Below are positions 1-64,000 of a DNA stretch of 64,000 nt, in pieces. Position 1 is the stretch's first letter; every line of letters starts with the position of its first letter. A model generated the notes under the pieces. That model saw only the letters and a list, made by a program, of their open reading frames with translations. It had not been told where the DNA came from and made no database searches. Position numbers and translations under genes: made by a program. Source of the DNA: Halogranum gelatinilyticum (lineage in GTDB: Archaea > Halobacteriota > Halobacteria > Halobacteriales > Haloferacaceae); NCBI RefSeq assembly GCF_900103715.1, contig NZ_FNHL01000002.1:310001-374000 (forward strand), given 5' to 3'.

Positions 1-866
1 CCTCGATGACCGCGGTGGGTGCGATCGCCGGTCTCGGGCTGGCCGGTGGCGTGCTGGACTTCGCTGTGATGGGAGAGATCGTCGTCTGGTGGGTCGTCTC
101 GCCCATCATCGGCTTTTGGGTCTCGCTGATCATCGGCCGGTACTTCTACGCTCGGCTGAACGAGATGGTCGCGATGGAGCGGAGTACGGGCCCGCTGTTC
201 GACATCGACCGCTCGGGGCTGATTCCCATCCCGCGGGTCCACCGGACGACCAACCGCCGGGAGCTGGGCGGGACCTTCACGGTCGTCGCCATCGGCTGTC
301 TGATGGCCTTCTCCTCGGGCACTTCGAACATCGCCAACGCGGTCGCACCGCTGGTCGGCAGCGGCGAACTGGCGATGAACCCGGCCATCATCTTCGGCGG
401 CGTCGCCGTCACCATCGGCGCGTTCACCATCGCCCGACGAACCCTGGAGACGATGGGCAGCGACATCACGGAACTCCCCCTGACTGCCGCCATCGTCGTC
501 GCGTCGGTCTCCTCGACGCTGGTGGTCTTCCTCTCGGCACTCGGCATCCCCGCGAGCTTCGTCATCATCGCGACGATGTCGATTGTCGGGCTGGGCTGGG
601 GCCGTGCGACCCGACCGCTGACCGCGCCCGAAGTCGTCACCGGCGACGGCGGCGCACGGGTCACGGTCGACGCGCTGGCGGCCGACGAGGAGGGTGAACC
701 GCTCCCCCCGATCGGTGCCGAGGACGTCGACGACATCCCCAGTCCGGGGGCACTGTTCAACCCCGTGACGACCGCCCGCGTCGTCCTGATGCAGAACGTC
801 GTGCCTGCCATCGCGACGGTTGGCTCCTATCTCGCCTTCCGGTTCGTCCCGATCTTCGGGTTCTGA
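1..866 (+). CDS. Inorganic phosphate transporter, PiT family (5' end outside window)
   Basis: The reading frame is open from base 3, so the gene begins left of the window; the ATG at 6 is probably internal. The visible 286 residues contain several hydrophobic segments and the motif GTSNIANAVAPLVG (residues 105-118 counted from that ATG), matching the C-terminal copy of the PiT signature normally written GxNDxxN. PiT proteins import phosphate with a cation across the cell membrane. The loop between the two membrane blocks (about residues 215-255) is acidic, as is usual in haloarchaea. Family assignment is firm; the substrate is inferred from the family. Confidence 0.87.
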   Translation, partial: SMTAVGAIAGLGLAGGVLDFAVMGEIVVWWVVSPIIGFWVSLIIGRYFYARLNEMVAMERSTGPLFDIDRSGLIPIPRVHRTTNRRELGGTFTVVAIGCLMAFSSGTSNIANAVAPLVGSGELAMNPAIIFGGVAVTIGAFTIARRTLETMGSDITELPLTAAIVVASVSSTLVVFLSALGIPASFVIIATMSIVGLGWGRATRPLTAPEVVTGDGGARVTVDALAADEEGEPLPPIGAEDVDDIPSPGALFNPVTTARVVLMQNVVPAIATVGSYLAFRFVPIFGF

Positions 867-940
867 GCCGAGGCGACCCGCCTCACTCGGTGGCCGACGG
901 ACCCCCACAGCTTTCTGTCCGACTCCACCAACCACCAGCC

Positions 941-1651
941 ATGAGACGTGCGCGTATCCAGACCCCCGAGGGACCACGTGAAGGCGAATACCGCGACGGC
1001 GTCGTCGTCACCGACGATGGCGAGTACGTCGTCGGCGACGACGGCCCGCTGCTCGCGCCGTGTGAGCCGTCGGCACTCTACTGCGTCGGCCGGAACTACG
1101 CGGCCACGTTGGAACAGATGGAGTACGAGCGGCCGGAGGAACCGGACTTCTTCATCAAGCCTCCCGCATCCGTTATCGCCCACGAGGAACCAATCCCGTA
1201 CCCCGAGTTCACCGAGGAACTCACCTACGCGGGCGAGCTGGTCGCCGTCATCGACGACACCTGCCACGACTTCTCGCCGGAGGAGGCTCCCGACCATATC
1301 CGTGGCTACACGATAATGAACGACGTCGACGCGCTGGACCAACAGGGCCGCACGGCCAGAAAGGCGTTCGACGGCTCGGCTCCGCTCGGCCCGTGGCTGG
1401 AGACGGACCTCGACCCGCGAAGCATCGATATGCACACCGACGTCAGCGGCGAGCGTCGCCAAGAGGCCAACACCGAGTTGATGCTGTTCGGCCCGTACGA
1501 GGTCGTCTCGTATCTCTCGAAGCGCTTTACCTTTCGGCCGGGCGACGCCATCGCGTTCGGTAGTCCGGCGAATCCGGGCACCGTCGAACCCGGCGACGTG
1601 ATCGAGATTACCTACGATGGAGTCGGGACGTTGCGGAACGAAGTCGTCTAG
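941..1651 (+). CDS. Fumarylacetoacetate hydrolase (FAH) family protein
   Basis: This 236-residue protein matches the FAH C-terminal fold: YCVGRNYA near residue 45, FFIKPPASVI near 70, and acidic metal-ligand stretches (LTYAGELVAVI, then NDVDALDQQGRTARK). Family members are Mg-dependent and hydrolyse or decarboxylate acylpyruvates or 2-oxo-acids in catabolism; the exact substrate cannot be read here. The ATG at 941 is preferred over an upstream GTG at 890 because homology begins there. It converges with the next gene, leaving only 5 bases between the stop codons. Confidence 0.85.
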   Translation: MRRARIQTPEGPREGEYRDGVVVTDDGEYVVGDDGPLLAPCEPSALYCVGRNYAATLEQMEYERPEEPDFFIKPPASVIAHEEPIPYPEFTEELTYAGELVAVIDDTCHDFSPEEAPDHIRGYTIMNDVDALDQQGRTARKAFDGSAPLGPWLETDLDPRSIDMHTDVSGERRQEANTELMLFGPYEVVSYLSKRFTFRPGDAIAFGSPANPGTVEPGDVIEITYDGVGTLRNEVV

Positions 1652-1656
1652 TTCTC

Positions 1657-2619
1657 TTAGTTTACCTGGTTCTCCAGGTCCTCATAGCTCCCCGTCTCCT
1701 CGACCTGTTCGACGTTGCGCGCGAGGATGTCGGCGAGCCGTTCCCAGTAGTTCGGGGTGTGTCCGGCGTTGTGCGGCGTGATGAGCACGTTGTCGAAGGT
1801 CCAGAGGTCGTGGTCCGAGGGGAGCGGTTCGGGGTCGGTGACGTCGAGTGCGGCACCCCGGATGGCGTTGCCCTTGAGCGCGGAGACGAGGTCGTCGGTG
1901 TCGACGATGGGACCGCGGCCGATGTTGACGAGGACGCTCTCGGGCTTCATCGTCTTGAACGCGTTCGCGTCGAACATCCCCTCCGTCGCGTCGGTCAGGG
2001 GGGCCGCGATGACGACGTAGTCCGAGACGGCGAGTGCCTCGTGAAGCTCGTCGAAGCCGAGAATCTCGTCGGCAGGGCCACCCTTCTCGGGGCTGTAGCG
2101 GACGCCGACCGTGTGGACGCCGAAGGCGTCGAGGCGGTCGAGGACGGTCTGGCCGATCGCGCCGAGACCGACGACCGAGACGGTGCTTCCCTGGAGTTCG
2201 TGCGTTTCGAAAGAACGCCACTCGGTCCGTTCCTTCTGACGCCACGCGGTGTGGAAGCCGCGGGTGAAGCTCAGGATGGCCCCGAGGACGTGTTCGGCGA
2301 TGTTCGGCCCGTGGACGCCTGAGGCGTTGGTGACGGCGACGCCGTGCTCCTCCAGTGCGTCCATCGGGAGATGGCCCGTGCCGGCGAACGAGCAGGCGAA
2401 GAGCTGCAGGTTCTCGGCGTCGTCGAGCAGTTTCGCGGGCACGTTGAAGCCGGCCGCAATCTCGGCTTCCTTCAGCAGTTCGCGCTCCTCTGCCGGCGTC
2501 TGCCCGTAGACGATGTTCTTCTCTGGTAGCCGCTCGCGCAGTGCGTCGATGTAGCCGTCGGCGGACATCCCGTGGATCTTCTGTCGCAGGACCGCGATGT
2601 CGACATCGGAGTCGGTCAT
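1657..2619 (-). CDS. D-2-hydroxyacid dehydrogenase, NAD-binding
   Basis: The 320-residue protein carries the Rossmann motif GLGAIG around residue 150 and the C-terminal layout of D-isomer 2-hydroxyacid dehydrogenases: NIGRGPIVD, then ALDVTDPEPLP, then the catalytic-His region LITPHNAGHTPNY. Enzymes of this family interconvert 2-oxo-acids and D-2-hydroxyacids with NAD(P)H; phosphoglycerate, glyoxylate or other oxo-acids are all possible. It is monocistronic, convergent with the FAH-family gene and divergent from the MFS transporter. Confidence 0.88.
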   Translation of the reverse strand: MTDSDVDIAVLRQKIHGMSADGYIDALRERLPEKNIVYGQTPAEERELLKEAEIAAGFNVPAKLLDDAENLQLFACSFAGTGHLPMDALEEHGVAVTNASGVHGPNIAEHVLGAILSFTRGFHTAWRQKERTEWRSFETHELQGSTVSVVGLGAIGQTVLDRLDAFGVHTVGVRYSPEKGGPADEILGFDELHEALAVSDYVVIAAPLTDATEGMFDANAFKTMKPESVLVNIGRGPIVDTDDLVSALKGNAIRGAALDVTDPEPLPSDHDLWTFDNVLITPHNAGHTPNYWERLADILARNVEQVEETGSYEDLENQVN

Positions 2620-2733
2620 GCGTGGCAGTTACACGGTAGGGGTTAAGATAGCACCTCATTCGGCAGCGTCTTCGCGGTCTCTCTCGGAGCGCTTTCGAGA
2701 GACGTTTAGGGCCGATTACCGTAGCCCCCGACA

Positions 2734-3978
2734 GTGACCCTTCGCGACCGCCTCGTCGTCACCGTCGCCGCCGCCACCCGCTTCGGCAGCGGCATCCTGA
2801 TGGGGACGGCACTCGGCTTCTACATCGGTGACGGCGGCGGCTCGGACCTCGCTGCCGCGCTCGTCTACACCGCGTACTTCGCGGGCATGATGCTCTTTGC
2901 CCCCTTCTGGGGGGCCGTCGCCGACGTGACCGGCCGCCGCCGGGCCGTCCTCGTCGCGACCGGCGTCGGCGCGACGCTGGCCGTCCTCCCGCTCGTCGCC
3001 GTCGAGGCGACGTGGGCGTTCGTCGGCCTCCGGGGGCTGTACGCCGCCTTTGCCGCCGCGTTCCCGCCCGTGATGCTCACCGTCGTCAGCGCGAGCGGCG
3101 GCGACTCTGGCCGTGGCCGTGCGGTCGGCTTCTTCAACAGTGCTCGCGCGGTCGGCTTCACCGGCGGCCAGCTCACCGCGGGCGCGCTGCTCGGACTCTT
3201 CGTTCCGGATTCGCTGTTTCTCGTCATCGCCGGTGTGAGTCTCGTCTCCACTATCGCTGTCGTTTTCCTCACTGACAACGCCCCCAAACCGGACGCCGAC
3301 CCGACCGTGGCCGAAGTCGCCAGCGAGGTCAGAGAGCGGCTCTTCCCCGCCGTCGGCGACCGCGCCCATCTGGAGACAAATGGACTCAAATGGCTCTACG
3401 TCGCGCTCGCGCTCCGGAACATGACCGTCCTCGGCGTGATGTCGCTGATGCCGGTCTACCTCCCGCAGTCGCTCGGTCTCTCGGCGTTCCTGATGGGTGT
3501 CGTCCTCGCGCTCAACCCCGGCGGACAGGCCGTCTTCATGCTCCTCTTCGGCCGTGTCGCCGACGTCACGGGACGCAAACGGCTCATCACGCTCGGGATG
3601 GCCGGGAGCGCGCTGTTCGCGCTGGTGGCCGCGGCGGCGACACTCCCGGCGTCGCCGACCGTGCGGTTCGCCGTCGCCGTCGTCGCCTTCCTGCTCATCG
3701 CCGCGTCGTTCTCGGCGATGACGACCGGCGCGCTGGCGTTCATCGGCGACGTCGCGCCCGCCGACCGCGAGTCCGAACTGATGGGGCTGCGGACGACGGC
3801 GAAGGGCGTCGGCGGCGTCCTCGGCCCGGTGCTCGTCGGCGGTCTCGCGCTCGTCGTCTCGAAGGAGGTCGCGTTCGTCGTCGGCGCGGTGCCCGGTCTC
3901 GTCGCGACGGCCATCGTCGCCGCCACGCTCGTCGAGAGCTACGGCGCGCGGGCCGGAGTCCCGTTCCTCGGTGACTGA
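2734..3978 (+). CDS. MFS transporter
   Basis: A 414-residue protein with about 12 predicted membrane segments in two halves. The major-facilitator loop signatures are visible: GAVADVTGRRRAVL after the second segment and GRVADVTGRKRLI in the second half. It starts at GTG 2734. MFS carriers move small solutes by proton or ion coupling; nothing in the sequence or neighbours fixes the substrate, though drug or metabolite export is common for this length. The central cytoplasmic loop is acidic, as expected in a halophile. Confidence 0.87.
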   Translation: MTLRDRLVVTVAAATRFGSGILMGTALGFYIGDGGGSDLAAALVYTAYFAGMMLFAPFWGAVADVTGRRRAVLVATGVGATLAVLPLVAVEATWAFVGLRGLYAAFAAAFPPVMLTVVSASGGDSGRGRAVGFFNSARAVGFTGGQLTAGALLGLFVPDSLFLVIAGVSLVSTIAVVFLTDNAPKPDADPTVAEVASEVRERLFPAVGDRAHLETNGLKWLYVALALRNMTVLGVMSLMPVYLPQSLGLSAFLMGVVLALNPGGQAVFMLLFGRVADVTGRKRLITLGMAGSALFALVAAAATLPASPTVRFAVAVVAFLLIAASFSAMTTGALAFIGDVAPADRESELMGLRTTAKGVGGVLGPVLVGGLALVVSKEVAFVVGAVPGLVATAIVAATLVESYGARAGVPFLGD

Positions 3979-4024
3979 CCGCGCGCGGAGGACAGAACCC
4001 CGCGGCGACGCGACGTTCCGGACC

Positions 4025-4031
4025 TTTAATA
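4025..4031 (+). promoter_or_regulatory. TATA-like box of the geranylgeranyl reductase gene
   Basis: TTTAATA is centred 28 bases before the ATG at 4056, the spacing expected for a leaderless haloarchaeal transcript. No Shine-Dalgarno sequence precedes the start. Confidence 0.55.
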
Positions 4032-4055
4032 GCCCAGTGCTGCCGGTAACAGAGT

Positions 4056-5453
4056 ATGAAGCGCGTTGACGTGGCAATCGTCGGTGGCGGGCCTGCCGGG
4101 TCCGCAGCGGCACACGCCGCCGCCACGGCCGGTGCGGACGCCCTCGTCTTCGAGAAGGGCGTTCCGCGCGCGGACCGCGAGCGACTGGGACCGGACTCGA
4201 CTGACGCGGCGGGTATCCTCGACTACTGGGTCGACATCATGGGTATCCACCCCGACGAGTTCCCCGACGACGTCGTCTTACACGAGTTGGACCGCGCCGA
4301 GTTCATCGGCCCGAACGAATCGCTGACGATGCGGACGACCGGCATCGAGTCGTCGTACGACCACTTCGGGTACGCGATGCAGCGCGCCCGCTTCGACGAC
4401 TTCCTCCGCGACCGCGCCGAGGACGCCGGTGCCGAATATCGGGTCAAGGCCTCGGTCAAGGACGTCGAGACCGACCTCACGGCCTCCGGCACCGAGGACG
4501 ACCCCCGACACGTCCTCACGCTCGCCGACAAGTCGACGGTCGGTGCGGACTTCATCGTCCTCGCCGACGGTCCCCAGCGCACGGTCACCAACAAGGTGCT
4601 CGACCGGTTCCTGCCGGGTGACAAGCAGGCCTCGGAAATCATGGCCTCGGTAAAGGCCAACCACATCGCCTACCAGGAACACCGCGAGTTCCCCGAGGAG
4701 GTCTTCGAGGAGGTCGCCGGTGCCATCATGTTCTGGTGGGGCTATATGCCCGGCCATACGGCCTATCCGTGGGTCTTCCCGAACGACAACAACGTCGCCC
4801 GCGTGGGCCTGACGATGCCCATCGGGATGGACATCGACGAGGTCGAAGACCGCGAGAAGTACGCGCTGCTCCACGAGGACGACGAACGCATTCCTTCTGG
4901 GAGTGTCTACATCGAACGGCTGCTCGAACATCTCTGGGGCGACGAGTACGACATCGACGAGGACTTCCCGGTCGTCGAAGACCGCGGCAAGTCGAAGGGG
5001 ACCGAGACGTATCCCATCTCCTCGACGCGACCCATCGACTCGCCGGTCGACGCCGGGATCGCCGTCACCGGCGGCGCGATGGGTGCCACCTCGGCGTTCC
5101 ACGAGGGCGGCGACCACGTCGCGGTCCGCACGGGCGCAATCGCTGGCGAACTTGCGGGCGAGGGCGACCTGAGCGAGTACAACAAGCGGTGGAAGGACGC
5201 CATCGGCGACGAAGTCCTGCGCAACGTCGCGATGGCCGAGTGCGTCCGCGGCTACGGTCCCGACAAGTGGGACTGGGCGTTCAAGACCGCGAACAAGCTC
5301 AAGGCCGACGACGACGGCTACAAACTGTTCAACACCTCGAAACTCGGCGCGGGGCTGAGCGCGGCCCGCCTCGTCGGCGGCTACCAGAAGACGAAGTTCA
5401 AGTACCGCAACGGCAAGTACGTCCAGATCAAAGAGAGCGACTACGACTACTGA
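4056..5453 (+). CDS. Geranylgeranyl reductase family FAD-dependent oxidoreductase
   Basis: The 465-residue protein starts with the FAD dinucleotide-binding motif VDVAIVGGGPAGSAAA, followed by the geranylgeranyl-reductase layout: a YAMQRARFDDFL substrate-lobe segment, a VLADGP motif and a C-terminal GGAMGATSAFHEGGD motif. Such enzymes saturate isoprenoid chains; in archaea the main role is hydrogenating digeranylgeranyl-glycerophospholipids to phytanyl membrane lipids. Haloarchaea carry several paralogues, some acting on menaquinone or carotenoid chains, so the lipid role is likely but not proven. It is monocistronic with its own TATA-like box. Confidence 0.8.
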   Translation: MKRVDVAIVGGGPAGSAAAHAAATAGADALVFEKGVPRADRERLGPDSTDAAGILDYWVDIMGIHPDEFPDDVVLHELDRAEFIGPNESLTMRTTGIESSYDHFGYAMQRARFDDFLRDRAEDAGAEYRVKASVKDVETDLTASGTEDDPRHVLTLADKSTVGADFIVLADGPQRTVTNKVLDRFLPGDKQASEIMASVKANHIAYQEHREFPEEVFEEVAGAIMFWWGYMPGHTAYPWVFPNDNNVARVGLTMPIGMDIDEVEDREKYALLHEDDERIPSGSVYIERLLEHLWGDEYDIDEDFPVVEDRGKSKGTETYPISSTRPIDSPVDAGIAVTGGAMGATSAFHEGGDHVAVRTGAIAGELAGEGDLSEYNKRWKDAIGDEVLRNVAMAECVRGYGPDKWDWAFKTANKLKADDDGYKLFNTSKLGAGLSAARLVGGYQKTKFKYRNGKYVQIKESDYDY

Positions 5454-5605
5454 GCGGCCGACGTCGGTGCTGTTCTCGCTGGCGGCTTCTTCGTTGACGT
5501 CGTTTCAGCTGTCGTCTTTCTCGCTGATTCGTCTCGCCACGACTCGACGACGACACTGTCGTCACTGCACGCTCGCTTCGGGAGAACTGAGAGAGACCAG
5601 ACCGA

Positions 5606-5800
5606 TTACGCTTCGACCGTCGCGCCGCCCTTCTTCCGCGTGACGTAGCCCGCGATGCGGTTACGAACCGGCTTCGACTCGACGTTCGTCAGCTTGCTCA
5701 CGTTCTCTTTGTTCGTCTCGAAGTCCGTGTTGAACGCCTCCGGGTACCGCTCCAGCAGGAGAGTCCCCATCTGCTTGACGTACTTGGGCTTGATTGCCAT
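5606..5800 (-). CDS. rps17e: 30S ribosomal protein S17e
   Basis: The 64-residue protein begins MAIKPKYVKQ and contains FNTDFETNK and VRNRIAGYVTRKK, the signature of archaeal/eukaryotic ribosomal protein S17e, a small-subunit protein. ATG 5800 is chosen over an upstream TTG because family members begin with this Met-Ala-Ile-Lys. It lies 55 bases downstream of the DUF447 gene on the same strand and may be read from the same transcript. Confidence 0.95.
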   Translation of the reverse strand: MAIKPKYVKQMGTLLLERYPEAFNTDFETNKENVSKLTNVESKPVRNRIAGYVTRKKGGATVEA

Positions 5801-5855
5801 GTCCAACAGTTCCCTAGAGAGCCACTAAAACGATTCGTTCCGTGTCGGCTCCAGC

Positions 5856-6458
5856 CTACTGCTCGCGGTAGCTCCGCCACTCGGTCTCCTCGGAGAGGGT
5901 CTCGAAGGCCTCGGCCTCCCGCGGCCCGCCGCACTTCTCGACAGTCTCCGCGAAGTACTCCAATCGGTTCACGAGGACCGCCGTGTCGAAGGCGGGCACG
6001 TCCAGCCGCGAACAGGCGACGGTCGCGTCGACGACAGCCGAAAAGCCCCGGTTGATGGTCGGCACGGACTCGCGGACGACCGCGCTCTCGACGGGCCGAA
6101 GCTCCCACCGCTCCCAGCGCGTCCCGCCCTCGGAACCTGCGTCGACCTGCGTGGCCTCCACCTCGACCCAGGCGTCCGCGCCGGGTAGCGTCGGTTCCTC
6201 TCGCTCGTGGATGGTCAGGGCGGCCGCGACGAACTCTCTGGGGTCCCCCGTGAACTGGACGACGCCGCCGCCTTGCCGGTGAAAGTTTCGGCGAGTTCGG
6301 GTGTTGCCCCACGTCGTCGCCGTCACCGGCGCTCCGTTCTCGCTCGGCGCGTGCAACCCCAACGCGGCGAAGTTCCACAAGTCGTTCGGCCCGAGCGTGG
6401 CGACGACTGATTCGGTGACGCCCCTGAGTTCCACGGGCCAGTCTCCAGTCTCGCTCAT
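5856..6458 (-). CDS. DUF447 domain-containing protein
   Basis: The 200-residue protein matches archaeal DUF447: an N-terminal TESVVATLGPNDLWNFAALGLH segment (read here in two parts), TATTWGNTRTRRNF around residue 50, and the C-terminal VLVNRLEYFAETVEKCGG. The N-terminal half resembles a flavin-reductase-type split barrel, so FMN or pterin binding is plausible; no reaction is established here. Its ATG overlaps the stop of the CitG-like gene as ATGA (6455-6458), so the two are probably translationally coupled. The context with CitG-like, Dus-like and cofD genes points to coenzyme metabolism. Confidence 0.82.
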   Translation of the reverse strand: MSETGDWPVELRGVTESVVATLGPNDLWNFAALGLHAPSENGAPVTATTWGNTRTRRNFHRQGGGVVQFTGDPREFVAAALTIHEREEPTLPGADAWVEVEATQVDAGSEGGTRWERWELRPVESAVVRESVPTINRGFSAVVDATVACSRLDVPAFDTAVLVNRLEYFAETVEKCGGPREAEAFETLSEETEWRSYREQ

Positions 6459-7315
6459 ACTGGAAGCCCCCGCTCCAGCGCGACGAACAGTGCCGCGGCG
6501 GTGATGTCGGCCGTCGTCCCGGGGTTCAGTCCCTCGGCGACGAACTCGTCGGCCAGTCGCTCGACGGCCTCGGGGTCGCCCTGCACCTCGGCGGCGCGTC
6601 GGCTGACCTCGCGTGCGACCTCGGGACCGTGCTGGGTCGCGACGAGCGTGTCCGGTTCCTCGGCGAGCAGGTCGACGAAGGCCCGCGAGGCGCGGTCCAG
6701 CACCGGGCCGTCGTCCGCGAGGATGGACTCGGCCGTCGCGAAGGTCCGCGCGAAGCCGCCGGTCCACTCGCGGGCGTTGCCGTCGCGCTCCTCGCTCATC
6801 GCCATCACGTCGGCGAGGGTCAGTCCACGCTCCTCCAGCGTCGGAATCGCCCCAGCCCCGCGGCGGACGTCGAGGTCGGGGGCGTCCGCCGGGGGGTCGT
6901 CGACCGCGACGTCGACGTGCTCGAAGGCACGGTAGAAGTCCGCCGCGTCGGCGACGGTGGTCGACTCGACGACTGCGGTCACACCTTCAGGCGTCAACTC
7001 ATGGTCGTCGCTCGCGGCGGCTCTCACGAGCGTCACCAGTAAGAGCAGACAGCCGAACTGCGTGTTTCCCCCTCTTTGTTGGCTCATCCCAGCTACGCCG
7101 TGCTCGAACGCCTCGCCGACGCGCGCGCCCTCCTCGGCCAACTGGAGACCGCGGCGCGAGCCGACCGACCCGGCGAGGAAATGTTCGAACCGCAGGTCGT
7201 CCAGGTCGTGCGTGCGGTCGACGTTGCCGGGTTTGGGCGTCCCCGCGACTTCGAGCAGGAGCGCGAGTTCGGCGTGTTCGGCTGGCGAGAAGTCGCGGTC
7301 GCTCGTCGCCGTCAC
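6455..7315 (-). CDS. Triphosphoribosyl-dephospho-CoA synthase-like protein (CitG/MdcB family)
   Basis: A 286-residue protein with the CitG signatures: ALLLEVAGTPKPGNVDRTHD near the N-terminus, GGNTQFGCLLLL near residue 85 and GLNPGTTADITAAALFVAL at the C-terminus. Bacterial CitG makes the prosthetic-group precursor of citrate lyase from dephospho-CoA and ATP. No citrate or malonate lyase is nearby, and archaeal homologues are thought to serve another cofactor pathway. The GTG at 7315 overlaps the upstream stop as GTGA. The next gene begins inside its own stop codon. Family is firm; reaction is unknown. Confidence 0.82.
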   Translation of the reverse strand: MTATSDRDFSPAEHAELALLLEVAGTPKPGNVDRTHDLDDLRFEHFLAGSVGSRRGLQLAEEGARVGEAFEHGVAGMSQQRGGNTQFGCLLLLVTLVRAAASDDHELTPEGVTAVVESTTVADAADFYRAFEHVDVAVDDPPADAPDLDVRRGAGAIPTLEERGLTLADVMAMSEERDGNAREWTGGFARTFATAESILADDGPVLDRASRAFVDLLAEEPDTLVATQHGPEVAREVSRRAAEVQGDPEAVERLADEFVAEGLNPGTTADITAAALFVALERGLPV

Positions 7316-8088
7316 GGCGACGCCTCCGGTTCCGGTCGGTCCTCGCCCCCGCCAGCGAACCAGCCGTCGACGGCCGCACGGACCCGCCGGAGGACGGCTG
7401 GATTGTCGCTCGGCCGCCCGACACTCACCGCATCCGCGCCGTACTCGAGATACTCTCGAACGGTCGCTGCGTCGCGGACGCCGTTGTTCGCGACGACGAA
7501 CAGGCCCGTCGCGTCGGCGACGTCGCCGACGACGGATTCCGAATCCATCGCGTCGATGTGGATGAGGTCTGCACCGGCGGCTTCGACCGCCTCCGCCGTC
7601 TCGACGAGGTCGACGCCGTCGACTTCGGCGCGGACCTTCACACTCACCGTCGCACCGGCGTCGACTGCGGCGGCGACGTACTCGGCGAGGCGGTCGGTGT
7701 CGCGCAGTAGCGACTCGCCGCAGCCGACGGCGCACAGCTCTTCCTGCCGGCAGTGGGCGTTGATTTCCAGTATCGCGTCGTGGTCGGCACAGACCGCCGC
7801 GGCGTCGGCGACGGGGCCGACCGTGGCACTTCGGACGTTGAAGCCGACGGTGAGCGACGAATCGGCGAGTTTTGAGAGCTCGCTGTCGACGAAGGCCAGC
7901 GGGTCGTCGGGCAGGAACTCGTCGCGGTCGCGGGCGACGAGTTCGCGGGCCGCCGCTCGCGACGCGTCGTCGAGTGCGATACCGCCGAGGAAGGCGGCTC
8001 CGGCGTACTCACTCCCCGCCCGTGCCCACGCCGCGTCGGCTTCGCCGGAGAGGCTGGCGAGCGCGAGCCGCGGCTCGAACCCGGCCAT
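7312..8088 (-). CDS. tRNA-dihydrouridine-synthase-like TIM-barrel protein
   Basis: The 258-residue protein looks like an FMN-binding TIM barrel of the Dus/dihydroorotate-dehydrogenase type: EINAHCRQEELC near residue 125, VSVKVRAEVDGVDL near 160, VVANNGVRDAATV near 210 and AVSVGRPSD at the phosphate-binding end. True Dus proteins have a catalytic Cys in NxGCP; here the segment reads NAHCRQ, as in archaeal proteins labelled methanogenesis marker or Dus-like. It is much shorter than tRNA Dus (about 320-350) and lacks an RNA-binding tail, so a small-molecule oxidoreductase is as likely. It overlaps cofD as TGATG. Confidence 0.7.
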   Translation of the reverse strand: MAGFEPRLALASLSGEADAAWARAGSEYAGAAFLGGIALDDASRAAARELVARDRDEFLPDDPLAFVDSELSKLADSSLTVGFNVRSATVGPVADAAAVCADHDAILEINAHCRQEELCAVGCGESLLRDTDRLAEYVAAAVDAGATVSVKVRAEVDGVDLVETAEAVEAAGADLIHIDAMDSESVVGDVADATGLFVVANNGVRDAATVREYLEYGADAVSVGRPSDNPAVLRRVRAAVDGWFAGGGEDRPEPEASP

Positions 8089-9104
8089 CAAGCGGCCTCC
8101 GCCCCGGCTGAGTCGGTCAATTCGGCCAACGCCTTGGCGACGGCGCGCGCGACCCGCTCGGCGTCCGCGGGACCGTCGATCTTCGTGTCGGTCCGGACGA
8201 CCGGCCGGTCCAATTCGGTCCCGTCCGCGGTGTCGAGGACGAACGCGTCGGCGAAGGGGTAGGCCTCCGCGACGCCCGCCGTGCTCGCCTCGTAGCCGAC
8301 AGCCTCCATCAGCTTCGCTGCCGGCCCGGAGAACACCTCGTCCTCGACGAACGGCGAGACGGCGACGACCGGCGTCTCGTGGAGTGCTCGCTCGACGCCC
8401 GGCAGTGCCAGCATCGGGCCGATGCTCGTCACCGGATTGGAGGGGCCCACGACGACCGGGTCGGCGAGCGCGTCGAGGGTCTCCGAGGAGGGGCGGGCCT
8501 CGTCGGCCCCGCGGAACTCCACGTCCTCGACGGCGGGGGCAGCACGCTCTGCGACCCAGAACTCCTGGAAATGCATCGCGCCCTCGTCGGTGTGGATGAT
8601 ACTTGCTACGGGGTCGTCCGACATCGGGACGAGGTCGACCGCGAGGTCGAAGGCGTCCGCGAGGATGCGTGTGACCTCGGTCAGCGAGTTGCCCTCGTCG
8701 AGGAGGCTGGTTCGGGTGACGTGAACTGCCCGGTCCTTGTCGCCGATCTCCATGAACTCCGCGACGCCCGAGAAGCGTCGCCAGCGGGCGATGTCGCGGC
8801 CCGCGACCTGTGCCTCGTCGTCGAGGTAGCGCGGCCCCGGTTCGAACCCCGCAGCGTCGGCGAGGCGGTGCAGTTCGGCGTTCGTCTCGGTGGTGTCGTC
8901 GGCGATGCCCCACCACCGGTCGGTGTCGAGGACGCCGCCGCCGTGAAAGAGCACGGTGTCGACGTCGGGGCAGACGAGCAGCCCTCCGAGTTCGACGTCG
9001 TCGCCGGAGTTGCCGACGACGGTCGTCTCGGCGGGGTCGAACACGTCTGCCGCGCCGTCGAGGAGCTTCGGCGTGCCCGTCCCGCCCGCGAGAAAGGTGA
9101 CCAT
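8088..9104 (-). CDS. cofD: 2-phospho-L-lactate transferase (F420 biosynthesis)
   Basis: The 338-residue protein begins [17 protein letters not shown], the nucleotide-binding start of CofD, followed by [24 protein letters not shown], and later [17 protein letters not shown] and AVSPFV. CofD joins an activated 2-phospholactate-type donor to the deazaflavin Fo, giving F420-0. Haloarchaea make F420. It is the first gene of a minus-strand set in which every junction overlaps (TGATG, GTGA, ATGA), so the downstream products are probably made in step with it. Confidence 0.93.
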
Positions 9105-9165
9105 TGCCCCGTGGTTGTCCGCGGGGCGGTTTGTATCTGCCCCTCTCCGTGGTGCCACGACACAC

Positions 9166-9675
9166 TCACGTCCGGAGTTTTGCCACCCCGAGCGCGACGG
9201 CTGTCGGTCCCAGGAAGACGACGAGTGCCAGCACCGTCCACGCCACGACGGCTTCGGTGCCCGTGAGGAAGGTGATGTTGTACCGCTGAAAGTCGCCAAA
9301 GACGACGAACAGCGAGGTGACCAGCGCGACGGGCAGGCCGACGGCGGCGTACCGGAGTGCTCGCTGACCGTCGAGGCCGCGGCGGACCAACACCCAGCGG
9401 GCCAGTCCGAACGGGAGCACCCACAGGATCCCGGCGGCCCCGACGACGATGACGCCGACGACGATGCCGACGTCGAGCGCGAGGAAGGAGGCGGCGACGA
9501 CGAGGGCCGCAGCGAGGACACCGACCCCCGCACCCACGTAGGTGAGCGCCCGCGAGAAGGGGCGGACCCGACGCTCGAGGAGGAACGCCGCTGCGACGAA
9601 TAGCACCGACCCGACGACTGCGCCGAGGAAGACGAAGATGACGAAAAGCCCCGCAGGGTTGTTGGTCACGGTCAC
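9166..9675 (-). CDS. Hypothetical multi-pass membrane protein
   Basis: The 169-residue protein consists of about five hydrophobic segments separated by short Arg-rich turns ([22 protein letters not shown]). I do not recognise a named family. It starts at GTG 9675 (another GTG lies two codons in) and ends 61 bases before cofD on the same strand, so it may lead that cluster. It diverges from the HD-domain gene across 79 bases that must hold both promoters. Confidence 0.7.
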
Positions 9676-9754
9676 CGCACACTATGGTCTGCTGACAGCA
9701 TAACCTCTCTCCCCGTTCCGAAACACCAAACACCCGACACCACGCACCACGTCT

Positions 9755-10963
9755 ATGACCGCCGTCAAGGACAGCGTCCACGACTACATCTCGCTCGACC
9801 CGCTCGCCCAGGACCTCGTCGACACCCCCGAGTTCCAACGACTCCGCCACATCAAACAGCTCTCCACCGTCCGGCTCGTCTACCCCTCTGCGAATCACAC
9901 CCGCTTCGAGCACTCGCTCGGCGTCTACCATCTCGCCTCCCAGGCCCTCTCACATCTCGGTATCGACGGCGACCGCGCCGACCATCTCCGTGCCGCCGCG
10001 CTCCTCCACGACATCGGCCACGGTCCCTACGGCCACCAGACCGAGCACATCATCATGCGCCACACGGGGCTACACCACGACGAGATTGAGTGGCTCCTCA
10101 CAGACCCCGAAGCGGGCCACCCGAACGGCGAACCCGCCACCCAGACAGTCCGCGACACCCTCGTCGACCACGGTCTCGACCCCGAGCGCGTCGCCGCCCA
10201 CGTCCGCGGCGAGGGTGAACTCGGCCAGCTGGTCTCGGGCGAACTGGACGTCGACCGGATGGACTATCTCGTCCGCGACGCCCACCACACCGGCGTCCCC
10301 TACGGCACCATCGACACTGGACGGCTGGTCCGCGAACTCCGGTACAGCGCGGGCGAACTCGTGCTCGACGAGGGCAACGTCCAGACCGCCGAATCCCTCT
10401 TGCTCGCCCGCGGGCTGATGAACGGTATCGTCTACCGCCACCACGTCTCGCGCATCGCGGGGGCGATGCTCGAACGCGCCTCCGAGCGGCTCATCGCTCG
10501 CGACGACACTGTCGACATCGCGACCTTCCAGCGCATGGCCGACCACGACCTGCTCGTCGCGCTCCGCGAGCACGTCCCCGAACTCGGCCGCCGCATCGAA
10601 CGCCGCGACCTCTACAAACGCGCCGTCTGGGCCGACCTCGCCGACGTTCCGGTCGACGTCGTCGACTGCTCTCACGAGGACGAACGCGCCGCCGAGCGCG
10701 AGATCGCCGACGCGGCAGGTATCGACCCCATCGAGGTCGTCGTCGACGTCCCTTCCCGGCCGAGTCTCAAGGAGTCGAACGCCCGCGTCGTCGTCGGCGG
10801 CGTCGTCCAGCGGCTCGAGGAGGCCTCCGAACTCGTCGGCGCGCTCCGCGACGCCGAACGCGCGCAGTGGCGACTCGGCGTCTACACGAAACGCGAGCAC
10901 GTCGACCGGGTCGCCGACGCCGCTCGCGACGTGCTCGGCGTCCGTCTCGGCCGTACCGAGTAG
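9755..10963 (+). CDS. HD-domain phosphohydrolase (SAMHD1/dGTPase-like), copy 1
   Basis: A 402-residue protein with the SAMHD1/YwfO-like HD arrangement: TRFEHSLGVYHLA (first His, 53), AALLHDIGHGPYGH (HD pair at 85-86) and the distal Asp in GELDVDRMDYLVRD. Metal-dependent relatives hydrolyse dNTPs or other nucleotides; the substrate here is unknown. The C-terminal third resembles the same region in the copy at 11449, 1.7 kb away, and both have the segment RRDLYKR or ERDLYKR. A 77-base block is identical between the two genes. Likely cytoplasmic. Confidence 0.87.
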   Translation: MTAVKDSVHDYISLDPLAQDLVDTPEFQRLRHIKQLSTVRLVYPSANHTRFEHSLGVYHLASQALSHLGIDGDRADHLRAAALLHDIGHGPYGHQTEHIIMRHTGLHHDEIEWLLTDPEAGHPNGEPATQTVRDTLVDHGLDPERVAAHVRGEGELGQLVSGELDVDRMDYLVRDAHHTGVPYGTIDTGRLVRELRYSAGELVLDEGNVQTAESLLLARGLMNGIVYRHHVSRIAGAMLERASERLIARDDTVDIATFQRMADHDLLVALREHVPELGRRIERRDLYKRAVWADLADVPVDVVDCSHEDERAAEREIADAAGIDPIEVVVDVPSRPSLKESNARVVVGGVVQRLEEASELVGALRDAERAQWRLGVYTKREHVDRVADAARDVLGVRLGRTE

Positions 10964-11019
10964 CACTTCGCGACGCTCCGAGGGCTTTTGTCATCGTCAG
11001 GCGAAAGCACTCGCAAGCG

Positions 11020-11397
11020 ATGCCCTCCACCGAAGCACCCGCAGAGACACACGAGGTCGAGACCGTCCACGGCTCGGTCGAGTACGAGACGGTCACCTGC
11101 AGCAACTGTCGACACGAGTTACAACCGGCCGAAGCGCTCCCGGTCGGCATCGGTCTTGAAGCGACGGACGACCACTTCATCGGCGATCAGACGCGAACTG
11201 CCTACACCGCGGCCGAGGTTCGACACCTCTGTACGCACTGCGCCGAGTCGACGCTCGGTTACGACGGGCCGCCGGGTCGGTTCGAAACTCTCACCGAGAC
11301 GATTACGTCGCTCTCGACGCTCGAACGGGCACTGCTCGCTCTCGGGAGTCTCGCACTCGTCGGGCTGTTCGTGCTCAACCTCGCTGTCCTCGTCTGA
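11020..11397 (+). CDS. Zinc-ribbon protein with C-terminal membrane anchor
   Basis: The 125-residue protein has two Cys pairs, CSNC (about residue 28) and CTHC (about 73), that could bind one zinc, and ends in a single hydrophobic segment LALGSLALVGLFVLNLAVLV. It is therefore probably a tail-anchored zinc-ribbon protein facing the cytoplasm. It sits between the two HD phosphohydrolase genes on the same strand. No named family is recognised; a functional link to the HD enzymes is only inferred from position. Confidence 0.72.
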   Translation: MPSTEAPAETHEVETVHGSVEYETVTCSNCRHELQPAEALPVGIGLEATDDHFIGDQTRTAYTAAEVRHLCTHCAESTLGYDGPPGRFETLTETITSLSTLERALLALGSLALVGLFVLNLAVLV

Positions 11398-11418
11398 CGG
11401 CGACGGTTGCTCCCACGG

Positions 11419-11426
11419 TTTTTATC
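11419..11426 (+). promoter_or_regulatory. TATA-like box of the second HD-domain gene
   Basis: TTTTTATC is centred 27 bases before the ATG at 11449, fitting a leaderless start. It gives the second HD gene its own promoter although the zinc-ribbon gene ends only 51 bases upstream. Confidence 0.5.
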
Positions 11427-11448
11427 CGAGAACGCCAAACCCACCCCC

Positions 11449-12672
11449 ATGCTCACCATCAAGGACAGCGTCCACGACCACATCGAGGTCGGGGGCGTCG
11501 CCGAAGCCCTCCTCGACACGCCGGAGATGCAGCGGCTCCGGCACATCAAGCAGCTGGGGACGGTCCAACTCGTCTACCCCTCCGCCAACCACACGCGCTT
11601 CGAGCACAGCCTCGGTGTCTACCATCTCGCGAACCGCGTGCTCTCGCATCTCGGCATCGAGGGCGTGCTGGCCGAGCGGATCCGCGCCGCCGCCCTGCTG
11701 CACGACGTCGGCCACGGACCCTACAGCCACAACATCGAGGCACTCACCCACCGCCACACGGGCAAGTACCACGACGACGTGGCGGAACTCCTGGCGAGTG
11801 GCCGCGTCGGCGACGTGCTCCGCGAGCACGACCTCGACCCCGCTGCCGTCGCCGACCTCGTCGCGGGCGAGGGGCAGTACGGCCAACTCGTCTCGGGTGA
11901 ACTGGACGTCGACCGGATGGACTATCTCGTCCGCGACGCCCACCACACCGGCGTCCCCTACGGCACCATCGACACCGGACGGCTCGTCCGCGAACTGACC
12001 TTCGTCGACGGCCAGCTCGTCTTGGACGAAGGCAACGTCCAGACCGCCGAGTCGCTGCTGCTCGCGCGGGCACTGATGAATCCGACCGTCTACCAGCACC
12101 ACGTCGCCCGTCTCTCGAAGGCGATGCTCCGCCGTGCCTCCGAGCGACTGCTGGAGGAGCCGGACATCTCCGCCGACCAACTCCGGCGGATGGACGACCA
12201 CGACCTGCTCGCCAGCCTGCGGATGACCGGGCGTACCACGGAACTCGCGCGCCGCCTCGACGAGCGCGACCTCTACAAGCGCGGCGTCTGGGCCGAGCGC
12301 GAGGACGTGCCGGACGACGTGCTCGACCTCCCGCACGAGGAGATCCGCGAAATCGAGCGCGACGTCGCCAACGACGTCGGCGTCGAGCCTGACTCGGTCA
12401 TCATCGACGTACCCGCAGAGCCGTCGATGAAGGAGTCATCCTCGCGGGTGATGGTCAACGGCGACGTCCGGCGGCTCGACCGCCAGTCGCCGCTGGTCAA
12501 CGCGCTGCGGACGGCCCAACGCCAGCAGTGGCGGCTCGGCGTCTACGCACCCGGCGACGTCGCCGACGACGTGGGCGAGGCCGCTGTCGACGCGCTCGGT
12601 CTCGACATCGAGGGCGCGCTCGTCAACTACGTGCGCACCGGCCACCGAACGACGCTCGACCAGTTCGAATAG
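11449..12672 (+). CDS. HD-domain phosphohydrolase (SAMHD1/dGTPase-like), copy 2
   Basis: A 407-residue paralogue of the protein at 9755, sharing IKDSVHDHI at the start, the HD core AALLHDVGHGPYSH, the LDVDRMDYLVRD Asp motif and a C-terminal PAEPSMKES-type segment. The ATG at 11449 is chosen because the paralogue aligns from there; an in-frame upstream ATG would add 14 unmatched residues. The shared 77 bases (11899-11975 here) are identical even at third positions, unlike their flanks. The substrate is unknown; deoxynucleotide or nucleotide hydrolysis is the family expectation. Confidence 0.87.
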   Translation: MLTIKDSVHDHIEVGGVAEALLDTPEMQRLRHIKQLGTVQLVYPSANHTRFEHSLGVYHLANRVLSHLGIEGVLAERIRAAALLHDVGHGPYSHNIEALTHRHTGKYHDDVAELLASGRVGDVLREHDLDPAAVADLVAGEGQYGQLVSGELDVDRMDYLVRDAHHTGVPYGTIDTGRLVRELTFVDGQLVLDEGNVQTAESLLLARALMNPTVYQHHVARLSKAMLRRASERLLEEPDISADQLRRMDDHDLLASLRMTGRTTELARRLDERDLYKRGVWAEREDVPDDVLDLPHEEIREIERDVANDVGVEPDSVIIDVPAEPSMKESSSRVMVNGDVRRLDRQSPLVNALRTAQRQQWRLGVYAPGDVADDVGEAAVDALGLDIEGALVNYVRTGHRTTLDQFE

Positions 12673-12771
12673 CGGGTCCAAGCGTGCTTGCGACGACCGC
12701 GCGACGACGTCGAGACGAGTCGTTGGGCGGCTTCGAGAGCTTCAAGCCGTTCGCGCTTCGTTCTCAGGACG

Positions 12772-13785
12772 ATGATACTGGAGGGAACCGTCCTGCGCGG
12801 CCGGGACTTCGAGCCGGTCGAGGGACGCGTCGTCGTCGAGGACGGGACGATCATGGAAATCGAGGAAGCGTCGGTCGAGTCGACCGACGTCATCCTCCCG
12901 GCGTTCGTCAACGCCCACACCCACATCGGCGACTCCATCGCCAAGGAGGCCGGTGCGGGACTCTCGCTGGACGACCTCGTCGCGCCACCCGACGGGCTGA
13001 AACACCGCTTGCTCCGACAGGCCAGTGCCGAGGAGAAGATCGCGGCAATGCGTCGCTCGCTCGAATATATGCAGGCCGGTGGCCAGGCCGCCTTCCTCGA
13101 GTTCCGCGAGGGCGGTGTCGACGGTGTCGACGCCATCCACGACGCGCTGGACGGGCTGGACATCGAGGGCGTCGTCCTCGGCCGCGAGACGGAGGCCGCG
13201 ATGGAGGCCGCCGACGGCTTCGGGGCGAGCGGTGCCCGCGACGCGGACTTCGACTATCTCCGCAACGCCACACGCGGCGCGGCCAAACTGTTCGGCATCC
13301 ACGCCGGGGAGCGCGACTCCGCCGACATCAACCCCGCGCTCGACCTCGATCCGGACTTCCTGGTCCACATGGTCCACCCCAAGCCCCTCCACTTGGAGCG
13401 CGTCGAGGACAAGGGAATCCCCATCGTCGTCTGCCCGCGCTCGAACCTCGTCACGAACGTCGGCGTCCCGCCGCTGCGCGACCTCTTGGACCGCACGACC
13501 GTCGCGCTCGGCACCGACAACGTGATGCTCAACAGCCCGTCGATGTTCCGCGAGATGGAGTTCGCGAACAAGCTGACCGACGCGACGGCGAAAGAAGTCC
13601 TCCGGATGGCGACGGTCAACGGCGCGGAGATCGCGGAGCTGAACTGCGGACTCGTCGAACCCGGACGCGACGCCAAACTGCTCGTCCTCGACGGCGACAC
13701 CGACAACCTCGCTGGCGCGCGGGACCTCGTCCGCGCGGTCGTCCGACGCGCTGGCCACGCCGACGTGAAGCGGGTCGTGCTCTGA
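12772..13785 (+). CDS. Amidohydrolase family protein
   Basis: The 337-residue metal-dependent hydrolase shows NAHTHIGD (metal His 49 and 51), FGIHAGE with a third His, VHPKPLHLERV with a further His, and ALGTDNVMLNSP with the catalytic Asp, followed by a C-terminal NGAEIAELNCGLVEPGRDAKLLVL segment (read in parts) typical of deaminases. Close families include cytosine, guanine and S-adenosylhomocysteine or chlorohydrolase-type deaminases. The enzyme is short for these (usually 400+), so the substrate is left open. The start at ATG 12772 follows the paralogous beta-sandwich beginning MILEGTVL. Confidence 0.83.
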   Translation: MILEGTVLRGRDFEPVEGRVVVEDGTIMEIEEASVESTDVILPAFVNAHTHIGDSIAKEAGAGLSLDDLVAPPDGLKHRLLRQASAEEKIAAMRRSLEYMQAGGQAAFLEFREGGVDGVDAIHDALDGLDIEGVVLGRETEAAMEAADGFGASGARDADFDYLRNATRGAAKLFGIHAGERDSADINPALDLDPDFLVHMVHPKPLHLERVEDKGIPIVVCPRSNLVTNVGVPPLRDLLDRTTVALGTDNVMLNSPSMFREMEFANKLTDATAKEVLRMATVNGAEIAELNCGLVEPGRDAKLLVLDGDTDNLAGARDLVRAVVRRAGHADVKRVVL

Positions 13786-13866
13786 GTCGGCGGCGTCTCT
13801 CCTTCTGACAGCCGCCACTGCGCGAAGAGTTAATACGGCCGACCGGCTATCGTGCGGTGAGTTACC

Positions 13867-14388
13867 ATGGCACTCTACGACCGGATTCTCGTCCCGACCG
13901 ACGGCTCCGACGGCGTCGAACGGGCGATCTCGCACGCTGTCGACCTCGCGACGGTACACGGTGCGACGGTCCACGCCGTCTACGTCGTCAACTCCGCGGG
14001 CTTCACCGGACTGCCGATGGAGGCCTCGTGGGAGGGCATCGACGAGATGCTCCGCGCCGACGCCGAGGCCGCGCTGGCGACGGTCCGCGACATCGCCACC
14101 GCCCGCGACATCCCGGTCGAGACGCACGTCCTCGACGGGTCGCCGCAGCGGGAAATCGTCCGCTACGCCGAGGAGGAGGGCTGCGACCTCGTCGTCATGG
14201 GCACCCACGGCCGCGGCGGCATCGACCGCCTGCTCCTCGGGAGCGTCGCCGAGAAGGTCGTCCGCGCGTCGAACGTCCCGGTGATGACCGTGCGGGTCGG
14301 CGACGAAGAAGTCGAAGGAGTCGAAGAGACCGGAGAGGTTGGCGAAGCCGAAGAGACTGAGCAGGGAGAACAGGGGCAGACCGCGTAG
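13867..14388 (+). CDS. Universal stress protein (UspA family)
   Basis: The 173-residue protein begins LYDRILVPTDGSDGVERA and has the ATP-binding UspA motif GTHGRGG at 112-118 followed by GSVAEKVVR at 125-133, so it probably binds ATP. After residue about 145 it carries an unusual 28-residue Glu/Gly/Val-rich tail, encoded by repeated GAAG-type triplets, that is not part of the Usp fold. A TATA-like GTTAATAC lies about 35 bases before the ATG. It converges with birA, 6 bases between stops. Confidence 0.92.
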   Translation: MALYDRILVPTDGSDGVERAISHAVDLATVHGATVHAVYVVNSAGFTGLPMEASWEGIDEMLRADAEAALATVRDIATARDIPVETHVLDGSPQREIVRYAEEEGCDLVVMGTHGRGGIDRLLLGSVAEKVVRASNVPVMTVRVGDEEVEGVEETGEVGEAEETEQGEQGQTA

Positions 14389-14394
14389 TCGGAG

Positions 14395-15393
14395 TCAGAC
14401 AGGACGGAGATGTTCGCAGTCGCCCGCGTGGACCGTCACGTCGCCCCTGCCCGTCCGCACGACGAGCGCGCCGGGGAACTCCACGTCGACGGCGCGACCC
14501 TCGACGACGCCGCCGGGGGTCTCGACGCGCACGCGCTGGCCGAGCGTCGCCGAGTGGGCACGCCACGCTGGGAGCACGTCGTCGGGATTGTCCCGCAGGT
14601 CCGCGAACTCCTCCAAGAGCCGCTGGACGAACAGCCGCCGGTCGACGTCCTCGCCGAGTTGCTCGCGGAGGCTCGTCGCTCCCTCGGGCAGGTCGGCGGC
14701 GTCGACGTTGGCGTTGACACCGATCCCCGCGACGAGCCACGAGACGCGGTCGGCCTCGCCCTCCATCTCGGTCAGGATACCGGCGAGTTTCTTGCCACCA
14801 CGGTCGCCTCCGCTCGCTTCGCTCGCGGACACAGCGTCAGCACTCCGCGTTGACTGGCCCTCGTTCGTTCCACTCACGAGCAAGTCGTTCGGCCACTTGA
14901 TACTCGCGTCCACACCGGCCTCACGGCAGGCACGCGTCGCCGCCACCGCCGCCGCGAGCGTGAAGACCGGGACGTGCGCCGGCGGGCGCTGCGGCCGGAC
15001 GAGGAGCGAGACCCAAACGCCGCCCGAAGGTGCGGTCCACTCGCGCTTGAGCCGGCCGCGGCTGCCGACCTGCTCGTCGGCGACGACGGCGACGTCTTCG
15101 GCTCCCTCGGCCGCGAGTTCCCGCGCTCGGTCGTTGGTGCTGCCGATGCTGTCGTGATACTCTACCGAGAAGGGTGCGTCCAGTCCGTACTCGATGGCCG
15201 CCGCGCCGTAGGGAGGGACGTCGCTCACGACGTAGCCGTCGCCCGTGCTCTCGATGCCGAAGCCCTCGTCGCGTAGGGCTTCGACCTGCTTCCAGACCGC
15301 GGCCCGCGAGACGTCGAGTCGCTCGGCCAGTCCGGGACCGGTCACCGGCCCGGACGCGAGCGCGTCGAGGAGGGCCCGTCGGGTGTCGTTCAT
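14395..15393 (-). CDS. birA: Biotin--[acetyl-CoA-carboxylase] ligase with N-terminal HTH (BirA)
   Basis: The 332-residue protein has a winged-helix segment (LAERLDVSRAAVWKQVEALR, residues 22-41) and a biotin-ligase domain: DSIGSTNDRA at 81-90, GSRGRLKREW at 110-119, and KWPNDLLV at 166-173. It attaches biotin to carboxylase subunits and may also regulate biotin genes. Between KWPNDLLV and KKLAGIL there is an extra Ser/Ala/Gly-rich stretch of about 25 residues (175-199) that the family normally lacks. The start is ATG 15393, just before the HTH. Confidence 0.93.
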   Translation of the reverse strand: MNDTRRALLDALASGPVTGPGLAERLDVSRAAVWKQVEALRDEGFGIESTGDGYVVSDVPPYGAAAIEYGLDAPFSVEYHDSIGSTNDRARELAAEGAEDVAVVADEQVGSRGRLKREWTAPSGGVWVSLLVRPQRPPAHVPVFTLAAAVAATRACREAGVDASIKWPNDLLVSGTNEGQSTRSADAVSASEASGGDRGGKKLAGILTEMEGEADRVSWLVAGIGVNANVDAADLPEGATSLREQLGEDVDRRLFVQRLLEEFADLRDNPDDVLPAWRAHSATLGQRVRVETPGGVVEGRAVDVEFPGALVVRTGRGDVTVHAGDCEHLRPV

Positions 15394-15437
15394 ATCTCCT
15401 CGTCGGCGACGCGGGGTGAAATGTCCGCCGCTCTCGC

Positions 15438-16295
15438 TCAGGTAACGGACACGACGCCGACCCGCTTCCGGAGTTCGTCGTCGTCGAGCCACGCGACGTG
15501 CCGCGTCGGGCCGGACGACTCGCCTCCCCACGTCGCCGGCGACGACAGGGCGTACGTGTCGGCCGCGGCGTCGAGGTCGTCGGTCCCCAGCAGATACGCA
15601 CAGGGACCCTGCCCGACCGCGCGCAGGCGGTCGACCAGCCACGACTCCTCGTCGAGCGGTTCGGCCAGCGTCACGGGCTGGCCGGGGAACGTCGCCAACG
15701 ACGCCCCGAGTGATTCGTCAGCCCAGCGTTCGGCCGTCGGGAAGCCGTAGACGCGCCGGAAGCGCTCGGCCGCACGGTCGAGCTCCGAGACGGCGAGGAC
15801 GACCTCGCTGATACCGGAAAGCGGGCCGTCGGCGACGCTCTCCGTGGGTGTCACGCGTCGCTCGCGCGGCGTCCGGTCGGTGATGGCGAAGGGGTGGAGT
15901 TCCCGTTCTCCCTCGCCGCCGACGAAGACCATGTCCCACTCGACGCGGCGGCCGTCGTCGCGCTCGCGTCCGGCGGTCTTCGGGCCGTCGACGGGGAGTC
16001 CGGCGTCGATGCAGCGTTTGGCCCACTCACGAGTGTCGTCGACGCCGATGCACCACGCGGCCGGACCCGCGCTGGCGGCGATGTACTCGGGCCAGAAGCC
16101 AGCGTCGGCGGGTTCCGCCTCGGGCGTCGTCGACAGCAGTTCGAGATACGAGCCGTCAGCGAAGCCGAGCAGCGACATCCGGGTCGTGCCGGTGGCGTGG
16201 ACGCCGCCGTACTCCGGGTCGAGACCGACGCGCTCGAACGCGTCGACGACGGTGTCGAAGTCCTCGTGGGCGAACGCGACGTGGTCGATGTCCAT
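15438..16295 (-). CDS. VOC / glyoxalase-like domain protein
   Basis: The 285-residue protein begins MDIDHVAFAHEDFDTVVDAF, the opening of a glyoxalase-like (VOC) module, with GSYLELLS near residue 50 giving a metal-ligand-type Glu, and a second module from about residue 160 (ISEVVLAVSELDRAAERF). Members of this two-module group include uncharacterised lyases and dioxygenase-fold proteins; no substrate can be named. It diverges from the acetoacetate-decarboxylase-like gene, with 72 bases between starts. Confidence 0.75.
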   Translation of the reverse strand: MDIDHVAFAHEDFDTVVDAFERVGLDPEYGGVHATGTTRMSLLGFADGSYLELLSTTPEAEPADAGFWPEYIAASAGPAAWCIGVDDTREWAKRCIDAGLPVDGPKTAGRERDDGRRVEWDMVFVGGEGERELHPFAITDRTPRERRVTPTESVADGPLSGISEVVLAVSELDRAAERFRRVYGFPTAERWADESLGASLATFPGQPVTLAEPLDEESWLVDRLRAVGQGPCAYLLGTDDLDAAADTYALSSPATWGGESSGPTRHVAWLDDDELRKRVGVVSVT

Positions 16296-16367
16296 GGCGG
16301 GGGGTCGGCCGCCGCCGACATAGCTGCATCCCCCGGAGTTTTACTCCCGTCGCCCGACAGGTCGGTC

Positions 16368-17159
16368 GTGACGATATCCGACGAGACCGTGCGGCTCTCT
16401 ACGGGCCGCGAGGTCGACTTGCCCTTCCGGTGTGAGGCCGACGTCGCTGGCGCGCTCTTCTCGGCCGACTGGGACGCGCTCCGCCGAGTGGTCCCCGACG
16501 CGCTGACGCCCGTCCGGCTCGGCCCGCGAAGCGGCGGGGTCGTCGTCGCGGGACTCTCCTACTCGCAGGCGGGCGACTTCGAGCCGTACGACGAACTCGC
16601 GGTCGTCGTCCCCGTGGCTCGCCACGCCGTCGCCGGCGTCCCCCGACTCGACGGCGGCGTCGGCGGCTACGTGGTCGCCCTGCCAGTCAGCACCGAGGCC
16701 TCCTGCCATCTCGGCCGGGAAGTCTGGGGCTTTCCGAAGACCGTCGCCGACGTCGAGGTTCGACGCGAGGGCGTGGGGGGAGATGGAGCCGACCGAGGCG
16801 ACCGACGTGACAGGCGGGACAGACGTGACAGGCGTGCCGAGTGGCACGTCGACGTCCACGAGGACGGCGAACGCGCGCTCTCGCTCACGGTTCGCGAGAC
16901 CCGTCGCCACAGCCGCGACGTGACGCTCGACGCCTACACGCGGAAGGACGACCAGCTGTGGCGGACTCCAGTCGAGATGGTCGGGCCAGCAGGCTTCGGG
17001 TTCGGACTCGGGCGCGTCGAGTTGGACGTCGGTGCCGGGCCACTGGCGGCCGACGTTCGACGGCTGGGGGTTCACCGCCCGGTCGGCCGGTTCACTGGAC
17101 GGCTCCGGGCACACCTCGCCGTCGGCGAGCCTGCGGCCGAGACCGACGGCCACGTCTGA
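16368..17159 (+). CDS. Acetoacetate decarboxylase-like protein
   Basis: The 263-residue protein starts at GTG 16368 and fits the acetoacetate decarboxylase fold: a central GGYVVALPVSTEASCHLGREVWGFPK region (residues about 100-125, read in parts) with the Lys of the GFPK motif, plus VELDVGAG near the end. The reaction is decarboxylation or a related Schiff-base chemistry; some homologues act as hydratases or aldolases. Residues 142-156 are a low-complexity DRG/DRR run from five 9-base repeats, inserted between two strands. It lies 62 bases upstream of mevalonate kinase. Confidence 0.78.
   Translation: MTISDETVRLSTGREVDLPFRCEADVAGALFSADWDALRRVVPDALTPVRLGPRSGGVVVAGLSYSQAGDFEPYDELAVVVPVARHAVAGVPRLDGGVGGYVVALPVSTEASCHLGREVWGFPKTVADVEVRREGVGGDGADRGDRRDRRDRRDRRAEWHVDVHEDGERALSLTVRETRRHSRDVTLDAYTRKDDQLWRTPVEMVGPAGFGFGLGRVELDVGAGPLAADVRRLGVHRPVGRFTGRLRAHLAVGEPAAETDGHV
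16791..16835 (+). repeat. Five in-frame 9-bp repeats inside the ADC-like gene
   Basis: Units read GACCGAGGC, GACCGACGT, GACAGGCGG, GACAGACGT and GACAGGCGT and encode Asp-Arg-Gly/Arg five times. The Arg codons vary, including AGG and AGA, which are rare in high-GC haloarchaea. Confidence 0.8.
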
Positions 17160-17221
17160 CCACGGATCCTCGCACGCGGCCATCCGGAACTTCTGTTATC
17201 CCCCACCGCTTTCCTCCGGGT

Positions 17222-18268
17222 ATGACCGTCTCAAGCGCCCCCGGCAAGGTGTATCTGTTCGGGGAGCACGCCGTCGTCTACGGCGAGCCGGCGGTCCCCT
17301 GCGCCATCGAGCGCCGGGCGACCGTCACCGTCGAACCGCGAGACGACGACCACGTCCGCGTCGTCGCCGAGGACCTCACCCTCGACGGCTTCACCGTCGA
17401 ATACTCCGGGTCGACCGACAGCGGCCCGGACGTCGACGTCCCCCGGCCGCTCGTGCAGGCCGCGATGGGCTACATCGACGCCGCCGTCGACCAGGCGCGC
17501 GACGCCGCCGACGCACCCGACGCCGGCTTCGACATCACCGTCGAGAGCGCGATTCCGCTCGGCGCGGGGCTCGGGTCGTCGGCCGCCGTCGTCGTCGCGG
17601 GTATCGACGCCGCCACCCGCGCGCTCGGCGTCGACCTCGACCCGGAAGAGATCGCCGACCGTGCCTACCGCGCCGAACACGAAGTGCAGGACGGCCAGGC
17701 CTCCCGCGCCGACACCTTCGCCTCCGCGATGGGCGGCGCGGTCCGCGTCGAGGGCGACGACTGCCGCGCCGTCGACGCGCCCGCACTCCCCTTCGTCGTC
17801 GGCTTCGACGGCGGCGCGGGCGACACGGGCGAACTCGTCGCCGGGGTCCGCGCGCTCCGCGAGAAGTACGACTTCGCCGCCGACACCGTCGAGGCCATCG
17901 GCGACATCGTCCGCGAGGGCGAGACGCTGCTGGCCGAGGCCGACCCCGAGAGCGAGCCGAGCGAGGACCTGCTGGACGCGCTCGGCGAGCTGATGGACTT
18001 TAACCACGGCCTGCTGGAAGCCCTGGGCGTCTCCTCGCGCTCGCTCGACAGTCTCGTCTGGGCGGCGCGCTCGGGCGACGCCTACGGGGCGAAGCTGACA
18101 GGCGCAGGCGGCGGTGGCTGCATCGTCGCACTCGACCCGACCGACGAGACGCAGACCGCGCTCCAGTACACACCCGGCTGTGTCGACGCCTTCCGCGCCG
18201 AGTTGGCGACGACGGGCGTCCGCGCAGAGGACGGAAATGATACGAAGACGAGCGAGGAGGACGCATGA
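17222..18268 (+). CDS. mvk: Mevalonate kinase
   Basis: The 348-residue GHMP kinase starts SSAPGKVYLFGEHAVVYGEP, which is the mevalonate-kinase form of motif 1, has the ATP loop PLGAGLGSSAAV at 112-123, a DTFASAMGG-type segment and the C-terminal GAGGGGCIVAL motif. It phosphorylates mevalonate to 5-phosphomevalonate in isoprenoid synthesis, which feeds archaeal ether lipids and carotenoids. Its stop overlaps the start of the isopentenyl phosphate kinase gene (ATGA), so two steps of the archaeal mevalonate route are coupled. Confidence 0.95.
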   Translation: MTVSSAPGKVYLFGEHAVVYGEPAVPCAIERRATVTVEPRDDDHVRVVAEDLTLDGFTVEYSGSTDSGPDVDVPRPLVQAAMGYIDAAVDQARDAADAPDAGFDITVESAIPLGAGLGSSAAVVVAGIDAATRALGVDLDPEEIADRAYRAEHEVQDGQASRADTFASAMGGAVRVEGDDCRAVDAPALPFVVGFDGGAGDTGELVAGVRALREKYDFAADTVEAIGDIVREGETLLAEADPESEPSEDLLDALGELMDFNHGLLEALGVSSRSLDSLVWAARSGDAYGAKLTGAGGGGCIVALDPTDETQTALQYTPGCVDAFRAELATTGVRAEDGNDTKTSEEDA

Positions 18269-19029
18269 CGACGGTCCTCAAACTCGGCGGCAGCGTCATC
18301 ACCGACAAAGACCGCCGCGAGACGGTGGACCTCCCCGCACTGGAGGCGGCGGCGACGGCCGTCGCCGACTCGTTCGCCGACGGAAGCGACGAGCGCGACG
18401 AGCACGAAGACCTCGTTATCGTCCACGGCGGGGGGAGCTACGGCCACTTCCACGCCGAGGAACACGGCGTCAGTACGACGACGGGTACCCACGACGCCCA
18501 CGGTGCGTTGGCCATCCACGACGCGATGAAGCGGCTCAACGGCCACGTGCTCGACGCCTTCGGCCAGCGCGAAGTGCCGACGCTGCCCGTCCACCCCTTC
18601 TCGGTCGGCGCACGCGACGCCGACGGCGACCTCACGTTCCCACTCAGCTCGGTGAGAACGATGCTCGACGAGGGCTTCGTCCCGGTTCTCCACGGCGACG
18701 TCGTCGCCCACGCTGGCGAGGGTGTCACCGTCGTCAGCGGCGACGAACTCGTGGTCCGGCTCGCGGAGGGGCTCGACGCCGACCGCGTCGGTCTCTGCTC
18801 GACGGTCCCCGGTGTGCTCGACACGGACGACGAGGTCGTCCCCGAGATTCGGGAGTTTGGGGACGTCGCCGCCGCGCTCGGCGGCAGCGACTCGACGGAC
18901 GTGACGGGGGGGATGGCCGCGAAGGTTCGTTCCCTCTTGGACCTCGGCGCGCCCGCCCACATCTTCGGCCCGGACGGCATCGCTCCCTTCCTCGCGGGCG
19001 AGTCGCCGGGGACGCGAATCGACGGCTAA
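18265..19029 (+). CDS. ipk: Isopentenyl phosphate kinase
   Basis: A 254-residue amino-acid-kinase-fold protein beginning TTVLKLGGSVITDK, with HGGGSYGH at 54-61, where the His is the residue that marks isopentenyl phosphate kinases among this fold, and VTGGMAAKV near residue 215. It phosphorylates isopentenyl phosphate to isopentenyl diphosphate, the last step of the archaeal alternative mevalonate pathway. It is translationally coupled to mevalonate kinase by a 4-base overlap. Confidence 0.95.
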   Translation: MTTVLKLGGSVITDKDRRETVDLPALEAAATAVADSFADGSDERDEHEDLVIVHGGGSYGHFHAEEHGVSTTTGTHDAHGALAIHDAMKRLNGHVLDAFGQREVPTLPVHPFSVGARDADGDLTFPLSSVRTMLDEGFVPVLHGDVVAHAGEGVTVVSGDELVVRLAEGLDADRVGLCSTVPGVLDTDDEVVPEIREFGDVAAALGGSDSTDVTGGMAAKVRSLLDLGAPAHIFGPDGIAPFLAGESPGTRIDG

Positions 19030-19176
19030 GCCCTCTGAGGACGTACTCGACAGTCTCGGTTCAGCTGCTGTGAGCGAGAAACGTTTCACCGGAAACGTGG
19101 TGTGTGATGCTAGCACACGTAGCTCAGTTCCGCGAGCGACAGCTGTCGAGAATCAGCAGACAGCGTCGACTCGCCG
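19030..19176. other. Convergent intergenic region with several dyad symmetries
   Basis: The 147 bases between ipk and the MBL-fold gene hold ACGTTTC-ACCG-GAAACGT (19081-19098, 7-base arms), which also overlaps a perfect palindrome GAAACGTTTC (19078-19087). A GTGTG/CACAC dyad follows at about 19102-19118, and a perfect 12-base palindrome CGACAGCTGTCG lies at 19137-19148. Position suggests bidirectional termination or RNA processing, but no T-run follows, so the role is open. Confidence 0.45.
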
Positions 19177-19908
19177 CTAAATCTCGAATCGGAGTCCGTC
19201 GCGGGCGAAGCGGACGTCGCCGTCGAAGGTCGCCTCCACCGAGTCCAGCATCTCGCGGTGTTTCCCTTCGGTATGGGGGTAGAGATGCGTCAGATAGACG
19301 CGGCCGACGTCGCAGCCGGCGAGTGCCTCGCCCAACTGCGTCGGCGTCGGATGGTTCGCGACGTCGACCTCGTCGGGAAAGGAGCAGTCGTGGGCGAGCA
19401 CGTCCGCGCCGTCGGCGAAGCGCGCGAGTCCGTCGAAGGCCTCGGTGTCGCCACTGAAGACAAATCCGTCGTCGAAGCGGTAGGCGAGACAGTCCATCGA
19501 GTGCCGCACCTCGTAGCCCTCGACGTCGAAGCCGGCGACCTCGAATGAGTCGGCGCGGACCTCGCGGACCGCGAGGTCGATGCGGTCTTGGAGATAGTCG
19601 TGGAGGTCCAGCAGGCCGTCGAGGAGTTCTTTCGTGCCCGTCGGCCCGACGACTTCCAGATGTTCCTCGCCCGCGAGCCAGCGGGCTTTGAGCAGGGGGA
19701 GGAGATCAGAGACGTGGTCGAGATGGTGGTGCGTGAGGAGCACGGTCGAGACGCCCTCGTAGCCGACGTCGGTCTGGCTCAGCCGGTGGAGGACGCCGCT
19801 GCCGCAGTCGACCAACAGGGTCCGGTCCCCGTCCTCCAGCAGGATGCCGGTCTGGACCCGGTCGGCCGTGGGCATCGCGCTGCCGGTGCCGAGGAAGGTG
19901 ACGCGCAT
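19177..19908 (-). CDS. MBL-fold metallohydrolase (RNase Z-like)
   Basis: The 243-residue protein begins MRVTFLGTGSAMPTADRVQ and has the metallo-beta-lactamase motif THHHLDH (residues about 65-71), a later FSGDTEAFDGLA (metal Asp) and VYLTHLYPH (His). It is most similar in layout to RNase Z-type and related phosphodiesterase proteins. The first motif reads HHHLDH instead of the HxHGDH of true tRNase Z and no long exosite arm is seen, so tRNA 3' processing should not be assumed. ATG 19908 is the start supported by the conserved N-terminus. Confidence 0.83.
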   Translation of the reverse strand: MRVTFLGTGSAMPTADRVQTGILLEDGDRTLLVDCGSGVLHRLSQTDVGYEGVSTVLLTHHHLDHVSDLLPLLKARWLAGEEHLEVVGPTGTKELLDGLLDLHDYLQDRIDLAVREVRADSFEVAGFDVEGYEVRHSMDCLAYRFDDGFVFSGDTEAFDGLARFADGADVLAHDCSFPDEVDVANHPTPTQLGEALAGCDVGRVYLTHLYPHTEGKHREMLDSVEATFDGDVRFARDGLRFEI

Positions 19909-20027
19909 GGTTCGGGCCACAGCCCGGAGGCCGAAAGCCGTTCGGGTGGCCGACGGCCTGCGAGCCCACTCCCGTCCCGCCGTTCGCGGGCACAACCCAC
20001 TTACCCGCTCGGCCAAAGGAGGTGGTA

Positions 20028-22787
20028 ATGAGTGGCCGGGAGCTGTTGGCCGGGACCGACGTCGACTTCGACGCCAAGACCGTCGACATCGCCGACGAGG
20101 ACGTCTTGGACCTGCTCGAACCGTCGGTTCGGGAGTGGTGGGTCGAGCAGTTCGGCGACTACGTCCCCGGCAACGGCGGCTTCTTCACCCCGCCGCAACG
20201 GGGAGCCATCCCGCGGATCCACGAGGGGACGAACTCGCTCATCTGCGCGCCGACCGGCTCCGGCAAGACGCTCGCCTCCTTCACCGCCATCATCAACGAA
20301 CTGTTCCGCCGCGACCGAGAACTGGACGACGGTCTCGACAACGCGGTCTACTGTCTCTACGTCTCGCCGCTGAAGTCGCTCGCCAACGACATCGGCCGCA
20401 ACCTCGGCGAGCCGCTGGACGGCATCACCGAGAAGTTGGCCGACCGCGGCGAGGACGTCGAGCTCCGCCACGCCATCCGCCACGGCGACACCTCCTCCAA
20501 CGACCGCCAGAAGATGCTGGAGACGACGCCGCACATCCTCAACACGACGCCCGAGACGCTGGCCATCCTGCTCAACTCCCCGAAGTTCAAGGAAAAGCTC
20601 CGGAACGTGGAGTACGTCGTCGTCGACGAGATTCACAGCCTCGCGGAGAACAAACGCGGGACCCACCTCTCGGTCTCCTTGGAACGGCTCGAAGCGCTCG
20701 CCGACACGTCGCCGACGCGAATCGGCTGTTCGGCGACGGTCGAACCCCTGACCACTGTGGCCGAATATCTCGTCGGCCGTGACGACGACGGCGACCCGCG
20801 AGACTACGACATCGTCGACACGCGGTTCGTCCGCGACTTCGACATCCGACTGGAGTGTCCCACCGACGACCTCATCGACACGCCACGGAGCGTCGTGACC
20901 GGGCGATTCTACGACCGACTGCACGAACTCATCCAGTCGCACACGAACACGCTCGTCTTCACCAACACCCGCTCGGGGGCCGAGCGGGTCCTGCACAACC
21001 TCAGAGAGGACCATCCCGACAGCTACGACGAGACCAACTCCGGCTGTCACCACGGCTCGCTCTCGAAGGAACGTCGCCAGGAGATCGAGTCCCAACTGAA
21101 GGCGGGCGAGTTGGACTTCGTCACGTCGTCGACCTCGCTGGAACTCGGCATCGATATGCCCCACATCGACCTCGTGGTACAGGTCGGGTCGCCGAAGTCC
21201 GTCGCCTCGTTGCTCCAGCGCGTCGGCCGCGCGGGCCACCGCCTCGGCCAGACCGTGCAGGGGCGCGTCATCGCGCTCGACCGCGACGAGCTCGTCGAGT
21301 GCGCGGTGATGCTCAAGAAGGCCGAGGAGGGCTTCGTCGACCGCGTGTTCGTCCCCGAGAACGCCTACGACGTGGCCGCCCAGCACGTCTACGGCATGGC
21401 AATCAACGAGGTCCGGCCGGAGTCCGAGGTCCGCGACATCCTGACGCGAGCGTACCCCTACCGAAACTTTTCCGACACCGATTTCGACCGGCTCTTTCGC
21501 TACCTGACGGCGGACTACGAGGGCATGGAGGACAAGAACGTCTACGCCAAGATCTGGCGCGACACCAACGACGCCCCCGACGGCGAGTACCACTATGACG
21601 AGTACGAGGTGGGCGAACCTCTCATCGGCAAGCGTGGGCGACTCGCTCGCGTCATCTACATGACCAACATCGGGACGATTCCCGACTCCTTCACCTGCGA
21701 CGTCTACACCCGCGGCTCCAACGAGTGGGTCGGCAACCTCGACGAGAACTATCTCGACACGCTGGAGAAGGGCGACGTCTTCGTCCTCGGCGGCGACCAC
21801 TTCGAGTTCAGCTACCGCCGCGGGTCGAAGGTCTACGTCGACCGGACGAGCGCCCGGCCGACCGTCCCCTCGTGGTTCTCCGAGCGGCTTCCGCTCTCCT
21901 ACGACCTCGGACGCGAGATCATCTCGTTCCAGGGCGACCTCGTCGAGCGCCTCCAGTCCGGCGGCCGCCCCGCCGCCCGCGACTGGCTCCGGGGCTTCCC
22001 GCTGGACGAGAACAGCGTCCGTGCCATCACGCGGATGTACGACGAGCAGTTGCAGTACGCCGGTCCCGAGAGCGTCAGCACCGACGACCGCCTGGCCGTC
22101 GAGGAGGTCCTGGACCGCGAGCAGTACCGTCGGCACTACCACGTCCACTCCAATTATGGCAGAAAGTTCAACGACGGGCTCTCGCGACTCGTCGCCTACC
22201 ACTGCGCCCAGCAGGCGAACACGAACGTCCAGGTCGCCGTCGCCGACAACGGCTTCTCGGTGTCGATGCCGCTGAACCGGAAGGTCGACGTCGCTGGCGT
22301 CGTCAGGGGGCTGGACCCCGCGGCCGTCGGCAGCGACCTCCGGGCCGCACTCGACGGGACCGACCTCCTCAAACGCTACTTCCGCATCAACGCGACGCGC
22401 TCGCTGATGATTCTGAAGCGGTACAAGGGCTACGAGAAGTCCGCCGCCGAACAGCAGGTCTCAAGCGAGATGCTGCTCTCGTTTGCCCAGGATCTCGACT
22501 CCTTCGCGGTCATCGAGGAAACCTATCGAGAGATTCTGGAGGACAAACTCGCCGTCGGCGCGATTCGTGACTTCGTCGAAGCCGTCCAGGCAGAAGAAAT
22601 CGAGGTCGTCCACCAGCAACACGACTATCCGTCGCCGCGGGCGTTCGGCCTGGCGACGCTGATGGCCTCGGACGTCGTGCTCGCGGACGACGAGTCGGCG
22701 GTCCTGAAAGAGTTCCACGAGCGCGTACTGGCCGAGATCGGCGATGACGGCGAGGACGCCGACGGAGCCGTGGCCGACGTCGACTGA
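20028..22787 (+). CDS. Lhr-type superfamily 2 ATP-dependent helicase
   Basis: The 919-residue protein has Walker A APTGSGKT at 74-81, a DEIH Walker B near residue 200, GCSATV (motif III) and the C-terminal helicase motifs VFTNTRSGAERV, TSSTSLELGIDMPHIDLV and QRVGRAGHR. A long C-terminal region after about residue 430 matches the winged-helix and Lhr-type extension. Lhr helicases translocate 3'-5' on DNA and unwind RNA-DNA hybrids in repair. The ATG at 20028 follows a strong GGAGGTG Shine-Dalgarno run at 20018-20024, unusual in a genome rich in leaderless genes; it is only 3 bases from the ATG, and an in-frame GTG at 20022 lies inside it. Confidence 0.88.
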   Translation: MSGRELLAGTDVDFDAKTVDIADEDVLDLLEPSVREWWVEQFGDYVPGNGGFFTPPQRGAIPRIHEGTNSLICAPTGSGKTLASFTAIINELFRRDRELDDGLDNAVYCLYVSPLKSLANDIGRNLGEPLDGITEKLADRGEDVELRHAIRHGDTSSNDRQKMLETTPHILNTTPETLAILLNSPKFKEKLRNVEYVVVDEIHSLAENKRGTHLSVSLERLEALADTSPTRIGCSATVEPLTTVAEYLVGRDDDGDPRDYDIVDTRFVRDFDIRLECPTDDLIDTPRSVVTGRFYDRLHELIQSHTNTLVFTNTRSGAERVLHNLREDHPDSYDETNSGCHHGSLSKERRQEIESQLKAGELDFVTSSTSLELGIDMPHIDLVVQVGSPKSVASLLQRVGRAGHRLGQTVQGRVIALDRDELVECAVMLKKAEEGFVDRVFVPENAYDVAAQHVYGMAINEVRPESEVRDILTRAYPYRNFSDTDFDRLFRYLTADYEGMEDKNVYAKIWRDTNDAPDGEYHYDEYEVGEPLIGKRGRLARVIYMTNIGTIPDSFTCDVYTRGSNEWVGNLDENYLDTLEKGDVFVLGGDHFEFSYRRGSKVYVDRTSARPTVPSWFSERLPLSYDLGREIISFQGDLVERLQSGGRPAARDWLRGFPLDENSVRAITRMYDEQLQYAGPESVSTDDRLAVEEVLDREQYRRHYHVHSNYGRKFNDGLSRLVAYHCAQQANTNVQVAVADNGFSVSMPLNRKVDVAGVVRGLDPAAVGSDLRAALDGTDLLKRYFRINATRSLMILKRYKGYEKSAAEQQVSSEMLLSFAQDLDSFAVIEETYREILEDKLAVGAIRDFVEAVQAEEIEVVHQQHDYPSPRAFGLATLMASDVVLADDESAVLKEFHERVLAEIGDDGEDADGAVADVD

Positions 22788-23165
22788 CTACTCCGCTGCG
22801 GCCCAGTCGCCGCCGACCCGGTCGACGCCCATCATGTCCTGTCCCTCGTGTTCGGAGAAGACGACCTTCAGGTTCGGCTCCGGGACTCCGAACTCAGCGT
22901 GGGCGTAGTCCATCGTCGCCAGCGCGAAGGCGCGCTTGCGCTCGAAGGGCCGTCCCTCGCGGACGTCGGCGTTGAGGAACAAGAGCGGCCCGTCGACGGC
23001 GCGGCCGAGCGCGAGGTTTGAAGCCTCGTGCTCGCGGACGACGCAGGCGACGTGGCCCGCAGTCGTCGCCATCTCGTCGGTGTAGAACTCGGTCACCGCG
23101 TCGGTGAACGCTCGTTTCTCGTCGGCCGAGAGGTCGAGGGTCGTGTCGAACTGGAGCAGTGGCAC
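22788..23165 (-). CDS. Tautomerase-family protein
   Basis: The 125-residue protein starts at GTG 23165 and reads Met-Pro-Leu-Leu-Gln-Phe, so after Met removal it would have the N-terminal catalytic Pro of the tautomerase (4-oxalocrotonate tautomerase/MIF-like) superfamily. The segment SADEKRAFTDAVTEFYTDEMA and a C-terminal NLKVVFSEHEGQDMM fit that fold. The natural substrate is unknown. Its stop codon lies directly against the helicase stop with no intergenic base, so transcription of the two must terminate inside the opposite gene. Confidence 0.7.
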   Translation of the reverse strand: MPLLQFDTTLDLSADEKRAFTDAVTEFYTDEMATTAGHVACVVREHEASNLALGRAVDGPLLFLNADVREGRPFERKRAFALATMDYAHAEFGVPEPNLKVVFSEHEGQDMMGVDRVGGDWAAAE

Positions 23166-23252
23166 GGGTCGATCGACAGAACCGGGGGACCTGAATCCGT
23201 CGCCCGCGCCGACTGAGGCAGCTTCAAGTAGCCCTGTCGACTCCCACCGTCC

Positions 23253-23957
23253 ATGTCCGGCACACTCGCACTCGACATCGAGACGGTCAGTCCCGACCGC
23301 GAGCCGACCGACCAGGCTCACTTCAGAGACTCCTCGTACTTCGAGTTGCTCGCGGTCGGTCTCGGCTTTCGCCCTGCACCCGGCGAACCGGTCGAGACGA
23401 CGGTCTGTTTCCGCGACGGCGAGGACGCCGAATCGGAACTCGCGCTCGTCGACGCCGTCTGTGACTGGTGTGTCGAACGCCCGGCCGACAGGCTCGTCAC
23501 CTACAACGGCGACGGCTTCGACCTCCTGCATCTGCCCGGCCGGGCTGCGGTTGCTGGCGAGGCCGTCGGCGACATGACCCCGCGGGACCGACTCGACCGG
23601 ATTCTCGACCTCCAGCACGTCGACCTGATGGACGAGACCCGTCGGGTCTACGGCGGCTTCCGCGGACTCGAACAGGTCTGTGAGGACCTCGCTGTCGACG
23701 TGCCGGAGACCCACTGGGCCGACTACGAGCACGGGATGCATCCCGACGACTGGCGACCGCTGGGCAAGCGTGGCAAGAAGCAGGTCGTCAACACCGACGT
23801 GCCACAGTTCGGCGAGCGGTATCTCGCGCTGGCGGCCGTCGACGCCCAAGAGACGGTGACCTTCCGTGCACTCTCCGATCTCCTCCGAGATTACACCGTC
23901 GCCGACATCGAGCCGCTGTTCGAACTGCTCGACCGACGGCCGTTCGACGGCGACTGA
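23253..23957 (+). CDS. DnaQ-like 3'-5' exonuclease domain protein
   Basis: The 234-residue protein begins TLALDIETVSPD, an exonuclease I motif (DxE), followed by TYNGDGFDLLHL (exo II type, N-x-x-x-F-D) near residue 88 and YLALAAVDAQETV near 200 (exo III type). It belongs to a group of predicted exonucleases related to the proofreading domain of family B DNA polymerases. No polymerase domain is present. Its partner and substrate are not known; the neighbourhood contains two helicases. Confidence 0.75.
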   Translation: MSGTLALDIETVSPDREPTDQAHFRDSSYFELLAVGLGFRPAPGEPVETTVCFRDGEDAESELALVDAVCDWCVERPADRLVTYNGDGFDLLHLPGRAAVAGEAVGDMTPRDRLDRILDLQHVDLMDETRRVYGGFRGLEQVCEDLAVDVPETHWADYEHGMHPDDWRPLGKRGKKQVVNTDVPQFGERYLALAAVDAQETVTFRALSDLLRDYTVADIEPLFELLDRRPFDGD

Positions 23958-23972
23958 GCCGACTCAGTCAAC

Positions 23973-25184
23973 TCAGTCGACGAGCAGCGTGTTCAACGCG
24001 TCGGGGACGACGAGCACGTCGCTGCCCGGTTCGACCGCGTCGCCGACGGACGGCCGAGCGTGCATGAGACAGTCCTCGACCACCGAGGGCAACCGGCTGT
24101 TCGTCACGTAGACAGGATGCTCGCGGAGCGCGCGGGCGACGACGAACGCCCGTTGCGCGCCGGGCTCGTAGCCCGAACGCATCTCCTCGTAGAGTTCGCT
24201 CGCGCTCGTCGCCGTCGACAGCCGGTCGTAGAACCGCTTCTCGCCCTTCCCCTCCCCAGCACCTTCGGGCAGCAGTGCCGGAATCACGACCCGCCCGCCG
24301 GGTCGGAGCGGGTTCCGGTCGCCGAGCACGAGATAGGTCGCCGCCCGCGTCGTCTGATAGAGGTTCGCGTCCTTCGGCGCGCCGACGCCCGCGACGACGG
24401 CGTCGTACTCGCGGTCGACGGAGACCGAGAGTGCCGCCTTCGCCCGCTCGGCGAGGTCGGCGACGACCTGGCGCGGACGGCCCGCGCTGGCGGCGAGAAT
24501 CCCGCTCGGTCCCTTCGTCACGTTACAACAGAAGTCCGGCCCGGCGAGGTCGCCCGCGCGGTCCAGCGTCTCGCGGAAGGGGTTGTCGGCGACGCGGCCG
24601 AGTCGGACGCCCTCCCGCGACAGCATCTCCGGGCCGTGCGTGTAGCGGATGAGCGACTCGCTGCCCGCGCCGACGACGACGGTCTTCGCGCCGCCGGAGA
24701 AGCCCGCGTACTGGTGGGGTTCGACCATTCCCGTCGAGACCACGAGGTCCGCGTCGGCCACGCGCTCGTTGACCTCGACGGGACAGCCGTCGACGTCGCC
24801 GACGCGGACGGTCTCGGCGGGGTCGTGGTTCACGGCGAGGTCGGCGTGTTCGCCCAGCCCCGCGCGAAGCTCCGCGTCGGTCATCGGCCGGTGGAGACCG
24901 AGACCGACGACCACGGTGATCTGCTCACGGGGAACCGGCAGTTCGGCGAGAAGCGCGTCCAGCAACACGTCGTCCGGCGTCGCCCGCGTCACGTCGGTGA
25001 CGACGATTGCGACGTCGTCGTCCGGGTTTGTGAGGTCCGCGAGCGCGGGACCGTGGGGGTCGGCCATCGCACCCTCTGCGGCCTCGCGCGGGTCGACGGC
25101 CTCGCCGCCCGGCGGAGTGCAGACGGTCACGTCGCACTCGGGGAGGTCGAATTCGACAGTTCCCGAGCCGAGTGGGAGTTCCAT
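23973..25184 (-). CDS. LarA-like (DUF2088) nickel-pincer racemase family protein
   Basis: A 403-residue protein matching LarA: IVVTDVTRATPDD near residue 60, GLGLHRPMTDAEL near 95 (His of the active site), VSTGMVEPHQYAGFSGGAKTV near 150 (second His and Lys) and a C-terminal lobe. LarA is lactate racemase with a nickel-pincer cofactor made by LarB, LarC and LarE; none of those genes is near. Homologues act on several 2-hydroxy acids, so the substrate is open. It is downstream of the Dna2-like gene on the same strand, 30 bases apart. Confidence 0.8.
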   Translation of the reverse strand: MELPLGSGTVEFDLPECDVTVCTPPGGEAVDPREAAEGAMADPHGPALADLTNPDDDVAIVVTDVTRATPDDVLLDALLAELPVPREQITVVVGLGLHRPMTDAELRAGLGEHADLAVNHDPAETVRVGDVDGCPVEVNERVADADLVVSTGMVEPHQYAGFSGGAKTVVVGAGSESLIRYTHGPEMLSREGVRLGRVADNPFRETLDRAGDLAGPDFCCNVTKGPSGILAASAGRPRQVVADLAERAKAALSVSVDREYDAVVAGVGAPKDANLYQTTRAATYLVLGDRNPLRPGGRVVIPALLPEGAGEGKGEKRFYDRLSTATSASELYEEMRSGYEPGAQRAFVVARALREHPVYVTNSRLPSVVEDCLMHARPSVGDAVEPGSDVLVVPDALNTLLVD

Positions 25185-25214
25185 GGGCGGACGTCGGCGG
25201 CGGGCCGAGAAAAG

Positions 25215-27920
25215 CTACCGGCGCGCCCAGTCGAGCATCCGAGCGTAGAACGGCTCGGAGGCCAGTGCCGTTGGGTCGCCGACGAGCACCAAGCCCTTCT
25301 TCGCTCGCGTTAGCGCGACGTTCAGTCGACGGTAGTCCTCGAAGATGGGTTCCTCCAGGTTGCCGGTGGCGACGAACGAGACGACGATGACCTCCTTCGA
25401 GGAGCCTTGGAAGCGGTCGACGGTGTCGACGGTCACGTCGACGCGGCGGCTGATTTCGGCGACCTGCGCCCGGAACGGGGCGATGACGCCGATGTCGTCG
25501 GCGTCGACGCCGGCAGCGCGGAACGACCGGACGACGTCGGCGACGCGGTCGGCCTCGACGGGGTTGGTGTTGCCGACGCGCTCGCCTTCGGGGTCGACGA
25601 AGCTCACGGTGTCTCGGAGGTCGTCGGGGAGCGCGCTCACGTCGACGCCCGCGAGGTCCGAGAGCCGCTGGGCGGCGACTGCGCCCGTTGCGGGTCGGAG
25701 GCGGCCGTCGTAGAACTCGACCGACGAGAACGCCTGAATCCGCTGGGCCATCCGGTACTGGCGGTCGAGCATCACCGAGGCGTCGGGGTAGCGTTCGATG
25801 AGCCGCTGGAACAAGGAGGTAGAGAGGTCGTTCTCGGCGCGCACGACGGGCGGCAGCTGTTCGTGGTCGCCGACGAGGACGAACCGGTCGGCGAGGTTGG
25901 TCGCAGCGAGCGTCCCCGGTTCCGTCAACTGGGAGGCTTCGTCGACGAGCGCGACGTCGAACTCCTGTTCGCGCATGACGCGAGAGCCGCAGGTCGAGGT
26001 CGTCGCGGCGACGACCTGCGCGTGGGCCAACTCGGCGACGCGGTCGTTCGGCTCCCCGGCCTGCTCCAGTCGGAGGTCCTGCATGTCCGCGCGGACGCCG
26101 TTTTCGGTGCCGACGCGAATAATGTAATCGGACTCTGTCCGATTGCCAGCGGAGCGTTGCTCCGCGCTGTCCTCGTACCCCTGGTCGCGCAGGGCTTCCA
26201 GCGCGTTGTCGACGGCGCGGTTCGTGAACGCAGAGAGCAAGACTCGGTTCCCGTCGTCGACGAGCGCGCGAATCGTCCGGGCGATGGTGTAGGTCTTGCC
26301 CGTGCCCGGCGGGCCGTGGATGAGCGCGCAGTCCTTCGCGTTGACCGCGAGGTTGACCGCAGCGTTCTGCGAATCGTTGTTGTCGATGAAGGTTTGACTG
26401 CCAGATTCGAACTCCGGCTCTCGCCGACCGAACAGTACGTCCTTCCGGTCGGGGTCGCCCTTGAGCAGCGCGTCGTGGAGCGCGGTCAGCATCCGGTCGA
26501 CCGAGATTTCCGAGGGGTAGACGTCGAGCCGCCGGAGTTCGGTCGGCTCGTCGGTCGTGACGACGACTTCGTCGCCGAGTTTCTCGATGCGGCCCAGCTC
26601 GGCGTGGCCGGTCACGGGGTCGCCGTCGCTGGCGAGGGCGATGTCGCCCTCGCGGAGCTTCGAGACCGCGTCGTCGGTCTTCTTCGCGCGGAGTTCCCAC
26701 CGTCCGCCGTCGATTTCGGTCTGGCTCACTGGTTCGAGACCGATGATGGCACGGTCGTCGGCAGCGCGTTCTTCTGCCGACTGTTGCCACAGCTTCCGGT
26801 ACTCGCGGTGGGTCTCGCGGCGTTCCTCTTCGAGCGCGCGGTACATCCGGTCGAAGTAGTCGCGCTCTTCCTCGGGGAGCGGTTTGGCGAGTTTGCCGGC
26901 CTTCGACTCCTGGTCAAGCCGTCCAGAGACGACCATGCAGGTGTCCTTCTCGAAGCAGTATTCGCACTTCGCGTCCGCCTCGAAGCCCGTGGGGACGGAC
27001 ATATCGAACTCCATCGCCGCGAGTTCGTTGCGCTTGCGGACGACGAAGTCGAGAAAGCCCTTGCCGATGGAGAAGTCCTTCGCGGGCGAGAGGTCGCCTG
27101 ACTCCTCGTTTCGGTCCAGTGCGGTGTTCTTGGTGTAGAGCAGCGTGCCCGTGTCGGCCGGGACGCCCCGTTCGGCGAGCATCAGCGCGTAGCAGGCCGC
27201 CTGCACTTTGTCCTGAAAGCGCGGGTCGCGCTTGGTGTTCTTGCCCGTCTTCAGTTCGACCGGCATCCCGCGGCGGAGCGCGTCGGCGCGGCCCTTGATG
27301 CCGAAGGTCGGCGAGATGAGCGTATACTCCGAGCGCCAGTTGTCCTCCTCGCTCAGCGTGCCCTGCGAGAGCCACCCCTCGATGGCGGCGGCGTTCTGCC
27401 GCACCTCGTCTTCGACCTCCTCACGCTCGCGACCGAGCAGGCCGAGTTCGAGTCCGGCCTCCTCGACGCGTTCCTCGATGGCGGATTCGAGATCCTGCCC
27501 GCGGAGGAGGTCGCCGAAGACCTCGTGGACGATAGTCCCCTTGACGACGGGATAGTTGAGCGGGATGCCCGAGAGCTTGTTCAGATAGTACATCCGCGGG
27601 CACTGCACCCACGAGCGGATGGCGGTCACGTTGACGAGGAAGCCGGGTTCGAGGACGACGTACGACTCTTTGGAGGTAGTGTAGCCGACCTCGCCGCCGA
27701 ACTCGTTTTCTTCTACTTCCGTGACGAGCAACTCCATCCCCTCCGCTGCGTGTTCGGCGGTGTGGGTCCACTTCCCCCAGAGCGTGACCGTGACCGGTTC
27801 GCTTCTGTCGGCTGGTGCCTCGTCGGGCCGAACCGTGAGTTCGACGAGGTCGCGCTCGCCGTAGCTGGTGTCGACACTGCGCGACTCTCCGACGGCGACG
27901 ATGGGACCCCGGACGTTCAC
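25215..27920 (-). CDS. Dna2-like nuclease-helicase (Cas4/RecB-type nuclease fused to superfamily 1 helicase)
   Basis: About 901 residues from GTG 27920. After an OB-like N-terminus comes a RecB/Cas4-type nuclease: Cys107, His132, Asp213, Glu222-x-Lys224 and a Gln-x3-Tyr motif near 240, with Cys319, Cys322 and Cys328. The four Cys can hold an iron-sulfur cluster as in Dna2. The helicase half has Walker A GPPGTGKT (536-543), VALVDEASQLTEP, VLVGDHEQLPPVV and QYRMAQRI. Dna2 processes flaps and resected ends in replication and repair. An in-frame GTG at 27971 would add 17 residues and is possible; the shorter start matches where homologues begin. Confidence 0.9.
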   Translation of the reverse strand: MNVRGPIVAVGESRSVDTSYGERDLVELTVRPDEAPADRSEPVTVTLWGKWTHTAEHAAEGMELLVTEVEENEFGGEVGYTTSKESYVVLEPGFLVNVTAIRSWVQCPRMYYLNKLSGIPLNYPVVKGTIVHEVFGDLLRGQDLESAIEERVEEAGLELGLLGREREEVEDEVRQNAAAIEGWLSQGTLSEEDNWRSEYTLISPTFGIKGRADALRRGMPVELKTGKNTKRDPRFQDKVQAACYALMLAERGVPADTGTLLYTKNTALDRNEESGDLSPAKDFSIGKGFLDFVVRKRNELAAMEFDMSVPTGFEADAKCEYCFEKDTCMVVSGRLDQESKAGKLAKPLPEEERDYFDRMYRALEEERRETHREYRKLWQQSAEERAADDRAIIGLEPVSQTEIDGGRWELRAKKTDDAVSKLREGDIALASDGDPVTGHAELGRIEKLGDEVVVTTDEPTELRRLDVYPSEISVDRMLTALHDALLKGDPDRKDVLFGRREPEFESGSQTFIDNNDSQNAAVNLAVNAKDCALIHGPPGTGKTYTIARTIRALVDDGNRVLLSAFTNRAVDNALEALRDQGYEDSAEQRSAGNRTESDYIIRVGTENGVRADMQDLRLEQAGEPNDRVAELAHAQVVAATTSTCGSRVMREQEFDVALVDEASQLTEPGTLAATNLADRFVLVGDHEQLPPVVRAENDLSTSLFQRLIERYPDASVMLDRQYRMAQRIQAFSSVEFYDGRLRPATGAVAAQRLSDLAGVDVSALPDDLRDTVSFVDPEGERVGNTNPVEADRVADVVRSFRAAGVDADDIGVIAPFRAQVAEISRRVDVTVDTVDRFQGSSKEVIVVSFVATGNLEEPIFEDYRRLNVALTRAKKGLVLVGDPTALASEPFYARMLDWARR

Positions 27921-28004
27921 TACCGGTGAGTGTCCGTCGGGTCGAAAAACGCTGTCGGTCGGACCGACCACAGCACCGAAGTAGCGGCCCGCCCGAGAGG
28001 GGGC

Positions 28005-28340
28005 ATGGCCTGGCTCTCGGACAGACAGATTACGCTTCTCACACGGGCGTTCGTCCTCGTGCTCGTCGTCTTCGTCGTGCTCGGGGCGTACTTCCAGCTG
28101 CAGACCGGTGGGACGGCCGCGCTCCTCGAAGTCGTCGTCAGCCTCTACGTCGTCGGTCTCGTCGCGCTCGCGGTCTTCCGCGGCGGCTTCGACACCAAAC
28201 GGTTCCGTATCGCCCTCTACATCGGCGTCGTCGCCTGGGCACTCGTCAGCTACGTCAGCGGCAACGACTCTCTCGTCACGCTCCTCCTGCTCGGCGTCGG
28301 CGCGCTCTTGCTGACGCGCGAACTGACCTTCGGCGACTGA
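28005..28340 (+). CDS. Hypothetical membrane protein
   Basis: The 111-residue protein starts MAWLSDRQITLLTRAF and has about four hydrophobic segments and few polar loops, so it is a small integral membrane protein. The start at ATG 28005 is favoured because the residues upstream in frame are polar and unlike a start region. It is divergent from the Dna2-like gene. I recognise no family. Confidence 0.68.
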   Translation: MAWLSDRQITLLTRAFVLVLVVFVVLGAYFQLQTGGTAALLEVVVSLYVVGLVALAVFRGGFDTKRFRIALYIGVVAWALVSYVSGNDSLVTLLLLGVGALLLTRELTFGD

Positions 28341-28468
28341 GTTCGATTCTCACCGCGGTTTCTCCCACTGTCGGCGACGACGGCAACGGCAACGACGGCG
28401 ACGGCGACCACATCCCGACCCGTGCGACGGACCGACACGCTCATTCTCACCTCGCTCCAAGACAGCCC

Positions 28469-29023
28469 ATGCGCGTCAGAGACTGGACCGACATCCTGCG
28501 TGACGTCACCGAGAGCAGTGGCGACCCGGAGGACTGGCGAGCGGTCGCCGGACAACGCCGTGGCGGCGTCGGCGAGGATCTCTATCTCGGCCACCCCTCG
28601 GTCGGCGTGTTTCAGCTCAAGACGTACGCGAAGAACCCCTACGACGTGAAAGGCGTCGGCGCGAGAGTCGCCCGGAAGGTCGACGGCGACATCGACCCGC
28701 TGCTCCCCAAGCGCGACGACTCGACCGGCCGGTTCGCCGTGCAAGGAAGGCCGGAAAACGAGGACCAGGCGAAGTCGATGGCGAAGCGACTGGAGGAGAC
28801 CGTCAGGGTCCACGCCGAGGCACCCACGACGGGCGAGGACTTCTTCACCGACGTGATGGAGGCACTCGACAGCCCCGCGTTCGGCCCGATGGAGTTCGAA
28901 CTCTCCGAACGACCCGACCGGCTGGACGACCTCTCGTCGACGTTCGAGGAGGCCGAGGAGCTGCTCTCGGCGGAACTCGACGACCTCATCGAGGAGGATG
29001 AGGTCGGCCGCGGCTTTTACTAA
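28469..29023 (+). CDS. Conserved-looking hypothetical protein, possible nuclease-like core
   Basis: The 184-residue acidic protein begins MRVRDWTDILRDV. Its central part reads GEDLYLGHPSVGVFQLKTYAKNP, then KGVGARVARKVDGDIDPLLP. The order Glu-Asp, then a hydrophobic strand ending Gln-x-Lys, resembles a PD-(D/E)xK nuclease core, but one match is not proof. The last 50 residues are strongly Glu/Asp-rich and probably helical. It lies 128 bases after the small membrane protein gene; the gap shows no other gene. Function unknown. Confidence 0.68.
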   Translation: MRVRDWTDILRDVTESSGDPEDWRAVAGQRRGGVGEDLYLGHPSVGVFQLKTYAKNPYDVKGVGARVARKVDGDIDPLLPKRDDSTGRFAVQGRPENEDQAKSMAKRLEETVRVHAEAPTTGEDFFTDVMEALDSPAFGPMEFELSERPDRLDDLSSTFEEAEELLSAELDDLIEEDEVGRGFY

Positions 29024-29067
29024 TCCATCGGGGAGCGTTCAAATGCCTCGCGCCCCTGGTGTCAGCT

Positions 29068-29457
29068 ATGACCGCAGAAGAGACGGTCCTCGACTACTAC
29101 GAGGCACTCCGTCGCGGCGAACCGCTGTATCCGTACTTCGCCGAGGACGGCGACGTGGTGAAGTTCGGCATCGGCGAGCGACTGACCGGCTACGACGCCG
29201 TCGCCGAGGGACTCCGCGAACAGTCGCGCACGACCGACGACTGGCACGTCGAGAGCCGGAAACTCCGGGTCGTCGGCGGCGACGGCTTTGCCGCCTTCAG
29301 CGACGACGTTCGGATGGCGTGGACGGATACCGAGACGGAACACGAGTACGAGTTCGACAGTCGCTGGTCCGGCACGCTCGAACGGCGTGACGGCGAGGAC
29401 GACGAGTGGCAGTTCGTCGGGATGCACGTGAGCGCCCCTTACCCCTTCGAGAGCTAA
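29068..29457 (+). CDS. NTF2/SnoaL-like fold protein
   Basis: The 129-residue protein begins TAEETVLDYYEALRRGEPLYPYF and continues with a curved-sheet pattern (GYDAVAEGLREQ, WHVESRKLRVVG, FAAFSDDVRMAW, EWQFVGMHVS) typical of the SnoaL/NTF2-like fold used for ketosteroid-isomerase-type enzymes and limonene hydrolases. It carries no clear catalytic signature. ATG 29068 is used; its stop TAA shares a base with the next gene's ATG (TAATG), indicating coupling. Confidence 0.72.
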   Translation: MTAEETVLDYYEALRRGEPLYPYFAEDGDVVKFGIGERLTGYDAVAEGLREQSRTTDDWHVESRKLRVVGGDGFAAFSDDVRMAWTDTETEHEYEFDSRWSGTLERRDGEDDEWQFVGMHVSAPYPFES

Positions 29458-29672
29458 TGGTCGGGCCGAGCTACACCGACGACGAACGACGCACCGCGTC
29501 GCTCCGCCTCAAGGTCGGGTTCGTCCTCGTCGTCGGCGTCTCCGCTGGCATCACCGCGCTACAGGTGCAGGGGTCGCTCCTCCAGGCCGGGGTCTTCACC
29601 GTCGTCGGTCTCCTCCTCGGCTGGATACTCGTCGTCTACCTCTCGCATATCGTCCCCTCTACCGGCCGGTAA
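29457..29672 (+). CDS. Small two-helix membrane protein
   Basis: The 71-residue protein has an acidic N-terminus (GPSYTDDERRTAS) and two hydrophobic segments, about residues 20-38 and 42-65. Its ATG overlaps the preceding stop by one base, so it is translated from the same mRNA as the SnoaL-like protein. Function unknown. Confidence 0.68.
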   Translation: MVGPSYTDDERRTASLRLKVGFVLVVGVSAGITALQVQGSLLQAGVFTVVGLLLGWILVVYLSHIVPSTGR

Positions 29673-29763
29673 CCGGACTCTTTCCCCGCGGTTTCTCCCC
29701 CGACAGCGAGCGACTACAGTAGTGGATACTACTTGATTTCTAACACGAATCAACTCGCCCAAA

Positions 29764-29786
29764 CAATTATGAAGAAGTATTTCTTC
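29764..29786 (+). promoter_or_regulatory. TATA-like box and 16-bp palindrome before the glucoamylase
   Basis: An AT-rich AATTATG lies about 27 bases before ATG 29794. Directly after it, GAAGAA-GTAT-TTCTTC (29771-29786) is a perfect inverted repeat placed between the TATA box and the start codon, the position of a repressor operator. Sugar-responsive control is a reasonable inference for a glucan hydrolase, but no regulator gene is adjacent. Confidence 0.55.
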
Positions 29787-29793
29787 GCACAAA

Positions 29794-32700
29794 ATGGCAA
29801 TGAGACGACGAGACTTCCTGCGTGGGCTCGCCGCCAGTGGCGCGCTCTCGCTCGGGGGGACGGCCCTGACCACAGCAGCACCAGCACCCGCGGGTGGCAT
29901 CGACGCGACGTGGACCACCGGCGAGCAGTACGGCATCGGCACCGTCGCCGACCACGGCACGGACGACCCGTCGCGCGTCTGGTTCGCACTGACCGAAGGC
30001 GCGCTCACGGGCGTCCGGTTCCCGCGGGTCGACTTCCTGAACGTCCGCACGCTCGACCTCGTGGTCACGGACACTGACAGTGAGTACGCCGCGCGAACGC
30101 ACAACGTCTCGCGCACCGACGACGACACGTCGACCGTGGAGCGTCGCGTCGAACCGACCGCCGAGGACGCGCTGCTCTTCCGACACGTCGTCAGCGAGAC
30201 CGGTGGCGGCCGCGACTGGACGCTGACCGTCGAGTACGCCACGGACAGCGAGCACGACGCGCTCCTCGCCGACGTCTCCTTCGAGGCCCGCGACGGCGCG
30301 AACTACGACGTCTACGCCGTGCTCGACCCGTCGCTCTCGAACAGCGGGAAGGCCGACGTGGCGCGGGTCTCCGGGGCCAGCGACCCCGGACAGGCCGCCT
30401 CGGATGGCAAGAAGCAGGGCACGGCGAAGGGCAACGGTAAGGGGAAGGGACAGGACGGCGGTCCCGTCCTGACCGCCCGCGACACCGGCGCGAACGACGA
30501 CGCGGCCGCCTTCCGCGACGCCGACGGCGAAGCCTACAACGTCGCCGCCGCGTTCGTCGCCGACCGCGGCTTCGACTGGGCCACTGTCGACGTCGTCGGC
30601 GGCGACAGCCTCTCGCCGCTGCTCACGACGGGTGATGCGAGCACGACCTACGAGAACGCGGAGGGCAACGTCGCGCTCGTGGGGCGACTCGGCTCGGGCG
30701 TCACCTCGCTCTCGGACACGCTCTCGCTTGGCTTCGCCGAAGAGGCCGACGAGTCGGCAGCCACAACAGAAGCGACTGGCGCGCTCGACAAGGGTGGCTT
30801 CGCCCGGACGCGAGCCACGTACCGCCAGTCGTGGCGCGACTATCTCGCCGAACTGGACGTGCCGGACGCTGTCGGCGACGACGACCTCCGCTGGCAGTAC
30901 GACGTCGCCGCGATGGCACTGAAGGCCGCTGACTCCAAGCAGTATCCGGGCGCGGGTCTCGCCAGCCTCTCGGTCCCGTGGGGCAACGGCACCAAAGCTA
31001 ACGACCCCGCCGACTACGGCTACAACTTCGTCTGGTCGCGCGACCTCTACAACGCCTTCACCGCACTCCTCGCCGCGGGCGACGTCCACAGCGCGACCGA
31101 GGCCGTCGCGTACATCTACGAGTACCAGCAGGACGACGCGGGCTTCATCCCGCAGAACACCTTCATCGACGGCCGAACCCGGTGGGGCGGCGAACAGATG
31201 GACAACATCTCCTTCCCGCAGATCATGGCCTACCAGCTCGCCGAGCGCCACGGTGTCGACCTCGGCGACGCGGGCTACGACTACACGAACGTCAAGCGCT
31301 CGGCGGACTACGTCGCCACGAACGGCCCCGAAACGGCCCAAGAGCGCTGGGAGGAGGAGGGCGGCTACTCGCCGAGCACGACCGCCGCCGAGATTGCGGG
31401 CCTCGTCTGCGCGGCCAGTCTCGCGGTCGACGAGGGCGACGACGATGCCCGTGCCGACGCGTTGGTCTACCTCGGCCTCGCCGACCACTGGCAGGCGAAC
31501 ACCGCGAACTGGATGGCGACGACGACCGGCTCGAAGTCCGCCGACCCCTACTACGTCCGCATCACCGACGACCGCGACCCCGACGACGGGGCGACGCTGG
31601 ACATCAACAACGGCGGCCCGTCACTCGACGAGCGCGAGGTCGTCGACGCGGGCTTCCTCGAACTCGTCCGCCTTGGCGTGAAGCCGTGGGACGATTCGGT
31701 GGTTCGGAACTCCCTCGAGGTCGTCGACGACACCATCCGCGTCGACACGCCGAACGGGCCGGCCTTCTACCGCTACAACGGCGACGGCTACGGCGAGCAG
31801 GGACAGGACCCCAACGACAGTCTCCCGCCGGGCGCGCCGTGGGGCCTGAACGGCGATTATGGTGGAAAGGGTCGGCTGTGGCCCATCTTCACCGGCGAAC
31901 GCGCCGAGTACGAACTTCTGGCGGACACCGACTCCGGCGCGACCGCACCCGACACGATGCTGCGGGCGATGGCCGACTTCGCAAACAGCGGTGGGATGAT
32001 TCCCGAACAGGTGTGGGACAGACCTGAAGAGACCGAGTTCGGTTGGGAGTTCGGCGAGGGGACGGGGAGTGCGACGCCGCTCTCGTGGAGCATGGCGCAG
32101 TACGTCCGGCTCGCCCACGGTATCGACGCGGGCGAACCCGTCGAGACGCCCGCCGTCGTCCGCGACCGCTACGTCGACGGCGAGCCGGCGGAGGGCCCCG
32201 AGCTCACCGTCGAGTTCCCCGACGACAGCGTCGTCGGTAGCGTCCAGCCCGTGTCGGGGACGACCGACGCAACGGACGTCGTCGTCTTCTCCGAGTCCGA
32301 GCGGGTCCACGTCGAGCCGACTGATGGAACGTTCAGCACCGAGATCGATCTCGGCGACGGTGAGTCCTTGGTTAAAGTAGTCGCCGCCGACGCGGCCGAC
32401 TCGCTGGCCGAGACGGGGACGACGCTCGCGGAGAAGACAGTGACCGTCTTCGACCTCGGCGAGCAGGTCGCCGCCTTCGACGACCCCGCGGGCGACGACG
32501 CCGGGCCGGGGAGCTACACCTACCCGACGGCGGACGTGTTCAAGCCAGGTGTCTTCGACCTGGACGCGCTGGAGGTCTACGAGACCGACGACCGCTACCA
32601 GTTCCTCTACCGCTTCGTCGGCCCGGTCGCGAACCCGTGGGGTGGCTCGGGGGGCTTCTCCGTCCAGCATCTCCAACTGTATATCCGTGACCCGGCTGCC

Positions 32701-33147
32701 TCCGGCGGCACGACCGAGGCCCGCGAGGGCGTCAACGCGACGTTCGAGTCGGCCTACCACCGCCGCGTCGCCGCCGACGGCTTCACGAACGAGTTCGCGC
32801 CGCGCGTCGAAGCCGCCGACGGCAGCGTCGTGACCGAGGACGTGGAACTGACGGCGTACCAGTCTATCGACGCCATCAAAGTGGGAATCCCGAAGTCGTC
32901 GCTCTCGGGACTCGGCTCGCTCGACTCGTTGGCGTTCGTCCCGCTCGTGTTGGGACAGGACGGGTTCAGTCCCGGACGCATCCGGCCGGTGCAGGCGAGT
33001 AACGGAGCCTACGTCTTCGGTGGCGGCCGCGACGATTCGGCGAACCCGAACGTCATCGACCTCGCGACGCCCGAGGGCGTGACCAACGCGGACGCGCTGG
33101 CGTACAGCGCGGAACAGCAGGCGACGGTTCCGTATCTAACCCTCTAG
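29794..33147 (+). CDS. Secreted glucoamylase / glucodextranase, GH15 (Tat-exported)
   Basis: A 1117-residue protein with a twin-arginine signal (RRRDFLRGLAASGALSLGG, residues 3-21), so it is exported folded. Next come a glucodextranase-type N-terminal domain (about 40-330), the GH15 alpha-barrel (about 345-790) with WEEEGGYSPSTTAAEIAGL (acid Glu) and IPEQVWDR (base Glu), and two C-terminal modules ending in a glucodextranase-C/DOMON-like domain. It removes glucose from non-reducing ends of alpha-glucans. Residues about 205-225 are a Lys/Gly-rich (GKGKGQ) stretch, odd in an acidic halophile protein. The stop overlaps the next gene's stop by 4 bases, convergently. Confidence 0.92.
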   Translation: MAMRRRDFLRGLAASGALSLGGTALTTAAPAPAGGIDATWTTGEQYGIGTVADHGTDDPSRVWFALTEGALTGVRFPRVDFLNVRTLDLVVTDTDSEYAARTHNVSRTDDDTSTVERRVEPTAEDALLFRHVVSETGGGRDWTLTVEYATDSEHDALLADVSFEARDGANYDVYAVLDPSLSNSGKADVARVSGASDPGQAASDGKKQGTAKGNGKGKGQDGGPVLTARDTGANDDAAAFRDADGEAYNVAAAFVADRGFDWATVDVVGGDSLSPLLTTGDASTTYENAEGNVALVGRLGSGVTSLSDTLSLGFAEEADESAATTEATGALDKGGFARTRATYRQSWRDYLAELDVPDAVGDDDLRWQYDVAAMALKAADSKQYPGAGLASLSVPWGNGTKANDPADYGYNFVWSRDLYNAFTALLAAGDVHSATEAVAYIYEYQQDDAGFIPQNTFIDGRTRWGGEQMDNISFPQIMAYQLAERHGVDLGDAGYDYTNVKRSADYVATNGPETAQERWEEEGGYSPSTTAAEIAGLVCAASLAVDEGDDDARADALVYLGLADHWQANTANWMATTTGSKSADPYYVRITDDRDPDDGATLDINNGGPSLDEREVVDAGFLELVRLGVKPWDDSVVRNSLEVVDDTIRVDTPNGPAFYRYNGDGYGEQGQDPNDSLPPGAPWGLNGDYGGKGRLWPIFTGERAEYELLADTDSGATAPDTMLRAMADFANSGGMIPEQVWDRPEETEFGWEFGEGTGSATPLSWSMAQYVRLAHGIDAGEPVETPAVVRDRYVDGEPAEGPELTVEFPDDSVVGSVQPVSGTTDATDVVVFSESERVHVEPTDGTFSTEIDLGDGESLVKVVAADAADSLAETGTTLAEKTVTVFDLGEQVAAFDDPAGDDAGPGSYTYPTADVFKPGVFDLDALEVYETDDRYQFLYRFVGPVANPWGGSGGFSVQHLQLYIRDPAASGGTTEAREGVNATFESAYHRRVAADGFTNEFAPRVEAADGSVVTEDVELTAYQSIDAIKVGIPKSSLSGLGSLDSLAFVPLVLGQDGFSPGRIRPVQASNGAYVFGGGRDDSANPNVIDLATPEGVTNADALAYSAEQQATVPYLTL

Positions 33148-34097
33148 GCCACCCGACGCATCCAGCGTTCGGGGTGGTCTAACTCGTCGTCGGTCGGCAG
33201 GTTGTCGGGATGCTCCCACACCTTGCTCGCCGCGGCGACGCCGCGTGCGTCGGCGACGGCTTCGAAGAACTTCGCGCCGCGTTCGTACTGCCGCCGTTTG
33301 AGACCGAGCCCGAGCAGCCGACGGACGAGCGTCGCCATCGGGCCGCCACCGCGACGGCGGGCATCGAGCTTCCGCCGGAGGTCGGTGTAGTCGTCGTCGA
33401 ACGCGCGGTCCATGAGCAGTTCGGCGTAGCCCTCGACAGCGGTCATCGCCGTGTCGAGTTCGCGGAAGGCCGTGCGGTCCAGCCCGCCTTCCGAGAGCGC
33501 GTCAATTCCCTCCTCCATCCGCTCTTCGAGATAGTCCGAGAGCCACGGAGCCGCGCCGAACTCGGCGGCGTGAGAGACTTCGTGGAAGGCGATCCAGCGG
33601 CGGAACCGCGGATAGTCGACGTCCAGCGATTCGGCGACCTTCGTGATGTTCGGATGGACGAAGTAGAGACCGTGGTCGTCGTCGCCCTCGGCCAACAGGA
33701 GCGGGTCGTACTGCCCGAGGACGTTCTTACCCAAGAAGGAGAGCATGAACGCCATCGTCCCGGTGTTGGCGACGCGGGCGATACCGGGGAAGACGCCCGT
33801 CCCCTTCTCCTCGAGGGGCTGCATGACCCGCTCGAAGGTGGCGACGTTGGCGTCGATCCAGTGGTGGCGGTTCTGCACCTCGACGACGTCCGGCAGGTCG
33901 AATTCGACCTCGCCGACCGTCCGGAGCCGTTCGCGGGCGTCCTGCACGTCGGTCTTGTAGCCGAGTCGCTCCTCCTCGGAGAGCGTGAGGTCGCCGGGCG
34001 GCGTGGAGGCTTTCGCGGCCTCGGCGACGGCGTCCCAGTCGACGATGCCCGTGCCGGAGGCACCGGTGACTGCGCGGACGCTCCGATAGATGTTCAT
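33144..34097 (-). CDS. Zinc-dependent metalloprotease-like protein (DUF2342, F420-associated group)
   Basis: The 317-residue protein carries the zincin motif FHEVSHAAEF (HExxH, about residues 170-180) and a conserved Glu further on (VEGYAELLMDRAFDDDY), fitting the DUF2342 group described as coenzyme F420 biosynthesis-associated in actinobacteria. The role of this group is not settled; it may be a peptidase. No signal peptide is visible, so it is probably cytoplasmic. It converges on the glucoamylase with stops overlapping (33144-33147). Confidence 0.82.
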   Translation of the reverse strand: MNIYRSVRAVTGASGTGIVDWDAVAEAAKASTPPGDLTLSEEERLGYKTDVQDARERLRTVGEVEFDLPDVVEVQNRHHWIDANVATFERVMQPLEEKGTGVFPGIARVANTGTMAFMLSFLGKNVLGQYDPLLLAEGDDDHGLYFVHPNITKVAESLDVDYPRFRRWIAFHEVSHAAEFGAAPWLSDYLEERMEEGIDALSEGGLDRTAFRELDTAMTAVEGYAELLMDRAFDDDYTDLRRKLDARRRGGGPMATLVRRLLGLGLKRRQYERGAKFFEAVADARGVAAASKVWEHPDNLPTDDELDHPERWMRRVA

Positions 34098-34196
34098 ACT
34101 GGTAGTGAGAGACCGCGAGACAAAACCCTTGTGCGAATCTGTGACGCGGGTCGTGGCCGTCAGCCGGTTCGGCGACTGTGCCGCGTCAGAAGACGG

Positions 34197-35159
34197 TTAC
34201 GGCGTGATGACCAGTTTCCCGAGGAAGCTGTCCTCCATCACCGCTCGCTGGGCCTCGGCCGCCTCGTCGAGGTCGTACGTCTCCGCGACCGAGATGTCGA
34301 GGTCGCCGGAGTCGACCAGATAGCCGACTTTCTCCAACGCCGCCGAGAGGTCCGGCGTGTTGAACATACTCATCAGCGTGACCTGGAGGTCCTTTCCGCG
34401 TGCCGCGGAGGACTGCGAGAAGCCGACCTGTGGGTCGTTCTCGCCGATGCCGACGACCCGTGCCCCGACGTTCGCCACGTCGGCGTCGAACTGGAGATAG
34501 TCGTCGAGGCGGTGGTCGAGCACCACGTCGACGCCGCCGTCGCCCGCCGCTTTGACGGCCTCGGCGAGGTCGTCGCGAGCGTAGTCGAGGACGACGTCCG
34601 CGCCAAGTGCTTCGACTTCGTCGTGGTACTCCGGCGCGGCGGTGGTAATCACGTGTGAACCCGTCGCCGCTGCAATCTGGACCGCGGCGTGGCCGACGCC
34701 GCCGCTCCCGCCGTGGACCAGCACGACGTCGGCGGGCTTGAGGTTCGCGTGGTCGACGAGTGCTCGCCAGGCTGTGACGGCCGCGACGCCCAGTCCGCCC
34801 GCCGCGACGAGGTCCGCGTCGTCGCCGACAGTCGCGAGTCGGTCGGTGGGAACGGCCACGTACTCCGCGTAGCCCCCGTAGTGGTCCTTGCCGATGCCTG
34901 TGCCGACGACGCTGTCGCCCTCGGCGAAGCCCTCGACACCGTCGCCGACCGCGACGACCTCGCCGGCGACGTCGACGCCCGGAATCATCGGGAGCGTGAA
35001 CGGCTGGTACGACCCCTCGCGGAAGTAGGTGTCGACGGGGTTGACGCCCGCGCCGTGGACCTGCACGAGGACCTCGCCCGCCGCTGGCTCGGGCCGGTCG
35101 ATGTCGTCTACCTGCAGGACGTCGCCGCCACCGTGCTCGTGGAACCTGACTGCGTGCAT
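34197..35159 (-). CDS. NAD(P)H:quinone-oxidoreductase-like MDR protein
   Basis: The 320-residue protein is a zinc-free medium-chain dehydrogenase/reductase: MHAVRFHEHG start, GAGVNPVDTYFREG near residue 35, GVDVAGEVVAVGDGV near 65 and the nucleotide-binding VLVHGGSGGVGHAAVQIA near 145. There are no zinc-ligand Cys residues. Such enzymes reduce quinones or enones with NADPH. The start at ATG 35159 gives the standard family N-terminus. Confidence 0.87.
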   Translation of the reverse strand: MHAVRFHEHGGGDVLQVDDIDRPEPAAGEVLVQVHGAGVNPVDTYFREGSYQPFTLPMIPGVDVAGEVVAVGDGVEGFAEGDSVVGTGIGKDHYGGYAEYVAVPTDRLATVGDDADLVAAGGLGVAAVTAWRALVDHANLKPADVVLVHGGSGGVGHAAVQIAAATGSHVITTAAPEYHDEVEALGADVVLDYARDDLAEAVKAAGDGGVDVVLDHRLDDYLQFDADVANVGARVVGIGENDPQVGFSQSSAARGKDLQVTLMSMFNTPDLSAALEKVGYLVDSGDLDISVAETYDLDEAAEAQRAVMEDSFLGKLVITP

Positions 35160-35274
35160 GTGCTGGTGTGCCACGGCGAGAAAGATAAAACCGCGAGAAG
35201 CGGAAGGCGGGCGTCGGTTGCATCGCCCCGCCGCCAGCCGGAAGCGTGAAGTGATGACAATTTGACTGTTTTGT

Positions 35275-35478
35275 GTGGACCGAGAGCTCGCTTGGGGTGT
35301 CGGCGTCGCCGCCGTCGGTCTCCTCGTACTCGGCGCGCTCGCCGCCACCGGGGCGTTCGCCGACCCGTTCGCGTCCGGTGCACAGCGTCGGCCAGTGACT
35401 CTGTACGCCGCTGGCGGTGCCATCCTCCTCGTTGTCGCCGGAGCCGTGACCACCGTTCGGGCCGTCGGTGACGACTGA
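35275..35478 (+). CDS. Small two-segment membrane protein
   Basis: The 67-residue protein starts at GTG 35275 and has hydrophobic segments at about 8-28 and 42-62, joined by a short polar loop (DPFASGAQRR). It is divergent from the quinone-oxidoreductase gene. No family recognised; coding is supported by clean membrane-segment spacing and its fit before the next gene. Confidence 0.55.
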   Translation: MDRELAWGVGVAAVGLLVLGALAATGAFADPFASGAQRRPVTLYAAGGAILLVVAGAVTTVRAVGDD

Positions 35479-35542
35479 GCACGTCACCTCCCGCTCGCCG
35501 TCAGGGACTGGCTTATGCTGGTCGACATCCTCTCTCTTCGAC

Positions 35543-35767
35543 ATGAGCTTCCCCGAGCAACGACGCTGCCCGGACTGTGGCGTGACGATGGAACGAACCA
35601 CACCCGTCGTCGTGGGCGGCGGCAGCGAGGTGCTGAAACTGCGGACGGCCGAGCGGGCGAAGGGGCTGCTCGGTTCGCTCGGGATGAAAGAGACCATCGG
35701 CGTCACCGCACACGTCTGCCCGGAGTGTGGGCTGACACGGCTCTACGCCGACCTCGACGAGGAGTAA
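35543..35767 (+). CDS. Small zinc-ribbon protein
   Basis: The 74-residue protein has two Cys pairs, CPDC (residues 9-12) and CPEC (about 61-64), separated by a basic-hydrophobic stretch (TAERAKGLLGSLGMK). It is probably a single zinc ribbon binding nucleic acid or protein. The start at ATG 35543 puts the first Cys pair near the N-terminus. Function unknown. Confidence 0.72.
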   Translation: MSFPEQRRCPDCGVTMERTTPVVVGGGSEVLKLRTAERAKGLLGSLGMKETIGVTAHVCPECGLTRLYADLDEE

Positions 35768-35788
35768 CGTCGTCGCCGAGAAGCGGAG

Positions 35789-36568
35789 TTACCGCACCGT
35801 GTAGCCGCCGTCGACGACGATGCGCGCGCCGGTCATATACCGCGAGGCGTCGCTGGCGAGGAAGACGGCCGCGGGGGCGACGTCCTCCGGGCCCGCGATC
35901 TCGTCCATCAGCATCTCCGACTTCCAGACCTCGTCGATATCGGGGTCGATAGCGTCGGCCTGGTCGGTGTTGTCGGTGCGGATGTAGCCCGGCGCGATGG
36001 TGTTGACGCGGATGTCGTGTTCGGCCCACTCGGAGGCCAGTTGTCGCGTGAAGGACTCGATGCCGCCCTTCGAGGCGTTGTAGGCGACCTGTCGCTGCGG
36101 ATAGTTGGCGATGAGTGCCGACATCGACGAGACGCTGAGGATGGAGCCGCCGCCGGATTCCATCATTTCTTGACCGACTGCTTTCGAGCAGAGGAAGGTC
36201 CCCTTCAGGTTGATGTCGACGACGGAGTCCCACTCCTCCTCGGTCATCGTCTCGGCGGCCTCGTGGACGACGATGCCCGCGTTGTTGACGAGGATCTCGA
36301 TGGTCTCGAACTCGTCGACGGCGGCGTCGACCATCGCGTTTACCGATTGCTCGTCGGCGACGTCCGTCTCGACGGCGAGCGTGTCGACGCCGGTCGACTC
36401 TGCAATCTCGGCTGCGGCCGCTTGGCCCGACTCGCTGTTGCGGTTGGCGACGACGACGTTCGCGCCCGCCTCGGCGAGTGCCTGGGCAATCTCGCGGCCG
36501 ATGCCGCGGTTGCCGCCGGTGACGATGGCTGTCTGTCCGTCCAGTCGGAACCGGTCGAGGACTGTCAT
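35789..36568 (-). CDS. Short-chain dehydrogenase/reductase (SDR), glucose/3-oxoacyl reductase-like
   Basis: The 259-residue protein is a classical SDR: TGGNRGIG (coenzyme loop, 18-25), NNAG near 95, catalytic Ser in SVSSMSA near 145 and YNASKGG (Tyr-x3-Lys) near 165, ending TGARIVVDGGY. It reduces or oxidises a hydroxyl/carbonyl with NAD(P)(H); 3-oxoacyl-ACP reductase, gluconate or sorbitol dehydrogenase roles all use this pattern. It converges with the zinc-ribbon gene. Confidence 0.88.
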   Translation of the reverse strand: MTVLDRFRLDGQTAIVTGGNRGIGREIAQALAEAGANVVVANRNSESGQAAAAEIAESTGVDTLAVETDVADEQSVNAMVDAAVDEFETIEILVNNAGIVVHEAAETMTEEEWDSVVDINLKGTFLCSKAVGQEMMESGGGSILSVSSMSALIANYPQRQVAYNASKGGIESFTRQLASEWAEHDIRVNTIAPGYIRTDNTDQADAIDPDIDEVWKSEMLMDEIAGPEDVAPAAVFLASDASRYMTGARIVVDGGYTVR

Positions 36569-36683
36569 GGGTAGGTCTCACCGAGCGACAGGATAAGTTG
36601 CGGGGTGGCGACACCGACGCGGTGGGCTGTCGGTGCGGCCGAAAGTCCGAACTGCTTTGACAGCAGGCGACGACACAGCGGCC

Positions 36684-36878
36684 ATGGGACTGAAACGAGT
36701 CGGACTCTCGCTGTTCGGTATCGGCGTCTTCGTCGGTTCTCTCGCTGCGGTCACGCCCGAGATACTCGGCTCGGTCGCGAGCGCGAACCTCGTTCTCGGT
36801 AGCGCTGCACTCGCCGTACTCGGGGTCCTCGTCGGTGTCGTCGGCGTCGCTCGCGCCGAACTGCAATGGGAACCCTGA
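36684..36878 (+). CDS. Small two-helix membrane protein
   Basis: The 64-residue protein starts GLKRVGLSLFGIGVFVGSL, has a second hydrophobic segment (LVLGSAALAVLGVLVGVVGV) and a short charged end. The start at ATG 36684 is chosen because the upstream in-frame part is polar and Arg-rich, like non-coding sequence. It lies 105 bases before sucC. Function unknown. Confidence 0.6.
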   Translation: MGLKRVGLSLFGIGVFVGSLAAVTPEILGSVASANLVLGSAALAVLGVLVGVVGVARAELQWEP

Positions 36879-36950
36879 GCCGAGTAAATATTCCCGGGAA
36901 CCGGCAGGCGAGAGCGGTGTCTCCGGCAGGTCTTGGCACGGATGAATGGG

Positions 36951-36957
36951 ATTTAAG
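36951..36957 (+). promoter_or_regulatory. TATA-like box of sucC
   Basis: ATTTAAG is centred 30 bases before the sucC ATG at 36984, fitting a leaderless or very short-leader transcript for sucC-sucD. Confidence 0.5.
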
Positions 36958-36983
36958 CACATACCTCGCCCGCTTACGGACGC

Positions 36984-38129
36984 ATGAAACTTCACGAATA
37001 CCAAGCGAAGGGCATCTTCGCTGATGCCGGGATTCCCGTCCCCGAGTCTCGGCTCGCTTCGAGCGTTGACGAAGTGATGGCGGCCGTCGAGGACATCGGT
37101 TATCCGGCCGCGATCAAGGCACAGGTCCACGTTGGCGGCCGCGGCAAGGCTGGCGGTATCAAGATTGCGACAAGTGAGGAGGAGGCCCGCGAGGCCGCCG
37201 AATCCATCCTCGGGATGGACCTCAAGGGATACACCGTCGAGGAAGTCCTCGTCGAGGCTGGCGTCGAGTTCAAGAACGAACTGTACGTCGGTGTCACGAT
37301 GGACCGCGCGGCGGGCAAGCCCGTCGCGATGGTCTCGACGGAGGGTGGCGTCGACATCGAGTCGGTCGCCGAGGAGACACCCGAGGCCATCGCCCGCGAG
37401 CACATCGACCCCGCCTTCGGCATGCATCCCTACCAGGCCCGGAAGGTCTGCTACGAGGCTGGCATCCCGAAGGAAGTCGCACTCGACGTCGCCTCGATTC
37501 TGACGACGCTCTACGACCTCTACGAGTCCAAGGACGCCTCGGAGATCGAGGTCAACCCCGTCATGATCACGGAGGACGACGAGGTCATCGCGGCCGACGC
37601 TGTCATGAATATCGACGACGACGCCCTCTTCCGCCAGCCCGAGCTGGCCGAGATGGAAGAGGAGACCTACGAGGACGAACTCGAGAAGAAGGCCGGCGAG
37701 TACGGCTTCGACTACGTCCGACTCTCGGGTAACGTCGGTATCATCGGCAACGGCGCGGGTCTCGTCATGACGACGCTCGACCTCGTCGACTACTACGGCG
37801 GCGCGCCCGCCAACTTCCTCGACATCGGTGGCGGCGCGAAGGCCGAGCGCGTGACGCAGGCACTCGACATGGTCTTCTCCGACGACAACGTCGACGCCGT
37901 CGTCTTCAACATCTTCGGCGGTATCACCCGCGGCGACGAGGTCGCCAAGGGTATCAACGAGGCACTGGAGTCCTTCGACGAGATTCCGAAGAAGGTCGTC
38001 GTCCGCCTCGCCGGCACGAACGCCGAGGAGGGGATGGAGATCCTCAACACCGAACTCGTAGAAGTCGAAACGACCCTCGAAGCAGCAGTACAGCGTGCGG
38101 TCAAGAACGCTGAGGAGGCAAACCAATGA
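36984..38129 (+). CDS. sucC: Succinate--CoA ligase (ADP-forming), beta subunit
   Basis: The 381-residue protein begins [22 protein letters not shown], has the ATP-grasp region [33 protein letters not shown] and, in the C-terminal half, [13 protein letters not shown]. With SucD it makes ATP from succinyl-CoA in the TCA cycle in the cytoplasm. Its stop overlaps the sucD ATG (ATGA, 38126-38129), so the two subunits are made together. Confidence 0.97.
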
Positions 38130-38995
38130 GCATTCTCGTCGACGACGACACTCGCGTCGTGGTACAGGGCATCACCGGTGGGGAGGGCAAGTTCCACACC
38201 GAGCAGATGATGGAGTACGGAACGAACATCGTCGCCGGGGCGGTCCCCGGCAAAGGTGGTCAGAAGGTCCACGGCGTCCCCGTTTACGACACGGTCCACG
38301 AAGCCGTCGAGGAGGAGAACGCCGACGCCTCGGTCGTCTTCGTGCCGCCCGCGTTCGCCGGAGACGCCGTCTTCGAGGCACTCGACACGGACCTCGACTT
38401 CGTCGTCGCCATCACCGAGGGCATCCCGACGCAGGACATGGCCAAGGTGAACAAACGCCTCTCGGAGACCGACACGCGCCTGCTCGGCCCGAACTGTCCG
38501 GGTATCATCACGCCCGGTGAGGCGAAGCTCGGCATCCTGCCGGGGAACATCTTCTCGGACGGCAACGTGGGTCTCGTCTCCCGCTCGGGGACGCTCACGT
38601 ACCAGGTCGTCGACAACCTGACCCAGCGTGACATCGGTCAGACGACCGCCATCGGTATCGGTGGCGACCCCATCATCGGCACCTCGTTCGTCGACGCCCT
38701 CGAACTGTTCGAGGAGGACGAGGAGACCGAGGCCGTCGTCATGTGCGGTGAGATCGGTGGCGAGGACGAGGAGGAGGCCGCCGCGTTCATCTCCGAACAC
38801 ATGGACACGCCGGTCGCCGGCTTCATCGCTGGCCGCACGGCACCGCCGGGCAAGCGCATGGGTCATGCGGGTGCCATCGTCTCCGGCAGCGGGACGGGCA
38901 CGGCCGAGTCCAAGATCAGCGCGCTCAACGACGCGGGCGTCCCGGTCGGTGACACCCCCGAGGAAGTCGCAGACCACATCGAGAGCTTCCTGTAA
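38126..38995 (+). CDS. sucD: Succinate--CoA ligase (ADP-forming), alpha subunit
   Basis: The 289-residue protein has a CoA-binding Rossmann start ([19 protein letters not shown]), [13 protein letters not shown] in the middle, and the phospho-His motif [20 protein letters not shown] (GHAG) near residue 245. It is the nucleotide-transfer partner of SucC. The gene is followed by a T6 run that probably terminates the operon. Confidence 0.97.
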
Positions 38996-39021
38996 GCCCG
39001 CGGCTCCCGGTTCGTGGAGTC

Positions 39022-39027
39022 TTTTTT
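39022..39027 (+). terminator. T-run terminator after sucCD
   Basis: Six T residues within CTTTTTTG lie 27 bases after the sucD stop. Haloarchaeal terminators are commonly short T-tracts without a strong hairpin. Confidence 0.5.
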
Positions 39028-39144
39028 GAGAAGATAGCTACCGTCCGATACTGCCGAGTCTCCGCAGCCGTCGACGCGACGGCCTTAGATCGAACAGCGG
39101 CCGTCGAGGCGGTCGAGGCGGCCGAGACGGCCGCTTCTGACCGT

Positions 39145-39252
39145 TTACGCGACGGTGATGGCTGCCGCGACAAAGGACCACTTGGTCCCGCTGCGGGATT
39201 CCGTCTTCTTCTGCTCGGCTTTCGACTGATCTCGCTTGTGCGTCCAGTTCAT
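39145..39252 (-). CDS. Possible small protein, 35 residues
   Basis: An ATG at 39252 opens a 35-codon frame to a TAA. The product is Lys-rich in its first half (KRDQSKAEQKKTESRSGTK) and hydrophobic at the end (WSFVAAAITVA), a layout unlike random reading of this GC-rich DNA. AT-rich sequence with ATTTAGAG lies just upstream, though closer to the ATG than a usual TATA box; a CATATC further up is another candidate. Coding is uncertain; it may be a membrane-associated microprotein. Confidence 0.3.
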   Translation of the reverse strand: MNWTHKRDQSKAEQKKTESRSGTKWSFVAAAITVA

Positions 39253-39423
39253 ATCTACTCTAAATCTTTACTCGGATATGAGTTTTGTGGTTAGCTGACA
39301 ATTCTGTCACGGTCGTACACACAGGATAACGATTGTTCGAGGCGTTCTCCGTCTCGTTTTCGGGAGACTGTTCGAAATTCCGATGTTTCCGAGGAGAGAT
39401 TCATCACGACGGAGACCGGTTCG

Positions 39424-39717
39424 TCACCGGCCGACGGGAGAGAGACATTCGTGGCAGAAGCGGACGTCGTCGGGGTTGGGCGTCCCGCAGGTCCCGCAGG
39501 CGACGAACGACTCGCGGCCGATGGCGTCGGTGTCGACGGTCGGGAGGAAGTCGCTCACCAGCGGCGAGTCGTCGAAGGAGCCTGCGGTGTGGCGGTTCAT
39601 CCGGGCGATGAGCTCGTCGTCACGCAGCGCGTGTAGACCGTGCCAGAGACCGAGAAAGAGGAGAGAGGGGGCGACGATGAGGACGCCGGCGACGAGCAGA
39701 CGGAACACGAGTTCCAT
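39424..39717 (-). CDS. Membrane protein with C-terminal zinc ribbon
   Basis: The 97-residue protein starts MELVFRLLVAGVLIVAPSLLFLG, a single membrane segment, followed by a soluble acidic part and a C-terminal zinc ribbon with CGTC and CHEC pairs (about residues 75-91). It is probably a membrane-tethered zinc ribbon in the cytoplasm. It follows the AOR-like gene by 52 bases on the same strand and may share its transcript. Confidence 0.72.
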   Translation of the reverse strand: MELVFRLLVAGVLIVAPSLLFLGLWHGLHALRDDELIARMNRHTAGSFDDSPLVSDFLPTVDTDAIGRESFVACGTCGTPNPDDVRFCHECLSPVGR

Positions 39718-39769
39718 GACCGCCTTCAGGACCGAACCGACTTGTGTGTGACGGTGACACACCACACTG

Positions 39770-41581
39770 TCAACGGGGCCGACTGGAGTCCTGCTCGTGC
39801 GATTCGGTCGCCAGTGGCGTCTCGCTGTCGACGACGTCGGCGAGACCGAGACGGTCGACGGTCGCCACGGTCGGCAGCCCATCACCGTCCCAGCCGCGGG
39901 CGGCGTAGTAGGCGTCGAGGAGGTCCTCGAACCGCTCGGGGTCGATACGGTGGCCCGCGGCGGGCCCGTCGGGGAGCGGCTGCCGGAAGGTCGCGGGCAG
40001 TGCGTCGTCCTCGCGAGTGAAGCCTTCGCGGACGTTGAACAGCCGAATCAGGGTCCAGATCCGACGGCCGGTGTCGCGCAGTTCGTCGCGGCTGTACTCC
40101 CTCCCGGCGGCGGCGAGCCACTCGCGGCCGAAATCCGTCCAGAGCGGTTCGCCGGCGAAGTCGTCGGCGACGAGACTCCAGAGGACCGACCGGGTCGTCT
40201 GGGCGGTGATGACCGCGCGGACGCGGTCTTCGGTGTCCCAGTCGTCGCGGGCGAACGCCTCTCGCTCGACGGGCCGGGCGCGACGGTGACAGCCGCCGCG
40301 GTCGCTCGTCGCGTAGGCCAGTGCCATCGCCACGGCCCCGCGGGGGTCGTAGGAGGGGACGGCCATCGATTTCACCGTCGGGATGTAGTCGCCGCCGAAC
40401 CGCTCGGCGGCGGCGTCGACCCCGTCGGCCAGTGCGTCGCCGAGCGCGCCCTCACGTCGGGCGATACGGCCGAGCAGTCGGCGAGCGCGGTCGCCGTCGC
40501 CGAACGCGAGGGCCTCGCCGTCGTCGCCGGTGGCGACCCGCCCCTCGGCGGTCGCCCGAACCGCCCACGCGACGGCGTTGCCCGCGCTGATGACGTCGAG
40601 TCCGAGCCGGTCGCAGGTCGCGCCGAGCGTCGCCACGACGTCGAAGTCGTCGATACCCAGCCCCGCGCCGAGCGTCATCGGGACGGCCCCGCGCGGGACG
40701 CTCTCGCCATCGTCGGTTCGGACGCGGAAGCCACCGGGAACCGCGTCGTCGGGGTTCTCGCGGCCGACGGCGACGTCGCGGGCGGCCTCGATTCCGATTC
40801 TGCCCGCGCCGTCGAACTGGCCACCCTGCCAGCCCTCCGTGGCGAGGAGACCGACCTCGTTGGCGAAGTCGACGGATTCCAGTGTCTCGCCAGCGGCCAG
40901 CCAGCGGCCGGTGTCGCCGTCGGCGTAGGTCCCGCCGTCGCGAGCGCGGAGGTCGGCAAAGACGGGTGACGGCTCGGGGGAGTCACCGCGAGCGACGACC
41001 GCCTTCAGCCCCTTCGAACCCATGACCGCACCCGCCCCGCCGCGGCCAGCGTGGTGGTCGCCGCGGTCCGAGGCGACCGTCGCGTACTCCACGAGCTGTT
41101 CGCCCGCGGGACCGATGCACGCGACGCCCGCCTCGGGGAAGGCGTCGGCCGTCTCGACGGTGTCGCGGCCCCAGACGTCGGCCGCAGGCTCGATGCGGGC
41201 GTCCCCCTCGTCGACGACGAGGACGACCGGCTCGTCGGTCGCTCCCTCGACGAGGATTCCGAGCGCGCCGTCGAGCGAGCCCGCGAGCCGTCGGGGGAAC
41301 TGGCCGCCGCTGTAGGAGTCGAGAAACCCACCCGTCAGCGGCGACTTCGTGACGGCCGCATAGCGTGTCTCGCCGGGAAGCTCGCCGGAGAGCGGACCGA
41401 GGAGAAAGGCGAGCAGGTTGTCCGGACCGAGGGGGTCGGTCCCGGCGGGGACGTCCTCGTAGAGATAGCGCGCGCCGAGACCCTTGCCACCGAGATAGTC
41501 GCGGAGCCACCGCTCGGGAACTCGCTCGCGCGCGACCGTCCGCGTCGAGAGGTTTACGCGGAGAACCGACCCTTCTGCCAT
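39770..41581 (-). CDS. Aldehyde ferredoxin oxidoreductase-like protein lacking the iron-sulfur ligands
   Basis: The 603-residue protein has the AOR fold markers: NLSTRTVARERVPE, YLGGKGLGARYLYE, FLLGPLSGELPG, TKSPLTGGFLDSYSGG (N-terminal domain), HHAGRGGAGAVMGSKGLKA, and DRLGLD (324-329) and YDPRG (411-415) at the tungsten-pterin site. Yet the CxxCxxxC that should lie at about 285-295 reads GFRVRTDDGES, and the Cys expected near 490 is replaced in SVLWSLVADD. Cys occur only at 155, 323 and 431. So the [4Fe-4S] cluster site is gone while the pterin site seems kept. AORs normally oxidise aldehydes with ferredoxin. Confidence 0.87.
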   Translation of the reverse strand: MAEGSVLRVNLSTRTVARERVPERWLRDYLGGKGLGARYLYEDVPAGTDPLGPDNLLAFLLGPLSGELPGETRYAAVTKSPLTGGFLDSYSGGQFPRRLAGSLDGALGILVEGATDEPVVLVVDEGDARIEPAADVWGRDTVETADAFPEAGVACIGPAGEQLVEYATVASDRGDHHAGRGGAGAVMGSKGLKAVVARGDSPEPSPVFADLRARDGGTYADGDTGRWLAAGETLESVDFANEVGLLATEGWQGGQFDGAGRIGIEAARDVAVGRENPDDAVPGGFRVRTDDGESVPRGAVPMTLGAGLGIDDFDVVATLGATCDRLGLDVISAGNAVAWAVRATAEGRVATGDDGEALAFGDGDRARRLLGRIARREGALGDALADGVDAAAERFGGDYIPTVKSMAVPSYDPRGAVAMALAYATSDRGGCHRRARPVEREAFARDDWDTEDRVRAVITAQTTRSVLWSLVADDFAGEPLWTDFGREWLAAAGREYSRDELRDTGRRIWTLIRLFNVREGFTREDDALPATFRQPLPDGPAAGHRIDPERFEDLLDAYYAARGWDGDGLPTVATVDRLGLADVVDSETPLATESHEQDSSRPR

Positions 41582-41630
41582 TCACCCAGGGTTCCAGTCT
41601 CGTGCCGTTAAGCGTTGGTACACCGAACTG

Positions 41631-41710
41631 TGTTGCCGGATGCCGTCGGATGCAGTCGGATGCAGTCGGACGCTGTTGGACGTCGTTGGATACCCTCGGC
41701 TGCCGTCGGC
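41631..41710. repeat. About eight 10-bp tandem repeats, consensus TGCMGTCGGA
   Basis: Successive decamers are TGTTGCCGGA, TGCCGTCGGA, TGCAGTCGGA, TGCAGTCGGA, CGCTGTTGGA, CGTCGTTGGA, TACCCTCGGC and TGCCGTCGGC. The unit length is near one helical turn and the copies drift gradually away from the centre. Confidence 0.75.
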
Positions 41711-41783
41711 TGCGAACACCACGTCGGCACCGACAGACGACGGCTGCTCTGGTTCACTCGCACCACCACTGGCCAGTTATATA

Positions 41784-41801
41784 TTTAGATAGCTGTCTAA
41801 A
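41784..41801. promoter_or_regulatory. 18-bp imperfect palindrome beside a TATA-like block
   Basis: TTTAGATAGCTGTCTAAA is symmetric except for one base pair. It directly abuts an AT-rich TATA-like block, and CATCTAAAC just to the right (41806-41814) repeats a half-site. It looks like an operator of a dimeric regulator. Confidence 0.5.
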
Positions 41802-41895
41802 CGCACATCTAAACAACAGAGTCGGCAGAACAGCAACGTACTGCCACACGACTCTCCGAGCTGTCTGTCGGCCACCGACGCGTTCGACCGTACCG

Positions 41896-42897
41896 TCACT
41901 CCGAGCACTCGGCCAGCAACTCGCCCAGTCGTGCCTTGTGGAACGCGACGGCGGCGTCCCCCTCGCGCTCGGGGAATCCCGGCCGGGTTACGACGCCCCG
42001 CGAGTCGACGGCCGAGCGCGCGACGGCGACGAGCCGGTACGCCAGCGGCACCGTCGGCACCGGTCGGATCGACTCGTAGCCTTCGTGTAGTGCTGCCCGG
42101 AGTGCCGCGCCGTCCTCGACGTACCAGTCGCAGACGACGTACTCGGCCTTCGCGAGTGAGAGTCCGGCGTCGGCCGCGAGCGGGTCGCCCCAGTCGAGGA
42201 CTGCGGTCAGCTCGCCGTCGGCGACGAGCGCGTTCCCCGGCCGGAGATCCCACGGATACAGCCGCGGCGTCGGGACCGTCGGGAGATCGGCCGTCGCAAG
42301 CACCTCTTTAATCGCTGCGCGCTCCTCGTCGAACACCGCCGGGAGCGCGGCGAGACCCTCGCGTGCGTACGTGGAGAACCACGCTTCCCAGTCGGTCGAG
42401 CCGACGGCTCTGAGCGGCTGGTCCCCCGAGACGTCGACCGTAGCGACGGTGCCAGTGCCCTCGTCGTCGGCGACGTGAACGCGTCCGTATCCCTCGAACC
42501 GGAACGCCTCGTGGAGTTCCGCGAGGCAGCGGCCGAACCGGCGTGCGAGTCCATGCTGGTGCTCGGGAGCCAGTCCGGCGAACTCCTCGTGAAGGTCAAC
42601 ACCCTCGGCGTGTTCGCAGACGACGTAGCCGACGCCGTCGAGTTCGCCCGCGGCCAATACGGCCGGGACCGGCAGCGAGGTCCGCTCGCGGACCGCGGCG
42701 GCGAGCGTGAACTCCGTTCGGAGTGCCGCCGGACGCGTCGACCACTGGACGACGACGCTCGCTGCCTCGGCGAACTCGACGACGGCCGTCTGCTTGTGGT
42801 TGCCCCGCTGGACCGTTCGCACCGACGTGACGGCTCGCTCGGGGAACGTCTGGGCGACGATCTCGCGTTCGGTGGTCGCGTCCGCGCCGTCAGCCAT
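41896..42897 (-). CDS. Phosphotransferase family protein (APH/choline-kinase fold)
   Basis: The 333-residue protein matches the aminoglycoside/choline kinase fold: GNHKQTAVVEF and SVVVQWS in the N-lobe, YVVCEHAEGVDLHEEFAGL as hinge, the catalytic loop YPWDLRPGNALV (Asp and Asn kept, the usual His replaced by Trp) and the metal loop AVLDWGDP. It transfers phosphate from ATP to a small molecule; the substrate is unknown and antibiotic resistance should not be inferred. It is 3 bases downstream of the HAD gene. Confidence 0.82.
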   Translation of the reverse strand: MADGADATTEREIVAQTFPERAVTSVRTVQRGNHKQTAVVEFAEAASVVVQWSTRPAALRTEFTLAAAVRERTSLPVPAVLAAGELDGVGYVVCEHAEGVDLHEEFAGLAPEHQHGLARRFGRCLAELHEAFRFEGYGRVHVADDEGTGTVATVDVSGDQPLRAVGSTDWEAWFSTYAREGLAALPAVFDEERAAIKEVLATADLPTVPTPRLYPWDLRPGNALVADGELTAVLDWGDPLAADAGLSLAKAEYVVCDWYVEDGAALRAALHEGYESIRPVPTVPLAYRLVAVARSAVDSRGVVTRPGFPEREGDAAVAFHKARLGELLAECSE

Positions 42898-42900
42898 CGG

Positions 42901-43584
42901 TCACTGGCCTCCGAAGACCGAGCCGAAGTCCGCGAGCGACGCCAGGACGTACTCCGGGCGGTACTCGCCGGGGTCGGTCTCGCCGTCACGGGGACACCAG
43001 GCGACGTCGAGACCCGCGCCCTGTGCTCCGGCGACGTCGTGTTCCAACGAGTCGCCGACGTACAGCGACCCGGCGGCGTCGACGCCGAGGTCGGCGACGG
43101 CGCGGTCGAACGGGTCCGCGTGCGGCTTTCGCCGCGCCATGTCGCCCGCAAAGACGACGGTGTCGAAGGCGTCGGCGAGACCGAGCGCCTCGAGTTTCAC
43201 CGACTGGCGGTATTCGGGACCGTTGGTCACGAGACCGACGGCTCCCTCGTCGCGAGCGCGTTCGAGGGCGTCGGCCGCGCCGGGGCGGAACCCAACCCGC
43301 GAGAAGTCGACGGTCGACAGGAAGCCGTCTGCGAGGGCGGCGGCGTCGACACGCTGGCGGCCGTACTGCGCGGCGACCTTGGTGAACCCCGCGGCCAGAT
43401 GCTCGGCGTGTCGCTCCTCGTCGGCCGGAGGGGAGCCGTCGAGGGCGTTCCAGAGGTCGCTCGGCTCGCCGAAGGGGTCGATACCGGCCCGCTCGAACGA
43501 GCCGAAGTAGATGGTCTCGGCGTCCTGTTCGTGCTGACAGAGGGTGCCATCGAGGTCGAACAGGACGGCGTCGAAGACGGTCAC
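42901..43584 (-). CDS. HAD-family hydrolase
   Basis: The 227-residue protein begins at GTG 43584 with VFDAVLFDLDGTLCQHE (motif I DxDGT), then GLVTNGPEYRQSVKLE (motif II/III) and YVGDSLEHDVAGAQGAGLDVAW (motif IV), as in N-terminal phosphoglycolate-phosphatase-like HAD hydrolases. It removes a phosphate from a small molecule; the substrate is open. It is followed after 3 bases by the phosphotransferase gene, so a phosphorylation/dephosphorylation pair is possible. Confidence 0.87.
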   Translation of the reverse strand: MTVFDAVLFDLDGTLCQHEQDAETIYFGSFERAGIDPFGEPSDLWNALDGSPPADEERHAEHLAAGFTKVAAQYGRQRVDAAALADGFLSTVDFSRVGFRPGAADALERARDEGAVGLVTNGPEYRQSVKLEALGLADAFDTVVFAGDMARRKPHADPFDRAVADLGVDAAGSLYVGDSLEHDVAGAQGAGLDVAWCPRDGETDPGEYRPEYVLASLADFGSVFGGQ

Positions 43585-43674
43585 AGACGCGCTAGGGGTG
43601 GGAGAGAGAAAAGGGGCGTGGGGGATTCGCTCCACGGTCGTCGCTGCCGCTCGTCGGTGTGAGGAATCAGAAAG

Positions 43675-43749
43675 TGGGTTGGGGCGGATTCGAACCGCCG
43701 GCCTGCTCCGTGTGAAGGAGCCGTCATAACCTGGCTAGACCACCAACCC
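43675..43749 (-). tRNA. tRNA-Val (anticodon CAC)
   Basis: On the minus strand the sequence folds as a cloverleaf: acceptor GGGTTGG/CCAACCC with discriminator A, D arm GTC...GAC, anticodon stem GCTCC/GGAGC with loop TTCACAC (CAC reads the Val codon GUG), and T arm GGCGG-TTCGAAT-CCGCC. It is 75 bases long, has no intron and does not encode the CCA end. Confidence 0.95.
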
Positions 43750-43798
43750 AGGTACCAAAAGATACCCGAGTTCGACACTTAAGGGTTACCTTGTCGCG

Positions 43799-44053
43799 TC
43801 ACTCCGCCGGCGACGTCCCGCGATACTCGTCGATGCGACCCTTGGCACCTTTCAGTGCGTGCTTCCCCCTGCTGGGAGCCTGTCGGAGTTCCTTCTGGAC
43901 TTTCTCCAGACGCTTCGGCTCCGGCTGCGTCTCGCGACCGGCGGCCGTGCGGGCGCGGTCGGCGACGGGCGCGAGTTCCTCGGAGATGCCCGCCCGGAGA
44001 TGCGACCCGGCGCGCTTCAGGTAGTACCATGCATCGCTAAAGTGGCGGTTCAT
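43799..44053 (-). CDS. Small helical hypothetical protein, haloarchaeal DUF7553-like
   Basis: The 84-residue protein begins MNRHFSDAWYYLKRAGSHLRAG and continues with a long charged amphipathic helix region (ELAPVADRARTAAGRET, EPKRLEKVQKELRQAPSR). It resembles a family of small haloarchaeal proteins that share the NxHFxDAxYYLKRA start; no function is known to me. A TATA-like box lies 25 bases before the ATG and two DtxR/IdeR-type boxes lie further upstream, so iron or manganese may control it. Confidence 0.72.
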   Translation of the reverse strand: MNRHFSDAWYYLKRAGSHLRAGISEELAPVADRARTAAGRETQPEPKRLEKVQKELRQAPSRGKHALKGAKGRIDEYRGTSPAE

Positions 44054-44075
44054 AGCTGTTCATAGGCCGAGAACG

Positions 44076-44083
44076 GATATATC
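44076..44083 (-). promoter_or_regulatory. TATA-like box of the 43799-44053 gene
   Basis: GATATATC is centred about 26 bases upstream of the minus-strand ATG at 44053, right for a leaderless transcript. Confidence 0.55.
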
Positions 44084-44116
44084 GCTTACGTCAGAATAAC
44101 ACGCACGCAGATATTT

Positions 44117-44130
44117 TTAGGCAAACCTAA
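44117..44130. promoter_or_regulatory. DtxR/IdeR-like box A
   Basis: TTAGGCAAACCTAA is a near-palindrome matching the TTAGGNNNNCCTAA core of operators bound by DtxR/IdeR-type metal-dependent regulators. It lies 64-77 bases upstream of the ATG at 44053. Confidence 0.6.
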
Positions 44131-44152
44131 ATCGACACGTTTATGGAGTAGA

Positions 44153-44166
44153 TTAGGCTAACCTAA
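44153..44166. promoter_or_regulatory. DtxR/IdeR-like box B
   Basis: TTAGGCTAACCTAA matches the IdeR/DtxR operator half-sites more closely than box A; centres are 36 bases apart. No plus-strand gene starts downstream, so both boxes are most simply linked to the minus-strand gene at 43799-44053. A 13-base dyad ACACGC-A-GCGTGT follows at 44178-44190. Confidence 0.6.
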
Positions 44167-44269
44167 AACACGGTGTGACACGCAGCGTGTGCACCGCGTC
44201 TGTTCCCTCCCGTTCGACCGTGGGCATCATCTCGGTCCAAACGGGACCATCTCTCTGTCCCCTGAACGG

Positions 44270-44803
44270 TCAGTAGCTCGGCGTGTCCTCGCGCTCGCCG
44301 TCGCGCTTGTTGACGAGTCGCGCGAAGGTGAACAGGGCGTCCGAGAGCCGGTTGAGGTAGGTGATGGCGTGTTCGTTGACCGCCTCGTCGGCGGCGAGAC
44401 CGACCGCCCGACGCTCGGCGCGGCGCGACACCGCCCGTGCGTGGTGGAGCTTCGCCCCCGCCTCGCTGCCGCCGGGGAGGATGAACGACCGCAACGGGTC
44501 GAGTTCCTCGTCGGCCTCGTCGATCCAGTCCTCTAACTCCTCGACGTGTTCCGCCGTTATCTGCGGATCGTCCTTCTCGGGGTTCGGGTTCGCGAAGTCC
44601 GCCTGGATGATGTGTAGGCGGTTCTGGACGCCGACGAGCTTCTCGTCGATGTCGTCGTAGCCGGTCGGCCGGACCGTCCCGACGAGCGCGTTCACCTCGT
44701 CGACGGTGCCGTAGGCTTCGATACGCGAGCTGGTCTTCGAGACGCGGGTCATGTCGCGGAGGTCGGTCAGTCCCTCGTCGCCCCGGCCGGTGTAGATCTT
44801 CAT
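44270..44803 (-). CDS. pduO: Cob(I)yrinic acid a,c-diamide adenosyltransferase (PduO type)
   Basis: The 177-residue protein starts KIYTGRGDEGLTDL and has the PduO-type markers ValAspGluValAsn near residue 35 (YGTVDEVNALVG), FILPGGSEAGAKLHHARAVSRRAERR (about 108-133, read in parts) and a C-terminal LNRLSDALFTFAR. It transfers an adenosyl group from ATP to cobalt of corrinoids, giving coenzyme B12 forms. It overlaps the glutaredoxin-like gene upstream by 4 bases, so the two are co-translated. Confidence 0.93.
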   Translation of the reverse strand: MKIYTGRGDEGLTDLRDMTRVSKTSSRIEAYGTVDEVNALVGTVRPTGYDDIDEKLVGVQNRLHIIQADFANPNPEKDDPQITAEHVEELEDWIDEADEELDPLRSFILPGGSEAGAKLHHARAVSRRAERRAVGLAADEAVNEHAITYLNRLSDALFTFARLVNKRDGEREDTPSY

Positions 44804-45039
44804 GCGAGGCTCGCGTCGACGTATTCGAGGATCTTCTCGCTCTCGGCCATGGTCACGCCTCGCTCGTCGTCGATGAGGACGGGCACGCCGCGCTGGCCGC
44901 TGACTCGCTTGACCTCGTCGCGCTTCGAGTGCAACGCCTCGACCCAGACGGTCTCGTACTCGATTCCGTTGTCTTCGAGGGCGTCGTGCACCTTCTCACA
45001 GAAGGGACAGCCGTCGAGCGCGTAGAGCGTAATCGACAT
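44800..45039 (-). CDS. Glutaredoxin-like protein
   Basis: The 79-residue protein begins SITLYALDGCPFCEKVHDALE with a CxxC active site (Cys11, Cys14), followed by GVPVLIDDERG (cis-Pro) and a C-terminal helix, the glutaredoxin/GST N-terminal fold. Halophilic archaea use gamma-glutamylcysteine, so the reductant is uncertain. It overlaps pduO by 4 bases; a thiol-redox protein beside the cobalamin adenosyltransferase might help reduce the corrinoid, but that is inference. Confidence 0.85.
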   Translation of the reverse strand: MSITLYALDGCPFCEKVHDALEDNGIEYETVWVEALHSKRDEVKRVSGQRGVPVLIDDERGVTMAESEKILEYVDASLA

Positions 45040-45143
45040 ACGCCTGCGTTAGCACGCCCGAGGCAAGTAGCTTCGCCTGCCGGTGAGGACGTGTGGAACG
45101 TGGGAGACGTATAGCGGCACGGCCCGACCGGCCACCGACCGTC

Positions 45144-46181
45144 TCAGAGTTCGACGAGGACCTTCACGGCCTCCCGTTCGTCCATCGCCCGGTAGCCCTC
45201 CGGAACGCCGTCGAGGTCGACCGTCTTCGTGAATACCGGCGAAGGGTCGAGCGTCCCCTGGAGCACGTCGGCCATCAGCTCCTCGGCGTACGCGCGGACC
45301 GGCGCGACGCCACCCCGGAGCGAGACGTTCTTGCCGAAGAAGGAGAACACGTCCAGTCCACCGTCCAAGCCGTGTGGGACGCCGACGTAGCCGACGGTCC
45401 CGCCGGGCCGTGCGATGCCGGCCGCGGTCTCCATCGCCGACGCCGCACCGACACATTCGAGCACGTGGTTGACGCCGCCGTTCGTCAGCTCCGTCACGCG
45501 CTCGATGGCCGCATCGCCGCGTTCGGTCACGAGGTCCGTCGCGCCGAACTCCTCGGCGATCTCCAATCTGTCTTCGTGGTGTCCCAGCGCAATGATGCGT
45601 TCGGCACCGAGCCGTCGAGCCGCGAGGACGCCGCAGAGTCCGACCGCGCCGTCGCCGACGACTGCACAGGTCGACCCGGCCTCGACACCCGCGTTGATGG
45701 CCGCGTGGTGGCCCGTCCCCATCACGTCGGTCAGGGGAAGCAGTGCCTGCAGGACCTCCTCGTCGTCGGCGTAGCGGTCGGGGACCCGCACGAGCGTCCC
45801 GTCGGCCTGGGTACACCGGATGTACTCGCCCTGACAGCCGCCGTTGTCGCCGCCCCACGAGTCACCGTTCACACACGACGTGTGCAGTCCCTTCCGGCAG
45901 AACTCACAGGAGCCACAGCTGATGACGAACGGCGCGAAGACGCGGTCGCCGGGTTCGACCGAGCGGACGTCCTCGCCGACCTCCTCGACGATGCCCATCG
46001 GCTCGTGGCCGACGCCCGAGGGAGCCTCACGGTCGCTGTCGCCGCGGTAGAACCAGAGATCAGACCCACAGATCGCGGTGTGTGTCACACGGACGATGGC
46101 GTCGTCGGGCGAACTCAACTCGGGTTTGGAGACCGACTCGACACGGATGTCTTCCGGGCCGTGATAGACTGCTGCGCGCAT
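45144..46181 (-). CDS. Zinc-dependent alcohol dehydrogenase (MDR)
   Basis: The 345-residue protein has the catalytic-zinc motif CGSDLWFYRG and GHEPMGIVEEVG, the four-Cys structural-zinc loop (CGSCEFCRKGLHTSC, about 90-104) and the coenzyme motif VVGDGAVGLCGV near 170. It oxidises an alcohol or polyol with NAD(P). The start at ATG 46181 aligns with MRAAVYHGPEDIRVE, as in the glutathione-independent formaldehyde or threonine dehydrogenase group. Substrate unknown. Confidence 0.88.
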   Translation of the reverse strand: MRAAVYHGPEDIRVESVSKPELSSPDDAIVRVTHTAICGSDLWFYRGDSDREAPSGVGHEPMGIVEEVGEDVRSVEPGDRVFAPFVISCGSCEFCRKGLHTSCVNGDSWGGDNGGCQGEYIRCTQADGTLVRVPDRYADDEEVLQALLPLTDVMGTGHHAAINAGVEAGSTCAVVGDGAVGLCGVLAARRLGAERIIALGHHEDRLEIAEEFGATDLVTERGDAAIERVTELTNGGVNHVLECVGAASAMETAAGIARPGGTVGYVGVPHGLDGGLDVFSFFGKNVSLRGGVAPVRAYAEELMADVLQGTLDPSPVFTKTVDLDGVPEGYRAMDEREAVKVLVEL

Positions 46182-46500
46182 ACGTGGTGTGCCTCGGGCG
46201 ACAGTAAAAGCGTCGTGAACGGGGAGACGCCCGCCTGTTGTCCGGTGAGGGTGCCTGTGACTCCGGACTTCCTGTTTCGTTCAGTCAGGGGATTCAGTAT
46301 CGCCAGATGTGGTTTATTTACTGTGTGACGTGCCGACCGAGCACCGTCAGCATCCGACTCCACAGAGAGCGACGGCAGCCTCGACGATCCGACGGCACCG
46401 GCTGTGACTGTCCCTGTGGAGGTGTGGGTTGCGGGCAGTGAGCGTCATCGAAGCCCGCCGAATCAACATCTTCAACATACCCCACGCCGGATTCGGTAGT
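46182..46500. other. 319-bp intergenic region
   Basis: It lies between the divergent ADH and zinc-ribbon genes and must hold both promoters. A GTTTATTTAC block at 46311-46320 could be a TATA box, but no convincing small gene follows. An ATG at 46307 opens a 44-codon Cys-rich frame (GCDCPCGGVGC), which I do not accept as a gene. Confidence 0.5.
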
Positions 46501-46665
46501 ATGAGCCTGGAAATGGAACACAGCTGTCCCGAGTGTGGTGAGGCCACGGAGTTCTACCGCGCAGCGAGCACGACGGTCCACCTCGGCGAGAAGACGAAGT
46601 GGCGGTGCACCGAGTGCGACTACGGGTTCGTTCTCATCAACGACGAAGTCGACAGCTCGGCGTAA
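46501..46665 (+). CDS. Small zinc-ribbon protein, 54 residues
   Basis: The protein MSLEMEHSCPECGEATEFYR... has CPEC (9-12) and CTEC (about 36-39) pairs with a single ribbon between, and a short acidic tail. ATG 46501 is preceded by AT-rich sequence without a Shine-Dalgarno run. Many haloarchaea have such one-ribbon proteins of unknown role. Confidence 0.78.
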   Translation: MSLEMEHSCPECGEATEFYRAASTTVHLGEKTKWRCTECDYGFVLINDEVDSSA

Positions 46666-47032
46666 TCCCCCACTGCCGTTTCGGCGACCGACGAGTGACG
46701 TCTCTCCCCTCGTTGCTGTCTAGTCTCGGGTGTCGCTCCGTACTCTCTCTCTGTTCGTAATTCGTGATGTGACGAGCTTCTCCGTCAGGTTCGGTTGGTG
46801 TGACGAACGGCCCTGTCGGATTCGTGATGCCGTGACGAACTTCGTTGAGAGGCGTCTACGCCCGTGAACAGGCCCGTCTCACTCAGAGACTGTACCCCCA
46901 ACTGTTGCCAGACGCCACTATAAATCAGATATCGCGATACAGAACCGCCTGGTATGCGGGAGCCGACGATTACAGTGAAACCTGTCGCTCGAGGAGCAAA
47001 CGGACGAGAAAACGGAGAGAGTCGTCTACGAG
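46666..47032. other. 367-bp intergenic region with imperfect direct repeats
   Basis: No gene is accepted. TTCGTGATG(..)TGACGAGCTTC (46761-46780) recurs 60 bases on as TTCGTGATGCCGTGACGAACTTC (46821-46843), with a third partial GTGTGACGAAC between them. A TATA-like CTATAAATC sits at 46919-46927. The stretch may give a small RNA on the minus strand. Confidence 0.45.
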
Positions 47033-48451
47033 TCAGTCGTCGTCGAGCGCGTGCCACGAGAGCCGTGGGTTGCGCGCGGCACCCACTTGGTCGATGCGAC
47101 GCGCGGCCGTCTTGTTCGGCGCGTTCGCGAGGGTGTCGTCGTCCTCGCCGTGGGCGGCGTTGAACGCCGCGGCCAGGTCGTCGAGCGTCTCGCGGTTCTC
47201 GACTTCGGTTGGCTCGGTGAGCATCGCCTCGGGAACCATCTCGGGCCACTTCGTCGTCGGCGGGTGGACGCCGTAGTCTAGCATCCGCTTCGCGACGTCG
47301 GCGGCGTCCTGGTCACCTGCCGTGGCGGCGAACTCGTGGTGGTACGGACCGTAGGGAATGTCGTACTCGATCTGCGAGCCGAGGTAGTTGGCGTTGAGGA
47401 CGGCCTTCGCGCTGGCGTCGGCGAGGCCTTCGTCACCGAGGCGGGCGATGTACGCGTAGGCCTTCACGAGCACGAGCCAGTTGCCGTAGAAGCCGTGGAC
47501 CTTTCCAATCGAACGCTCGGGGTCGAACAGCTCGAACCCGCCGTCGTTTCGCCGGACCTGCGGACTCGGCAGGAACTCGGCGAGTTCGTCGACGACACCG
47601 ACCGGGCCGGCACCGGGACCACCGCCGCCGTGCGGGGTGGCGAACGTCTTGTGGACGTTGTAGTGCATGATGTCGAAGCCCATGTCGCCGGGGCGGGCAC
47701 GGCCCAAGAGCGCGTTGAGGTTCGCGCCGTCGTAGTAGAGCAGCCCGCCGACGTCGTGGACCATCTCGGCGATCTCGGTGATGTCGCGCTCGAACAGGCC
47801 GACCGTGTTCGGATTGGTCAGCATGAGCGCGGCAGTGTCCTCGCTGACGGCGGCTTCGAGCGCGTCGAGGTCGACGCGGCCGTCCTCACCCGAAGGGAGT
47901 TCGACCACGTCGTAGCCGGCCATCGCCGCGGTGGCGAAGTTGGTGCCGTGGGCACTGGCCGGGATGACCACCTCGCTACGGTCGTTACCGTTGGCCTCGT
48001 GGTAGGCCTTCGCGACGAGGATGCCCGTGAACTCACCGGCCGCGCCCGCGGGGGGCTGGAGCGTCACCGCGTCCATCCCACCGATGCGACCGAGATAGTC
48101 CTGCAGGTTGTAGAGCATCTTCAACGTGCCCTGCGTCGACCGCTCCGAGCGGTCGGGGTGGACGGCGGCGTTCGGGTCCGCGGCGACGTCCTCGGTGAAC
48201 TTCGGATTGTACTTCATCGTACAGCTTCCGAGGGGATACGGTCCCGTCTCGACGCCGTAGTTCATCTGCGAGAGCCGCGTGTAGTGGCGTGCGAGCTCCG
48301 GCTCCGAGAGTTCCGGCAGTTCGACCGAGTCGCGGGTCAGATCGTCGGGGAGCGGCGAGTCGTCGCCGCCGACATCGACCGCTGTGCTGTCCTTCTCCGA
48401 GAGGAGCGGTTCGTACTCCCCGTTCTGGGTGAATCGTGCTTGGTCGTACAT
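47033..48451 (-). CDS. gcvPB: Glycine dehydrogenase (P-protein) subunit 2
   Basis: The 472-residue protein is the PLP-binding half of the split P-protein: SCTMKYNPK (77-84), LQPPAGAAGEFTG (131-143), GLLYYDGANLNALLG and the PLP lysine 268 in NVHKTFATPHGGGGPGAG. With subunit 1 it decarboxylates glycine and passes the aminomethyl group to the H-protein. It follows gcvPA with no base between the two genes. It is the last gene of the operon. Confidence 0.96.
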   Translation of the reverse strand: MYDQARFTQNGEYEPLLSEKDSTAVDVGGDDSPLPDDLTRDSVELPELSEPELARHYTRLSQMNYGVETGPYPLGSCTMKYNPKFTEDVAADPNAAVHPDRSERSTQGTLKMLYNLQDYLGRIGGMDAVTLQPPAGAAGEFTGILVAKAYHEANGNDRSEVVIPASAHGTNFATAAMAGYDVVELPSGEDGRVDLDALEAAVSEDTAALMLTNPNTVGLFERDITEIAEMVHDVGGLLYYDGANLNALLGRARPGDMGFDIMHYNVHKTFATPHGGGGPGAGPVGVVDELAEFLPSPQVRRNDGGFELFDPERSIGKVHGFYGNWLVLVKAYAYIARLGDEGLADASAKAVLNANYLGSQIEYDIPYGPYHHEFAATAGDQDAADVAKRMLDYGVHPPTTKWPEMVPEAMLTEPTEVENRETLDDLAAAFNAAHGEDDDTLANAPNKTAARRIDQVGAARNPRLSWHALDDD

Positions 48452-49783
48452 TCAGGCCACCTCCTCCATCGCCGCGACGAGCGTGTCGATGCGGTCTCTG
48501 TTGACCTCCGTGACACACAGCTGAATCTCGTGTTCGCCGACGACGTGGACGGCGAAGCCCTCCGCCTCCAGATCTTCGGCGACGGCCGCCGCGGGCTGGT
48601 CAGTGTGGGCGACGAACTCGCGGAAGTGGTGTCGGTCGTGGACCGGTGCCTGCACGCCCGACACCTCGTCGAGGCGGGCGGCGAGTGTCTGCGCGTCGCG
48701 GACGCAGTCCTCGGCGAGGTCGACCAGTCCGTTGGGGCCGAGCGACGCCGCGTGGATGGCGGCGCGCAGCGCGACCCACGCCTGGTTCGTACAGATGTTA
48801 CTCGTCGCGCGCTCCTTGCGGATGTGCTGTTCGCGCGTCTGGAGCGTGAGCGTGTAGGCGCGGCGGTCGCTCATGTCCTCGCTGACGCCGACGAGCCGCC
48901 CCGGCACCTGCCGGAGGAACTCCTCTTTCGTCGCGAAGAGACCGAGCCCCATCCCGTAGCTCGCGGGCATCCCGAGCGCGCCGGCCTCGCCGACGACGAC
49001 GTCGGCACCGACGCTCGCGGGTTCCTGCAGGAGCGAGAGGGCGACGACGTCCGAGCCGAGACAGAACAGCGCGTCGTTGTCGTGGGCGAGCTCGCCGATC
49101 TCTTTCAGCCCTTCCTCGATGGTCCCCCGAACCGTCGGGTTCTCGGCGTAGACGAACACGGTGTCGTCGCCGACGAGGTCCGTGAGAGCCTCAAGGTCGA
49201 CGTTGCCGTCAGCCATCGGGTAGCTCTCGACCGCCAGGTCCGTCCCGTCGACGTAGTTCTCCAAGACGCCGCGCTTGCCCGCGCGGAGATACTCGGGCAC
49301 GAGGACGGTCGACCCCGAGGTCCGCCGGACACGGTTGGCGAGGCGTGCCGCCTCGGCGAGCCCCGTCGCCGCGTCGTACATCGAACAGTTAGCAATGGGT
49401 AAGCCAGTGAGTTCGACCAGCATCGACTGGTACTCAAAGAGCACCTGCAGGAAGCCCTGGGTGATCTCGGGCTGGTACTGCGTGTAGCTCGTGAGGAATT
49501 CGGATCGCAACGACAGATGGTCGACGATGGACGGGACGTAGTGACTGTAGTGGCCGCGGCCGAGGAACTCCGTCAGGTCGTCGTTCTTCGCGAACAGCCG
49601 CGACAGTTCGCCGCAGAGTTCGCGCTCGCCGCGCGATTCGATACCGAACTCGCCGGTGAACGCGACGTCGTCGGGGATGTCGAACAGCGCTTCCTCGCTG
49701 TCGACGCCGATAGCGTCGAGCATGGCGGCCGTCTCCTCGGATGTGTGGGGCGCGTACGGGCTGCCCCGTTCGTGGCGCGTCAT
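48452..49783 (-). CDS. gcvPA: Glycine dehydrogenase (P-protein) subunit 1
   Basis: The 443-residue protein begins with ...[18 protein letters not shown], has the subunit-1 segments [37 protein letters not shown] and [15 protein letters not shown], and a fold-type I aminotransferase frame lacking the PLP lysine. It pairs with GcvPB. Its ATG overlaps the gcvH stop (ATGA at 49780-49783) and its TGA is directly followed by the gcvPB ATG. Confidence 0.96.
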
Positions 49784-50160
49784 TCGATCTGGTCGCGGTA
49801 CTCCTCGGGAGAGAGCAGGTCGTCGAACTCTCCGCGGTCACTCGGCTCGACTTCGAGCATCCAGCCCTCGCCGAAGGGGTCCTCGTTGACGAGTTCCGGC
49901 TGGTCGAACAGCGTCTCGTTGACGCCGACGACCTCGCCGGAGACCGGCGAGTAGAGGTCAGAGACGGCCTTGATGGACTCGACGACGCCGAACTCCTCGT
50001 CCTTCGTCACCTCGTCGCCCTCGCCGGGCAGTTCGACGAAGACGACGTCACCCAGTTCGTCCTGGGCGAAGTCGGTGATGCCGATCTTGACCGTGTCGTC
50101 GGTGCTCGTCCACTCGTGCGATTCCAGATACCGGAGGTCGTCAGGTACGTCGAAGCTCAT
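49780..50160 (-). CDS. gcvH: Glycine cleavage system H protein
   Basis: The 126-residue protein has the lipoyl-domain motif [20 protein letters not shown] with lipoylated Lys64. It shuttles the aminomethyl group between the P- and T-proteins. It overlaps gcvT by 4 bases upstream and gcvPA by 4 bases downstream. No lipoate-attachment gene lies in the window. Confidence 0.97.
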
Positions 50161-51275
50161 TGGTTCAGAAAGGGGGTTTCGGTTACGTTCGCGCGCTTTT
50201 CTCGGCCGCGGACGACGACGTTCACGTCGGTTCCGGGCTCTGCGTACTCGACTGGGAGATAGCCGAGCGCGATCGGCTCTCCCAGCGTGGGACTCATCGT
50301 CCCGCTCGTGACGTGGCCGACCACGTCACCGTCTGCGTTCGTCAGGTCGTAGCCGTGGCGGGCGATACCGCGTTCGGCCAGTGTGATGCCGACGAAGGTC
50401 TCCTCGACGCCGTTCTCCTTGACTTCGGCCAGCGCGTCGCGGCCGACGAACTCGGTGTCGAGTTTGACGGTGAACGCGATGCCCGCCTCGTAGGGGTTCC
50501 GGGGCTCCGCCTCGGGGTCGAAGTCCTGTCCCGAGAGCAGGTAACCCATCTCGATACGGAGCGTGTCGCGCGCGCCCAGCCCACAGGGCTGGCAGTCGAA
50601 CGCGCTCCACACGTCCTCGGCGGCGTCCCACGGACAGAGGATCTCGAAGCCGTCCTCGCCGGTGTAACCGGTGCGGGCGACGAGACAGCGCGCCCCCTCG
50701 ATGTCGGCCCAGGTGGCCTGGAACTTCGAGAGCGCGAGCACGTCGTCGCTGGCATCACCGACAGCGTCGCCGACGAGATCCGGGGCGTCCGGGCCTTGCA
50801 CCGCAAACATCGCCCACTCGTCGGTGACGTTCGCGACGTCGGCGTCGAGTTCCCACTCGTCGCGGTAACTCGTCCACCGGTCGTACATCTCGGCGTCGTG
50901 GCCGGCGTTCGGGATGAAGAGGTAGGTCGGGTCGTCGTCGGCTGCGTGCTCGTCGTCGAGCGGCAGCCGGTAGACGACCGTGTCGTCGAGGATGGTCCCC
51001 TCGGCGTCCGTGATGGTCGAATACTGTGAGTCGCCAGGGTCGAGTCGCGTCACGTCGTTCGAGGTGAGCCGCTGCATCAGCGCGGTCGCGTCCGGCCCGG
51101 ACACCCGAATCTCGCTCATGTGCGAGACGTCGAAGATGCCCGCGGTATCGCGGACCGCGGCGTGTTCAGTCTTGATGGAGTCGAACTCCACCGGCATATC
51201 CCACCCACCGAACTCGGTGAACGTCGCCCCGCGACCGTCGTGTACTGCTCGCAACGGCGGCTTCCGAAGGGCCAT
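50157..51275 (-). CDS. gcvT: Glycine cleavage system T protein (aminomethyltransferase)
   Basis: The 372-residue protein starts with [21 protein letters not shown] and has [26 protein letters not shown] and a C-terminal [19 protein letters not shown]. It releases ammonia from the H-protein-bound aminomethyl group and gives methylene-tetrahydrofolate. It is the first gene of the gcvT-H-PA-PB operon; the 230 bases upstream separate it from a small plus-strand gene and carry its promoter. Confidence 0.96.
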
Positions 51276-51476
51276 GTTCTGACCTTGGGTCGGGGGAAGT
51301 AATGCTTTGGTATCTCGGCCGACTGCAACGACGCGGATATACAGATATGTGCATATTCCTCACTGAACAAACATGAGTCTGTGGCGTGTTCGTGCCAATT
51401 CTTGCGCTCTACAAACACGAACGCGCATACGTCGGGCTGGAGAGATTCATCCGCGAGACCTGTTCTCACACGTATC

Positions 51477-51484
51477 TTTAATAT
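51477..51484 (+). promoter_or_regulatory. TATA-like box before the 35-residue protein
   Basis: TTTAATAT is centred 27 bases before ATG 51507, exactly the leaderless spacing. Confidence 0.55.
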
Positions 51485-51506
51485 GCCCCGGACCGAAGTA
51501 TTTACT

Positions 51507-51614
51507 ATGATTGTAGCAAACTCTTCTGAGCCACGTGCCGACTTCGACGCAACCGCCGCCCGCCGCCGCACCGCGACGTTCGTCGAGATGACGCAGGCGA
51601 TGCGGCAGTTCTGA
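51507..51614 (+). CDS. Small protein, 35 residues
   Basis: The frame encodes MIVANSSEPRADFDATAARR followed by RTATFVEMTQAMRQF: acidic-to-basic and probably helical. Support comes from the well-placed TATA-like box and from a start that needs no leader. An in-frame ATG at 51483 overlaps the TATA box, so 51507 is preferred. It is 150 bases upstream of the EF-1 alpha gene on the same strand and may share its transcript. Function unknown. Confidence 0.5.
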   Translation: MIVANSSEPRADFDATAARRRTATFVEMTQAMRQF

Positions 51615-51764
51615 TTCCGACGCGAATCTCTCACTTCTCCGGACTATCGGCTGTCGACGACCCAGTGCGCCGTTGTCACGAACCGTGCTACCTGTTGGCG
51701 AGCGAACCGTTTTGTCCTCCCGCGACGTATCGTTTCTGATAGGCGCACCAGCGTCGTGATACTC

Positions 51765-53030
51765 ATGGCAGACAAACCACACCAGAATCTGGCAATTATC
51801 GGCCACGTCGACCACGGGAAGTCCACGCTCGTCGGACGGCTCCTCTTCGAGACGGGTAGCGTCCCCGAGCACGTCATCGAACAGCACCGACAGGAGGCCG
51901 AGGAGAAGGGCAAAGGCGGCTTCGAGTTCGCCTACGTCATGGACAACCTCGCCGAGGAGCGCGAGCGCGGTGTCACCATCGACATCGCCCACCAACGCTT
52001 CGACACGGACAAATACTACTTCACCATCGTGGACACACCCGGTCACCGCGACTTCGTGAAGAACATGATTACGGGCGCGAGCCAGGCCGACCACGCCATC
52101 CTCGTCGTCGCCGCCGACGACGGGGTCGCCCCGCAGACGCGCGAACACGTGTTCCTCTCGCGGACGCTCGGCATCGAGACGCTCATCATCGCGGTCAACA
52201 AGATGGACGTCGTCGACTACTCCGAGGACACCTACGAGGAGGTCAAAGAGGAGGTCCAACAGCTCCTGAAGCAGGTCCGGTTCGACTCGGACGACGCCCG
52301 CTTCATCCCGATCTCGGCGTTCGAGGGCGACAACATCGCCGAATCCTCGGACAACATGCCGTGGTTCAAGGGCCCGACCGTGCTCGAGGCACTCAACAAT
52401 CTCCCGGAGATGTCGCCGCCGACGGACGCGCCGCTGCGCGTGCCGATTCAGGACGTCTACACCATCTCCGGCATCGGGACGGTCCCGGTCGGCCGCGTCG
52501 AGACGGGGATGCTCAAGACGGGTATGAACGTCGTGTTCAACCCCTCCGGCTCCGGCGGCGAGGTCAAGACCATCGAGATGCACCACGAGGAGGTCGCGGA
52601 GGCCGGTCCCGGCGACAACGTCGGCTTCAACGTCCGCGGCGTCGGCAAGGACGACATCCGCCGCGGCGACGTCTGTGGTGCCGCCGACAACCCGCCGAAG
52701 GTCGCCGAGACCTTCCAGGCGCAGATCGTCGTCATGCAACATCCCTCGGTCATCACCGCGGGCTACACGCCGGTCATCCACGCCCACACCGCCCAGGTCG
52801 CCTGCACCTTCGAGTCAATCGACAAGAAGCTCGACCCCAAGTCGGGCGAAGTCGCCGAGGAGAACCCGGACTTCATCAAGGCCGGTGACGCCGCCATCGT
52901 CACCCTCCGCCCACAGAAGCCGCTGAGCATCGAACCCTCGTCGGAGATTCCCGAACTCGGCTCGTTCGCGATCCGCGACATGGGCCAGACCATCGCCGCT
53001 GGCAAGGTGCTGGAAGTCCACGAGAAGTAG
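51765..53030 (+). CDS. tuf: Translation elongation factor EF-1 alpha
   Basis: The 421-residue GTPase has G1 GHVDHGKST (13-21), G3 [10 protein letters not shown]4 NKMD and the EF-1 alpha domains 2 and 3 ([35 protein letters not shown], in parts). It carries aminoacyl-tRNA to the ribosome. G3 is DTPG; haloarchaeal EF-1 alpha often has DCPG or DAPG. In many haloarchaea the gene is followed by rpsJ; here it is followed by a T-run and the minus-strand DICT gene, so it may be a second copy or a relocated one. ATG 51765 starts [13 protein letters not shown]. Confidence 0.95.
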
Positions 53031-53050
53031 TTCCTCTGCACTGACCCGGA

Positions 53051-53056
53051 TTTTTT
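53051..53056 (+). terminator. T-run terminator after EF-1 alpha
   Basis: Six T residues (GATTTTTTCG) lie 20 bases after the EF-1 alpha stop codon. Confidence 0.5.
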
Positions 53057-53242
53057 CGACACGCGACACGCCGAGCGCGAGCGAACGTTCTTCACGGAAG
53101 ACGCGGCCACCGCCCGTATGCGCTGACGAGCCCCCGCGAGCGTCGCCGCGATAGCACGGCAGCCACGCTCGCGGCTTCGAATCCCCTTCGCTGTCGTCTG
53201 TCCGTCCTCGCCTCGCTGCTCTCTCACGGCCGCGTCCCGAGT

Positions 53243-53956
53243 TCAGTCCTCGAGAAGCTCCGGATATCTCGACTCCAGCATCGCAAACAGTTCCTCGACG
53301 ACCGGGCCGTTTCTCGTCCACAGACCGGTGAAGGTGTCCGGTTCGGTCTCTCGGGCGATGAGCGCGCCCTTTCGCTCGCTCCCGTCGAACAGGACGAACC
53401 AGTAGTCGGCGAACTGCTTCTCGTGGTCCTCGTAGATCGACACCAGCGAGTCGTCCACCGTGACGTCGGGGTAGCCACAGACCGTCACGTCGAGTCCAGC
53501 ACGGACGAGTTCGTCGTAGACTTCCTGCGTCCGCGACTGCTTGCGGAACGTCGACAGCTCCTGGAAGCCGACGACGAGCCGACCGCCACCGTCCCGCCAG
53601 GCGATCGCCTCCAGCTCCCGCGAGATGGAGGCCAACTTTGGAATCGATTCTTCGAAGAGGATGGTCGTCTCGGGGTCGACGGCCGAGAGAACCGAAGGGA
53701 CCGTGTCGCCTGCGAGCGACGCCTCCAGCTCCGTGTACTGGTCGAGTTCGGCCAGTGTCGTCGTCGCCAGGACGCCCTCGTCGTCGTAGAGGACACAGAA
53801 CCCCGGCGGTGTCGCGGCCGCAGTCTCGACGACCGAGAGTTGGATTCCGTGTGCCGACAGGAGCGACCGGATCGGCTCCAGGTCGACCGACCGGTCGGGG
53901 TTGTGAACCGCGAGCGTCCGACGGTGGTCGACGAGGTGGTCGTAGAGGGCCCTCAT
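53243..53956 (-). CDS. DICT sensory-domain protein
   Basis: The 237-residue protein matches the DICT domain, a sensor module found with diguanylate cyclases, two-component systems and HTH regulators: VVGFQELSTFRKQSRTQEVYD (about 128-148, read in parts) and DYWFVLFDGSERKGALIARE near 185-204. No output domain or membrane segment is fused to it. It overlaps the RecA/KaiC-like gene by 4 bases, so it is probably its signalling partner. Confidence 0.82.
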   Translation of the reverse strand: MRALYDHLVDHRRTLAVHNPDRSVDLEPIRSLLSAHGIQLSVVETAAATPPGFCVLYDDEGVLATTTLAELDQYTELEASLAGDTVPSVLSAVDPETTILFEESIPKLASISRELEAIAWRDGGGRLVVGFQELSTFRKQSRTQEVYDELVRAGLDVTVCGYPDVTVDDSLVSIYEDHEKQFADYWFVLFDGSERKGALIARETEPDTFTGLWTRNGPVVEELFAMLESRYPELLED

Positions 53957-54621
53957 CGGCCACCCTCCGTCTCGAAGTCCAGCGGCTGCCAGTCGGTCTG
54001 TACCCCGTCGCCACCTCGGAGCCGAACCGAGCGGCTGTCGTCGTCGAGTCGAAGGTCGACGAGTAGTTCGAACAGTTGGGTGATGGAGGCGCGGTCTTGC
54101 GACGAGTGCGAGTCTGTGTTCAGCAGCTGAATCGTACGGCCCTCGGCTGCCTCGACCCGGCCGGTCAGCAGGTGAAGAAACCGAAAGACCGTGTCAAGCT
54201 CGCTGTAGAGCAGTAGCGACGAGATGTTGTCGACGAGAACGACCGGCTGCTCCGACGTCTGTTCGAGGAGTCCCGTGAGTGCCATTCCGATACCGGTCAG
54301 GTCTGCGGGCGACGACGCGTACCGCGTGCGGCTGTCCTCGCGGGTCGCCACTCCGGACTGCCGCGAGACCGCGTCGACGACGAGCAGTCGGTCGCTGTCA
54401 CCACCTGCCGACTCGAACGCCTCGCGCACTCGTTTCGAGGTGTCCGTCGTCGTCACGCAGATCGGACGCGAGTCGCTCGCTGCCTGTGCCAGCGCGCGGT
54501 ACGCCAGCAGATGCTTGCCACTCATCGCCGGTCCCTCGATTAAGAGGTCGTCACCGACGCTCGCCGACACAGTCGCGAGGAAGTCGTCGATAGTGACTGC
54601 TGACGAGACGTTCTGTTCCAC
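53953..54621 (-). CDS. RecA/KaiC-like ATPase (DUF7504-type)
   Basis: The 222-residue protein has a degenerate Walker A LLIEGPAMSGKHLLAYRAL, a strand DRLLVVDAVS and a Walker B-like VVLVDNISSLLLYSE, i.e. a single RecA-fold domain of the kind seen in haloarchaeal HTR-like and KaiC-related proteins. The start GTG 54621 is preferred over an upstream in-frame ATG at 54663 because TTGAAATAG (54642-54650) then sits about 26 bases before it, the leaderless spacing. It is co-translated with the DICT protein. Confidence 0.75.
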   Translation of the reverse strand: MEQNVSSAVTIDDFLATVSASVGDDLLIEGPAMSGKHLLAYRALAQAASDSRPICVTTTDTSKRVREAFESAGGDSDRLLVVDAVSRQSGVATREDSRTRYASSPADLTGIGMALTGLLEQTSEQPVVLVDNISSLLLYSELDTVFRFLHLLTGRVEAAEGRTIQLLNTDSHSSQDRASITQLFELLVDLRLDDDSRSVRLRGGDGVQTDWQPLDFETEGGR

Positions 54622-54641
54622 GGTTGAACGTCTCGCCGAAG

Positions 54642-54650
54642 CTATTTCAA
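54642..54650 (-). promoter_or_regulatory. TATA-like box of the RecA/KaiC-like gene
   Basis: On the minus strand TTGAAATAG is centred about 25 bases before GTG 54621. It supports the shorter start for that gene and separate transcription from the DsbA pair. Confidence 0.45.
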
Positions 54651-54671
54651 CGCACCGCAGCACGCGCGACC

Positions 54672-55283
54672 CTACCGTCGGGCGACGTCGACCGGACAGC
54701 CGTTGATCTCGCCACCCCGCATCCCGTCGGCGATCCAGTACATCGAGAGGACGAGCGGAAACAGCGCGAGGAAGGTAAACTCCAACCCGTCGAACGGGAG
54801 CAGCAGCAGGAGACCGGACGCGCCGACCAACGAGAACAGTCCGGCGAGAAGCACGGACCCGCAGGCAGCACAGCCCGCACCGAGGGTCCCGAGGAGGACA
54901 CCGACCGCACTGCCGCTGCTCTCACGGGGAGAGACGCCGTGTTCGCGGAAGTGGTAGACGACCATCGCGATGTCGACACCGACGAGTGCGGCGATAGCGA
55001 CGATGGCGACCGCCGTCGTCGGGGTGAACGCGCCGCCGAGGAACGGATACTGTCCGAACAGGACACGGAGCCGGTTCGCCAGCGGGATGGTCCCGTTGAG
55101 GACGACGTCGCCGACGAGTGCCAGGTTCTGCGTCAGCACGAAGACGGAGAGGGCGACGATTCCCGTTAAGAGCGCGACGACTGCATACGTCGGTATCGTC
55201 AGCACCAACCGGGCGGTTCGCGCCGTGAGTCGCCAGTCGTCGCGGCTCGTTGGGAGTTTTACCGCACCGACGCCGAGGCTCAT
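54672..55283 (-). CDS. Hypothetical membrane protein with a CxxC in a membrane segment
   Basis: The 203-residue protein has about five hydrophobic segments. Residues 136-143 read GAGCAACG, a CxxC pair (138, 141) placed at the start of a membrane helix, with a third Cys at 196. Such an arrangement is seen in membrane redox proteins such as CcdA or DsbB-like relays, but I do not find their full signatures. It overlaps the DsbA-like gene by 4 bases (55280-55283), suggesting that the two act together. Confidence 0.72.
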   Translation of the reverse strand: MSLGVGAVKLPTSRDDWRLTARTARLVLTIPTYAVVALLTGIVALSVFVLTQNLALVGDVVLNGTIPLANRLRVLFGQYPFLGGAFTPTTAVAIVAIAALVGVDIAMVVYHFREHGVSPRESSGSAVGVLLGTLGAGCAACGSVLLAGLFSLVGASGLLLLLPFDGLEFTFLALFPLVLSMYWIADGMRGGEINGCPVDVARR

Positions 55284-56008
55284 AGCTCCAGTGTCCCGGC
55301 GATCACGTCGTAGTTGGCAGCACTCCCGCGGACGACCGTCCGATACTGGCCGTCACGGAACAGAAAGAGCGACGGAGTGATGCCGTTGGCACCGGCCGCG
55401 TCGCCAGCGTCGAGGTCGCTCTGGACGGCGTCGTCGTACCGCTTCGCCTCGGCGTCGGCGACGACGGCGTCGGCGTCGAGGTCGGTGTTGGCCGAGAGCC
55501 ACGTGCGCGTCAAATCGAGGACGTTGGCCGTCGAGAACGTCCCCTGTTCCTCGAAGTAGTGGCGGTACAGCCCCCAGAAGGCGTCTTCATCGCGGGCGTA
55601 GGTCGCTTCGAGTGCCTGCACGGCGGGTTTGCCCCACGGGTAGATGACGGGGTAGCTCCGGGCGACGAACGAGAGCGTTCCGTTCTCGATGGCCGGCTGG
55701 AGTCTCGGAACGACGTTCTGCTCGAAGCGCCGACACGTCGGACACGACGGGTCCTCGAAGGCGACGATGGTCGCCGTCGCCTCGAAGGGGTCAGGACCGA
55801 GTGAGGGCTGGGCGTCGAGACCGACAGCCGCCTCGTGGTCTGCGAGCGACCGGTTCGCGCCGTCGGCGGTCGTCGAGGTCCCGCTGTCGCCTCCGGACCC
55901 AGTGCCACCGACACCGCCGAGACAGCCGCTGAGACCGCTGAGACCGACGAGGCCGGCAGCACCGAATGCGAGTACGTCGCGCCGGGCGACGCGTGAACCC
56001 TCTCTCAT
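55280..56008 (-). CDS. DsbA-family thioredoxin-fold lipoprotein
   Basis: The 242-residue protein has a Tat signal (ARRDVLAFGAAGLVG) and a lipobox LSGC (Cys29), so it is exported folded and lipid-anchored outside the cell. A Gly/Ser/Thr linker follows, then a thioredoxin fold with CPTC at 89-92 in IVAFEDPSCPTCRRF, and the cis-Pro loop GANGITPSLFLF near 215. It is a thiol oxidoreductase of exported proteins. Its stop overlaps the start of the CxxC membrane protein. Confidence 0.9.
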   Translation of the reverse strand: MREGSRVARRDVLAFGAAGLVGLSGLSGCLGGVGGTGSGGDSGTSTTADGANRSLADHEAAVGLDAQPSLGPDPFEATATIVAFEDPSCPTCRRFEQNVVPRLQPAIENGTLSFVARSYPVIYPWGKPAVQALEATYARDEDAFWGLYRHYFEEQGTFSTANVLDLTRTWLSANTDLDADAVVADAEAKRYDDAVQSDLDAGDAAGANGITPSLFLFRDGQYRTVVRGSAANYDVIAGTLEL

Positions 56009-56176
56009 GGCGGTGACGACGGGCGGGGAGAGCAAGGGTCTTTGCCGCTCTGTGGCGGCCGACGCACAGCCGTCGCTGCCGTCGGTCGCGGCACGGTGAC
56101 GGGGCGAAGCCCGAGAGAGAACAGCGTCCACGGCGGTCGGTGACAGTGACAGTGGGTGCCGCCGTGGCAGCGGTCG

Positions 56177-57769
56177 TTACTCGTACTCGACGATCTCGAG
56201 CGTGTAACTGCCGCTCCCCGAGTAGGAGTCGACGAGGATGCTGAGATCCGCCGACGTGTCGGGGTTATCGATGGTGATGCTCTCCTGGCTGGTCGTCGTC
56301 CACGAGCGGTAGTCGTAGCTGCTCGTCGACGGACACGTGCCCGTGCCGTCGTTCGCGTAGAGGTCGAAGTCAGCGTAGGAGGGGCCGTCGAGGCTGATGA
56401 CGACCGTCGAGGGGTTCGAGTACTCGAAGGCGTAAGTCCAACACTTCGAGTCGGCGGAGTTGGTGAGCGAGTCCGTGACGGAGGCACTCGTCGAGCCACC
56501 GCTTCCACCGTCGTCGCCGCCGTCGCCGCCGTCGCCACCGCCGCCGTTGGCGGGGTCGGTCTCGACGGCGTTGGCCGCGTCGACGCGGCCGCTGCCCTGC
56601 TGGCTGCTGGAGAGGCCGATGTCGACGGCTGTGTTCTTCAGGTGGTCGCGGAGGGTGACGTTGTCGACGTCCCACTGCGCGAGCGTCAGTCCGGCGACGC
56701 CGGCGACGACGGGCGTCGCCATCGACGTCCCCGAGAGTTCCCCGTAATCGTCGGTCGGCAGCGTCGCGAGGACGTTCGACCCGGGGGCGGCGAGTTCGAT
56801 CGAGCTACCGTACTGCGAGTAGGAGGCGAGCGAGCCGTCGGGGTCGAGCGAGGAGACGGCGAGACACTCGCTGTAGGCGGCCGGATACGAGACGCTACTG
56901 GTCCCATTGTTGCCCGCGGCGGCGACGACGAGCGCGCCGTTGTTGGTGGCGTACGAGACGGCGTTCTTCATCGTGCTGGTGTAGCCGCCGCCACCCAGCG
57001 AGAGGTTGATGACGTCCGCACCCTGGTCTGCGGCCCACTCGACGGCGTCGGCGATGTCGGCTGTCGAGCCGCGGCCGCTCTCGTCGAGCGCGCGGCCGCT
57101 GATGAGCGTGGAGTTGCTGATGCCCGAGGTTCCCGTGCCGTTGTCCGTCACGCCGCCCGCGATGCCCGCGACGTGCGTGCCGTGGTATTCGTCGGCGAGG
57201 ACGTCCGGATAGGGGTCGCCGTCGTCGTCGACGAAGTCGTAGCCGGGGTTCGAGCCGAAACTTCCGGCGAGGTCCGGGTGGTCGTACTGGACGCCGGTGT
57301 CGACGACGGCGATAGTGACCGACGAGGAGCCGAGCGTCGTGTCCCACGCGGTGTCGGCGTTGACCATCTGCGGGGCGTACTGGTCGCCGTAGCGTGGGTC
57401 GTTCGGCGAGAGCGACGTCGAGAGCGTCGCGTTCTTCTCGGCGTACTTGACGCGGTCATTCTTCGTGACCGCCTCGATGAAGTTCTCGCGGGCGACGTCG
57501 GCCGCCTGCGAGGGGAACTTGACCGCGACGTAGCTCAGCGTCTTGTTCTCGTGGACGATACGCGCCTTGCCGGGGACGGCCTTCTTTACGACGTCGGCCG
57601 GGCTGTCGTCGCCCTGTGCGACGCCGACGAGAATTTCGTCTTCTTTCGGGCCGGGACTCCGGCCGGGTGTCGCGCTCGCGACGCCGCCCAACGCGCCAGC
57701 GAGACCGACCGCGCCAGTCGCTTGGAGAAACCGTCGACGGTTCAGGTCCGGGGTGCCATCTTGCGTCAT
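56177..57769 (-). CDS. Halolysin-like subtilisin protease (Tat-exported)
   Basis: The 530-residue protein has a Tat signal (NRRRFLQATGAVGLAGALGG), a propeptide (about 40-120), a subtilisin domain with Asp157 (VVDTG), His196 (HGTHVAG) and Ser349 (GTSMATP), a Gly/Asp linker (408-425) and a C-terminal PPC-type domain (428-530). Catalytic-domain Cys302 and two C-terminal Cys may form disulfides. It is an extracellular protease of the halolysin type. It is upstream of the DsbA-like gene on the same strand, 168 bases apart. Confidence 0.93.
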   Translation of the reverse strand: MTQDGTPDLNRRRFLQATGAVGLAGALGGVASATPGRSPGPKEDEILVGVAQGDDSPADVVKKAVPGKARIVHENKTLSYVAVKFPSQAADVARENFIEAVTKNDRVKYAEKNATLSTSLSPNDPRYGDQYAPQMVNADTAWDTTLGSSSVTIAVVDTGVQYDHPDLAGSFGSNPGYDFVDDDGDPYPDVLADEYHGTHVAGIAGGVTDNGTGTSGISNSTLISGRALDESGRGSTADIADAVEWAADQGADVINLSLGGGGYTSTMKNAVSYATNNGALVVAAAGNNGTSSVSYPAAYSECLAVSSLDPDGSLASYSQYGSSIELAAPGSNVLATLPTDDYGELSGTSMATPVVAGVAGLTLAQWDVDNVTLRDHLKNTAVDIGLSSSQQGSGRVDAANAVETDPANGGGGDGGDGGDDGGSGGSTSASVTDSLTNSADSKCWTYAFEYSNPSTVVISLDGPSYADFDLYANDGTGTCPSTSSYDYRSWTTTSQESITIDNPDTSADLSILVDSYSGSGSYTLEIVEYE

Positions 57770-57778
57770 GTTGCGAAC

Positions 57779-57880
57779 TCACATGAGGTGCACTCTCATT
57801 TATATTTTTTCTTTGTTTCTTGTATTTATGTATGAATATTAAAAGTCAACTGTATTATATGAACGTTCTTTTCGTTTGTG
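57779..57880. other. AT-rich island between the halolysin and NYN genes
   Basis: About 100 bases here are mostly A and T in a very GC-rich genome, with several TATA-like blocks (TTTATATTTT, TATTTATG, TATTATATG). It probably combines the halolysin promoter with a plus-strand promoter for the NYN gene. Confidence 0.55.
57798..57807 (-). promoter_or_regulatory. TATA-like box of the halolysin gene
   Basis: AAATATAAAT on the minus strand is centred about 33 bases before ATG 57769, allowing a leader of a few bases. It is the left part of an AT-rich island. Confidence 0.6.
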
Positions 57881-57935
57881 CGAGTTGTCGGCAGAAATCA
57901 GCAGGGATAATGGCACCCACCGTCCATCGAGGAGT

Positions 57936-58391
57936 ATGGACCTGTTGGACGGCCCTGTCGACGACAGTCGTGGCCACCGTGAAGGGGTGGCACTGTTCGT
58001 CGACGGCCCGAACATCCTCCGCGACGAGTTCGACGTCGACCTCGAAGACATCCGTGAAGCAGCGAAGGACGCCGGTCGACTCGTCGCCATCCGCCTCTAC
58101 GTCGACGAGCACGCGACCCCCGGCCTGATCCAAGCGGCCGAAGCCTTCGGCTACGAGGTCGTCGTCACCAGCGGCGACGTCGACGTCAAACTCGCCGTCG
58201 ACGCCACCCGCGTCGCCGTCGAAGGTCGCGCCGAGACCTTCGCCATCGCCTCCCGTGATACCGACTTCAAGCCCGTCCTGGAGGTCGCGAACGCCTACGG
58301 GATGAAGACGTTCGCCATCGCCCCCGGCACCCACGGTCGGTCGGACGCCCTGCGGAACTCGGCGACGATGAGCGTCACGCTCGGCGAGTAG
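57936..58391 (+). CDS. NYN-domain protein (LabA/DUF88-like)
   Basis: The 151-residue protein has GVALFVDGPNILRDEFDVD near residue 20-38 (first Asp of the NYN site), SGDVDVKLAVDATRVA near 85-100 (Asp cluster) and AIASRDTDFKPVLEVA near 110-125. NYN domains share the PIN-like nuclease fold; in archaea this group is uncharacterised and may be an RNase. ATG 57936 is preferred; upstream residues in frame do not match the fold. Confidence 0.83.
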   Translation: MDLLDGPVDDSRGHREGVALFVDGPNILRDEFDVDLEDIREAAKDAGRLVAIRLYVDEHATPGLIQAAEAFGYEVVVTSGDVDVKLAVDATRVAVEGRAETFAIASRDTDFKPVLEVANAYGMKTFAIAPGTHGRSDALRNSATMSVTLGE

Positions 58392-58404
58392 GCACTTTCT
58401 CGAG

Positions 58405-59301
58405 CTACTCCGCGAAGAACTCCACGAGCGCGTCGGCGACGCGGACCGGTTCCTCGTGGTGGACCCAGTGAGTTGCGTCTTCACAGAGCATGAGCCGACC
58501 GTCGTCACAGAGATTCACGCTCTCTCTGGCCATCGACTTCTTCAGGAACTGGTCGCGCGCTCCCCAGAAGACGAGCGTCGGGACCGTCACCCGCGTGCGT
58601 CGCGGGCTGGGACGGTCGCGGACGATGGCGCGGTACCAGTTGACCATCGCGCGGAACGACCCCGGCTGGTTCCACGCCTCGCGGTACCGCTCGAAGTCGG
58701 CGCTGGTGAAGGTGCCGGGGAGGCTCGTCCGGCGCATCGTCCGGACGAGCAGGCCCCAGTTGTGGACGCGAGAGAGGAGTTCGGGGACTGCGGGGACCTG
58801 AAACGCCAGCACGTACCAGCTCTTGAGCTTCTGGTCCCACCGTCGCCGCAGGGTCCGGCTGAACACGTGCGGATGAGGGACGTTGACCGCACAGAGTTTC
58901 TCGACGCGCTCGGGGTAGTGGAGCGCGACCCACCACGCGACCGCCGCGCCCCAGTCGTGGCCGACGACGTGGGCTTTCTCGCGGCCGAGCGCGTCGACGA
59001 GACCGACGACGTCGCGGGCGAGTTCGTCGATGTGGTAGGCGTCGACGCCGTCGGGCTTGTCGCTGAGGTTGTAGCCGCGCTGGTCGGGGACGACGACGCG
59101 GTAGCCGGCGTTCACCAGCGGCCGCAGCTGGTCGTGCCAGCCGTACCAGAACTCGGGGAAGCCGTGGAGTAAGAGGACGAGTGGGCCGTCCTCGGGACCG
59201 GCCTGGACGGTGTGGAGCCGGACACCGTTCGTCTCGACGAAGACCGACTCGCCGGGTTCGTCGTCGGGGTAGCCCTCGGGGGTCTCGGTGTCGACGTTCA
59301 T
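58405..59301 (-). CDS. Alpha/beta hydrolase (epoxide-hydrolase-like)
   Basis: The 298-residue protein has HGFPEFWYGW (oxyanion/HGxP), VVGHDWGAAVAWWVAL (nucleophile elbow with Asp in DW, epoxide-hydrolase type), LVFWGARDQFL and the final WVHHE His. The nucleophile Asp and the cap region around FERYREAWNQPG fit soluble epoxide hydrolases and haloalkane-dehalogenase relatives. The start at ATG 59301 is used; an upstream GTG at 59310 is possible. Confidence 0.87.
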   Translation of the reverse strand: MNVDTETPEGYPDDEPGESVFVETNGVRLHTVQAGPEDGPLVLLLHGFPEFWYGWHDQLRPLVNAGYRVVVPDQRGYNLSDKPDGVDAYHIDELARDVVGLVDALGREKAHVVGHDWGAAVAWWVALHYPERVEKLCAVNVPHPHVFSRTLRRRWDQKLKSWYVLAFQVPAVPELLSRVHNWGLLVRTMRRTSLPGTFTSADFERYREAWNQPGSFRAMVNWYRAIVRDRPSPRRTRVTVPTLVFWGARDQFLKKSMARESVNLCDDGRLMLCEDATHWVHHEEPVRVADALVEFFAE

Positions 59302-59403
59302 CGGTAACACTGCACGCGCTGTCGTATTAGCGGTTGCGCGAGTCAGACGCGGAGAGAAAGAATCAGCGGCTACGCAGGTTCGAGGCGGAGGGACGGAGCG
59401 TCG

Positions 59404-59808
59404 TCACGCGAGCACGACGACGGCCTCGGTGAGCCAGCAGCCGGCGAGCTTCCCGGTGACCCGCCGGGAGAGACGGAACTCGTAGACCGTCTCGTGGCCG
59501 TCGCCGTCGACGACGGTGACCTCCTGTCTCGCGTCGTCGCCGAAGCGTTCGATGGGCGTCGTGCCAACGCGGTCGAAGTCGATGAGCGGTTCGTACCGCT
59601 CGCTGCGGACCACGCTCGCGAAGCGCTCGAAGGGCCCGACGACACTGCGGACGGCTGGCGACGCGAAGACGAACGCCGTCTCGATGCCGCTGTCGGCGTA
59701 CGGTTCGTCGTTCACACGCAGCGCGTCGAGTTGGAGTTGCACCACCGATTCGGGGGAGAGCTCGGGGTCGGGACGGGGAAGCCCGTGGTTGACGTACTGT
59801 TCGGTCAT
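59404..59808 (-). CDS. DUF4864-like hypothetical protein
   Basis: The 134-residue protein contains VVQLQLDALRVNDEPYADSG, then FVFASPAVRSVVGPFERFASVV (both read in parts), a pattern of the DUF4864 fold (SnoaL-like), and a C-terminal YEFRLSRRVTGKLAGCWLTEAV. Function unknown. ATG 59808 is chosen over a TTG just upstream. It precedes the membrane protein gene at 59926 by 117 bases on the complementary layout and has no clear partner. Confidence 0.68.
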   Translation of the reverse strand: MTEQYVNHGLPRPDPELSPESVVQLQLDALRVNDEPYADSGIETAFVFASPAVRSVVGPFERFASVVRSERYEPLIDFDRVGTTPIERFGDDARQEVTVVDGDGHETVYEFRLSRRVTGKLAGCWLTEAVVVLA

Positions 59809-59925
59809 CAACTATGGTACGCTGTGACAGGGGATATACTTGTGTCCCATGCCGTCCGGCTACGCACCGCTTAAATCTCGAAAACAGGTGGTAGGGAGAC
59901 CCTACCGGCGTCTTCCGCGGTCGAC

Positions 59926-60234
59926 TCAGTCGCGACCGTTCGTCGCGGCCGTCATCGTCCAGACGGCCGTCAGTCCGAGCAAGAGAGCCGGAATCATCGG
60001 CAGCGCGAGGAACGCCGCGAGATACGGGATGCCGAACGACGCCGGGATGCTCGGGAAGACATAGATGAGACCGGGCACGACGAGAAACGAGAGGACGACG
60101 ATGGCGACGAGTATCCACCCTTGCCCGCCGAAGCTGCCCGCTGACTCCCCGTCGTCGCCGACGGTCTCGTCCTCGCCGGGGCGGTGGACGTATCCCCCGT
60201 CGCTCTCCGCGTCCGTGTCGGTCTCAGAGCTCAC
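59926..60234 (-). CDS. Small membrane protein
   Basis: The 102-residue protein starts at GTG 60234 with a 35-residue acidic head (SSETDTDAESDGG) and then two or three hydrophobic segments. Its start overlaps the end of the MDR dehydrogenase gene by 11 bases on the same strand, so the two may be co-transcribed. Family not recognised. Confidence 0.68.
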   Translation of the reverse strand: MSSETDTDAESDGGYVHRPGEDETVGDDGESAGSFGGQGWILVAIVVLSFLVVPGLIYVFPSIPASFGIPYLAAFLALPMIPALLLGLTAVWTMTAATNGRD

Positions 60235-61264
60235 TATCGGGGATTACGACCACCTTGCCAAAGCCCTCACGGTTTTCGATCATCTCGTGGGCGCGCTCGG
60301 CCTCGCTCATCGGCAGCGTCTCGCGGACGCGCGGCTCGAAGGTGCCGTCCCAGACGAGTTCGAGCACGTCGTCGACCTGTCCGGGCGTCGCCATCGTCGA
60401 GCCGATGACCGACAGCTGGTTCCAGAAGATGCGGTTGAGACCCGCGTCGGGGTTCGGTCCCGTCGTCGCCCCGCAGGTGACGACACGGCCGCCCTTCGCG
60501 AGGCTCTTCAGGGAGTCTTGGTACGTCGCCTCGCCGATGTGGTCGACGACGACGTCGACGCCACGCTTCCCCGTCAGCTCCTTGACCTGGGCGGCGAAGT
60601 CCTCGTCCTCGTAGTTGATGACGTGGTCCGCGCCGCACTCGCGGGCGTACTCCAGTTTCTCGTCGGTCGAGGCGGTCGCGAAGACCTCTGCGCCCGCGTA
60701 GTCGGCGATCTGGACGGCCGCGTGGCCGACACCGCCGGACGCACCGAGGACGAGCACCTTCTCGCCCGCTTCGAGGCCCGCGCGGTCGACGAGCATCCGC
60801 CACGCGGTCTGGAAGACGAGCGACGCCGACCCGGCGACCTCCCAGTCGACGTGTTTCGGCACTTCGACGAGGTTGGCTTCGGGGACGACCGCTTCTTCGG
60901 CGTGGACGCCGCGGACGTGTTCGCCGATGATGTGGAAGCGGACGCAGAGCGACTCGTCGCCGTCACGGCAGAACTCACACTGCCCACAAGCGACGCCCGC
61001 GCTGACGGCGACATGGTCGCCTTCTTCGAAGCGCGTCACGTTCTCGCCGACGGCTTCGACGACGCCCGCCGCGTCGCTGCCGGGGATGTGTGGCATCTCC
61101 AGGTCGACACCCGGCAGCCCCTTTCGTGTCCAGATGTCGAGATGGTTCAGCGCGCCCGCCTTGACGTCGACGAGCACCTCGTCGCGGCCCGGTTCGAGAT
61201 CGTCGAACTCGTCGTAGGTCAGAACGTCGCGGTCGCCGTGCTCCGAGAACTGAACTGCCTTCAT
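60224..61264 (-). CDS. Zinc-binding MDR alcohol dehydrogenase
   Basis: The 346-residue protein starts MKAVQFSEHGDRDVLTYDEF, has GALNHLDIWTRKGLPG, GSDAAGVVEAVGENV, a structural-zinc loop CGQCEFCRDGDESLC (about 92-106) and the Rossmann motif VLVLGASGGVGHAAVQIA near 168. The catalytic-zinc Cys of classical ADH is replaced by Asn/His-like residues (ALNHLD), as in quinone-oxidoreductase-like MDRs with only structural zinc. It reduces or oxidises a carbonyl; substrate open. Confidence 0.87.
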   Translation of the reverse strand: MKAVQFSEHGDRDVLTYDEFDDLEPGRDEVLVDVKAGALNHLDIWTRKGLPGVDLEMPHIPGSDAAGVVEAVGENVTRFEEGDHVAVSAGVACGQCEFCRDGDESLCVRFHIIGEHVRGVHAEEAVVPEANLVEVPKHVDWEVAGSASLVFQTAWRMLVDRAGLEAGEKVLVLGASGGVGHAAVQIADYAGAEVFATASTDEKLEYARECGADHVINYEDEDFAAQVKELTGKRGVDVVVDHIGEATYQDSLKSLAKGGRVVTCGATTGPNPDAGLNRIFWNQLSVIGSTMATPGQVDDVLELVWDGTFEPRVRETLPMSEAERAHEMIENREGFGKVVVIPDSEL

Positions 61265-61401
61265 GTACTGTCCCGGTCCACCCGGTGGTGTAAAACCCTG
61301 ATGTTCGTGGAACGACTTGCAGCCTTTCGACGTCTGTCGAGAGAGCGGAGCGGAAGTGAACACCGGAGAGGTTTTTCCGCACGCCTTCCGAAGCGACGGC
61401 C

Positions 61402-62031
61402 ATGACTGACCACGACCACGATGGCCACAATCACGACCACGGCGAGGAGAACGACCACAGTCACGAACACAGCGGCCACGGCCACGGTGACGATGAAGGG
61501 GACGACCACGGTCATCACGACCACCACCACCACGACGTCGACACCGTCGGCTACGGTATCGTCACCGTCTCCTCCTCGCGCTCGCTCGACGACGACCCTG
61601 CGGGCGACGCCATCGCGGCCGCTGCCGAGACCGCTGGCGGCGAGGTCGTCGTTCGCAACCTCGTCCCCGACGACTACGACAAGGTGCAGGCGGAGATTCA
61701 CAACCTCGTCGGCCGCGGCGACGTCGACGTCGTCGTCACCACGGGCGGTACGGGCGTCACCCCCGACGACGTGACCGTCGAGGCGGCCAACCCGCTGTTC
61801 GAGAAGGAACTGCCCGGGTTCGGCGAGCTGTTCCGCCAGCTCTCCTACGACGAGATCGGCACGAAGGTCGTCGGGACGCGAGCCGTCGCTGGCGTCGCCG
61901 ACGGCGTCCCGGTCTTCTGTCTGCCTGGCAGCGAGAACGCTGCACGGCTCGGCATCGAGGAGATCATCGTCCACGAGGCGAGCCATCTCGCGGGGTTGGC
62001 GGGGCGCGAGGAAGACGAGAGCGAGGAGTGA
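61402..62031 (+). CDS. moaB: Molybdenum cofactor biosynthesis protein MoaB with His-rich N-terminus
   Basis: The 209-residue protein has a MoaB/MogA core (YGIVTVSSSRS, VTTGGTGVTPDD, GTKVVGTRAVAGV, PVFCLPGSENAA) that adenylates molybdopterin or prepares it for metal insertion. In front lies a 45-residue leader with 17 His (positions 4-44) mixed with Asp/Glu/Gly, ending DHHHHD; MoaB proteins normally start at the core. The leader could store or deliver a divalent metal. Start ATG 61402. Confidence 0.9.
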   Translation: MTDHDHDGHNHDHGEENDHSHEHSGHGHGDDEGDDHGHHDHHHHDVDTVGYGIVTVSSSRSLDDDPAGDAIAAAAETAGGEVVVRNLVPDDYDKVQAEIHNLVGRGDVDVVVTTGGTGVTPDDVTVEAANPLFEKELPGFGELFRQLSYDEIGTKVVGTRAVAGVADGVPVFCLPGSENAARLGIEEIIVHEASHLAGLAGREEDESEE

Positions 62032-62141
62032 GGCGGCGAAGAGTGAGACGGCGGCAACGAGAGTGAGGCGTACACTACCGGTTCGACAGCAATCCTTGTC
62101 GTGTCGCGTCCATTTATCAGGCTCCGTAGCAACTTCCGACT

Positions 62142-63890
62142 ATGAGCAACCAGCAGACGTCCGAGGAGCGAGACCCCTTCTCGGGCGGCAAGGACCCGCG
62201 ACTCCGCAGCACCGAAGTCACAGAGGGTGCAGAACGCGCCCCCCACCGTGCGATGTTCCGCGCGATGGGCTTCGACGACGAGGACCTCTCGTCGCCGATG
62301 GTCGGCGTCGCCAACCCGGCCGCCGACATCACCCCGTGTAACGTCCACCTCGACGACGTCGCACAGGGTGCCATCGACGGCGTCGACGAGAGCGGTGGGA
62401 TGCCCATCGAGTTCGGTACCATCACCATCTCCGACGCCATCTCGATGGGGACCGAGGGGATGAAAGCCTCGCTCATCTCCCGAGAGGTCATCGCCGACTC
62501 CGTCGAACTCGTCGCCTTCGGCGAGCGGATGGACGCGCTCGTCACCGTCGCCGGCTGTGACAAGAACCTCCCCGGCATGATGATGGCCGCCATCCGCACC
62601 GACCTCCCGAGCGTCTTCCTCTACGGTGGCTCCATCATGCCCGGCCAGCACGAGGGCCGCGAAGTGACCGTCCAGAACGTCTTCGAGGGCGTCGGCACCT
62701 ACGCCGAGGGCGACATGAGCGCCGAGGAACTCGACGACCTCGAACGCCACGCCTGCCCCGGTGCCGGCTCCTGCGGTGGGATGTTCACCGCCAACACGAT
62801 GGCCTCCATCAGCGAGGCACTCGGTCTCGCGCCGCTCGGCTCCGCCTCCGCGCCCGCCGAGTCCGAGGAGCGCTACGAGGTCGCCCGCCGCGCCGGCGAG
62901 GCCGCTCTGGACTGCGTCGAGAACGACCGCCGTCCCTCCGACATCCTCACGAAGAAGTCCTTCGAGAACGCCATCGCCCTCCAGGTCGCCATCGGCGGCT
63001 CGACCAACGCCGTCCTCCACCTGCTCGCGCTCGCCGCCGAGGCCGGTATCGACCTCGACATCGAGGAGTTCGACGAGATCTCCCGGCGCACGCCGAAGAT
63101 CGCGAACCTCCAGCCCGGCGGCACGCGCGTCATGAACGACCTCCACGAGGTCGGCGGCATCCCGGTCGTCGTCCGCCGACTCGTCGAGGCGGGGCTGTTC
63201 CACGGCGACGCGATGACGGTCACCGGCCGCACGGTCGCCGAAGAACTCGACCAGCTCGACCTGCCCGACGACGAGGACATCGACGAAGACTTCCTCTACA
63301 CCGTCGACGAACCGTACCAGTCAGAGGGAGCCATCAAGATTCTCACCGGCAACCTCGCACCCGGCGGCGCGGTGCTCAAGGTGACGGGCGACGACGCGTT
63401 CCACCACACCGGTCCCGTCCGCGTCTTCGAGAACGAGGAAGCGGCGATGCGCTACGTCCAGGAGGGTCACATCGAGTCCGGCGACGTCATCGCCATCCGC
63501 AACGAGGGGCCGCGCGGCGGTCCCGGGATGCGCGAGATGCTCGGCGTCACCGCCGCTGTCGTCGGTCAGGGCCACGAGGACGACGTGGCACTGCTGACCG
63601 ACGGCCGCTTCTCCGGGGCGACTCGCGGACCGATGGTCGGCCACGTCGCGCCCGAAGCCGCCGACGGCGGCCCCATCGCCCTGCTCGAAGACGGCGACGA
63701 GGTCACCGTCGACATTCCGAGCCGAACGCTGGAGGTCGACCTCTCGGCAGACGAACTCGAAGCCCGCCGCGCCGAGTGGGAACCGGCGGAACCGAAGTAC
63801 ACGACCGGCGTGCTGGCGAAGTACGGCATGATGTTCGGGTCGGCGTCCAACGGCGCGGTGACGAATCCCGGCGTCAAGAAGGACGACTGA
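62142..63890 (+). CDS. ilvD: Dihydroxy-acid dehydratase
   Basis: The 582-residue protein has the three cluster cysteines of IlvD/Edd: Cys66 (TPCN), Cys139 (AGCDKN) and Cys211 (GSCGGM), plus the C-terminal [12 protein letters not shown]. It dehydrates 2,3-dihydroxy-3-methyl acids in valine, isoleucine and leucine synthesis. The family is close to gluconate dehydratases, but the cysteine pattern and the 60-residue N-terminus fit IlvD. No other ilv genes are in the window. Confidence 0.95.
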
Positions 63891-63928
63891 GCGGGTCGAT
63901 TCGATTCGATTCGGTTCTCGCTGTTTTC

Positions 63929-64000
63929 TCAGGCCGACTCCGACAACGCGAGCGACTCGTGTCGCGCTGTGAGCACGCCGAGAACTCGTCGAAGACTCAC
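63929..64000 (-). CDS. Possible C-terminal end of a gene starting outside the window
   Basis: Reading the minus strand from the window edge gives 23 sense codons (VSLRRVLGVLTARHESLALS...) to a TGA at 63929-63931. It follows ilvD by 38 bases, convergent. The segment is too short to name; it may also be chance. Confidence 0.3.
   Translation of the reverse strand: MSLRRVLGVLTARHESLALSESA

Follow-up and report, generated by a model that had tools for sequence, protein, structure and literature searches.

A cofactor gene block on the minus strand

The window analysed here, a stretch of 64,000 nucleotides from the genome of Halogranum gelatinilyticum, contains four open frames of the minus strand, arranged head to tail between positions 9104 and 5856. 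The first is cofD (8088..9104, 338 aa), the gene for the 2-phospho-L-lactate transferase of F420 biosynthesis. Its product belongs to PF01933 and scored 387 bits against the TIGR01819 equivalog model (cut-off 257) in a profile search, which confirms the initial annotation as an F420 enzyme. It is followed by genes for a Dus-like FMN TIM-barrel protein of the MJ0144 type (7312..8088, 258 aa), a CitG-like protein of the archaeal subfamily with a GTG start (6455..7315, 286 aa) and a DUF447 protein (5856..6458, 200 aa). As described previously, the neighbouring genes overlap, and the overlaps can be read in the sequence: TGATG as the stop and start of cofD and the Dus-like gene (8086..8090), GTGA as start and stop between the Dus-like and CitG-like genes (7312..7315) and ATGA between the CitG-like and DUF447 genes (6455..6458).

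The CitG-like protein scored 217.6 bits against PF01874 (cut-off 27) and the DUF447 protein was above the cut-offs of both PF04289 and PF20766. The Dus-like protein was above the cut-off of PF01207 with 43.9 bits, and its nearest finer model was TIGR00736 for the MJ0144 family, at 121.8 bits and under the cut-off of 218.7. By our own reading, the gene located downstream of the block (5800-5606) encodes ribosomal protein S17e; it was left out of the four-gene unit.

Conservation of gene order and a possible role for the Dus-like gene product

Gene order in this block is conserved far beyond chance. Of 111 Halobacteria, 88 have the four genes side by side, in line with the order conservation for which the initial annotation had called for a check, and the same order occurs outside this class in an outgroup family (f10; G116 and G151) and in a Methanomicrobia MAG (L230), while the order cofD-CitG-DUF447 without the Dus-like gene was found in Hydrothermarchaeota and others. 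Within the Halobacteria, cofD and the Dus-like gene are adjacent in 113 of 114 genomes and the CitG-like and DUF447 genes in 113 of 113. Every order break but one is located at the boundary between the Dus-like and CitG-like genes, corresponding to the GTGA overlap in the window, including the breaks in all 22 genomes in which these two genes are apart. Likewise, the three smallest of the loser genomes described below have kept cofD and the Dus-like gene and lost the other pair. The operon is thus composed of two pairs, one of cofD and the Dus-like gene (F420) and one of CitG and DUF447 (methanopterin-type), and a single four-gene pathway was rejected. The previous suggestion that the combination points to one linked coenzyme step therefore stands with regard to the cofactor genes, but not with regard to a single pathway.

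In terms of archaeal F420 biosynthesis (CofC, CofD, CofE, CofG and CofH), the cofD gene is an equivalog that is universal in the Halobacteria by profile search, but its partners here, the Dus-like gene and CitG-DUF447, are not among the named F420 genes. The Dus-like protein shares the TIM barrel and an invariant NAHCRQ motif with the MJ0144 family and methanogenesis marker 9. This motif (N110-A-H-C113-R-Q115) was invariant in 18 sequences and includes the catalytic cysteine of the N..C motif. Relatives in the outgroup family and in methanogens are fused to the marker 9 domain, which is missing from the haloarchaeal proteins. The C-terminal helical tRNA-binding domain of tRNA dihydrouridine synthases is also absent from the 258-aa protein, and structural matches of its model (pLDDT 93.7) to Dus proteins end at about residue 244 of a chain of about 308, whereas matches to dihydropyrimidine and dihydroorotate dehydrogenases (DPD and DHOD) are full length.

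One tentative possibility is that the Dus-like protein is the missing archaeal dehydro-F420-0 reductase, which has been named CofX (PMC6450877), or that it reduces PEP to 2-phospholactate, using FMN on an unsaturated carboxylate in the manner of dihydroorotate dehydrogenases. The fold match and the lack of an RNA-binding domain are consistent with this, as is the placement next to cofD, which persists even where CitG-DUF447 has moved or been lost. However, of the 177 genomes examined across the phylum, 171 have cofD but roughly 60 lack the Dus-like gene, and G002 and G069 retain cofD without it. The case for an obligatory F420 gene is weakened by these cofD-bearing genomes, and the fusion to marker 9 also speaks against a reductase of this kind. 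A further point against this possibility is that archaea have been argued to use 2-phospholactate directly (PMC8764529).

Co-loss with MptG and linkage to C1-carrier genes

The host genome also encodes a protein of the beta-RFAP synthase (MptG) family, with 154-155 bits against TIGR00144 (cut-off 113.5). MptG was above this cut-off in 377 of the 391 Halobacteria, and mptG is unlinked to the four-gene operon in haloarchaea. The haloarchaeal protein did not reach the NF040726 equivalog model (171.5 vs 328 bits), which we rejected as proof against MptG because the MptG proteins of clear methanopterin clusters also miss this cut-off (237 and 230 bits), so that the model is not discriminating. Among the pABA-site residues of MTH0830, R26 is kept in 11 of 12 haloarchaeal sequences, and the position of D19 is an asparagine in all 12. 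The D19N variant of the methanogen enzyme (MTH0830) is only partly active (PMC6787355) and the haloarchaeal MptG-like protein HVO_2628 was judged to be probably without MptG activity (PMC8305020). HVO_2628 is from Haloferax volcanii, in which cofD is HVO_2479, with the citG-like and DUF447 genes further downstream, and mer is HVO_1937.

To quantify the association of MptG with CitG, we counted their absences among the 391 Halobacteria. MptG was missing from 10 genomes, CitG from 12 and both from 8, compared to 0.31 expected (hypergeometric p = 1.7e-12). When 33 genomes were re-tested, DUF447 was missing in exactly these eight losers, which are spread over at least four genera, a Halobacterium-like one (g17) among them; in one of these genera, close relatives have kept everything and other relatives have lost CitG only. 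MptG and DUF447 are kept without CitG in four genomes, and CitG and DUF447 without MptG in two (G268 and G400, both fragmented assemblies). In a set of 14 control genomes, MptG and DUF447 yielded matches in the same four archaea and CitG in these four and Escherichia coli.

The complete genome of one of the losers, Halodesulfurarchaeum formicicum HSR6 (G007; 2,085,946 bp; PMC5437934), yielded no tblastn matches to MptG, CitG, DUF447, Mer or the N-terminal half of MetE, the absence of Mer having been tested in this one loser. It has kept CofD, the Dus-like protein, NpdG, Mch, FolP, FolD and GlyA. The same genome contains a weak match to MetF (32% over 83 aa, E = 8e-4), which we did not accept as real. 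Co-loss of Mch with the module was looked for and is absent, since Mch is present in 116 of 116 genomes, losers included; Mch at least does therefore not depend on MptG, CitG and DUF447.

The genes for mer, DUF447 and mptG are contiguous on one strand in four genomes (G366, G423, G481 and G519), three from species of the same genus and the fourth from an unrelated one, followed in all but G423 by both halves of a split MetE (methionine synthase), and npdG adjoins the cluster in G366 and G481. We searched beside DUF447 in these four genomes for a non-homologous replacement of CitG, which was rejected as mer and mptG were found there and no transferase. A distance of 2.3 kb separates mptG from mer in G002. 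Elsewhere, Bathyarchaeota, a Thermoproteota and a Hadesarchaea MAG have CitG together with DUF447 and mptG, and in two further archaea CitG adjoins mch. A deltaproteobacterium (L291) has mptG, CitG and genes for ATP-grasp, DUF6513/pterin-binding, Ftr, Mch, RimK and Fwd-like proteins together; among the loci read, L291 was the one that showed DUF6513, the methanopterin-type dihydropteroate synthase. As initially proposed, the CitG-like and DUF447 genes thus travel with C1-carrier genes, by linkage in other organisms and by co-loss with mptG in haloarchaea, and this pair belongs to a methanopterin-type pathway. No result in the open literature was found to tie DUF447 or CitG to methanopterin.

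A proposed methanopterin-like carrier beside folate

The previous annotation started from the assumption that haloarchaea make no methanopterin and arrived at a pathway with no named product. This assumption is doubtful, given that MptG is present in the host and most other haloarchaea, co-occurs with CitG-DUF447 and is clustered with Mer and methionine synthase, and for the same reason no unnamed pathway is needed; a methanopterin-like C1 carrier is the simplest product of CitG, DUF447 and MptG. We put at roughly two in three the probability that most haloarchaea make such a carrier in addition to folate and use it for F420-dependent Mer and the synthesis of methionine. A more specific version, which we favour with less assurance, is that the second carrier has an MptG-derived aryl-ribose tail and is reserved for the methyl level (F420-dependent Mer followed by the split MetE), with CitG as an ATP-dependent triphosphoribosyl transferase of tail assembly. 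Some species that retain the core could do without this transferase, and tails would therefore vary.

Under this scheme, the operon would supply two cofactors that are used together. CofD would serve F420, assisted by the linked Dus-like protein, while CitG, DUF447 and the unlinked MptG would build the aryl-ribose side chain. MptG would form beta-RFA-P from pABA and PRPP. The FMN split-barrel protein DUF447 is proposed to be the flavin-dependent reductase of the side chain, most likely opening the ribofuranose to ribitol, and the CitG-like protein is proposed to be the triphosphoribosyl transferase, which would move 5-triphosphoribosyl from ATP onto the ribitol with release of adenine. By analogy with CitG/CitX in citrate lyase, the triphosphate may then activate the ribose phosphate so that the phosphodiester bond with hydroxyglutarate can form. 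Mer would take the carrier from the methylene to the methyl form with F420, and the split MetE would use the methyl-carrier for methionine. Folate would be made in parallel and serve FolD, GlyA and Mch.

The DUF447 protein shows full-length similarity to the structures 2iml (Archaeoglobus; E = 1.9e-13), which presumably binds FMN, and 2ptf (MTH_863; E = 5.2e-07); we know of no function for any of them. The closest known system is the methylotroph island for H4MPT and C1 metabolism (mptG, orf17 to orf22, mch, ftr, fwd), in which we take orf19 and orf20 to be DUF447 and CitG. The mptG family and the CitG-like and DUF447 genes are common to both. It differs in that the haloarchaeal genes are split between the F420 operon and a distant mptG, and in that haloarchaea also make folate; the haloarchaeal loci that were read showed no Ftr, Fwd or Fae. 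In Methylosinus, orf19-orf20-afpA-orf21-orf22 and mptG are methanopterin genes (PMC3615186).

Alternatively, the enzymes could derive from a methanogen ancestor and today serve the synthesis or modification of tetrahydrofolate, with no methanopterin-like carrier being formed. This has been suggested for MptG, Mch and Mer in a study which states that haloarchaea lack methanopterin-specific enzymes and that their Mch and Mer work with tetrahydrofolate (PMC8305020). Another study called the function of mch and mer in haloarchaea and Hikarchaeia unclear (PMC7599335). The presence of the folate genes, the universality of Mch, the asparagine at D19 and analyses reporting folates in haloarchaea (White 1988, as cited in PMC8305020) are in agreement with the folate view. 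We nevertheless consider it unlikely. The losers keep FolP, FolD and GlyA, so folate is independent of MptG, CitG and DUF447; the chemistry of MptG removes the pABA carboxylate that folate needs for glutamate; and Mer was lost along with the module in G007 and adjoins mptG and DUF447 in other genomes.

The product could also be some other ribosylated aromatic or pterin cofactor, one without a name and not analogous to methanopterin. This would fit the low similarity of the haloarchaeal MptG to characterised ones, the change at D19 and the loss of CitG in genomes that retain MptG and DUF447, but the linkage to Mer, Mch, Ftr and the split MetE points at C1 transfer and makes such a product improbable. 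The CitG-like protein shares the Pfam family and the PKPGNVDR and NPGT.AD motifs with the triphosphoribosyl-dephospho-CoA synthases CitG and MdcB, but scored 20-22 bits against their equivalog models TIGR03125, TIGR03132 and NF002315 (cut-offs 272-282) and has a central N..FG motif with invariant N, F and G instead of NTHKG, which we take to be that of CitG. Despite its membership in PF01874, a genuine synthase of this type for an acyl-carrier prosthetic group is thus very improbable, given that CitG showed no linkage to lyase genes and was consistently linked to DUF447, MptG and Mch.

For the methanopterin-like carrier beside folate, the gene evidence represents a concrete alternative to the folate-only view of Mch and Mer in a genetically tractable organism. 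It places three orphan families (archaeal CitG, DUF447 and haloarchaeal MptG) in a pathway and provides candidates for the missing steps in the synthesis of the methanopterin side chain. A carrier of this kind would also explain why F420 and CitG-DUF447 genes share an operon, because Mer would need both cofactors, and the annotation of one-carbon metabolism would change in hundreds of genomes.

Gene order and composition of the operon

The positions and overlaps of the four minus-strand genes, as proposed in the initial annotation, were confirmed for all of them. In profile searches, the cofD product (9104-8088) matched the CofD equivalog model, the Dus-like protein (8088-7312) was nearest to the MJ0144 family with a score below that family's cut-off, the CitG-like protein (7315-6455) was a member of the CitG family accepted by none of the CitG and MdcB equivalog models, and the DUF447 protein (6458-5856) matched both DUF447 domains. 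Adjoining the operon is a tandem pair of similar, paralogous HD-domain hydrolase-like genes, identified by reading of the sequence (HDIGHGPYGHQTEHI and HDVGHGPYSHNIEAL; window positions 9755-10963 and 11407-12672, plus strand).

Conservation of the four-gene order, suggested as a check on the first reading, was examined in 116 genomes spread over the class Halobacteria, with neighbour counts derived from coordinates. CofD was present in all 116, the Dus-like protein in 114 and CitG and DUF447 in 113 each. The order was conserved, the four genes being contiguous in 88 of 111 genomes; CitG and DUF447 were adjacent in 113/113 and cofD and Dus in 113/114. In 22 genomes, every one from a single family (f4), Dus and CitG were more than 1.3 kb apart or in different places, with both the cofD-Dus and CitG-DUF447 pairs intact in 22/22. 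Because the breaks leave cofD with Dus and CitG with DUF447, the operon consists of two pairs. The sole opposite exception was the divergent haloarchaeon G021 (family f5; loci L039/L040), in which cofD is located on a separate contig and Dus is kept beside CitG-DUF447; mptG lies 25 kb from these three genes on the same contig. In two genomes of family f3 (G002 and G069), the Dus-like gene is cleanly missing and cofD directly adjoins CitG. Outside the class, family f10 has cofD, a longer Dus-like gene, CitG and DUF447 in the haloarchaeal order, and the order in Hydrothermarchaeota and related MAGs is cofD-CitG-DUF447, Dus being absent, so the operon predates the class Halobacteria.

The Dus-like protein has an invariant NAHCRQ motif and was modelled as a confident TIM barrel, equally similar to Dus and to dihydropyrimidine/dihydroorotate dehydrogenases; structure comparison left no room for a tRNA-binding domain. 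A role as F420-linked reductase is attractive given the tie to cofD and would supply the archaeal enzyme called for previously (PMC6450877). The Dus-like protein is, however, missing from about 60 genomes of the phylum that carry cofD, and we rate this role as rather unlikely but worth considering. The longer f10 protein contains a domain of methanogenesis marker 9, with a TIGR03277 score of 156 bits against a cut-off of 96 (L109:5565-6677 and L108:3725-4840), and this marker thus occurs in a cofactor operon.

Co-loss with MptG

MptG belongs to the beta-RFAP synthase family, which performs the first committed step of methanopterin synthesis. Its gene is located about 385 kb from the operon in the same genome. 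MptG was found in 381 and CitG in 379 of the same 391 Halobacteria; these absence calls hinge on the assemblies, two of which (G268 and G400) are fragmented. MptG was absent from 10 genomes, CitG from 12 and both from 8, as compared to 0.31 expected (p = 1.7e-12 under independence, relatedness ignored). The eight genomes represent at least four genera (g3, g117, g15 and g17), and DUF447 was missing from exactly these eight (33 genomes re-tested). Within g3, some species are complete, some lack only CitG and some lack all of the genes. In one genome (G096:C12:147960-149032), mptG gave two partial matches in two frames, possibly indicative of a frameshift.

One genome without the three genes (G007) is a single contig of 2,085,946 bp, matching Halodesulfurarchaeum formicicum HSR6 in length (PMC5437934). 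Using tblastn, with E. coli sequences among the queries, we found CofD and the Dus-like protein (together), NpdG, Mch, a single MetE-type protein, FolP, FolD and GlyA; MptG, CitG, DUF447, Mer (several queries) and the N-terminal MetE half were not found in this search. The lone MetE-type protein (G007:1839648-1840697) is 45% identical to the C-terminal half of split MetE and is encoded near A-type ATP synthase-like genes, with the N-terminal half absent. Since folate, F420 and Mch genes are retained and Mer is lost, Mer is tied to the MptG-CitG-DUF447 module in this genome, the others being independent of it.

Linkage to methanopterin and C1 genes

A scan with a CitG alignment headed by an Archaeoglobus protein returned 80 named loci. 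Among the 65 outside Halobacteria, DUF447 was present on 30, cofD on 9, mptG on 8 and mch on 3, and in Bathyarchaeota CitG is adjoined by mptG-DUF447. A deltaproteobacterial MAG contains mptG, ATP-grasp, DUF6513/pterin-binding, Ftr, Mch, RimK-like ligase and CitG genes in one row, with Fwd-like genes on the opposite strand. The presence of CitG in this row alongside mptG, Ftr and Mch is direct evidence for counting archaeal-type CitG among the methanopterin genes.

In three g3 genomes that have lost CitG (G366, G423 and G481) and one from another family (G519), DUF447 is located away from the cofD operon, between mer and mptG on one strand (L101, L102, L103 and L104); mer was identified by NF002619 (446 and 453 bits, cut-off 276). 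Both halves of the split methionine synthase follow next in all but G423, and npdG (NADPH:F420 reductase) is upstream and divergent in G366 and G481. In the divergent genome G002, 2.3 kb separate mptG and mer. Split MetE has been described as the usual methionine synthase of Halobacteria, with methyl pterins as its predicted substrate (PMC7857596).

Proposed chemistry of the module

Beta-RFA-P is made by MptG from pABA and PRPP, and the methanogen enzyme remains partly active when D19 is replaced by Asn (PMC6787355). Asn occupies this position in 12/12 haloarchaeal MptG sequences, and R26 is kept in 11/12. The DUF447 protein is a relative of structure 2iml; for a flavoprotein, the best opening would be reduction of the ribofuranosyl to a ribityl group, a doubtful assignment. 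CitG enzymes join the triphosphoribosyl unit of ATP to a sugar hydroxyl with release of adenine, and methanopterin contains an alpha-ribosyl unit. Since the 5-phosphate of this unit is esterified to hydroxyglutarate, this phosphate would most naturally be activated by way of a triphosphate intermediate. By this analogy, we put triphosphoribosyl transfer by CitG in a methanopterin-type side chain at slightly below even odds. CitG would then act late, on the tail, which fits its loss from genomes that retain MptG and DUF447. Taken together, the module probably serves a methanopterin-like C1 carrier in most haloarchaea, beside the folate that older work is said to describe in them.
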